Of a stretch of 30,257 bases of DNA, positions 1 through 30,257 are shown piece after piece. Every line of letters begins with the position of its first letter. The first letter of the stretch is position 1. Origin of the DNA: a virus. The stretch is from positions 1 through 30,257 of IMG/VR virus record IMGVR_UViG_3300049893_000797. One strand, 5' to 3'. Below the pieces are notes generated by a model. It was not told the origin of the DNA. It saw only the letters and a list, made by a program, of their open reading frames with translations, and made no database searches. Position numbers and translations under genes: made by a program.

Positions 1-2
1 CA

Positions 3-737
3 GTACGATGGGGGGCAGATTTTTCTCGTATCTTTCAGCAAGTCGGTAAAGATTTACCGGACGTAGCTTATCTAGTTCCAAATGTGCCTGAAAAGGCCGC
101 AAATATGTTGGCGACGGTTTCGCGTATGAGCGATGGAGAGCTTGAAAAATCTATTGCTAAAGGTTACTCCATGAAGGACGTTAAGGATGACGTAAGCGCA
201 AAACTTACGGAGCTGCGCGCATCATTCCCAATAGACGGAGCCGCGAGTTACGCGAAAATAGAATCTGGTACGGTTAAGCTTGCAATTGCTTATATGGCCA
301 ACGGCATGAACGGAAAAAATGCGATCAATCAAGCGGTGTCCGATTCGATGGATGGTCATGAATATCATAACATCAATGGACATACGTTTCGTATTCCTGC
401 ACACGATCCGACCGGAGCGCCATTCGATACCAATAAAATAAGCAAGGGAGCTGTTATTGCGCTACGAGATTTCAATGCTCCTGATCGTATTGTCCCGGGA
501 ATGAACTTCGCGGAGCAACATCGTATAAATGCTTCAATTAGAGAAAATGGTTATTGGGTAACCGCTCCGGATGAATCTGGGCTATGGCTATTTTCAAACT
601 ATCAACCAGTTGGAAAGCCTCCTATTTCTTATACTTGGCAACAATTACAGATATTACACACTAATGAAATGGTAAAATTAGAAAGAGATGCAGCCACTAA
701 ACGTAGTGTAGAGTTTGTTCCTTCCGGTGGAGAATAA
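3..737 (+). CDS. C-terminal part of a phage virion protein (5' end outside window)
   Basis: The frame is open from the first bases of the window to a TAA at 735-737, giving 244 residues without a start, so the gene begins upstream; the internal GTG at 84 is not needed as a start. I recognise no catalytic motif. The first part is helical and charged (MSDGELEKSIAKGYSMKDV, residues about 43-61) and the rest is mixed. Its place directly before two internal-virion-type genes, with a TAATG overlap to the next start at 737, suggests it is the tail end of a large internal or ejection protein. This is inference from position. The last 150 bases are visibly more AT-rich than the genes that follow. Confidence 0.75.
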   Translation, partial: VRWGADFSRIFQQVGKDLPDVAYLVPNVPEKAANMLATVSRMSDGELEKSIAKGYSMKDVKDDVSAKLTELRASFPIDGAASYAKIESGTVKLAIAYMANGMNGKNAINQAVSDSMDGHEYHNINGHTFRIPAHDPTGAPFDTNKISKGAVIALRDFNAPDRIVPGMNFAEQHRINASIRENGYWVTAPDESGLWLFSNYQPVGKPPISYTWQQLQILHTNEMVKLERDAATKRSVEFVPSGGE

Positions 738-2359
738 TGCCGTATACCTGGGCTCCATTTCAGCGCCGCGATCAGATTTCATTATCTGAGATTCCATCGA
801 CCGATGAGGAAGTCAGAGAGGAGACGTTCGCGCAGGCGTTTGAAGAAAACCCGATTGAACTCTTTCTGCGCTACAACACGCGTCGCCAGTTAGAAACTGG
901 ATTAGATTTGTTCGGTCGCAGACACAAAGGAGTTGTTACCCAATTATCTGCCGATCAAGCTAATACAATGGCGAAAGAAGCTGGATTACCGCTTAGTTAT
1001 AAAACAAGAACCAGCAAAGAAGCTGTGGAACTTGATATTGAGCGCAAGCGTACGGAATTACGTAGACAAGAGATATTCGCGCGCTCGCAAGGTGGTGTTG
1101 CGTTAGGTGCTCAACGTCTCGCTATCGCGATTGGCACTACTCTCGCCGATCCCGTAAGCGCCGCGCTTAATTTCGTTCCCGTGGTTGGACAAACGCGGTA
1201 CGCAAAATGGCTAGGTGGGGCTACGCGATTAGGCCGTGTCGGTATTCGCGCTGGGGTTGGCGCGGCAGAAGGTTTAGCAGGCGCTGCCATTTACGAGCCT
1301 ATTCTATATAGCGCTAAACGAGCCGAACAAGCGGATTACGATGCTGGCGATAGTTTACTTAATTTATCTTTAGGAACGCTGTTGGGGGCGGGCATTCATA
1401 CAGTTGGAGGTAGTGCTGCCGATGGCTATAGAGCGCTTCGTCAACTTCCTGATCCCTATCGGAAAACAACCCCAGGTATTCAAGCGGCAATTAACGCCGG
1501 ACGGATTGAAGCGCCGACGATTACGAGGACAGATATTGAAGCAGGTGGAGCAAGACTTGACACAAAACTCGATGAAGCTGCTGAGGTTGCTATTGCGCCT
1601 GCGGTGCCGGTTCGTCCTGAAGTAAAATTATCGGTGGTAGATCGTGAATTTAGAGTCACGAGTGCCAACGGTGAAACCGTTGCGTATCAGCGCGGAAATA
1701 TACTCCAGATAACTGACGCAAGAACTGCTGAAGTCGCGCAAAAGACCGGCGAGGGAACGGCAAGGATTCAAGCCTTGATCGATGAGGCAGAACGACGAGG
1801 ATTAAACTTTACCAGCGATACCAAGGTGTCCACATCTGCGGCAAAAGTGTATGACCGCCTAGAGCGCCAAGGCTATACCGTTAAACGCAATACGTTTGAT
1901 ACGGATGCAGACGGAAATTTAGTGAGCGATAGCGGCCGACCGGTTTTTGAAGTAACCGGTTTACCGCAGCGCAACGCCGCAGAACGAGCTGCCGCCGCTA
2001 CGCCTCAACAACGAGAAACCGCGTTGCGTACCGCTGTCATTCAGCGCGCGAACGGTGAAGACGTAAACGTATCGAATGCGTACGGTGATTCTCCTGTCGC
2101 TAAAGAACAGACGGACACCACGATAGAACGCTCGGCAGAAGCCGATGAGCAGGTGAGGGAAGGCGATGCTACCGATCAAGAGTCGCTTGATGCTTTGACA
2201 GAAGAGGCGACGGTAGAGCGTCAATTGGCGGACGATCAGGCAAAACAATTAGGTATCAAAGATGACGCATTAGTTTTATCTGACAAAGCGGTGGCCAAAA
2301 TAGAAAGGTGGGCGAATGCCGCTGAACTCGCTCATGTGTGCTTGGTGAGGGGCGGATGA
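737..2359 (+). CDS. Probable internal virion / DNA-ejection protein (540 aa)
   Basis: The ATG at 737 overlaps the previous stop (TAATG), and the gene ends in an ATGA overlap with the next one. The N-terminal 100 residues are charged and helical. Residues about 115-190 form a long Gly/Ala-rich hydrophobic stretch (ALGAQRLAIAIGTTL, then GRVGIRAGVGAAEGLAGAA), which could insert into or cross a membrane. The C-terminal half is polar, Glu/Ala/Arg-rich and probably helical or disordered. A central glycine-rich amphipathic segment in a protein lying between portal and tailspike genes is typical of podovirus ejection proteins that leave the capsid and form a conduit through the envelope. The exact family was not recognised, so the role is inferred from composition and synteny. 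Confidence 0.7.
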   Translation: MPYTWAPFQRRDQISLSEIPSTDEEVREETFAQAFEENPIELFLRYNTRRQLETGLDLFGRRHKGVVTQLSADQANTMAKEAGLPLSYKTRTSKEAVELDIERKRTELRRQEIFARSQGGVALGAQRLAIAIGTTLADPVSAALNFVPVVGQTRYAKWLGGATRLGRVGIRAGVGAAEGLAGAAIYEPILYSAKRAEQADYDAGDSLLNLSLGTLLGAGIHTVGGSAADGYRALRQLPDPYRKTTPGIQAAINAGRIEAPTITRTDIEAGGARLDTKLDEAAEVAIAPAVPVRPEVKLSVVDREFRVTSANGETVAYQRGNILQITDARTAEVAQKTGEGTARIQALIDEAERRGLNFTSDTKVSTSAAKVYDRLERQGYTVKRNTFDTDADGNLVSDSGRPVFEVTGLPQRNAAERAAAATPQQRETALRTAVIQRANGEDVNVSNAYGDSPVAKEQTDTTIERSAEADEQVREGDATDQESLDALTEEATVERQLADDQAKQLGIKDDALVLSDKAVAKIERWANAAELAHVCLVRGG

Positions 2360-5300
2360 CCACGTGCTTTGACATTCTCGCGCGAGATATTAAAGACATC
2401 ACGCAAGATGAAGTCGATGAATTGCTTGATGAGCTAAAGGCTCGTCAACGCTCGTTTATTTCTCAAGGGTTGCCGCCGGATGAGGCAAGCGTTAAAGCAT
2501 CGAAGTCGGTGCAGAACGATCTTAAACGCGCAGCCATGCTTGAGAAGCGCAATGCTGCATTGAATCTTCGCATTCGTCGTGCCGTATTGGATGAGATAGA
2601 AACGAGCTTTGCCGGAAAGCCCGTTGAAGGCGCGGAATCGGTTTTAGTAGGTTCAAAATACTGGCGTGATGGTGCGCGATATGGTGTCGATCAGATTCAA
2701 GAAGCGCTTAAGCGTCGGTATATTGGCGGGTTTGTTGGTGATCTTAAACGCGCCGAACTCGTTAAACATTTCTCTGACGGCAATCTCGATCTTGATATTG
2801 CAAAAGCGCTGCATGATTTAGACGACACATCGAAGTTGTCGAAACTTCCGCCGCAAGCCGTGGAGATAGCGAAGATTGTCAGAAAGTGGCAGGAAGTCAC
2901 ACGCTACGACGCTAATCGTGCTGGCGCTTCTATCGGGAAACTTTCTGATTACATAGTGACGCAAAGCCATGATACCGACAAATTGGTCGCAGCGACCTTT
3001 GAGAAATGGTACGCAGATATTCTTCCGCGTCTTGACATTGACCGCATGTTTCCGAATGCCGGACTTCCTGACGTACGCAGATACCTAGATGAAGCCTACA
3101 AAGGAATTGTTAGCGACATTCATGAAGAGATTGGCGGCGTTGAGAAAATGAAGGCGTTCACCGGCCCCGGAAACCTAGCTAAGCGCATGTCAGCATCCAG
3201 AAAGCTACATTTCAAGTCGGCAGAAGATTGGTTTGAATACAACAAGGAATACGGTGTTGGAAGTCTCCGTGAAGCGGTGAGCGTGGGATTTGAGCGCATG
3301 GCTGAATCTACGGGACTCATGCGAAAGTTAGGAACCAATCCAGAACAAAACCTAGCGACGATTATCGATGAGTTGAAACAAAAACTAAGGGACTCAAACG
3401 ATTTTACAACGCTTAGAAAGCTGGACGAATGGGCTCAAACCCGTGGAGCCGGCCTTTACAGCGTGGTATCGGGTCGCGCACGATCCGTCGTGAACGATAG
3501 CACCGCAGCCGTGTGGTCCACGGTAAGAGGCGCGCAAAACATCACGAAGCTCGGCGGTGCTGTCCTTTCGGCAATTTCCGATCCGTTCATTGCCGCCAAT
3601 TCCGTTCGGCATGAAGGCCGTAATTATTTTGGCGCATTGAATGAACAATTGCTTTCCCCTATCAAGGCAGTACTTGACAAAGCCGGAAGCGGAGAAAGAT
3701 CGGCGGCATTAACGGAGCTAGATTACGCGACCGATGCGGAAATCGGTTTGCTATCGTCACGATTCAGCCAGCAAGAAAGACTCCCGGGCGTCATGACAAC
3801 ACTACAGCGGTGGGCGTTTACGCTGAATTTATTGCGGCCGTGGACCGATATACAGCGCGGCGCGGCGGTACTCGGGACATCTGGGCATCTTGCAAAGCTT
3901 CCAGAATCGTTTTCGGAAATCAATGAGCAAACTCGGAAGATGATGGCGAACTATGGGATTACCGCAAAGCATTGGCCATTGTTAAAGCAAGCCGTGAAGA
4001 CATACGGCGACTACACCATCATGAGTCCGCAGGGCGTTCGAGAGATGGATTCGCGGGCCTTTGCATCGTTAACAAAAGATCGTATTAACGAAACAAAAGC
4101 CAATACTGCGGAGCGTATCGTAAAACGGATGAAGCAAGACCAGCGCGAACATGACTGGGTAAAGAATCGTGCTGCGAAGCTTCGTGAAAAAATGGATGCA
4201 GCGCTAAAGAGATTGAATGAGCACCACGACAAAGCGACCGGGCGATCAAGGGAGATCATTGAAGAACTTCAACGGCGCATGTCAAAACTCGATGAGAAAA
4301 TCGACTACGCAGAGGGCTGGTGGTTAGAGCGCGTTGATCGCGGTCAGAAAGTTGGATTCTACGGTAAAGGCGTTCTTCGTAAAGAAGGCAAAACCGAAGG
4401 TGAGGCGTTAGAGGCGCAGAAAGAACTCCGCGCGGATATTCGCCAATTAACTCGCGATCTTGAGAAATTCAAGAAAGAAACCGGCGAGGAATTTGTTTCT
4501 CACTGGGAATCAAAGCAAAAGGATTTTCTTGAGTTTGCTGATGGCGTCGATCAGCGCATTAAGGAGCGAGCTGAAACTACCAATCGCGAACTTATTGATC
4601 TTGACCCAAAGATTCAGCGTCTCCTTGATGATGCTAAAGAAGACGTTGCAACGAGGTTACAGTCGTTGATCTATGACCGCATGAACTACGCGGTTATCTC
4701 TCCTACGGCGAGAACCGAATACTTTCAAACTGGTGGAGGGAAACAGCGCGGAACGGCATTAGGCGAGGGCGCGCGTACGATCATGCAGTTTAAGTCGTTC
4801 TCCATTGCTTTTTGGCAAAACGCCATTCAACAAGAACTTTACGCAAGAGGCGCAGGATTAGGTCAGCGTATTGGCGCACGTGAGGCGTTAGGAATGGCGT
4901 GGCTCATGGCATCCATGACCGGCATTGGATATGTTTCGATGACACTCAAGGATTGGGCAAAGGGAAAGAAGGCAAGACCAGTAGATAATATGCGTACCTG
5001 GATGTCTGCGGCTGTACAGGGTGGCGGAGCCGGTCTTTATGGCGACTATCTATTCGGCGAGCGTAACCGTTTCGGTCGCTCGATGTGGAGTTCGGCGCTT
5101 GGACCTACCGCCTCCGATATTGAAGAACTTGGAGAAATCGCCATAAGCGCCCGCGACATTGTGACCGCAGACGCGGAACTGCGCGACCCAGGCGCAAAAC
5201 TACTTAAATTCGGCGTGAATCATACTCCATTCGTTAACTTATTCTATACTAAACTCGCGATGGAGCATTTATTTCTGTTCCAGCTTCAAGAGGAACTTAA

Positions 5301-5388
5301 CCCTGGATATTTGCGACGAATGGAGCGACGTGTAGAGCGTGAAACAGGAGCCGAGTGGCATCTAAGACCGACTGAGGCCATGCAATGA
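2356..5388 (+). CDS. Large internal virion / ejection protein (about 1010 aa)
   Basis: I chose the ATG at 2356 over the GTG at 2338: it makes an ATGA overlap with the preceding stop and has a GAGGGG ribosome-binding site at 2347-2352. The product is about 1010 aa, mostly charged and helical. It has a long coiled-coil-like stretch around residues 570-780 rich in Lys, Glu and Arg, and a C-terminal part with hydrophobic patches (ALGMAWLMASMTGIGYVSM). The segment KRMSASRKLHFKSAEDWFEY at about residues 275-294 resembles a motif I associate with large internal virion proteins of podoviruses. I see no lysozyme or transglycosylase signature. The overlaps on both sides (ATGA at 2356 and 5385) indicate translation as one late operon with the tailspike. 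Confidence 0.8.
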   Translation: MTTCFDILARDIKDITQDEVDELLDELKARQRSFISQGLPPDEASVKASKSVQNDLKRAAMLEKRNAALNLRIRRAVLDEIETSFAGKPVEGAESVLVGSKYWRDGARYGVDQIQEALKRRYIGGFVGDLKRAELVKHFSDGNLDLDIAKALHDLDDTSKLSKLPPQAVEIAKIVRKWQEVTRYDANRAGASIGKLSDYIVTQSHDTDKLVAATFEKWYADILPRLDIDRMFPNAGLPDVRRYLDEAYKGIVSDIHEEIGGVEKMKAFTGPGNLAKRMSASRKLHFKSAEDWFEYNKEYGVGSLREAVSVGFERMAESTGLMRKLGTNPEQNLATIIDELKQKLRDSNDFTTLRKLDEWAQTRGAGLYSVVSGRARSVVNDSTAAVWSTVRGAQNITKLGGAVLSAISDPFIAANSVRHEGRNYFGALNEQLLSPIKAVLDKAGSGERSAALTELDYATDAEIGLLSSRFSQQERLPGVMTTLQRWAFTLNLLRPWTDIQRGAAVLGTSGHLAKLPESFSEINEQTRKMMANYGITAKHWPLLKQAVKTYGDYTIMSPQGVREMDSRAFASLTKDRINETKANTAERIVKRMKQDQREHDWVKNRAAKLREKMDAALKRLNEHHDKATGRSREIIEELQRRMSKLDEKIDYAEGWWLERVDRGQKVGFYGKGVLRKEGKTEGEALEAQKELRADIRQLTRDLEKFKKETGEEFVSHWESKQKDFLEFADGVDQRIKERAETTNRELIDLDPKIQRLLDDAKEDVATRLQSLIYDRMNYAVISPTARTEYFQTGGGKQRGTALGEGARTIMQFKSFSIAFWQNAIQQELYARGAGLGQRIGAREALGMAWLMASMTGIGYVSMTLKDWAKGKKARPVDNMRTWMSAAVQGGGAGLYGDYLFGERNRFGRSMWSSALGPTASDIEELGEIAISARDIVTADAELRDPGAKLLKFGVNHTPFVNLFYTKLAMEHLFLFQLQEELNPGYLRRMERRVERETGAEWHLRPTEAMQ

Positions 5389-7709
5389 CAACCGCTGTAG
5401 ATGATACCTATGACCGCTATACCGTCTCCGGTACGGGCCCATATGCGTTCTCGTTTCGTATTTTCGATAGTACCGACCTAACGGTAACGGTGCTTGAGAG
5501 CGGAGATGTTGACCCCGTAACGCTCAACTCATCGCAATATACCGTCACGGGAGAAGACGATGTAGATGGCGGTACGGTGACATTAACTTTCGATACCGCA
5601 ACAACGTATGATGATTATACGATTGACATTCGATCCAATGTTCCGGTTTCTCAACCCACTTCGATCAAAAATCAAGGTTCATTTCTTCCCGTCATTCATG
5701 AAACGGCATTCGATAGATTGAATCGTCAGATTCAGGACTTGGCAAGAAAAGTACGAGCAGCATTTCGTTATCCCGACAATACCGATCTCGACGGTGTCAT
5801 GACAAATAGGTCGTCATGGCTATCAAAATATCTATACGTGAATTCGAGCGGCGTAGTGGAGCCCGCGACGAGCATTGGCAGCACTGCACTTACGCAATCG
5901 GTCATCGGTGAGACTTTATATCCCCGCACCGCCGCCGAGATCGCCGCGAGCGTGACGCCGGTGAATTATGCTCGTGGACCACTTATTGATGTTCGTAGAT
6001 ATGGCGCAATCGGAGATAGTGGGACTACAGACTGCTCAACCGCAGTTGCCAATGCTGCATTGGCGGCGTCCATTTGCGGTGGCGAGGTATGGTTTCCTGT
6101 TGATGATGCAAACTCAGGCGGTTATTACAAGCTCACCGATGAAATTACACTGTCGGCAGGAGTAGGCGTACAGATTGATGCCGAAGTGCGCCAAGTAACG
6201 CGAAACAAAAATTGCTTCATTGCCGCGAACAATTCACGTTTCTGGGGGCGCGGTAAACTACGCGGCGACAACGACACCGGTGCCGCGAACCTAGATAAAA
6301 ACAACGGCATTTATGCGGACGGCAAATCAGGCGTCGAGATTATCGGATTAAGGTTTTCGCACTTCGAGCGAGCTATTCAGATTAGGAACTGTCAGAACTA
6401 CAAAGTAAATTTTAATACCATCACGGACGGTCCTTACGATGTGACCGATTCTGGCACATCGCCAGAGAGCGACATTCTTGTGTATTCGCTAGCGTCTGCA
6501 ACTGGACTACGTGGTCAGATTATCGGTAATCATTGCTTGTCGAACAACGACATTGGCATTTATCACAACGCCAACGGGTTCGACCTTGACTATATTATTT
6601 CGCAGAATATATGCGTTACACTTTCCAGCGGTTCAGAAGCCGCGAGCGGTGGCAATCGTCGGCATGGAATCTTAGTGACCTATGCAGGCGGCGCGAGCGG
6701 TCGGACCGTCATTACGCACAACATTTGTCGCAATACAAAGCTGACCGGAATTTATCGCACTGGTACGACTGGGCCTACAGTCGCACATATCATCACGAAC
6801 AACTATTGCTCTGCTAATGGTGCAGACACAACGAATTCTCTAGCAGGTGGCATCTATCTAGGAAATGTTGCTACAGGCGACATGATTGCCAATAACATTA
6901 TTGATGGATTCTTGGGGACGCAACAGAGCACGAACGGTTCCATAGTCGTGAATGCGGCGACCGGTAGACCTGTACTCTCTGGAAATCACTGCATTAACTC
7001 TGCCGGGCATGGGATTGTGTTAACTGGAACTGCAAGCCACGTCACGATCAAAGACGGGCTGATGTCAGGGAATACGCTCGAAGACATCGTAGTTAATACT
7101 AACAACACGGCAACACTTGGCGGAAACGAAATTGATGGCGTTATATTTTTCAAAGCTGTCGATACCGCTGCATGCATATACATCGCCACTCAAGCGGCAA
7201 CGAATGCAAACCGCATCATCAACTGCCGAGCAAAAGGTGCAAATCTTACTGATGCTGAGTCTGGCGAGAATTCCTTTATCGGCGTTGCAGGCGTAACGAC
7301 TCCGCTAGTCGTTGAGAATAATGAGATAGATACGTTCTACTATGGTGTATTTGGATACACAAACATCCCATCAGGCCGTGGCTTTGCTCACTTCAAGATC
7401 GACAGCAACACGTTCAGGAATTTGAACACAGGCGTACTGTTGCCGCGTGCGACGGATGCTGATGTGGTTGTGTGCTGTGACAATACGTTTATCAGCGTCA
7501 CCACAAAAACAAGTGGTTGCTACACTGGATTGAGACAGGGCGACAGACTAATGCTGACGAATGTCACGGCTGCGCCTTCAGATGGAACCTGGATTGCTGG
7601 TGATTCTGCAAGGTTTGATGCGCCTGCTGCGGGTGCGTCCCCGGGATCGAACTGTACAACGGGCGGGAACCCTGGAACGTGGAAAGCGTGGGCGGCGCTG
7701 GCAGCATGA
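5385..7709 (+). CDS. Tailspike / tail fibre with T7-fibre-like N-terminus and beta-helix body
   Basis: 774 aa, starting at an ATGA overlap. Residues about 1-135 resemble the virion-anchoring N-terminal domain of T7 gp17-type fibres: an opening beta domain with the YTVSGTGPYAFSFRIF region, then VIHETAFDRLNRQIQDLARK near 103-122. From about residue 202 (DVRRYGAIGDSGTTD) it has the hallmark start of a pectate-lyase-like right-handed beta-helix. Long runs of Asn/Gly/Ile-rich coils follow (repeated ITNN, IIDG, SGNH-type turns). Tailspikes with this body bind and usually depolymerise surface polysaccharide, so it probably decides host range. The extreme C-terminus is Gly/Ala/Pro-rich (APAAGASPGSN) and may be a trimer tip or adapter. 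No catalytic residues can be assigned by eye. Confidence 0.9.
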   Translation: MTTAVDDTYDRYTVSGTGPYAFSFRIFDSTDLTVTVLESGDVDPVTLNSSQYTVTGEDDVDGGTVTLTFDTATTYDDYTIDIRSNVPVSQPTSIKNQGSFLPVIHETAFDRLNRQIQDLARKVRAAFRYPDNTDLDGVMTNRSSWLSKYLYVNSSGVVEPATSIGSTALTQSVIGETLYPRTAAEIAASVTPVNYARGPLIDVRRYGAIGDSGTTDCSTAVANAALAASICGGEVWFPVDDANSGGYYKLTDEITLSAGVGVQIDAEVRQVTRNKNCFIAANNSRFWGRGKLRGDNDTGAANLDKNNGIYADGKSGVEIIGLRFSHFERAIQIRNCQNYKVNFNTITDGPYDVTDSGTSPESDILVYSLASATGLRGQIIGNHCLSNNDIGIYHNANGFDLDYIISQNICVTLSSGSEAASGGNRRHGILVTYAGGASGRTVITHNICRNTKLTGIYRTGTTGPTVAHIITNNYCSANGADTTNSLAGGIYLGNVATGDMIANNIIDGFLGTQQSTNGSIVVNAATGRPVLSGNHCINSAGHGIVLTGTASHVTIKDGLMSGNTLEDIVVNTNNTATLGGNEIDGVIFFKAVDTAACIYIATQAATNANRIINCRAKGANLTDAESGENSFIGVAGVTTPLVVENNEIDTFYYGVFGYTNIPSGRGFAHFKIDSNTFRNLNTGVLLPRATDADVVVCCDNTFISVTTKTSGCYTGLRQGDRLMLTNVTAAPSDGTWIAGDSARFDAPAAGASPGSNCTTGGNPGTWKAWAALAA

Positions 7710-7786
7710 CCGCCCCAACAACACGCTCAGGTGAACTATCCCGCCTTGCCGGTGGCGATGAATATCGGCTGCTTGAACTGGCATGA
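7706..7786 (+). CDS. Possible 26 aa overlapping peptide after the tailspike
   Basis: An ATG at 7706 overlaps the tailspike stop as ATGA, like most junctions in this operon, and reads 26 codons to a TGA at 7784-7786, just before the next candidate start at 7791. The peptide is soluble and charged, without a motif. There is no good ribosome-binding site. It may only serve translational coupling, or be chance or a gene remnant. Confidence 0.25.
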   Translation: MTAPTTRSGELSRLAGGDEYRLLELA

Positions 7787-7790
7787 AACA

Positions 7791-8087
7791 ATGTCACCAA
7801 ACTCAGGCCCATCTGCATTACCCATCGCCGAAGTCGAAAGACTAAGGCGACTCGATGCGATTATCGATGCGGCGCGTAAGGAAGGTTCGGACGATACGGA
7901 GACAATCGAGATCGTGAAAGCATTCCTTGCAAGACAGCCACAAACGAGCAGTAATGGCTTTGCCAACAAGCTCATGTTATCCGTCATTGCAACTTTATCC
8001 GCTGCGGGTATAGTTGGCGGAGTCATCATGAGCAATCGGGTCTCGGTCCTTGAAACGCAGATCGAGCAATGTCTAAAGAAGCCTTAA
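7791..8087 (+). CDS. Small single-pass membrane protein in lysis region (98 aa)
   Basis: I take the ATG at 7791. An alternative ATG at 7758 in the same frame has a GGTGG sequence just upstream and would add 11 residues, and a GTG at 7731 is also open. The first 57 residues are soluble, with a charged helix near IAEVERLRRLDAI. One membrane segment lies at about 60-80 (LMLSVIATLSAAGIVGGVIM), followed by a short helix ending in CLKKP. This N-in/one-TM/short-tail layout and the neighbours fit a holin-like or accessory lysis protein, but no family is recognised. Confidence 0.65.
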   Translation: MSPNSGPSALPIAEVERLRRLDAIIDAARKEGSDDTETIEIVKAFLARQPQTSSNGFANKLMLSVIATLSAAGIVGGVIMSNRVSVLETQIEQCLKKP

Positions 8088-8347
8088 ACATCGTCAAGGA
8101 AGCCGCGAGGGAACAAAGCCCATCCGCGACTGCGACCGTTAACGACAGTACTTCCAAGATTGTTGTCATCGCAATGCTGGTCTGCGGCGTTTTATCGCTC
8201 GTGTTTTCCATGCTCGCCATGAGAGAATCGAACTTAATGGAACGAGAAACGCGCATTATGCAAGACGATTTGAAGTTCATTCGAGCGTACTTAAGCGCTC
8301 GCGGTATCAACATCCCGGCCAATCATCACGAGGCAGAGGAAAAATGA
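8069..8347 (+). CDS. Small single-pass membrane protein in lysis region (92 aa)
   Basis: The ATG at 8069 lies inside the end of the previous gene (19 nt overlap). The protein has a soluble N-terminus, one clear membrane helix at about residues 31-51 (IVVIAMLVCGVLSLVFSMLAM) and a charged, probably coiled-coil C-terminus ending in a His/Glu tail. The architecture copies the preceding 98 aa protein, so the pair could be partners or ancient duplicates. An inner-membrane spanin-like or holin-associated role is possible; the sequence does not settle this. Confidence 0.7.
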   Translation: MSKEALNIVKEAAREQSPSATATVNDSTSKIVVIAMLVCGVLSLVFSMLAMRESNLMERETRIMQDDLKFIRAYLSARGINIPANHHEAEEK

Positions 8348-8556
8348 GTCACGAAATCATCATCCGTAGCAGCAATATGTATAGTAATGGTGTTACCAAT
8401 CTCGGTTCAGAAGTTAAGGAAGCCGCTCAGGACGCAGAATCCATCGACTATGAGATTCGATATAGACCATCGCATTCTGATTCAGAAAAGCAGCAGGGCG
8501 ATAAGGTGGCGAGAATTTTGCGCTTAGTGAACAAGATGCATGAAGCCGGAGATTGA
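8344..8556 (+). CDS. Unknown small soluble protein (70 aa)
   Basis: It starts at an ATGA overlap with the previous stop. The protein is polar and acidic without a membrane segment. It opens with a beta-like MSHEIIIRSS and ends in a charged helix (KVARILRLVNKMHEAGD). No family is recognised. Its tight packing between membrane proteins suggests a lysis or late accessory role. Confidence 0.65.
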   Translation: MSHEIIIRSSNMYSNGVTNLGSEVKEAAQDAESIDYEIRYRPSHSDSEKQQGDKVARILRLVNKMHEAGD

Positions 8557-8564
8557 CCCACATA

Positions 8565-8702
8565 ATGAGCGAAAGTGTTTTACTCTGGGGCGCTATCTGC
8601 GGTCTCGCTGTATGGTTCTACCATCACAACGAGACTTGCAAGGATCGCTGGTTGCAGCTCATGGAAAAGCTCGGCAAGCTTGAGGGGAAAGACAATGAAT
8701 GA
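8565..8702 (+). CDS. Tiny single-pass membrane protein (45 aa)
   Basis: The ATG at 8565 follows the previous stop by 8 nt and the frame closes at the TGA at 8700-8702, overlapping the next gene's start at 8695. The N-terminus is a hydrophobic helix (SVLLWGAICGLAVWFY, residues 4-19), then a charged amphipathic tail (WLQLMEKLGKLEGKDNE). Its size and layout match very small phage membrane proteins such as holin partners or antiholins. No family is recognised, but the conserved overlap pattern supports expression. Confidence 0.6.
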   Translation: MSESVLLWGAICGLAVWFYHHNETCKDRWLQLMEKLGKLEGKDNE

Positions 8703-8931
8703 TGAAAGACAAGCCCCCACGGGCAGAAGTATTACAGAGGGCGTATCCGCGCAAGCTTTTGGCGGCGCGATTGGCACTACATTTATTCTTTATCAGGCAT
8801 CGAATGGACACTACTATCCCGCAGGGATGGAACTGGCATTAGGTACCGTCTTTGGCACGGTCGCTTATATCCTCTACAAGGTTTTCGCTCCCCGTCTTCT
8901 ACGTTGGTCAAAAGGTGAACCCGATGCGTAA
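8695..8931 (+). CDS. Holin-like protein, two membrane segments (78 aa)
   Basis: The start at ATG 8695 is chosen because GAGGGG at 8682-8687 gives a good ribosome-binding site; upstream starts in this frame would read through the previous gene. A polar N-terminus is followed by a Gly/Ala membrane stretch at about 20-35 (AFGGAIGTTFILYQA), a short polar loop, and a second segment at about 44-64 (MELALGTVFGTVAYILYKVF), ending in a basic tail. Two transmembrane helices and under 80 residues fit class II holins, which open the inner membrane to time lysis. No endolysin gene is present in the window, so the assignment rests on topology and place. Confidence 0.6.
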   Translation: MNDERQAPTGRSITEGVSAQAFGGAIGTTFILYQASNGHYYPAGMELALGTVFGTVAYILYKVFAPRLLRWSKGEPDA

Positions 8932-9343
8932 ATTTGTCACTCTCGTTCTTATTTCATTTCTTACCGGCTGTGTCGTGACATCGACGGGCGATAAGCAGCT
9001 TACCGAATCCGGGAAAATACTGCTTCAAGAATCCGCAGGTATTGCAGTGCGGCGCTATTTGCGCGAGCATCCAGATCAAGTTACCAGAACCGCCAATATC
9101 AAAGCAGTGATTGCGCGAGTACAGCAAGCAACCGCAATTACAACTCTCGGAGAACTGAAGGCAATTGCGGCGACAGAAATTAGCGCCAGAATCAATAATC
9201 CATTGGATCGCGCGGATGCCCTGGCATTGCTCAATGTATTCGAGGTGGTGATTAAAGAGCAGGTGGGCGATAAGATCGACAGCAAGACGCTTGTGCGAGT
9301 AAACGAAATCCTTGGATATATTGTTGCGGCTCTGCCGTCTTGA
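8924..9343 (+). CDS. Predicted lipoprotein at the end of the late operon (139 aa)
   Basis: The start at ATG 8924 has AAAGGTGA just upstream and overlaps the end of the holin-like gene by 8 nt. The N-terminus MRKFVTLVLISFLTGC is a textbook lipoprotein signal, with the lipobox cysteine at residue 16. The mature part is helical and polar (SGKILLQESAGIAVRRYLRE, later VFEVVIKEQVGDKID). A lipoprotein beside a holin-like gene suggests an outer-membrane spanin subunit, but Rz1-type proteins are usually shorter and proline-rich, so an exclusion or structural lipoprotein is equally possible. Its stop lies 21 nt before the convergent leftward reading frame, and I see no clear terminator between. Confidence 0.75.
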   Translation: MRKFVTLVLISFLTGCVVTSTGDKQLTESGKILLQESAGIAVRRYLREHPDQVTRTANIKAVIARVQQATAITTLGELKAIAATEISARINNPLDRADALALLNVFEVVIKEQVGDKIDSKTLVRVNEILGYIVAALPS

Positions 9344-9364
9344 GGATGAGATTAGGGCCGCATC

Positions 9365-9784
9365 TTAGGATATGGAGCGGCAAGCGGGATTTGAACCCGC
9401 GACATCGGCGTTGGAAGCGCCGTGCTCTACCGGCTGAGCTATTGCCGCACTATCTTCTGCGCTGTTTGGTTGCCACTCATCAACGTATTCAGGTTCCGGC
9501 ATATCGTAAACAGTGCGCTGGATGTATTGCCGCCATTCAACTGGAAGCTTTTCACCGCCATCGAGAACCTTTTTTGCGTACCAATTCGGCGCGTTGATGT
9601 TCATTTTGCTTACGTTGCCGATACAAACGTGATCCCCACCATACGTGTGCAGTAGCACTACTCGGCAACGTCCGTGACTACCAGAATCCGTGCCTGAGTT
9701 GTAATTGTGATTATTCGCGTGCGTTGAAATCGGCAAGCATTGATCGCATTGTTGAAGTATCGCTATCAATTCAGATACGGTCAT
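9365..9784 (-). CDS. Conserved-looking phage protein whose 3' end contains a tRNA gene (139 aa)
   Basis: I choose ATG 9784 (MTVSELIAILQQ), with AAGGTGG just upstream; ATG 9799 is in frame but lacks a better site. The core has the look of a small phage family with THANNHNYN, SHGRCRVVLLHTYGGDHVCIGN and NAPNWY motifs (residues about 21-75). Function is unknown. From about residue 114 the frame runs through the tRNA-Gly at 9373-9448 and only stops at 9365, so the last 26 or so residues (AAIAQPVEHGASNADVAGS) are tRNA sequence read as protein. That tail is probably not part of the original fold. It is the last gene of the leftward unit. Confidence 0.75.
   Translation of the reverse strand: MTVSELIAILQQCDQCLPISTHANNHNYNSGTDSGSHGRCRVVLLHTYGGDHVCIGNVSKMNINAPNWYAKKVLDGGEKLPVEWRQYIQRTVYDMPEPEYVDEWQPNSAEDSAAIAQPVEHGASNADVAGSNPACRSIS
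9373..9448 (-). tRNA. tRNA-Gly(UCC), CCA encoded
   Basis: The complementary strand folds as a full 76 nt cloverleaf. The acceptor GCGGCAA pairs with TTGCCGC. The D-arm includes GCTC/GAGC. The anticodon stem CGGCG/CGCCG carries the loop CTTCCAA (anticodon TCC, Gly). The T-arm is GCGGG-TTCAAAT-CCCGC. Discriminator T and an encoded CCA follow. All stems are perfect, so it should be functional. It lies wholly within the 3' end of a protein reading frame on the same strand and would be released by processing of the leftward transcript. Confidence 0.95.
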
Positions 9785-9893
9785 GGCCACCTTCTCCATC
9801 GTTCAATAGACACTGCCCGGCAGAACCAACCACCGGGCAGCCGCTTTGGCGCGCGAGGACCATGACATAGCTTTCGCTATTGGTTGACGTCAT
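9771..9893 (-). CDS. Possible 40 aa peptide with strong ribosome-binding site
   Basis: The ATG at 9893 is preceded by GGAGG seven bases upstream and lies 2 nt after the previous gene's stop. The frame ends at 9771, overlapping the start of the next gene by 14 nt. The peptide is polar with a Gly/Val/Cys-rich centre and no motif. A perfect 8 bp hairpin (9813-9840) sits inside it. Site quality and coupling favour translation, but composition is not convincing. Confidence 0.45.
   Translation of the reverse strand: MTSTNSESYVMVLARQSGCPVVGSAGQCLLNDGEGGHDRI
9813..9840. repeat. Perfect 8 bp hairpin (CTGCCCGG / CCGGGCAG)
   Basis: CTGCCCGG at 9813-9820 is followed after 12 nt by its exact reverse complement at 9833-9840. 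No U-run follows on either strand, so it is not a standard intrinsic terminator. It lies 29 nt upstream of the chosen start of the next leftward gene, where it could affect RNA stability or coupling. Confidence 0.6.
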
Positions 9894-9895
9894 AG

Positions 9896-10072
9896 TTAAT
9901 CCTCCGCTTTCCGGCAACTTAAGAGTCTCTCAATGTCTGCGCGCATCTTCGGATCGCTCGGCAGCGGAACCTGATTCGCTTCACACCACGCGCGCGTTTC
10001 ACACAAATGACATAGACCGCCATAAACTCCCGGCCAAGCGCCACACTTGTTGCAATAGGCCGGACCGCTCAT
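9896..10072 (-). CDS. Small zinc-ribbon-like protein (58 aa)
   Basis: The start at ATG 10072 (MSGPAYCNKCG) overlaps the stop of the upstream 46 aa gene as ATGA and has GGAGAG upstream; a longer start at 10123 would run through that gene. Two CxxC pairs (CNKC near residues 7-10, CHLC near 21-24) suggest a zinc ribbon. The rest is a short charged helix. Specific function is unknown. Confidence 0.7.
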   Translation of the reverse strand: MSGPAYCNKCGAWPGVYGGLCHLCETRAWCEANQVPLPSDPKMRADIERLLSCRKAED

Positions 10073-10209
10073 GATCGTTGCTCTCCGGATTTGAAAGGAA
10101 CTCGAATTAAACATCGCTGGCACTGGTAGCCCACTTCAACGTATGGAATGACGTATGCGTCCCAATCGTGAAGGCCGAGACAGCAAAGTAAGCGATGCAG
10201 GCGTTTCAT
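10069..10209 (-). CDS. Tiny Cys-rich protein (46 aa)
   Basis: The ATG at 10209 has AAGGAG upstream that overlaps the previous stop, and the TGA at 10069-10071 overlaps the next ATG (ATGA). This coupling on both sides strongly supports a real gene. Residues CC at 9-10 and CQRC at 30-33 could bind a metal, with a Trp/Tyr-rich strand between (HDWDAYVIPYVEVGY). It resembles small phage proteins with a membrane-bound or zinc-knuckle look. Unknown function. Confidence 0.65.
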   Translation of the reverse strand: MKRLHRLLCCLGLHDWDAYVIPYVEVGYQCQRCLIRVPFKSGEQRS

Positions 10210-10214
10210 CAACA

Positions 10215-10427
10215 TCACTCCTTAACCGAATCTGATTTGTGAGCTTCTCTCATTTCGGCATCAATCGCTTCGTCCAAGTCTTCTCCGGTGCGAATCCAAC
10301 AGTCAGGTCCAAGTTGCAAATGATGCTCTTTAAGCCATCGATAACGACGCGCATCGGCGACGATTTCATCGCGTTGGGCAGCATCGTACGCATCGAACCG
10401 ATCTTGCATTAAGCCTTCCATCGTCAT
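10215..10427 (-). CDS. Small phage protein with DARRYRWLKE motif (70 aa)
   Basis: The ATG at 10427 has AAGGAG eight bases upstream. The acidic helical protein carries ADARRYRWLKEHH near residues 24-36, a motif common in small uncharacterised phage and prophage proteins. No enzymatic residues are seen, and function is unknown. Confidence 0.75.
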   Translation of the reverse strand: MTMEGLMQDRFDAYDAAQRDEIVADARRYRWLKEHHLQLGPDCWIRTGEDLDEAIDAEMREAHKSDSVKE

Positions 10428-10450
10428 CGCTTTAACTCCTTAGACGATTA

Positions 10451-10657
10451 CTACGCCGCAACCAAGCGAACGCGCAAGGGCGCTTTTTGCAAACGCCCAA
10501 TGTGCGCGCCGTCGCTTGGTGGCATGCCATTAACATTTGTTCCAAGAGCAAAGCCGACATTTGGGTTGCATCGCTCGCCATGCTTAGCGTGACACGCCGG
10601 GCACTCGCCCCAGGTTGCGCGCTCTTCGTAAGTGGCCTCTCTGCTTTGCTCGGTCAT
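10451..10657 (-). CDS. Small zinc-finger-like protein (68 aa)
   Basis: It starts at an ATGA overlap. CPACHAKHGERC (residues about 19-30) followed by GAHIGRLQKAP near the C-terminus forms a C-x2-C...C...H pattern seen in a recurring family of small phage zinc-finger proteins, probably nucleic-acid binding. The target is unknown. Confidence 0.75.
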   Translation of the reverse strand: MTEQSREATYEERATWGECPACHAKHGERCNPNVGFALGTNVNGMPPSDGAHIGRLQKAPLRVRLVAA

Positions 10658-10962
10658 TTCTGTCCACCTCTAGCCTGATCTGAATTCTTAGACGATAACT
10701 GCTTAATTTCAGTTTCCCAATTTATCGACGTCCTGCCTTCCCATTTTTTTAGCTTCGTCAGAAGTAACCCGTCCATGTCTTTCCGGCGCTTCGATAGAGC
10801 GCACACTAACGCGACTTCCATATCAGCTGCACGCTCATAGGCTTTATTAAGAGCGATCTCAATTCCCGCCGTAGCGAATGCAGCGACATGTGGTGCGACG
10901 GTCGGATTCTCTGCGACGTAATCGCGGATGCTAGCGAGAAAGGCGTAATGTTCTTGGTTCAC
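10654..10962 (-). CDS. Unknown helical protein (102 aa)
   Basis: The GTG start at 10962 overlaps the previous stop (GTGA). The protein is almost entirely helical, with Ala-rich middle (ATAGIEIALNKAYERAADME) and a basic C-terminus. No family is recognised and there is no membrane segment. Confidence 0.65.
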   Translation of the reverse strand: MNQEHYAFLASIRDYVAENPTVAPHVAAFATAGIEIALNKAYERAADMEVALVCALSKRRKDMDGLLLTKLKKWEGRTSINWETEIKQLSSKNSDQARGGQK

Positions 10963-11369
10963 CGATCATCTCCAGCCTGATGAGATGCGCTGTCGGGAAT
11001 GATTTTCTGAAGATGCCGCGTAAACTCCACGGTCGAAAGACCGCCGTCGCTTGGGTGAGGATCATGGACCAATTGCCCACCGCTATAGATCGTTGCGTGC
11101 AGAATGCCGCGTGGTGATTGACCGCTTGCAATGTAGAACGTTGGCAGCTTGTCCAACTGATGACCTTCTAACTGCACCATTTCCAGATTCGCAAATTGAT
11201 CGAGCCATTGATTGACGCGATTGATAATAGCGAACGCGCCGAACATTTCATCAAACGGCGGCACCATCCATAATGGAATCTCAAGAAGCGATGCAAGGCA
11301 GGCCACGAGGCAATTACCAGCATGCGCACCGTCAGCTTGCCAAAGTTTTGTTTGTTTGACTCGAATCAC
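10959..11369 (-). CDS. Cysteine-peptidase-like (C39-like fold) phage protein (136 aa)
   Basis: The GTG at 11369 overlaps the upstream stop as GTGA. The N-terminal GNCLVACLASLLEIPL (Cys20, Cys24), a later HATIYSGG (His91) and VHDPHPSDGG (Asp103) line up as Cys...His...Asp. This is the order expected in papain-like/C39-like folds, and the DPHPS tail is seen in small phage proteins of this type. I infer a peptidase-like or inactive relative; no signal peptide is present, so it would act in the cytoplasm. The substrate is unknown. Confidence 0.7.
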   Translation of the reverse strand: MIRVKQTKLWQADGAHAGNCLVACLASLLEIPLWMVPPFDEMFGAFAIINRVNQWLDQFANLEMVQLEGHQLDKLPTFYIASGQSPRGILHATIYSGGQLVHDPHPSDGGLSTVEFTRHLQKIIPDSASHQAGDDR

Positions 11370-12025
11370 AGAGCGCCTCTGTTCGGATGTTCAGACTGAG
11401 AAGATAGTCGCTCGAACTCAATCACCCACACCCAAGGATTATCTGACCACGAGCCTTTGCCGTTGATCTGTTCCCACAGGACTCGATATGCAGCGATCGG
11501 CATGTCCAAGTATTCGCCGATTTGTTGTACGCCTTCAGCAAGCGCGTCGCTGCTGCTAATCTCTTTCAGCCGCTCCACACGCACGCCTGTGATCTTGAGC
11601 ATAATGCGCGACGCCCAGCGCGGCATATGGATGGACGGCTTCCACTTAATTGACTCTAGCCCATAATCGGAGCCGCTAAAGTCTCGCTTGCAATCAAAGT
11701 CCCGGCCACTGAGAGTTGCGCGATACGCAATGCAACGCGGTGGATCAGTAATGCACTCATGAAATAGCAAGTCGGCCGCGCCCCACGTCTCACGAACCCA
11801 AAGCGAATCGCCTGGCTCTCCATAAGGACAATGCACCTGATCGGCGTTTCCCCATCCACGGAACCATGTTTTTTTACCAGAGTGCTCCGTGTACGGCTCA
11901 GAAAACGTCATTCCACAAGTGTCCGCGCCTGGCTGTGGTTTCACGGCTCGCCTAGTCTGCGTCTTCCGGCCATCGAGAATCGCGCGAACCATCGGCGCGC
12001 TGAACAAAATTGGCCGTTCTTTCAC
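11366..12025 (-). CDS. ASCH/PUA-like domain phage protein (219 aa)
   Basis: It starts at an ATGA overlap. The opening MKERPILFSAPMVRAILDGRKTQTRR (split here only by residues 1-26) is the signature of a widespread phage family with an ASCH-type, RNA-binding PUA-like fold. Further typical parts are GDSLWVRETW near 91-100, SIHMPRWASRIMLKITGVRV near 130-150, and NPWVWVIEFERL near the end. Length is normal for the family. The likely role is binding RNA or a modified base; the actual target is unknown. Confidence 0.8.
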   Translation of the reverse strand: MKERPILFSAPMVRAILDGRKTQTRRAVKPQPGADTCGMTFSEPYTEHSGKKTWFRGWGNADQVHCPYGEPGDSLWVRETWGAADLLFHECITDPPRCIAYRATLSGRDFDCKRDFSGSDYGLESIKWKPSIHMPRWASRIMLKITGVRVERLKEISSSDALAEGVQQIGEYLDMPIAAYRVLWEQINGKGSWSDNPWVWVIEFERLSSQSEHPNRGAL

Positions 12026-12243
12026 TGGGCACCTCTGCTTGGGTTTGCTGCTCGCTCTTGCGCTTCACACCGTTCAAAGCATTCTGGGCATTCCCATTCA
12101 TCGCCTTCTTCGCAATGAGCGTCAATGCATGAAACGACTTTACCGCATCGAGCGCAATGGACATGATAAGGCTCGAACTGTCCTGGTTCTAGTTCATCTA
12201 AAGGATCAAAATTCATGTCGCTTCTCGCACGCGCTTTAGCCAT
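12022..12243 (-). CDS. Zinc-ribbon protein (73 aa)
   Basis: The ATG at 12243 overlaps the end of the homing endonuclease gene; an in-frame ATG at 12216 with a GAGAAG upstream is an alternative. Two cysteine pairs (CARC near residues 30-33 and CPEC near 52-55) with an acidic surround indicate a zinc ribbon. The end overlaps the next gene as ATGA. Function is unknown. Confidence 0.75.
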   Translation of the reverse strand: MAKARARSDMNFDPLDELEPGQFEPYHVHCARCGKVVSCIDAHCEEGDEWECPECFERCEAQERAANPSRGAQ

Positions 12244-12886
12244 TTCGCAAAGCGCCAGATGACAATATTAAAGGAGCATTATCCGTAGATTTTTGTCCTA
12301 TTCCATAATTTACCGTGGATGCATTGACGTGATCCCAGTTTGTCCCTTTCCTGGCATTACGAATTGTCTGATGCGATACACCAAGAATTGCAGCCCACTC
12401 CTTATCTGTCATTCTTATCGAGCGAATCTTTCGTACATCCTCATCGCGCAGCTTCGCTCTACCATTTCTTGCCCCCTCCATATCTGTGCCATGTTTGAAT
12501 CTATCACGAGAATTTGCTTTTTTCGTATCCCAACGAAGATTGCTAAAATGATTATTATCTCGAACTCCATCGTTGTGGCACGCTTCCATGCCTTCGGGGC
12601 ATGGGCCAATAAAGGCGAGCAGTACAAGCCTATGTGCTCTTGCCGGTCTCACAACTCCATTCTTCGTGAGTGACAAATAAATATATCCAGTCGGATGTTT
12701 TCTACCAACAAGTCTTGGATTTCTCCATCCGCGCGTTAGGCTTCTGACGTTTCCAAAACTAGACACTTCGTACAATCCCTCATATCCAGGAACTGCGCGC
12801 CATTCTTCTTTACCACGCAGCCGCTTGACCTCGTTCTCGGTCAGCGAGTGCTTGGCGGTCAGTTGTTCGATGGTTGGGTCGGGCAT
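12236..12886 (-). CDS. HNH homing endonuclease with NUMOD4 motif (216 aa)
   Basis: The start at ATG 12886 is preferred; a TTG at 12898 is open. Domains in order: a short N-terminal helix; NUMOD4-like WRAVPGYEGLYEVSSFGNVRSL (about 29-50); an HNH core with AHRLVLLAF (84-92), CHNDGVRDNN (103-112) and NLRWDT; then a helix-turn-helix at about 148-185 (WAAILGVSHQTIRNARKG). This is a free-standing homing endonuclease that cuts a specific DNA site and promotes its own spread, not a phage-function gene. The coding sequence, roughly 12290-12800, is visibly more AT-rich than its neighbours, consistent with recent arrival. Confidence 0.9.
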   Translation of the reverse strand: MPDPTIEQLTAKHSLTENEVKRLRGKEEWRAVPGYEGLYEVSSFGNVRSLTRGWRNPRLVGRKHPTGYIYLSLTKNGVVRPARAHRLVLLAFIGPCPEGMEACHNDGVRDNNHFSNLRWDTKKANSRDRFKHGTDMEGARNGRAKLRDEDVRKIRSIRMTDKEWAAILGVSHQTIRNARKGTNWDHVNASTVNYGIGQKSTDNAPLILSSGALRNG

Positions 12887-12901
12887 GGCGCTCAGCAATT
12901 C

Positions 12902-13093
12902 TCAAAACAATGATTCTTGAATTGCCTTAGCGGCGCCAGCGTGATACGCGGCTTTTGCTAGGCCACCCCAATCGAAACCCTGCTGGTGTTGTGTATCGAG
13001 AACTTTCGACAATTCGTAACAGCACGACCATTCGTGTCGCTGCTGCACCTCGCGCATTTTCTTTTCGAGTTTCGATTCTTTTGAATCAGCCAT
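12902..13093 (-). CDS. Unknown small helical protein (63 aa)
   Basis: The ATG at 13093 has GAGG six bases upstream. A Lys/Glu-rich N-terminal helix (SKESKLEKKMREVQQRHEW) is followed by FDWGGLAKAAYHAGAAKAI. No family is recognised. It lies directly upstream of the homing endonuclease, separated by 15 nt from that gene's chosen start. Confidence 0.65.
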   Translation of the reverse strand: MADSKESKLEKKMREVQQRHEWSCCYELSKVLDTQHQQGFDWGGLAKAAYHAGAAKAIQESLF

Positions 13094-13105
13094 AGAACAC
13101 CTCAG

Positions 13106-13474
13106 TCACTCGACTGTTGCCAATGGTTGGCGCTTCAATTCTTCAAATTCTTTGGTTGGATCAAACCAGTCGTCTTTGACGATATGCCCGATAGCATGAA
13201 CTTTGGAATGATCCGCTTTGACGCGGATTGTGCGTCCCGGCAATTTCGACCAGTCATCGACGCCAGCAATTTCAAGACATCGATAAATCCAGTGGCCCGC
13301 GAAATTGCGCTGACCATAATGATGACGCCATGATTTCGGAAGATAAAGCATATAGCCACCGAATCCCTGACCACATCCGCCATAGTCGAGAATAAGCCAT
13401 GCTGATAAGCCGCGTTCGGTATCGAATCTGACTGACTCGATCACTGCATTCTTAATTTCAACAACGTTTGTCAT
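13106..13474 (-). CDS. Conserved-looking phage protein (122 aa)
   Basis: The protein contains GLSAWLILDYGGCGQGFGGY (about 22-41), LEIAGVDDWSKLPGRTIRV (about 67-85) and IGHIVKDDWFDP (about 95-106). I recognise this pattern from small uncharacterised proteins in early regions of many phages of Gram-negative hosts. It looks like a compact beta-rich fold. No catalytic residues can be assigned. Confidence 0.75.
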   Translation of the reverse strand: MTNVVEIKNAVIESVRFDTERGLSAWLILDYGGCGQGFGGYMLYLPKSWRHHYGQRNFAGHWIYRCLEIAGVDDWSKLPGRTIRVKADHSKVHAIGHIVKDDWFDPTKEFEELKRQPLATVE

Positions 13475-13487
13475 TCGAGCTTCTCAA

Positions 13488-13727
13488 CTATAGGGAGGAA
13501 TTCAAAACCGCTAACCCGCAATCACAAGCGTCTATCGAATTCTGCACAGACGAGCACCAAGGGCGGTGATAGCCGTCGTCGTACCACTTGCTCAACTCCT
13601 TCTCAAGCTCAGCGATCCGCGCCTTGTCCTTCGCACGCTCGGCATCGACTTCCGATGCTAGATAAACAAGTTCGTCATCGCAGCCGAATCGTTCATCGGC
13701 AACATCTTTTGCGTGGTATTTCTGCAT
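13488..13727 (-). CDS. Unknown protein with coiled-coil segment (79 aa)
   Basis: The ATG at 13727 is preceded by GAGGTAGCC, the same leader as the next gene upstream. It has an acidic N-terminus, a coiled-coil helix (AERAKDKARIAELEKELSKW, about 29-48) and a Cys-containing tail (WCSS, CDCG). Unknown function. Confidence 0.65.
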   Translation of the reverse strand: MQKYHAKDVADERFGCDDELVYLASEVDAERAKDKARIAELEKELSKWYDDGYHRPWCSSVQNSIDACDCGLAVLNSSL

Positions 13728-13744
13728 GGCTACCTCGTTCCTAG

Positions 13745-13966
13745 TTAGATTGCATCTGGATCAAAAAGAATGTCTTCTGGATCACGCCGTCGATGCATTG
13801 ATCGAATATGATCATCAACGCATTCGCCCGGCGTCTTGCCATCCCAGTAGCAATCAGACGCGCACGCGACTGCACGATCCGGATTGATTCCGGCACGCCA
13901 TGCCTCATAGAAAACATCAGCCTTGAATTCTCGTTCGCGCTCTCGATGTTCTTCCCATCTGCTCAT
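13745..13966 (-). CDS. Unknown small charged protein (73 aa)
   Basis: The ATG at 13966 has GGAAGGTAGCC upstream. It has an Arg/Glu-rich opening (WEEHREREREFKADVFYEAW), Cys residues near 36 and 40, and an acidic C-terminus. No family is recognised. Confidence 0.65.
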   Translation of the reverse strand: MSRWEEHREREREFKADVFYEAWRAGINPDRAVACASDCYWDGKTPGECVDDHIRSMHRRRDPEDILFDPDAI

Positions 13967-13980
13967 GGCTACCTTCCCCG

Positions 13981-14337
13981 CTAGGCGGTATGCGTACCTT
14001 CAACGCCGCGTTGCATACGAGCAAGCGTGCGATGATGCAACCAATGTTGCGCCTCTTGAATCTTGGTCAGTGCGATTGCGTTTTCGCGGCATGCATATGG
14101 CCCTTTCTGGAATGCTTCCAGGCGATCCACAATCACCGCCAGTAAGACTTCGTGAGTAATGCCGTTCACTCCGACTTCGTTAATTGGGCCGTTCTGGAAG
14201 CGGATAAAAATAGGAACAGCGGCACCGCCAGTTACGTCATATTCGTGATTCGCGCCACCCGCCCCTGGTTCATCCATCACGGCAATCTTGAGTTGATCGT
14301 TCGCAGGATTAACTCGATGACTTGTAATCTCTCTCAT
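13981..14337 (-). CDS. Phage protein with possible Acb2/Tad1-like hairpin (118 aa)
   Basis: The ATG at 14337 has GGAG seven bases upstream. The N-terminal part reads PGAGGANHEYDV and FIRFQNGPINEVGVNGI (about 24-60). The C-terminal part is a helical hairpin with VLLAVIVDRLEAFQKGP and CRENAIALTKIQEAQHWLHH (83-102), ending GVEGTHT. The second half resembles the hairpin of Acb2/Tad1-type sponges, small phage proteins that trap cyclic nucleotide signals of CBASS and Thoeris defence. This is a memory-based resemblance, not a computed match. The gene sits just after an XRE regulator with a TATAAT in between. Confidence 0.75.
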   Translation of the reverse strand: MREITSHRVNPANDQLKIAVMDEPGAGGANHEYDVTGGAAVPIFIRFQNGPINEVGVNGITHEVLLAVIVDRLEAFQKGPYACRENAIALTKIQEAQHWLHHRTLARMQRGVEGTHTA

Positions 14338-14350
14338 TTCGATTCTCCAA

Positions 14351-14356
14351 TTATAA
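14351..14356 (-). promoter_or_regulatory. Consensus -10 hexamer between the XRE gene and the Acb2/Tad1-like gene
   Basis: A perfect TATAAT lies on the minus strand about 13 nt upstream of the ATG at 14337, after a T-run. No good -35 lies 16-18 bases before it. It may be an activator-dependent or regulator-controlled promoter, or just AT-rich intergenic sequence. A start here would leave almost no leader. Confidence 0.25.
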
Positions 14357-14374
14357 AAAAGTCAATCTCACCAG

Positions 14375-14590
14375 CTATTTAGGCAACAATGCGTAGGCGT
14401 AACAATTCAACGCCTTCAGCAGTGACGGAAACCTGGACAGCGGTATGTCGGAGCGCCCAGCTTCTAGATTTACGATTTGCGTGCGCGAATAACCAACCTT
14501 ATTGGCTAGCCATTCTTGCGAACGCCCTTCGCGCTCCCGTTGCTCGCGAAGCTTTTTACCGAAGCGCTTGAGAAAGTATTCACGATTCAT
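14375..14590 (-). CDS. XRE-family helix-turn-helix regulator (71 aa)
   Basis: It has a single Cro/C1-type HTH spanning about residues 8-62: FGKKLREQREREGRSQEWLA, then KVGYSRTQIVNLEAGRSDIP and a final LSRFPSLLKALN helix. There is no dimerisation or peptidase domain, so it is Cro-like in size. It should bind an operator and control early transcription. Unusually, it lies deep in the leftward operon rather than at a divergent switch. Confidence 0.9.
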   Translation of the reverse strand: MNREYFLKRFGKKLREQREREGRSQEWLANKVGYSRTQIVNLEAGRSDIPLSRFPSLLKALNCYAYALLPK

Positions 14591-14608
14591 TTCTGTTCAC
14601 CTGACTTG

Positions 14609-14977
14609 CTACACTGTTGCCGTTTCCGGCGCCACAAAAATTCCTGGCGGTCGCGGAATCTCTTGACCGTTCGTCGGCCGCCAAAGATGCAAGCAATAGG
14701 GATGACAATTGCGATGGTCTTTAACCGGTACGTGCAACTGCATCACGGTATCGCTGTCTTCCCAAAAGCGTCGCTTCACATCTTCCATTTCTTCCCAAGT
14801 CGGGCAGCGATCAATAACGCTCACTGAAACGTGCTCCCAGCCACCACCATTCGAGAAAATAACTTTCATCTGGCGCTTGGGAATAAATAGATAGCCGTTC
14901 GAGCGATCGCCCATGTCAGTTCCTACCCACGGATCGAGCCGGCGATAAATTTCCCAGTCCATCGGACAACGCATCAT
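14609..14977 (-). CDS. Phage protein of the DUF7694-like type (122 aa)
   Basis: It starts at an ATGA overlap; Met2 and Met6 are alternative starts. The central part IFSNGGGWEHVSVSV, CPTWEEMEDVKRRFWEDS and HRNCHPYCLHLWRP (about 40-105) is a recurrent pattern in small phage proteins I associate with DUF7694. Conserved Trp, Cys and His suggest a compact domain, possibly metal-binding. Its biochemical role is unknown. Confidence 0.8.
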   Translation of the reverse strand: MMRCPMDWEIYRRLDPWVGTDMGDRSNGYLFIPKRQMKVIFSNGGGWEHVSVSVIDRCPTWEEMEDVKRRFWEDSDTVMQLHVPVKDHRNCHPYCLHLWRPTNGQEIPRPPGIFVAPETATV

Positions 14978-15189
14978 TTCTGCTCACCTGTCTTGCCCTG
15001 AGATTCCGCAACTTCGTCGGTGTCATCGCATGGGATGAATGGCGGGTGATAAATCAACTGGCAGTCTGCCGCTCGATACGCGCGCATAATCGTCGATCCG
15101 TTTCCTATGACTGTTTTACCCATGCCAGAAAGCTCAACGCGATAGCCGTTCGCCATTTCGTACAGTTTGACATTCCAAAGGAATCTCAT
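14974..15189 (-). CDS. Unknown small protein (71 aa)
   Basis: It is joined by ATGA overlaps on both sides. It has a beta-rich N-terminus (WNVKLYEMANGYRVELSG) and an acidic C-terminal tail. No family is recognised. Confidence 0.65.
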   Translation of the reverse strand: MRFLWNVKLYEMANGYRVELSGMGKTVIGNGSTIMRAYRAADCQLIYHPPFIPCDDTDEVAESQGKTGEQK

Positions 15190-16289
15190 GGTTCGTCACC
15201 TAAGGTGTTCGTAGATGTCTCTGGTGTTAATTCCGCAAGGATCGCGGCAAGTGCGAATGTCGCTGGGCAATCATGGTCGATGCGCAGCCCTTCTTCGCAT
15301 TGCATGAGAATGAAGTTTGAATCTCTGCGAGGCTCTTCCGGCGGTTCCGGTGCTCCTTTCAATGCCTTCCGCAGCGCATTGATATACGTCGCGGTCGCTG
15401 GTGCATCCTTCCACAACGGCGTGTCCCAACGTTCGACTACGGCTTGCGCGGCGGCGCGTAGAGCGCTGGGTATCGATGCATCTCCCCACGCTCCCGGCGC
15501 GCACGAGCAGGTGGGGCAGTGCGGGGCTTCGGTTGGTTGAGATAATCGCAACTCGTCTGGCGACTTCCATCCCATCTCTTGCAGCCATTCGATACATTGC
15601 GCCCAAGCAGGATTGCAACCACAGAAAGGCGCATCACAATCCTGCGGCGGATCAGTCTTGATTGTAGCGGCACAGCGTTTTACTTTTGATTTTGTAGGAG
15701 AATCAGAAAATACTTGCTCATTTCCGGCTGCTTCGTAAACATCACCATTGTCATCGGATACTTGAATATCCTGATCTGTGACAAATACTGTCATTAGCAA
15801 TCGACGGTCTGGGCTCCAAAACGAATGTGTTCTAACACCGTCGCGAGTATCTTCCGTCTCAGATTGAGCCCAACTATTGTGAGCATCATCCGAGATTGTT
15901 ATTTCGTTATCAGCCATCTTGATACTGGTCGTTACGGTTATCCATAACCCCGCATCCTTTGCGTAGTACCTACGCGATGTGCGCGGCTCATGTTGTTCGT
16001 TCGTCTCAGACGAAGCTCGTTCTAATTCAATCACGCGAGCGGTCGCTGCCATGCCACGCTGATTTGATTCGCGCAATTGCTGCTCAAGCTCCTCAATGCG
16101 GCTATACATGCGGGAGCCGCGCTCATTGAGCACCACTCGGTCTTGCTCTTGCTGACGAATAACAATTGCGGCCTCTTCGTACGGATGTCGAAGCGTAATG
16201 TCGATTTCTTCTCGCTCATACTTCGCCTTCTCATCGAGAAGCACGAGAGTCATAGCAATAGATTCTGCGGTGAGGTTATCGTTGCTCAT
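15186..16289 (-). CDS. Large mosaic early protein with coiled coil (367 aa; Ea22-like architecture)
   Basis: The ATG at 16289 overlaps the previous stop as ATGA; a Met four residues earlier is open. The N-terminal 90 residues form a coiled coil (YSRIEELEQQLRESNQ). The middle is a beta-rich acidic segment with WITVTTSIKMADNEITISDD. Cys-containing linkers follow (CDAPFCGCNPAW, CPTCSC), then a C-terminal helix pair with LRAAAQAVVERWDTPL and ATATYINALRKALKG. Stitching of unrelated modules is typical of Ea22-like early proteins of lambdoid phages, whose function is poorly known. It is the third longest leftward gene if start choices hold, and clearly composite. Confidence 0.7.
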   Translation of the reverse strand: MSNDNLTAESIAMTLVLLDEKAKYEREEIDITLRHPYEEAAIVIRQQEQDRVVLNERGSRMYSRIEELEQQLRESNQRGMAATARVIELERASSETNEQHEPRTSRRYYAKDAGLWITVTTSIKMADNEITISDDAHNSWAQSETEDTRDGVRTHSFWSPDRRLLMTVFVTDQDIQVSDDNGDVYEAAGNEQVFSDSPTKSKVKRCAATIKTDPPQDCDAPFCGCNPAWAQCIEWLQEMGWKSPDELRLSQPTEAPHCPTCSCAPGAWGDASIPSALRAAAQAVVERWDTPLWKDAPATATYINALRKALKGAPEPPEEPRRDSNFILMQCEEGLRIDHDCPATFALAAILAELTPETSTNTLGDEP

Positions 16290-16471
16290 AGCCCCGCCCA
16301 TTCAATACGAAGCTGTAATTTCCCGCAGCGCTCGCAACGGCGTTCCTGTTCTACACCAGACGAAACAAGAGTTTTGGCAAGGGTAGTGTGCTTGCTGACC
16401 GTGCTTCTGTCTTTCCACATTCCCCACCGATGGAAGAAAATGCAGCGCTTCTCTTTGGTTAGATCACTCAT
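16286..16471 (-). CDS. Small Cys-containing phage protein (61 aa)
   Basis: A HRWGMWKD motif (about 14-21) and ERRCERCGKLQLR near the C-terminus match a recurring small phage protein type in which a His/Trp motif and a CxxC pair probably form a zinc site. It is coupled by overlaps on both sides. Function is unknown. Confidence 0.75.
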   Translation of the reverse strand: MSDLTKEKRCIFFHRWGMWKDRSTVSKHTTLAKTLVSSGVEQERRCERCGKLQLRIEWAGL

Positions 16472-16658
16472 TGTCTTGCTCCTGTTTAGGATTCAGGCAT
16501 TCGACGGCGGGGCAATAATCTGTCGGGTCTTGTCCTGCCAAAATCATTTGGCCGCAATGAGAACAGTGATACATGCCAATAGGAGCGCCCTTAAGTGACA
16601 GACATTCATCACGTTCAGGACATACTTCCTTTTCTTTGGGCAGATTCTCAGTGGCCAC
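16464..16658 (-). CDS. Small zinc-binding-type protein (64 aa)
   Basis: The start overlaps the previous gene by 11 nt. Six cysteines, including CSHC at about 32-35, with two histidines suggest a zinc ribbon or two half-sites. Unknown function. Confidence 0.65.
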   Translation of the reverse strand: MATENLPKEKEVCPERDECLSLKGAPIGMYHCSHCGQMILAGQDPTDYCPAVECLNPKQEQDNE

Positions 16659-16896
16659 TTGTCAGCCCTCGCAAATATGCCTCAACTGCTTCGCTCGCAT
16701 GAATCTCGTCACCGACAAAGAAGCGAAGGAATCGTAATCCTTCAGACGCCGATGTCATCCAAACTGCCATGCCGTTTATTTCTTTGGTTGCAGCATAGTG
16801 AACGTTTGTCGCAAGTTGAATAGAAGTGCGACTGATATTTTTCAGCTTGCGATGCGCTGCCGCGACTCGCTCTTCGGTAGTTTGGTTGTCAGTCAT
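16648..16896 (-). CDS. Unknown protein (82 aa)
   Basis: It starts at an ATGA overlap. The N-terminal half is helical (EERVAAAHRKLKNISRTS), then a beta-like part (GMAVWMTSASEGLRFLRFFV). No motif is recognised. Confidence 0.65.
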   Translation of the reverse strand: MTDNQTTEERVAAAHRKLKNISRTSIQLATNVHYAATKEINGMAVWMTSASEGLRFLRFFVGDEIHASEAVEAYLRGLTSGH

Positions 16897-17144
16897 GGCT
16901 TTCTCGATATGCGCAAATGGATTGGGCCGTTTCTGCCGTCGCCGATCATCCGGCCGTCAAGCGCGGCGATCTCGGCGTCGCTAAGATTCCGCCACTTGGC
17001 GATAACGAAGTCGCCCCGCATCAGGCCGCGCGGCGCTCCGCGCTGCATTGATCCAATGGACACTCCTTGCTCGGCGCACCATTGCTCGGCCTTGTTGGTG
17101 GCCTCAAAATCGCCAGAGCCGACGAACACCATCTCGATGTCCAT
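16893..17144 (-). CDS. Unknown conserved-looking phage protein (83 aa)
   Basis: The start at ATG 17144 (MDIEMVFVGSGDF) is chosen because AAAGAGGT lies five bases upstream; in-frame ATGs at 17180 and 17189 would lengthen it by 12 or 15 residues. It is a mixed alpha/beta small protein with GAPRGLMRGDFVIAKW and a basic end. Function is unknown. Confidence 0.65.
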   Translation of the reverse strand: MDIEMVFVGSGDFEATNKAEQWCAEQGVSIGSMQRGAPRGLMRGDFVIAKWRNLSDAEIAALDGRMIGDGRNGPIHLRISRKP

Positions 17145-17237
17145 GGATACCTCTTTTGCTTTTTGGTTGCTATCGCTCATGCTTCTCATCCTGCCACCAA
17201 TTCGGATCGCGTCTATCCGCGTTTCTACGTATGCGGA

Positions 17238-18398
17238 TCAGATAGGCTCACCGACGATTTCCTCGGCCAGTGACAGAATCTTGTCGAAAAGCCAGTTTTG
17301 CATAGTTCGGTCGAAGTCATTACAGCCATGCTTGCAGTGCACCCATTCTTCCATGAGAGTCGATGCAACTTGTTTTGTGCCCATATTGAACGGCATCAGC
17401 GACAGATACATCACGCCATCAATGGATCGGCCCATCACGCCGTCGCCTAGACCGTTGACTATCTTGATCGGGAACATGTCACAGTCGATGCCAATTCTAT
17501 ACAGCGAACTGCGCGCGCGTTCGAGCATGGTGTGCTGCACGCGAGTGAGCAAGACTTCCGGCCAGTTGCCAGCCTTGTCGTTGATCTTCTGAACTAGGCG
17601 GCGCGCTGAATCGACGCAGTGAGTGCCGGTCGCCAGTACTTGCCGGACCGTCTCAACGAATTCATCGGACGTGGTGAAGTCCGCATCGTAGCCAATCTCC
17701 GACTCGAATTTATCCTTCGACGTGACAATTTTTCGCAGCATTGGTACGGAAGTCGCCGACTGAATTGCGCGCTTGATCGGCCAGTCAAGCTGAAACGAAT
17801 AGCGCGGCGTGCGATCTTCTGTAAGTTCGACGCCGCGCTTGACATTATACGTGTAGAGCCCAGGCTTGCCGGTTTTCTGCACTGCCACGCCCTTAAAATA
17901 CAGCCAACCACTCTGCTTGTCGTAGACATCGCATGTGTCAGTTGAGTGAATCGGCATGCCTTCGCCCAGGAAATACACGTCGCGGTCGTGATATGCCTGC
18001 ACAACTTGCTCGCACTCGACTTCGATAATGGTATCGCCGCTCAAAGGAGACACGTCGCACTTTCCGCCTTCGTCCATGCAGTTGCACCATAACTCGCGAA
18101 ACGCCTGCCACGGCTCCCAGTTGATACCTAGGCGCGTAGTGAATCCGGCGTTGTCGCCATTACAGAAAACTATATCGAAATCCTTGCCGCGAATCTCTGT
18201 CGTGCACGTCTTAAATTCGTATACTTGACATCCAGTGCGGACCGTTATCGACCCGCCGAGTCTAAGAATGATTGCGACGGCATACTTAAAGCCGGTTCCG
18301 AAGTAGCCAATGGCCGTATCTGAATCCTTCGCGGACACGCCGAACGTGAGCATCGCGCGCACATCGAAGTGGCCCTTGTTTGAAAAATACAATTTCAT
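17238..18398 (-). CDS. GHKL-ATPase-like phage protein with zincin-like C-terminal motif (386 aa)
   Basis: The start at ATG 18398 has AGGAG seven bases upstream; a longer start at 18422 lacks this. The N-terminus MKLYFSNKGHFDVRAMLTFG followed by GYFGTGFKYAVAIILRLGGS (31-50) looks like the ATP-binding fold of GHKL proteins, with the glycine-rich lid and helix. The middle is mixed, with GVELTEDRTPRYSF near 189-202. The C-terminus has TLMEEWVHCKHGCNDFDR (347-364), placed like an HExxH zinc-protease helix but with Glu in place of the first His. I infer an ATP-dependent regulatory or anti-host protein; no recognised name applies. Confidence 0.75.
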   Translation of the reverse strand: MKLYFSNKGHFDVRAMLTFGVSAKDSDTAIGYFGTGFKYAVAIILRLGGSITVRTGCQVYEFKTCTTEIRGKDFDIVFCNGDNAGFTTRLGINWEPWQAFRELWCNCMDEGGKCDVSPLSGDTIIEVECEQVVQAYHDRDVYFLGEGMPIHSTDTCDVYDKQSGWLYFKGVAVQKTGKPGLYTYNVKRGVELTEDRTPRYSFQLDWPIKRAIQSATSVPMLRKIVTSKDKFESEIGYDADFTTSDEFVETVRQVLATGTHCVDSARRLVQKINDKAGNWPEVLLTRVQHTMLERARSSLYRIGIDCDMFPIKIVNGLGDGVMGRSIDGVMYLSLMPFNMGTKQVASTLMEEWVHCKHGCNDFDRTMQNWLFDKILSLAEEIVGEPI

Positions 18399-18455
18399 TT
18401 TTAATCTCCTATCAGCACGCATAGCTCGCGGTATTCGGCGAGAGCTTGTTCGTAT

Positions 18456-18572
18456 TCACGCACAGAGCACCACGGTCCCGCATTCGCAGCAGCGGTAGCA
18501 TTTTATCCGACAGCGATTGTGTCGCTTGCTAACAAGATACAGCCACCAGCAATTGAAAGGGCAGCGCTTCAT
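18456..18572 (-). CDS. Tiny Cys-rich protein (38 aa)
   Basis: The ATG at 18572 overlaps the previous stop as ATGA. It has seven cysteines in 38 residues, including CRIKCYRCCEC (residues 23-33), and a hydrophobic CWWLYLV near 8-14. It could be a minimal zinc knuckle. It follows the NinB-like gene and precedes the GHKL-like gene, leaving about 60 nt before the latter. A 20-codon GTG frame in that gap was not accepted. Confidence 0.55.
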   Translation of the reverse strand: MKRCPFNCWWLYLVSKRHNRCRIKCYRCCECGTVVLCA

Positions 18573-18985
18573 CGTCTCTTGCTTCTGTCTGGATCGGGAA
18601 CCCATATGCCAGCCTCCGCGCCGACTTGTTGAACCATTGCATAAAACTCGTTGAACACTTCCCAGGACACTACGTCATCACCCCCACTCTCATCAGTCGT
18701 CGTCCGACGTGTAGGGAGATGAGTGCCGATGCCGAAGACTTCCTTTCGTTTCTCGCCGAAAAACTTAATGCACATAGCCGTATGCAGTTCTTCCTTGGTG
18801 TATCCGAAAGCTTCACATAGCGGCGGATAGGCCACACCGAATAGCGCATGATTCTGATAGTCACTCCGCTTATTGACAATCTTGTCAATAGTCACCCGCG
18901 TCGGCCGCTCTTTCACATGAGCAGAAATCACGGCGACAACGCGGGCGATTGATCCTCCCTTGGCGATGTCAATAACCTGCTTCAT
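18569..18985 (-). CDS. NinB-like recombination-associated protein (138 aa)
   Basis: It starts at an ATGA overlap with the ERF-type gene. The region TRVTIDKIVNKRSDYQNHAL (29-48) recalls the R-S-x-x-Q-N signature of NinB/Orf proteins. It continues with a helical part (CEAFGYTKEELHTAM) and ends in AEAGIWVPDPDRSKRR. In lambda, Orf(NinB) helps load recombinases on single-stranded DNA. Here the direct coupling to an annealing protein fits the same pathway. The match is partial, so it could be another small recombination partner. Confidence 0.65.
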   Translation of the reverse strand: MKQVIDIAKGGSIARVVAVISAHVKERPTRVTIDKIVNKRSDYQNHALFGVAYPPLCEAFGYTKEELHTAMCIKFFGEKRKEVFGIGTHLPTRRTTTDESGGDDVVSWEVFNEFYAMVQQVGAEAGIWVPDPDRSKRR

Positions 18986-19806
18986 TTCCCGTTAGTGCTC
19001 ATCGGCTCGTCCTTCATCGCCTTTTTGTGCATTGCGACGTATTCCTTGACGGCGCGCTGCTTTGTCCCGAGCTTCGTTCCAACCGCGATATAAACATCGC
19101 TGTCCTTGACCGCATCAAGATGCACGTTGTAAACCGCTCGCGCCTTCTGGACTTCCTCCAGGTCCGCGTCCAGGGCATCCATAAAGCGGCTGTGAAGACG
19201 ATTGACTGTTCCGGTGTCTACCTCGACCGGCGGTCCCTTCGGGCTTGCATAGCCTTTAGGATCGTCCCCAAGGCCAAGCTCGCGGGCGTCATCATCCTGG
19301 TCATCGGTTGCAAGTCCGGTAGCCGCAAGAATCGTATAGCGCTGAAGATACGAGACCGCCGAACTAATAGCCTGAATGCTGTTCTTGCCGCCGGACTCAT
19401 CCGGCAGGCTGGTCAGCGTCGTCGATTCGCTATGTCCGCCGACGTGGGTCAGGACGCATGTCACGGAGATAGCCTTATCCTTTTGCTCAACCGCCCATCG
19501 GTGAGTAATTCCGACTGCGCTCAATCCTTCGACGATAGAGCCGGTGACATTCGCTAGCGATGCATGATTGTATTCTGTCGTTCCGCGTGTTGTCGTATAG
19601 CTTACATGGCGATCCTTCAAAATCTTTGGCGGATTCGCCTTGAATAGCGCAAACGCCGCCGTATAAGCCTTCCTTGCCTGGGATGCCTCCCACCGCTCAT
19701 GTAAGTCCATGAGCTTTTGCAGCTTATCCAAGTCTGCGCCCTGTTGGACTGCGACTTGCAGCATTTGCATGGGCGTGATTTGCTCTGATGTTACCAAGTC
19801 ATTCAC
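18982..19806 (-). CDS. erf: ERF-family single-strand annealing protein (274 aa)
   Basis: The family core is clear: HERWEASQARKAYTAAFALF (36-55), YTTTRGTTEYNHASLANV (70-87), then the hallmark SAVSYLQRYTILAATGLATD (149-168) followed by an acidic DQDDD. ERF proteins anneal complementary single strands during phage recombination and genome circularisation. Length is normal. A charged, probably flexible C-terminal third follows (from about 180). The gene is coupled to the upstream 59 aa gene and the downstream NinB-like gene by ATGA overlaps, so they form a recombination set. Confidence 0.9.
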   Translation of the reverse strand: MNDLVTSEQITPMQMLQVAVQQGADLDKLQKLMDLHERWEASQARKAYTAAFALFKANPPKILKDRHVSYTTTRGTTEYNHASLANVTGSIVEGLSAVGITHRWAVEQKDKAISVTCVLTHVGGHSESTTLTSLPDESGGKNSIQAISSAVSYLQRYTILAATGLATDDQDDDARELGLGDDPKGYASPKGPPVEVDTGTVNRLHSRFMDALDADLEEVQKARAVYNVHLDAVKDSDVYIAVGTKLGTKQRAVKEYVAMHKKAMKDEPMSTNGK

Positions 19807-19982
19807 TTCGTCACCTCATTAAGTTTCTCCAACTCCCTCAGCGCACACTCCGCATGCACCTCATAGCAGGTATGCCAATGCGACCGATGCTGCTGTTTAG
19901 CCTCGTTCAAGATGCGTCGCAAATTGCTTGTCGTGCGCGGCTGATCGAGCGGTATCCAGGCGTCTAGGAGCTTTTTTAGCAT
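19803..19982 (-). CDS. Unknown small helical protein (59 aa)
   Basis: ATG 19982 is preferred (AGG nine bases upstream); a GTG at 19988 is possible. It is a charged helical protein with two His and two Cys near the middle (HWHTCYEVHAEC). It sits just before the ERF-type gene with an ATGA overlap. No family is recognised. Confidence 0.65.
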   Translation of the reverse strand: MLKKLLDAWIPLDQPRTTSNLRRILNEAKQQHRSHWHTCYEVHAECALRELEKLNEVTK

Positions 19983-19991
19983 CGTCACAGC

Positions 19992-20213
19992 CTATCGCCT
20001 GGCCGCTTTATAGCAATCAGGACTTATACCTAGCCGATACACCTTGAATCGCTTTTGCTTGTGCGTCACCCAGCAGTCGTCGATGGGCATGTACTTACGT
20101 AGACGAGCAACGATGACGCGCAGTTCGGTCGAACCGAACAGGCGAAAGCAAATTTGCACTGAAATCACTTTGCCATCGCGCAACCATTTCTCGACGGCGG
20201 CTTGCGGGTTCAT
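19992..20213 (-). CDS. Helix-turn-helix domain protein (73 aa)
   Basis: The whole protein fits a small winged-helix/HTH domain often found in phages: AVEKWLRDGKVISVQICFRL (6-25), FGSTELRVIVARLRKYMPI (26-44), then a wing with KRFKVYRL. These small HTH proteins probably bind DNA and modulate early genes. It is coupled by ATGA to the previous gene. Confidence 0.75.
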   Translation of the reverse strand: MNPQAAVEKWLRDGKVISVQICFRLFGSTELRVIVARLRKYMPIDDCWVTHKQKRFKVYRLGISPDCYKAARR

Positions 20214-20413
20214 GATACCTCCACCTTTTTCGCTTCCAATTCCTCTCGTCTCTTGAGTACCTCGGCCATCGTCGCGTAGTACGCCTCCATTTCAACTTCC
20301 CCGCGCACATCAATGCCCATCGGCAATGGCGGGGCCATCAGGACTGGATAGTGCAGCGCGCCGTCGATGTCGGTGAGATGCGCACGGATGCGGCGCAGCA
20401 TTCGCTTAATCAT
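20210..20413 (-). CDS. Unknown basic protein (67 aa)
   Basis: The start at ATG 20413 (MIKRMLRRIRAHL) overlaps the upstream stop; a longer start at 20437 is less likely. It has an Arg-rich N-terminal helix, a Pro-rich middle (LMAPPLPMGID) and a charged C-terminal helix (AEVLKRREELEAKKVEV). No family is recognised. Confidence 0.65.
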   Translation of the reverse strand: MIKRMLRRIRAHLTDIDGALHYPVLMAPPLPMGIDVRGEVEMEAYYATMAEVLKRREELEAKKVEVS

Positions 20414-20714
20414 TGGTTGCTGCCTTGATTGCTTCATGAGCTAATCGCATGGAGCGGTTATGATGAATGTCTCCTAAATTATTAAGTCTAATATAATCTG
20501 CCGTTTCATCATAAAGCGCCGTTAACGCTTCCAGTAGTAGTGGGGCGGCGGCGATTAGACGAGCATTTGCAATGTGCTCTGGAATTTTTGTTACTTTTGC
20601 AATTTCTGCACACATCCATGCGCCAGCAAAAACTGGTGTTGCCGTCAATACTGATCGCCTATTGGTGTTCGGATTAACATCAACTTTCCACCGACCCGGC
20701 GTATGCTTATTCAT
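20406..20714 (-). CDS. Small phage protein with HTPGRWKV / ANARLIAAAP motifs (102 aa)
   Basis: HTPGRWKVD at 4-12 and ANARLIAAAPLLLEAL at about 49-64 are the signature of a very common short phage/prophage protein of unknown role, normally about this length. The first overlap (ATG within the preceding gene's end) and the last overlap support the coordinates. Confidence 0.85.
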   Translation of the reverse strand: MNKHTPGRWKVDVNPNTNRRSVLTATPVFAGAWMCAEIAKVTKIPEHIANARLIAAAPLLLEALTALYDETADYIRLNNLGDIHHNRSMRLAHEAIKAATND

Positions 20715-20895
20715 CGCTCGGCTCCTTAATGTGTCGCTTCACTCGATACTTTCGCTCGGCTTCATCAAGCTTCTTTGAGAGCCAGCCGGTCAATACGAAC
20801 ACGAGCGCGAGAACAATCAGCAATACCACCACATCAACGAGTCGATCCGCGAATGTGGCCAATTGTGGCGCGTACTTTTCGGTTAAGTCGGTCAT
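20707..20895 (-). CDS. Small single-pass membrane protein (62 aa)
   Basis: The ATG at 20895 has GGGAG five bases upstream. A membrane helix at about residues 21-38 (VDVVVLLIVLALVFVLTG) is followed by a basic tail (KKLDEAERKYRVKRHIK). This is an early-region membrane peptide, possibly an exclusion or host-membrane factor. No family is recognised. Confidence 0.7.
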   Translation of the reverse strand: MTDLTEKYAPQLATFADRLVDVVVLLIVLALVFVLTGWLSKKLDEAERKYRVKRHIKEPSDE

Positions 20896-20928
20896 ACAAC
20901 TCCCTCGCTTCGATGTAGAGGCCGTAGA

Positions 20929-21180
20929 TCATTGCTTGTCCATAATGGCATGGGCGTCATCAATGACTTGTGAAAGCTCTGGACATATCGCCGTAAAATC
21001 GACGCCTGCATTCTCCCCGATAGCAATGAGGGTAGATTCGCAAGCAATCAACATATCCAGCATGGCGTCCCACATCGCGAGCTTAGCAATGTCACGTTCA
21101 AGCTCCGGCTTAATCGCAATCGCCGTCTGTCTACGGCGGATGTCGAATTCCTCGGAGAACTGTGCTTCTTCATCGCTCAT
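20929..21180 (-). CDS. Unknown protein carrying the EEAQFSE-FDIRR motif (83 aa)
   Basis: It starts at an ATGA overlap. The N-terminal EEAQFSEEFDIRRR (4-17) is shared almost exactly with the 64 aa protein at 23110-23304, and the DNA is also near-identical there. The rest is helical (KLAMWDAMLDMLIACES) and acidic. Function is unknown. Confidence 0.7.
   Translation of the reverse strand: MSDEEAQFSEEFDIRRRQTAIAIKPELERDIAKLAMWDAMLDMLIACESTLIAIGENAGVDFTAICPELSQVIDDAHAIMDKQ
21134..21171. repeat. 38 bp dispersed repeat, copy A
   Basis: It matches 23207-23244 at 35 of 38 positions by direct comparison, same orientation and same reading frame. It encodes the EEAQFSE-FDIRR segment in both proteins. 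The differences are silent or conservative except one (Glu to Lys). Confidence 0.85.
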
Positions 21181-21356
21181 TCTTTCTCTCCCATGTGGTC
21201 TTCAAGCTCATCCGAGTTGCACTCAGGACAATGGAGTATCGTTACGCGCGAGCCATGCGGATAACCAGGACTTGGCGTCGGCTCCCATTCGGTAACGGTC
21301 ACGGCGTCATCCGAATCGAACACGGCTTTGCAGGCGTAGCATTGCAATTTGTTCAT
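21177..21356 (-). CDS. Zinc-ribbon protein (59 aa)
   Basis: The ATG at 21356 overlaps the previous stop as ATGA, which is preferred over a start at 21377. CYACKAVF (5-12) and HCPECNSDE near residue 42 form two CxxC pairs around a beta-rich centre. It is probably a zinc ribbon, with unknown function. Confidence 0.75.
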   Translation of the reverse strand: MNKLQCYACKAVFDSDDAVTVTEWEPTPSPGYPHGSRVTILHCPECNSDELEDHMGEKE

Positions 21357-21568
21357 TCGATCCGAAACACCCGACAAGTGCCATCTTTCATTTTGCGCTG
21401 GCTAAATCGCTTTGGCGCATAACGCCTATTAGAAACCGCAGCAATAGAATTCGATGTAGCTGTATACTGAAACGACTCTCCAACTTTCATGGTGTTCCAC
21501 GGATATTTAAGAAGCGGTCCATGCCTAACAGCATCCTCAATCTTGTACTTACTATCTGCTTTAATCAT
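21353..21568 (-). CDS. Small phage protein with YPW-MKVGESF motif (71 aa), first gene of second leftward unit
   Basis: The start ATG 21568 has an excellent TAGGAGG ribosome-binding site. KYPWNTMKVGESFQY (21-35), then RRYAPKRFSQRKMKDG and RVFRIE at the C-terminus match a small-protein family seen in many podovirus early regions; its role is not known to me. A plausible promoter lies about 25 nt upstream, after a long gene-free stretch, so this is probably the first gene of its transcript. Confidence 0.75.
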   Translation of the reverse strand: MIKADSKYKIEDAVRHGPLLKYPWNTMKVGESFQYTATSNSIAAVSNRRYAPKRFSQRKMKDGTCRVFRIE

Positions 21569-21590
21569 AGAACCTCCTAAAAGTACGTTT

Positions 21591-21618
21591 AGGATACTTC
21601 CTTATTTTCACCGTTCAA
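21591..21618 (-). promoter_or_regulatory. Candidate promoter for second leftward unit (TTGAAC-N16-TATCCT)
   Basis: On the minus strand TTGAAC (21613-21618) is followed after 16 bases by TATCCT (21591-21596), each matching consensus at 4 of 6. The start codon of the 71 aa gene is 22 bases beyond the -10, leaving room for the TAGGAGG site. It follows the terminator at 21951-21976, so a new promoter is needed here. Confidence 0.45.
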
Positions 21619-21950
21619 TGAGTATATGTGCGTATGCGAGGAAGACCTGGAAGTGCTAGGCTGTTTCCATTGCAACGACCATGACCGCGCCGTTAGTTGG
21701 CGATACTAGTTAGGTCGCTCCATATGTGAGCCGTTGCAATTGTGAAAGCCTGGCGAACCGTCGCATTTATGTCGATCAGCGATGCAGTACCCAGGCGAGT
21801 AGCAAAGAATGTTTTAGTGATGGCGTCGAAAGACCGCAAAGTGCAATGCGACCGCCGGTCTCCAACCGCACAGACGGAGACTTAGAGGGGCCATCAGCTA
21901 AAACGTTTTTATGGCGATGCAAAAGAGCGAGAAGTGAGCGGGAGTGCTAC
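21619..21950. other. Gene-free stretch with inverted repeats
   Basis: No convincing reading frame is present; the long plus-strand frame at 21726-21986 has Cys/Ser/Arg-rich shadow composition. ATTGCAACG near 21669-21677 and CGTTGCAAT near 21731-21739 form a 9 bp inverted repeat around CGACC/GGTCG. Near 21831-21862 AGACCG pairs with CGGTCT, and GGTCTCC/GGAGAC sits beside it. It could be a long leader, a small RNA or a binding region. Confidence 0.5.
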
Positions 21951-21976
21951 AAAAACAGCCCGAGTCTCCCCGGGCT
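21951..21976 (-). terminator. Intrinsic terminator after the VRR-NUC gene
   Basis: On the minus strand AGCCCG, an 8 nt loop and CGGGCT are followed directly by GTTTTTG. The G+C-rich stem plus U-run is a standard factor-independent terminator, lying 64 nt beyond the nuclease stop. Confidence 0.75.
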
Positions 21977-22006
21977 TCGGCAATAGGGCGAGCTTAACGC
22001 TCAGCA

Positions 22007-22028
22007 AGTGCGGTGGAAGGACCGCACT
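22007..22028. repeat. Perfect 8 bp hairpin (AGTGCGGT / ACCGCACT)
   Basis: AGTGCGGT, six loop bases, then ACCGCACT, 12 nt past the nuclease stop and ahead of the terminator. There is no U-run, so it may protect the 3' end of the mRNA rather than end transcription. Confidence 0.6.
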
Positions 22029-22039
22029 GTCCAGGCCCG

Positions 22040-22339
22040 TTAATTTCTGAGTGCATTCAAGGCTTCTTCCGGCGTCGTGACGTAAGCAATGTTGAACCGC
22101 TCGCAGAACGCCGCCTGTTTCACTTGGCGTTTGTCCAGAATCACGGAACCATCTTTACGTCGTTTCGACTTGGTTTCGAGTAATACGAAAAATGTCCGAC
22201 TAATCCCTTTCCACTTCGGAGCTGTGACCATTAGGTCCGGTATGTCCTCTTGATTGAGGATCGTTACCGCATACCCGTTCTCGCGTAATGCCGCCACAAT
22301 CTTCGGCTGTGGGCCGTCTTTCTTTGCTGCGCGCCTCAT
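22040..22339 (-). CDS. VRR-NUC-type PD-(D/E)XK nuclease (99 aa)
   Basis: The ATG at 22339 has a strong GGAGGGG site. The order MRRAAKKDGPQPKIVAALRE (1-20), EDIPDLMVTAPKW (31-43), FVLLETKSKR (51-60), then DKRQVKQAAFCERF (69-82) and VTTPEEALNAL matches the small VRR-NUC nucleases of phages. Catalytic residues are Asp35, Glu55 and Lys57. These act on structured DNA such as junctions or flaps. Length is normal. It is the last gene before the terminator and shares 140 nt with the preceding reading frame. Confidence 0.85.
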   Translation of the reverse strand: MRRAAKKDGPQPKIVAALRENGYAVTILNQEDIPDLMVTAPKWKGISRTFFVLLETKSKRRKDGSVILDKRQVKQAAFCERFNIAYVTTPEEALNALRN

Positions 22340-22484
22340 CGACTAACCCCTCCAAATATCGTAGCTTCTGCGCTGTTGAGCGTAGCATGCTTTCCAACTT
22401 CCAAAACCGCGAAGTCGCAATGCTGCGGCCCCTGGAAATATGATCCGCGAGATCGTCCAAGTCATCGGCGCTGTAGTCGATCAC
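22200..22484 (-). CDS. Unknown helical protein overlapping the nuclease gene (94 aa)
   Basis: The GTG at 22484 with a GGGG six bases upstream is preferred; ATG 22529 would overlap the previous gene much more. The first 65 residues look coding (YSADDLDDLADHISRGRSIA and FWKLESMLRSTAQKLRYLEG). The last 45 run out of frame through the nuclease gene and are low-complexity in character (GNDPQSRGHTGPNGHSSEVE). Either the overlap is real or the true product is shorter. Confidence 0.5.
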   Translation of the reverse strand: MIDYSADDLDDLADHISRGRSIATSRFWKLESMLRSTAQKLRYLEGLVDEARSKERRPTAEDCGGITRERVCGNDPQSRGHTGPNGHSSEVERD

Positions 22485-22665
22485 TCGCAATCCCCGTGTA
22501 CCGTATCTTTCCGTTGATATGCTCGACATCTACGTAGCCATACTCTCGAATCCGCATATACATGCTTGCATGAGCCAACTCAAAAGCAAATAGCCTATTT
22601 GTGTGATCGACCGTTAGCTTGTTCGGATCGCAATCGCTCTCTGTATTCTTCGAGACTTTCCCCAT
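22462..22665 (-). CDS. Unknown protein (67 aa)
   Basis: The start at ATG 22665 is tentative; the frame is open further upstream, but that part overlaps the better 76 aa gene. The part RLFAFELAHASMYMRIREYG and VDVEHINGKIRYTGIAS (about 24-60) looks like a folded small domain. It overlaps neighbours on both sides by 23 to 71 nt. Unknown function. Confidence 0.5.
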   Translation of the reverse strand: MGKVSKNTESDCDPNKLTVDHTNRLFAFELAHASMYMRIREYGYVDVEHINGKIRYTGIASDRLQRR

Positions 22666-22825
22666 GCATTTCCCGGAACCGCTCGCCCCATGTCGGACGG
22701 TAGCGGATTTCTTTTTTGCGTCCGGCGACTTTGATTTCTTTCTTTTGCTCATTGGGGCATAGCTCGTTACGTTTTGGCCATAATTCACGAGCGAGACAAA
22801 ACTTTAACCGCTCTCGCTCGTTCAC
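22595..22825 (-). CDS. Unknown basic helical protein (76 aa)
   Basis: The GTG at 22825 overlaps the previous stop (GTGA). It is a strongly charged helical protein with RYRPTWGERFREMHGESLEE (41-60). Two Cys lie near the N-terminus. No family is recognised. Confidence 0.7.
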   Translation of the reverse strand: MNERERLKFCLARELWPKRNELCPNEQKKEIKVAGRKKEIRYRPTWGERFREMHGESLEEYRERLRSEQANGRSHK

Positions 22826-23076
22826 TCGACAGTCAACAACGTTTTGACGCGCGCAAACACATCATTCATGTATCGGTCGATGCGCTCATCGACACGAGCA
22901 TTGAAATCATGGTTATTATCGCTTTTGCTTTCTCTGGATTTTTCGATCAAGGCGACGATGTCTAAGCGCATCTGACGGTAGGTCGTTTGATGATCGCTAG
23001 ACAATCTAATCCAGTACTCATAAAGCGCCTGGCCGCTTTCATCTTTAAGCGCTTCCTCAAGATTTTCGGCGCTCAT
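22822..23076 (-). CDS. Unknown helical protein (84 aa)
   Basis: The ATG at 23076 has AGAGG six bases upstream. It is acidic helical throughout (MSAENLEEALKDESGQALYE, then IDRYMNDVFARVKTLL). No motif is recognised. Confidence 0.7.
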   Translation of the reverse strand: MSAENLEEALKDESGQALYEYWIRLSSDHQTTYRQMRLDIVALIEKSRESKSDNNHDFNARVDERIDRYMNDVFARVKTLLTVE

Positions 23077-23109
23077 ACAAACCTCTTTGCCTCAAGCGCT
23101 TCAATCTGC

Positions 23110-23304
23110 TTACGAAGGCTTCCAATCTTCTTCAGTCGCATGGTTTCGGCGGCTCGCAAAGCCATAATGGTCAAGATAGATGTTTTTTTGCTCTACTATC
23201 AAAGGGCGGCGGATGTCGAATTTCTCTGAGAACTGCGCTTCTTCGCCGTGCTCGTGCTCTTCAATGCCGCTGCTGAGCGCGTATTTTGTGATCCAGACTT
23301 TCAT
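23110..23304 (-). CDS. Unknown protein carrying the EEAQFSE-FDIRR motif (64 aa)
   Basis: The ATG at 23304 has AGGGTAA upstream. Residues 1-20 look like a small beta/helix start (MKVWITKYALSSGIEEHE). EEAQFSEKFDIRR (21-33) repeats the motif of the 83 aa protein at 20929-21180, followed by an unrelated aromatic/charged tail. Thus two different proteins share one module. Confidence 0.65.
   Translation of the reverse strand: MKVWITKYALSSGIEEHEHGEEAQFSEKFDIRRPLIVEQKNIYLDHYGFASRRNHATEEDWKPS
23207..23244. repeat. 38 bp dispersed repeat, copy B
   Basis: Counterpart of 21134-21171 (35 of 38 bases identical, same frame), about 2.07 kb away. Confidence 0.85.
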
Positions 23305-23346
23305 TGGCTTACCCTACTCGATACTGGTTTTGGCGTCACTACGTAC

Positions 23347-23463
23347 TTACCGAACCTTGAACAGTTGCGACACCTTTGCGCTGACCGCTTGTGCGTTCTG
23401 TTTTTCAAATGCATTGATCGCTCCGCTTCCGCTAACGACGAAGAATCGAACGATATTCATCAT
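23347..23463 (-). CDS. Possible 38 aa peptide
   Basis: ATGATG at 23458-23463 starts a 38-codon frame shortly after the replication accessory gene (stop at 23472). The peptide MMNIVRFFVVSGSGAINAFE is amphipathic at its N-terminus, with a basic polar tail (SAKVSQLFKVR). The ribosome-binding site is weak (AAAAGC). It fills an otherwise empty 167 nt gap, which modestly supports it. Confidence 0.4.
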   Translation of the reverse strand: MMNIVRFFVVSGSGAINAFEKQNAQAVSAKVSQLFKVR

Positions 23464-23471
23464 CAAGCTTT

Positions 23472-23999
23472 TTAGTTGCTCGGTAACAAGTCACGCACAG
23501 CGTCTCCCAACCTTTTCCCCTGAACTTTGTTTTGCAGTTCTCGCAACGTAATTTGCGGGAGGGCTTCTCGTGTTTCTTCAACGTCTGACAATTCCTCATA
23601 AGCTTCTTTGAACCTACGCTCTATATGCGGTAATGCCGTCTCGGTATCCGCCATTGCAATAGCACGATAACCACCGATAGCTTTAACGGCGCGATCGATT
23701 CGGCCTCCAGGAGTTTCGCCACCACGCCAACACGTACAGCTCTTGAGTGCAATAGTCCATGCCTCACCTGATGTTTTTTCTGCGGCTCTCTTTAGCTGGC
23801 GAAAGTGATAGGGCGAAGGCATGAATTCAACCGCTGAAGCTAAATGCGATGCCGCAGCTTTGAAATCTGTTAGCGCCCAATCTTTCATTGCGGCCCACCA
23901 AATTTCATACGCTTCTTTTGTCAACTGGTTTCCGCCTGGCTTAATCGCGGCAAGCCCGACAAGCGTTTTAATAAACTCAGTCTTTTCATCCTCGATCAT
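23472..23999 (-). CDS. Probable phage replication accessory protein (175 aa)
   Basis: The start at ATG 23999 has GGAG seven bases upstream and overlaps the DUF1376-type gene by 14 nt; ATGs at 24029 and 24020 are less likely. The N-terminal half (IKTLVGLAAIKPGGNQLTKE, YEIWWAAMKDW, AVEFMPSPYHFRQLKRAAEK) resembles proteins downstream of phage initiators that act as helicase loaders or partners (P-like). The C-terminal half is helical (PHIERRFKEAYEELSDVEE). The role is inferred mainly from coupling to the initiator-type gene. Confidence 0.65.
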   Translation of the reverse strand: MIEDEKTEFIKTLVGLAAIKPGGNQLTKEAYEIWWAAMKDWALTDFKAAASHLASAVEFMPSPYHFRQLKRAAEKTSGEAWTIALKSCTCWRGGETPGGRIDRAVKAIGGYRAIAMADTETALPHIERRFKEAYEELSDVEETREALPQITLRELQNKVQGKRLGDAVRDLLPSN

Positions 24000-24753
24000 T
24001 TGAAGACTCCAGCCACTCATGAGCCGCATCTATATTTGATTTTTGTCTAACCTCTCCCTTTGTTAGCGGAGGATTCCAAAGCTCACGCCACCCTTCATTT
24101 CTTCCTAAAAAAGTGGCGGCTTGCTGGACGTATTGTGTCCCCTCATCCCCTTTCGCCCGTATGAAGGCCGCGTAGCGCCTAACACCGGCCAGAATTTCAT
24201 CGTGGGAGATTCCAGCGGCGCAGTGTTTAGCATAGGCGCTCTTGGCTTCTCCCCATCGCTGACCTCCGGCTCTCTTTGGGTATTCGTTTTGTACATCTAT
24301 GAACTTATCAAGCTCTCGTGTGGCGCGCTTCGTGCGCCATGTCTTAGATTCTTCTGATTTTGATTGTTCTGGAGATTGATTCGGAGATGGAGATGGAGAT
24401 GGAGATGGAGATGGATGCGTGCGGAGTGCGTTCGCTGTCCGCGCGCCTAGCGCACGCTGAGCGTACAGAGTCTGAGCTTTTTGCCTATGGATTTCGAGCC
24501 TTGGGTTTTTGCGTCCGGCGCAATTCACTGGGAATTTAGGCTCTATGCGCGGCCAGCAAGTAGCCCATTCAGTCTCCGTCGCGCCGCATAACAGGCGTAA
24601 TTCTTCTTGGTCTATGGGTAGTTCCCCCATGTCCCATTGTGCGTCTAAAAGCTCCCTATACGCTCCGCGAGCAATAAGGGGCCAACCTCTAGTCGATGAC
24701 ATGAAGTCACGAGGAAACCAGGGCATCATAAAAAGGGATTGAGGCTGCCGCAT
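23986..24753 (-). CDS. DUF1376-type replication initiator / replisome organiser (255 aa)
   Basis: The N-terminal domain (about 10-75) has WFPRDFMSSTRGWPLIARGA, YRELLDAQWDMGELPIDQEE and TETEWATCWPRIEPKF, the pattern of DUF1376 proteins, which are phage replication initiators of the O-like type. A Ser-Pro repeat linker follows (PSPSPSPSPSP near 114-124), then a basic C-terminal domain (KFIDVQNEYPKRAGGQRWGE, AATFLGRNEGWRELW). The ATG at 24753 abuts the previous stop. With no phage polymerase in the window, it probably recruits the host replisome at a phage origin. Confidence 0.85.
   Translation of the reverse strand: MRQPQSLFMMPWFPRDFMSSTRGWPLIARGAYRELLDAQWDMGELPIDQEELRLLCGATETEWATCWPRIEPKFPVNCAGRKNPRLEIHRQKAQTLYAQRALGARTANALRTHPSPSPSPSPSPNQSPEQSKSEESKTWRTKRATRELDKFIDVQNEYPKRAGGQRWGEAKSAYAKHCAAGISHDEILAGVRRYAAFIRAKGDEGTQYVQQAATFLGRNEGWRELWNPPLTKGEVRQKSNIDAAHEWLESSNDRG
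24383..24412. repeat. Five tandem GGAGAT units (microsatellite)
   Basis: Exactly five copies of the hexamer GGAGAT on the plus strand (ATCTCC on the coding strand), encoding the Ser-Pro linker of the initiator-type protein. The unit keeps frame, so slippage would only lengthen or shorten the linker. Confidence 0.95.
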
Positions 24754-25278
24754 TTACTTACGGCCTCGCCATTCAAAGAGAAGTTTATCGCGCTTTGACT
24801 TATTGCATGGGCCGCAGGACGTAATGAGATTTCCAAGTTCATTTGTTCCACCGCGACTGATAGGATGAACATGATCACATTCCAATTCGTCGCCAAAGTA
24901 TCCGCAATACTGACACGTGTAGTTATCCCTCTCAAAAACTATTTCCCTAAGGCCGGTCCAGCTTTCTGGAGAAAGGCGATCATGTTCGATTGGACTGCTA
25001 AAATCATTCAAGAGCGCGTCTGTCCTATAGTCCATGACATATCCGCCATCAGCGGTCATGGCAATAGGTATTTGCTCCGTAACGACGGAGATTGCATTTT
25101 CTGACTCTAGCTGTGTAATTGCGGCTGATGTTTCGGCGTCTGAAAGCCCGAAGTATCTGCCTAAGTGACGAATTGTTTTGCATTTACCGATTGCATCGGC
25201 GTTTAGCATTGCGGCTGTATAGAGCAACCGAGCTTCCATGCTGAGTTTCTCGAAGCCGTGAAATTCTGGTGATCTCAC
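24754..25278 (-). CDS. Winged-helix-like N-terminus fused to an HNH nuclease domain (174 aa)
   Basis: The GTG start at 25278 has AGGG seven bases upstream. Residues 1-66 (FEKLSMEARLLYTAAMLNAD, RYFGLSDAETSAAITQLESE) look like a winged-helix domain of the kind found in phage replication proteins. From about 115 there is an HNH domain with CQYC (122-125), ECDHVHPISRGGTNELGNL (133-151) and CGPC (155-158) forming zinc and catalytic sites. It may be a replication-associated nickase or a domesticated endonuclease. It is the first gene of the leftward unit and abuts the DUF1376-type gene. Confidence 0.85.
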   Translation of the reverse strand: MRSPEFHGFEKLSMEARLLYTAAMLNADAIGKCKTIRHLGRYFGLSDAETSAAITQLESENAISVVTEQIPIAMTADGGYVMDYRTDALLNDFSSPIEHDRLSPESWTGLREIVFERDNYTCQYCGYFGDELECDHVHPISRGGTNELGNLITSCGPCNKSKRDKLLFEWRGRK

Positions 25279-25312
25279 GATAAACCCTAATAAGCAGTCC
25301 AGTCAGAAAGAC

Positions 25313-25377
25313 TTTGGCGACACCGTGAGCACGGCCGGACCGCTTACTAGGGCTTGCTCATTCTACCGGTCGCCAAA
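25313..25377. repeat. 9 bp inverted repeat around a 47 nt core upstream of the leftward operon
   Basis: TTTGGCGAC at 25313-25321 is exactly complementary to GTCGCCAAA at 25369-25377. The core holds a further short palindrome, CCGTG-AG-CACGG at 25323-25334, and a TGAGCA/TGCTCA pair. It lies 35-99 nt upstream of the first leftward gene, where an operator or a leader structure is expected. Confidence 0.6.
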
Positions 25378-25406
25378 CCGGGCGTGCTACAATGCACTGA
25401 ATCAAG

Positions 25407-25435
25407 ACTCTACGACTTTGTGCGTGGAGTTGCAA
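25407..25435 (-). promoter_or_regulatory. Candidate promoter for the leftward early operon (TTGCAA-N17-TAGAGT)
   Basis: On the minus strand TTGCAA (25430-25435) is followed after 17 bases by TAGAGT (25407-25412), each 4 of 6 to consensus with ideal spacing. The inverted repeat at 25313-25377 would lie in its leader. The match is modest, so this is a candidate only. Confidence 0.35.
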
Positions 25436-25452
25436 GACCGAAATCGGAACTA

Positions 25453-25535
25453 CTCGCTGGGGGATCGTAGCTGAGCTGTAGCCCTCCCCGGTAAAGGAGT
25501 GACGCGGAGTAGAATCCCGCCGTGAACTCAGCGAG
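25453..25535. ncRNA. Structured tRNA-sized segment, not a standard tRNA
   Basis: CTCGCTG (25453-25459) is perfectly complementary to CAGCGAG (25529-25535). Between them lie a CTCC/GGAG hairpin around a GGTAAA loop and an ACG-CGG/CCG-CCGT hairpin containing GCGGAGTAGAATCCCGC, which resembles a T-arm. The 83 nt span is tRNA-like in size, but the T-arm does not abut the closing stem and CCA is absent. It contains no convincing reading frame on either strand. Confidence 0.35.
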
Positions 25536-25550
25536 CCGAGTTAAAATCGC

Positions 25551-25633
25551 GCCGATATTTCGTAAATGGTAGCGGGTCTGACTGTAAATCAGATGCTTTG
25601 GCTCAGGCGGTTCGATTCCGTCTCGAGGCACCA
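25551..25633 (+). tRNA. tRNA-Tyr(GUA)-like sequence, acceptor stem imperfect
   Basis: A good 3' half: anticodon stem TCTGA/TCAGA with loop CTGTAAA (anticodon GTA), a 12 nt variable region as in class II tRNA-Tyr, T-arm GGCGG-TTCGATT-CCGTC, discriminator A and an encoded CCA. The D-arm is plausible (TCG/CGG with TAAATGGTAG loop). The 5' acceptor GCCGATA pairs with TCGAGGC at only four of seven positions, so it may be a pseudo-tRNA, a divergent phage tRNA, or have its true 5' end elsewhere. Confidence 0.5.
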
Positions 25634-25675
25634 TTCAGAATCCATCCCGGATAGCGCAGATGTAGGCTGAGAACG

Positions 25676-25718
25676 CGGTCGCCGTCCATGACCGCCCAAA
25701 GCCAGCCTTGTAGGCTGG
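25676..25718. repeat. Two consecutive 6 bp hairpins
   Basis: GCGGTC/GACCGC (starting near 25675) and CCAGCC/GGCTGG (near 25701-25717) form two small stem-loops after the tRNA-Tyr-like sequence and just past the stop of the leftward gene at 25755. There is no U-run on either strand. They could end or stabilise the transcript of the small operon to the right. Confidence 0.45.
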
Positions 25719-25754
25719 GCCTGCCGTAATAGGGGCGGATTGAAAGCTTTGGCA

Positions 25755-25979
25755 TTAGTGCGCTCTATCAACGGCATCACGTGCGCAAGCACTAGCGCCC
25801 GTATCTTCAATCTTGCGCATTACAAGCGCCTGTACGCCGAGATCGCAGCACATGGCATACATGATCCGTATTTCAAAAGCAGCCCGCAAAAGCTCTTGTA
25901 TTGCGCCGGTGGGTAGGTCGTTGAGCTTGGTCAGCGCTTCGAGATTGAGGGCGGTTTGGAGGGGTTGGATGTCGTGCAT
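25755..25979 (-). CDS. Unknown helical protein (74 aa), last gene of small leftward operon
   Basis: The ATG at 25979 has GGAG six bases upstream. It is helical with LNLEALTKLNDLPTGAIQEL (12-31) and a Cys-containing middle (MYAMCCDLGVQAL). No family is recognised. Composition is coding-like. Confidence 0.6.
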   Translation of the reverse strand: MHDIQPLQTALNLEALTKLNDLPTGAIQELLRAAFEIRIMYAMCCDLGVQALVMRKIEDTGASACARDAVDRAH

Positions 25980-25992
25980 AGTGGCTCCTGCG

Positions 25993-26085
25993 TTAGCGCT
26001 TGCTCTTTCGGCCTTCGAGTGAGCGCAAAATTTGATTGCAATACATATCGAGCACCCATTTAGAGTAATCGCTAGCGAATGTCAC
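25993..26085 (-). CDS. Possible 30 aa peptide
   Basis: A GTG at 26085 lies within the end of the previous small frame (14 nt overlap) and reads 30 codons to TAA at 25993-25995, 13 nt before the next ATG. The peptide contains FASDYSKWVLDMYCNQILRS and a basic tail. Coupling favours it, but it is very short. Confidence 0.35.
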   Translation of the reverse strand: MTFASDYSKWVLDMYCNQILRSLEGRKSKR

Positions 26086-26197
26086 CGGCTCTATCAATGC
26101 CGCGATTGGCTATGTAACTGCCATCGGTCCATTTTCGCAGCGCTTCCGCCGCCTCCTTGCGGCGCTCTCGCTCGGTTTTGAATTGCGGTCTAGACAT
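26072..26197 (-). CDS. Possible 41 aa basic protein
   Basis: The ATG at 26197 lies 2 nt after the upstream stop. The Arg/Glu-rich helix FKTERERRKEAAEALRKW is followed by GSYIANRGIDRAGDIR. Placement and composition support a coupled small gene. Confidence 0.5.
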   Translation of the reverse strand: MSRPQFKTERERRKEAAEALRKWTDGSYIANRGIDRAGDIR

Positions 26198-26199
26198 GG

Positions 26200-26397
26200 C
26201 TAGTTTGAGCATTGAAAACAAGCGATGGCTTTCGCTAAGCCCGCAGTGCTAAATAGATCAAGTTCGCGACTGCTATTAAGCATTTTATGAGCATCGCAGA
26301 GAGTCAATCGCTCATCGCGGATTTCCATTGCAAACTTTTGGCAAGCGGCATCTATTTTTCGCTGACATTCTGCACCGCTCATTGTTTGATGAATCAT
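26200..26397 (-). CDS. Unknown small protein (65 aa), first gene of small leftward operon
   Basis: The start at ATG 26397 has GGAG five bases upstream; a longer start at 26421 lacks it. It is helical with MSGAECQRKIDAACQKFAME and three or four Cys (CDAHKML, CFQCSN). A possible -10 (GATAAT) lies near 26467-26472 on the minus strand. No family is recognised. Confidence 0.6.
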   Translation of the reverse strand: MIHQTMSGAECQRKIDAACQKFAMEIRDERLTLCDAHKMLNSSRELDLFSTAGLAKAIACFQCSN

Positions 26398-26541
26398 TAT
26401 CTCTCTCCGCCCGGTACTCACCCCGGATTGGTGTTGCTCAGTAGCGAGCGTTGTCGACGGGTGCTATTATCCGGATAGGCAAAGGCAATGACATGAGCTG
26501 CACACTGATTCGCGTGTAGGGGAAACCCGCAATAACCTGAG

Positions 26542-26582
26542 TTATCCACAGGCAGATTGACTTATCCACAGGCTTATGTACA
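26542..26582 (+). promoter_or_regulatory. Two perfect DnaA boxes plus one weak box (candidate origin)
   Basis: TTATCCACA occurs exactly at 26542-26550 and 26562-26570, 20 bp apart, inside a 12 bp direct repeat TTATCCACAGGC. A weaker TTATGTACA follows at 26574-26582. Two perfect 9-mers this close are unlikely by chance and suggest binding of host DnaA for replication or transcription control. No obvious AT-rich unwinding element is adjacent. Confidence 0.7.
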
Positions 26583-26584
26583 CT
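26557..26584 (+). promoter_or_regulatory. Candidate late promoter overlapping DnaA box 2 (TTGACT-N16-TACACT)
   Basis: TTGACT (5 of 6) at 26557-26562 and TACACT (4 of 6) at 26579-26584 with 16 bp spacing point towards the terminase genes. The second DnaA box begins in the last base of the -35 and fills the spacer, so DnaA binding would compete with RNA polymerase. Confidence 0.4.
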
Positions 26585-26629
26585 TCGCGCCACAACCGTG
26601 GCTCAAAACATACTAATGAGCAGTACAAG

Positions 26630-26671
26630 AGCGCCGCACCGGGAGTACACCGAGTTAGCGGCGCTATTCTT
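26630..26671 (+). terminator. Terminator-like hairpin in the leader of the terminase operon
   Basis: AGCGCCGC (26630-26637) pairs perfectly with GCGGCGCT (26658-26665), followed by ATTCTTTTG. The loop is 20 nt and contains a CGG/CCG extension. It lies between the candidate promoter and the small terminase start, as an attenuator would. Confidence 0.45.
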
Positions 26672-26791
26672 TTGCCGGATTAGCCATGCCTCACCCTTTG
26701 TCAAAAGAGTCAAAACGCCATTTTGTCGCACGATACATGGCCAGCAAAGAGACACAGCGATCCTTTCCAGCTCAATCGGACGGGAAATAAA

Positions 26792-27232
26792 ATGCCAGCA
26801 GGTAGGCCAAGCGAATATACGCAAGAATTAGCCGATCTTATGTGTGCGCTTCTTGCGGATGGTCAAAGCTTAAGGAAAGTCTGTGAGAATGATTGGGCTC
26901 CAGACAAAGCTAGCGTTTTCAGATGGTTGCGAACAATACCTGAATTCTGCGACCAATACACGCGGGCAAAAGCAGAAGCGGCCGAATCAATGGCCGATGA
27001 CATGATTGATATTGCGGATGATGCTAGCAATGACTGGATGGCGAAACACGATCCTAATAATCCCGGCTACATGCTGAACGGCGAGCACATAAACAGATCG
27101 AGATTACGTGTTGATACGCGAAAATGGATTGCGGCAAAGCTCAAACCGAAGGTGTACGGAGACAAAATAGAACACGAACACACCGTCTCCCTATCCGACC
27201 GCATGAGTGCATTGCTTGGCAGCGATAAGTAG
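26792..27232 (+). CDS. terS: Terminase small subunit (146 aa)
   Basis: The ATG at 26792 follows ACGGGAA; upstream GTG 26723 in frame would add a non-conserved tail. MPAGRPSEYTQELADLMCAL (1-20), then a helix-turn-helix region (SLRKVCENDWAPDKASVFRW) and a C-terminal part (RLRVDTRKWIAAKLKPKVYG) match the usual small terminase of this phage type. It binds the packaging start site and feeds DNA to the large subunit. Its end overlaps the next gene by 26 nt. Confidence 0.9.
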   Translation: MPAGRPSEYTQELADLMCALLADGQSLRKVCENDWAPDKASVFRWLRTIPEFCDQYTRAKAEAAESMADDMIDIADDASNDWMAKHDPNNPGYMLNGEHINRSRLRVDTRKWIAAKLKPKVYGDKIEHEHTVSLSDRMSALLGSDK

Positions 27233-28739
27233 CCGCATTGATTGGGATGGTATCGCAAAATGGCTGCTGAGCTGTCGCCATGATCCCATTAAGTGGGTAC
27301 ATGAAGCTTACCCGTGGGGGCATAAAAATACCGAATTAGCTTTACTCAAACCAAGACAATGGCAGCTAGAGCAAGCCGAGCGCATCAAGCAATGCCTGCA
27401 AAGCAATCCCTTTGAAGTAATCCAAGAGGCCACGGCATCAGGGCACGGCATAGGTAAGAGCTGTGAAATAAATATGCTCGCTCAATGGGCATTGATGACC
27501 GCGCCGAAAACACGCGGAGTCATTACAGCCAATACTGAGGCGCAGTTGCGTACGAAGACTTGGCCCGAGATGGGCAAATGGTACGGATTGCTCCCGCCAG
27601 AAGTACGCGAGCTATTCGTATATGAATCAACATCGATTCATGTTCGGGACAAAGACCCAGAAGAAACAAAAATTTGGCGCATTGATGCAGTACCGTGGAG
27701 CGAGTACAACACCGAAGCGTTCGCTGGACTGCACAACAAAGGGAAGCGTACCTTTTTAGGTATGGATGAAGCTAGCGCAATCGCTGATAAGGTATGGGAA
27801 GTTGCTGAAGGCGCGCTCACGGATGAGAAAACCGAAATGATATGGCTTGCATATGGCAATCCAACACGTACAACCGGCGCATTTAAGGAATGTTGGGGAC
27901 GCCGTAAGCATCGCTGGCGTACGCAGAACATCGACTCGCGTACTGTAGAGGGCACCAATAAGGCGCAGCTACAGAAGCTCGTGGATGATTATGGCGAGGA
28001 ATCCGACCGCGTTCGTATTCGCGTGCGTGGGCTCTTCCCGCAAGCATCCAGCTTGCAATTCATCGAGTCGAATCTAGTCCGTGAGGCGATGGATCGCGAA
28101 CCTATTGCGGGTCTACGCGATCCACTCGTGATGGGCATTGATGTAGCGCGGGGCGGCGCAGATAACTTCGTCGTATGGTATCGCCGAGGCATGGATGCTA
28201 AGAGCATTCCGCCGATCATCATCCCCGGCAGCGATGCACGGGATAGCAATCGCGTGATTGCAAAGATCACTGATTTGGCCGCAACGCGCGACAACTTTCG
28301 CAAACCGGACGCGATATTCGTCGATGAGACGGGAATAGGTGGGCCTATTGTGGATCGCTTGCGGGTCTTGCTCGGCGAGCAATTCCCTGTCATGGGCGTG
28401 CAATTCGCCGGTGCGAGCCCTAACCCGCGTCTAGCCAACATGCGCATGTATATCTGGTGGCAGCTCCGCGAGGCGCTCACGATGGGCTTATCATTGCCCA
28501 GTGATGCAGTGCTTGAGACCGAACTCACCTCGCCGGAGTATTGGCATGATAAGCGCGACAAAGTGATCTTGGAGCCAAAAGATGAGATGCGCGAGCGTCT
28601 ACCCGAGATTGGCTCGCCTGATCGCGCCGATGCTCTTGCGATCACGTTTGCATATAACATTCAGCCAAGGCACCATACAGCTTTAGTTAACAATGCCGGT
28701 CGCGCACTCACCGAGTATGACCCCTATGCGAGGGACTAA
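27207..28739 (+). CDS. terL: Terminase large subunit, ATPase-nuclease (510 aa)
   Basis: The start used is GTG 27207; a TTG at 27216 is also possible, and both lie inside the terS end. ATPase: Walker A SGHGIGKS (78-85), Walker B RTFLGMDEAS (181-190), coupling motif WLAYGNPT (213-220). Nuclease: GIDVARGG with Asp312, IFVDETGIGG with Asp373, and GSPDRADALA near the C-terminus. It drives DNA into the procapsid and cuts concatemers. Length is normal and all key residues are present. It ends in a TAATG overlap. Confidence 0.95.
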   Translation: MHCLAAISSRIDWDGIAKWLLSCRHDPIKWVHEAYPWGHKNTELALLKPRQWQLEQAERIKQCLQSNPFEVIQEATASGHGIGKSCEINMLAQWALMTAPKTRGVITANTEAQLRTKTWPEMGKWYGLLPPEVRELFVYESTSIHVRDKDPEETKIWRIDAVPWSEYNTEAFAGLHNKGKRTFLGMDEASAIADKVWEVAEGALTDEKTEMIWLAYGNPTRTTGAFKECWGRRKHRWRTQNIDSRTVEGTNKAQLQKLVDDYGEESDRVRIRVRGLFPQASSLQFIESNLVREAMDREPIAGLRDPLVMGIDVARGGADNFVVWYRRGMDAKSIPPIIIPGSDARDSNRVIAKITDLAATRDNFRKPDAIFVDETGIGGPIVDRLRVLLGEQFPVMGVQFAGASPNPRLANMRMYIWWQLREALTMGLSLPSDAVLETELTSPEYWHDKRDKVILEPKDEMRERLPEIGSPDRADALAITFAYNIQPRHHTALVNNAGRALTEYDPYARD

Positions 28740-29152
28740 TGAGTAAATTCTTATCGAAAGCTCACAAGGCTACTGGGAAATTTAGTGTTGCCAGGAATGC
28801 AATGGATGCGCTTGGCGTCTCTAAGAGCAGTACCGCAAGACAACTCATTGATCCTGCCGGGTCACTTCGTGAAGCCAATCAGGAACTGCTAGACACCGGC
28901 GATAAAGACGCTTACTTAGCCAAACTTAAAAGCGGCGACTTGACCGATCCGGCTGGGATATTTCACTCGCGCGGCACGCCGGATACGGTGGAGGCTCCGC
29001 CCGAAGTGACAACGGCGCTACCCGAGGGCATTAAGGCGCGTGATCGCATTCGCCGTCAGGTTTATAAAGCCAAGGGTAGACGCTCGACGATTCGTAGCAG
29101 CGCGCCGTTTAGCGGATACAGCTCACAGCCTGCCGCATTGTTAGGATCATGA
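28739..29152 (+). CDS. Unknown small protein between terminase and portal (137 aa)
   Basis: The ATG at 28739 overlaps the terminase stop, and the end overlaps the portal start as ATGA. It is a basic, probably largely disordered protein: N-terminal SKFLSKAHKATGKFSVARNA, a central acidic/Pro region (GTPDTVEAPPEVTTALPEG) and a Ser/Arg/Gly-rich end. It could be a minor head or scaffold-type protein. No family is recognised. Confidence 0.75.
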   Translation: MSKFLSKAHKATGKFSVARNAMDALGVSKSSTARQLIDPAGSLREANQELLDTGDKDAYLAKLKSGDLTDPAGIFHSRGTPDTVEAPPEVTTALPEGIKARDRIRRQVYKAKGRRSTIRSSAPFSGYSSQPAALLGS

Positions 29153-30257
29153 TTAGCTATCAAGACACGATGCGCGCATTGGCTTCGATGAAAGCCGAGC
29201 GGCAGAGCTGGGAAAATCACTGGCTTGACTTGCAGGACTTCTTCTTGCCGAGACGTGGGCGCTGGCTGGATCGTGGCAATAGTGAAAAATCACGCGGCAA
29301 TAAGCAGAATCAAAAGCTAGTCGATCCTACTCCGCGATTATCGGTACGCACTGCCGCCGCTGGTATTCATGCGGGCTCGACGAATCCGGCGACGCCTTGG
29401 TTTAAGCTCGTTACACCCGATCCCGAACTCAACGAATTTCCCGGCGTCTCCAATTGGCTCTATTCGGTCGAGAATCGCATGCGGGACATCTTCGACCGTA
29501 GCAACCTCTATTCAGTATTGCCAAGTCTATATGGCGATGGGATTACCTTCGGCACGGCTCCCATGATGATATTGGAGCATCGCACGAGCGTTATTCAGTG
29601 CGTGCCGAGTCCAATCGGTTCGTACTATCTCGCTACGGACGCCGAAGGAAAGACAGTCTCCAAGTATTGCGAGTACAAGATGACTGCCGTACAAATGCAG
29701 GAGCAGTTCGGCGAACACATTCCGCAAAGCGTGAAAGCCGCATTGAATAACAAGAACAACCAACAATACTTCGATGTGTTGCACCTTATCGAACCGAATA
29801 CGACTCGTGTGTACGGTAACGCAAGCAATCAGAACATGTTGTTTCGGTCCTGCTATTTGTACTCAGGCGAGGAATTCATTCTTCGCGAATCCGGCATGGA
29901 GGATAACCCGCTGGGCGTTCTGCGATGGGAGACAACGGAGATTACTGACCCCTACGGCTCAAGTCCCGGCATGGATGCGCTTGGCTGTGCTAAAGCCATG
30001 CAGGTTCAGCAAAAGCGTAAGGCGCAGGCGATTGACAAGCACATTGACCCGCCGATGGTGGGCGATCCTGCATTGCAGAATTTGCCGTCTACCTTGCTTC
30101 CTGGCGGGGTGACCTACGCGGGATTCACGGCCAATGGAGCAGCCCCCAAGTTTCAGCCCGCCTACACGCTCAAACCAGAATTAGGCGGATTGCTTGAGGA
30201 CATCAGCGATATTCGTCGATTAGTCGAAGAGGCGATGTACACCAATCTCTTCCTGGC
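29149..30257 (+). CDS. Portal (T7-type head-to-tail connector), 3' end outside window
   Basis: The frame is open from ATG 29149 to the window's end, giving 369 residues; full-length family members are over 500. The opening SWENHWLDLQDFFLPRRGRW, PTPRLSVRTAAAGIHAGSTN, FKLVTP and later VLRWETTEITDPYGSSPGMD are typical of T7/podovirus connectors. It forms the dodecameric channel at the capsid vertex for DNA entry and tail attachment. Confidence 0.95.
   Translation, partial: MISYQDTMRALASMKAERQSWENHWLDLQDFFLPRRGRWLDRGNSEKSRGNKQNQKLVDPTPRLSVRTAAAGIHAGSTNPATPWFKLVTPDPELNEFPGVSNWLYSVENRMRDIFDRSNLYSVLPSLYGDGITFGTAPMMILEHRTSVIQCVPSPIGSYYLATDAEGKTVSKYCEYKMTAVQMQEQFGEHIPQSVKAALNNKNNQQYFDVLHLIEPNTTRVYGNASNQNMLFRSCYLYSGEEFILRESGMEDNPLGVLRWETTEITDPYGSSPGMDALGCAKAMQVQQKRKAQAIDKHIDPPMVGDPALQNLPSTLLPGGVTYAGFTANGAAPKFQPAYTLKPELGGLLEDISDIRRLVEEAMYTNLFL

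Follow-up and report, generated by a model that had tools for sequence, protein, structure and literature searches.

A pair of DnaA boxes upstream of the terminase genes of an epsilon15/AF-type podovirus, and recurrence of phased box arrays before terminase genes in other viral sequences

We found two perfect DnaA boxes 20 bp apart at the point where the leftward early genes and the rightward late genes of a viral sequence diverge, 5' of terS-terL. Arrays of the same box, phased on the DNA helix, recur before terminase genes in many unrelated viral sequences. This recurrence suggests that a host replication protein may serve phages at the point of entry into their late genes.

The window, that is the whole stretch of DNA analysed, is a linear virus record of 30,257 bases (IMG/VR IMGVR_UViG_3300049893_000797) and represents a fragment of an epsilon15/AF-type podovirus. 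Late genes occupy the plus strand, with virion proteins and the tail spike at the left end and terS, terL and the connector at the right end, while the early genes, read leftward, occupy the stretch from about 26.4 down to 9.4 kb. The gene for the terminase small subunit (26792-27232, plus strand; phrog_1482, E 2e-45) also has an alternative TTG start open at 26723, and is followed by the gene for the large subunit (27207-28739, plus strand; phrog_5902 and phrog_2), which begins about 645 bp downstream of the boxes. A gene for a replication initiation or helicase-loader-like protein lies at 23986-24753 on the minus strand (phrog_9327, phrog_270, phrog_1701). TerL is 52-53% identical to that of Pseudomonas phages PfDIW6 and AF and 43-45% identical to that of epsilon15 and phiV10; Pseudomonas phage HU1 is also among its relatives (AF, PfDIW6, HU1 and epsilon15 together, 45-53%). 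The podoviruses epsilon15 and AF share the morphogenesis module of the window. A search of the phage collection found nothing related to the region at the DNA level, and scanning viral contigs with TerL as a single protein gave no loci. We also observed a tRNA-Gly(TCC) at 9373-9448 on the minus strand, exactly where the rightward late genes meet the leftward early genes, which may be a phage tRNA or the remnant of an attachment site. A second, weak tRNA match (25551-25630, plus strand; 34 bits with Rfam, no call by ARAGORN) falls between the gene for an HNH protein and the intergenic region that divides early from late genes.

Both boxes are exact matches to the 9-mer TTATCCACA on the plus strand, at 26542-26550 and 26562-26570, as the sequence-only reading had reported, and are 20 bp apart from start to start. 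Repeat comparison showed that each box is the core of a longer unit of 16 bp, TGASTTATCCACAGGC, which is directly repeated within 26538-26573 as TGAGTTATCCACAGGC and TGACTTATCCACAGGC. This consensus is the one assumed for the host DnaA. By chance 0.16 perfect boxes are expected per window and two were observed, while same-strand perfect pairs within 10-40 bp are expected 1.4e-5 times per window. Boxes with at most one mismatch were not enriched across the window (4 found, 4.7 expected), thus only the pair is unusual. A third box, weak and with two mismatches, TTATGTACA, follows box 2 by 12 bp on the plus strand (26574-26582).

Pairs of this kind are frequent in viral contigs. A scan for two TTATCCACA boxes exactly 20 bp apart returned at least 120 matches, as did a scan allowing any gap of 1-31 bases. 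Among the matches listed, the spacing histogram of the any-gap scan shows clusters at 11-13, 21-24, 29-34 and 40 bp; with the 20-bp pairs, which come from the exact-20 scan and are absent from this histogram, the second class becomes 20-24 bp. The spacing of the window pair lies within the second-turn peak, and that of its third box fits the 11-13 bp class, the commonest in viral arrays, although weak third boxes were rejected as a general feature of those arrays. Helical phasing of the TTATCCACA pairs was strong, with R = 0.68 at 10-10.5 bp among the matches listed. In contrast, control pairs built from the reversed motif and scanned alike gave R = 0.19 at 10.5 bp and 0.67 at a period of 3. 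Phasing with period 3 is typical of coding sequence. Since the helical phasing is absent from the control, the TTATCCACA pairs behave as protein-binding arrays.

The arrays are also placed non-randomly with respect to genes. When the genes nearest to the arrays were assigned by PHROG scans, terminases came first, together with HNH nucleases and ParB-like proteins; among the control genes listed, which were taken from these loci at distances above 2 kb, no terminase family had two members. Iterated TerL profiles, applied to simple ORFs in loci that are incomplete at their ends, identified 83 TerL genes in 231 loci, and among the matches listed the array was upstream of TerL in 78 of the 83 and in 26 of 28 TerL lineages. 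The array lay no more than 2.5 kb upstream in 19 of the 28 lineages listed, against 7.1 expected under uniform placement. The control motif was upstream of TerL in 6 lineages and downstream in 5, with 3 of 11 within 2.5 kb against 2.4 expected. Restricting the comparison to intergenic gaps left a smaller terminase excess that was still present (18 of 27 within 2.5 kb against 10.7 expected, P = 4e-4). Of the six profile seeds, five had been picked from genes beside arrays, and their lineages are favoured in these counts; when five near-upstream lineages were dropped outright, at least 14 of 23 still carried a near-upstream array. In two loci with arrays just upstream of TerL (L314 and L355), and also in L363, the boxes are contained in the 3' end of a putative terS, where they read in frame as Leu-Ser-Thr. 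After the boxes and before TerL, these three loci carry C-runs and GC-rich hairpins that may be a packaging site.

The array does not belong to the packaging module in which we found it. A perfect box pair was present upstream of TerS or TerL in none of 44 TerS loci, upstream of terminase in none of 53 TerL loci, and before terminase in none of 80 prophage loci. Since the closest TerS and TerL relatives, viral and prophage, are without the pair, we rejected the idea that the site is conserved with the epsilon15/AF packaging module. Unlike the window, epsilon15 and PfDIW6 have no boxes before terS. Pseudomonas phage AF has two one-mismatch boxes, TAATCCACA and TTAACCACA, 20 bp apart (starting at 42131 and 42151, spanning 42131-42159), right after a terminator and about 0.6 kb before terS; this may be a coincidence.

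Loci of one TerL lineage, L025 (L520-L599; TerL identity at least 89%), were sampled by TerL and not by boxes. Among 70 loci, 41 contained no perfect box, 19 contained two, nine contained three and one contained four, and none contained exactly one. The 41 loci lacking arrays had no one-mismatch forward box either, and no boxes occurred inside 80 TerL genes of the lineage. Where present (29 of 70 loci), the array occupied a fixed slot 430-550 bp upstream of TerL. This all-or-none pattern indicates that the array is an accessory element, gained or lost as a whole, and a role in regulation or in adaptation to the host accounts for it better than an obligatory origin does. A conserved promoter in this lineage was considered and rejected, since TATACT-CCC was matched in only 10 of the 70 loci. 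The lineage provides natural pairs with and without an array.

The region between the window boxes and terS contains two further elements. By motif match, a candidate σ70 promoter lies on the plus strand at 26557-26584, with TTGACT at 26557-26562, a 16-nt spacer and TACACT at 26579-26584. It is weak, matching 9 of 12 positions; by chance the 2.1 kb scanned should hold 2.1 matches of this quality, and 12% of shuffled versions of the intergenic region reach the same score. Box 2 had been described as filling the spacer of this promoter, and its position inside the spacer holds, but the promoter match itself is within chance and is the weak part of the observation. The hairpin is a different matter. 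Folding and a stem scan placed a terminator- or attenuator-like hairpin with a U-rich tail at 26630-26674 on the plus strand, with arms AGCGCCGC (26630-26637) and GCGGCGCT (26658-26665) and the tail AUUCUUUUG. The perfect 8-bp stem, noted before as about 45 nt downstream, proved better than described, because it extends inside the loop to a nested stem of 13 pairs with a 7-nt loop (-20.5 kcal/mol). The 93-nt region containing it has a folding z of -3.8, with none of 200 shuffles as stable, and no other perfect GC-rich stem of 8 bp followed by a T-rich tail occurs on the plus strand in 30 kb. The hairpin is terminator-like.

From this layout we tentatively infer, as the likeliest reading but at rather less than even chances, a DnaA docking array that acts as a repressor or timer of entry into the packaging operon, the repression ending when multiplying phage copies titrate DnaA. 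Host DnaA would dock at the array in the divergent region between the leftward early and rightward late genes. At low phage copy number, DnaA on boxes 1 and 2 and the weak third box would cover the candidate late promoter. Once replication has raised the number of phage copies, their boxes would titrate DnaA and the promoter would open. The leader hairpin would then further limit read-through into terS-terL. We prefer repression with release by titration to activation, because a protein bound at box 2 would cover the promoter. Against the docking array stand the chance-level promoter match, the presence of only two perfect boxes, the relatives that carry TerS and TerL without boxes and the lack of a DNA-level relative in the collection. 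The sequence-only reading had suggested that the site couples replication initiation by host DnaA to late transcription. Of that reading, the non-chance pair, its position at the divergence and the recurrence of such arrays before terminase in unrelated contigs are supported; an origin at the site is unsupported, and the direction of the coupling is doubtful.

We consider it somewhat unlikely that the array is instead a phage replication origin or an accessory part of one, in which DnaA would open or mark the region, a phage loader would bring host DnaB, and early and late genes would run co-directionally with two forks. This is the canonical role of DnaA, and the loader-like gene is about 2 kb from the site, where two perfect boxes and one weak one are found. 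Each of five near-complete contigs contained a single array cluster, and the positional bias before terminase could reflect origins merely located at the early/late boundary. However, no AT-rich unwinding element was found beside the window boxes, where the AT profile is flat, nor in the average profile adjacent to 187 viral arrays; E. coli oriC, for comparison, reaches 0.76 AT in a 25-bp bin. The earlier reading had named in advance a skew minimum elsewhere as counting against it, and the cumulative GC-skew minimum of the window falls at 24317, within a plateau that spans roughly 24-27 kb. Because skew tracks gene strand along the whole window, it argues only weakly for or against an origin. 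Six other contigs were checked after detrending: in three, each with a strand switch at the place, the minimum lay within 40-260 bp of the array, and the other three had no minimum at the array. Skew was therefore rejected as general proof of an origin, and the three contigs with a nearby minimum keep the origin alive as an alternative. The absence of arrays from most L025 members also argues against it, as do repeats in the rep gene that offer another origin. These GGAGAT hexanucleotide repeats (24362-24416) encode a Ser-Pro linker, adjoin the skew minimum and are a possible candidate for a lambda-type origin. At the window site itself the case for an origin is weak.

Less probable, and in our judgement doubtful, is a lambda-like attenuation. 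Here a constitutive late promoter at 26557-26584 would produce a short leader RNA, halted at the hairpin until some unrecognised antiterminator of the phage lets transcription through, and the DnaA boxes would be incidental or would only modulate the promoter. The order of elements is that of lambda-type late control, with a candidate promoter, a short leader of about 45 nt and a strong hairpin with its U-rich tail before terS. Epsilon15 has an annotated terminator just before terS (39646-39672), one is readable in phage AF, and PfDIW6 carries a Q gene. The promoter, on the other hand, is weak. Lambda has Q antitermination, but the scan of about 35 ORFs in this contig, which is a fragment, revealed neither a Q-like gene nor any antiterminator family, in agreement with the earlier reading. 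Terminators before terS as a general rule were also rejected (6 of 38 relatives, against 4 of 38 for a control region). The earlier proposal that antitermination is needed to enter the packaging operon is permitted by the anatomy but is weakened by the promoter and by the ORFs scanned. Finally, it is improbable that the phage DNA soaks up or alters DnaA, like datA or DARS, so that host chromosome initiation stops and the position before terminase merely reflects free non-coding space: plasmid-borne boxes do titrate DnaA, a DARS is present in the ColE1 origin (PMC5835720), and the L025 arrays are facultative in a fixed non-coding slot, but two boxes would titrate little and the terminase enrichment persists within intergenic gaps.

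DnaA boxes in phage DNA are already known one by one, and each known system resembles the window in part. DnaA is a transcription factor that represses dnaA and mioC through promoter boxes (PMC5835720). In these E. coli genes consensus boxes lie within or between promoters; they are host genes, whereas in the window both promoter and binding are candidates. Host DnaA activates transcription at ori-lambda, linked to replication (PMC8203912). There it acts on early/replication transcription, while the window array adjoins the terminase operon. DnaA boxes have been noted in the injection-stop region of T5, in the left terminal repeat (PMC13250531). T5-like phages, like the window, have TTATCCACA boxes in a divergent non-coding region and carry the string GACTTATCCACAGGCTTATRTACA found at the weak third box of the window, and a string of 24 bases is common to the window site and some of them; unlike the window, the T5 region is in a terminal repeat, is tied to two-step DNA transfer and is not terminase-linked. 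In the T5-like Yersinia phage phiR2-01 (L399, 1450-1545) the array, 24 bases of which equal those of the window, lies in a 1.4-kb divergent non-coding terminal-repeat region.

In the literature searched, which covered few subscription papers, we found no paper on arrays ahead of terminase or on the enrichment of phased arrays before terminase in several TerL families. It is unlikely, though conceivable, that many unrelated phages independently place DnaA arrays at packaging-operon entry and read DnaA occupancy there as a measure of copy number, so timing the change from replication to packaging. The arrays before terminase connect the control of host replication with the packaging decision in a way that can be tested.
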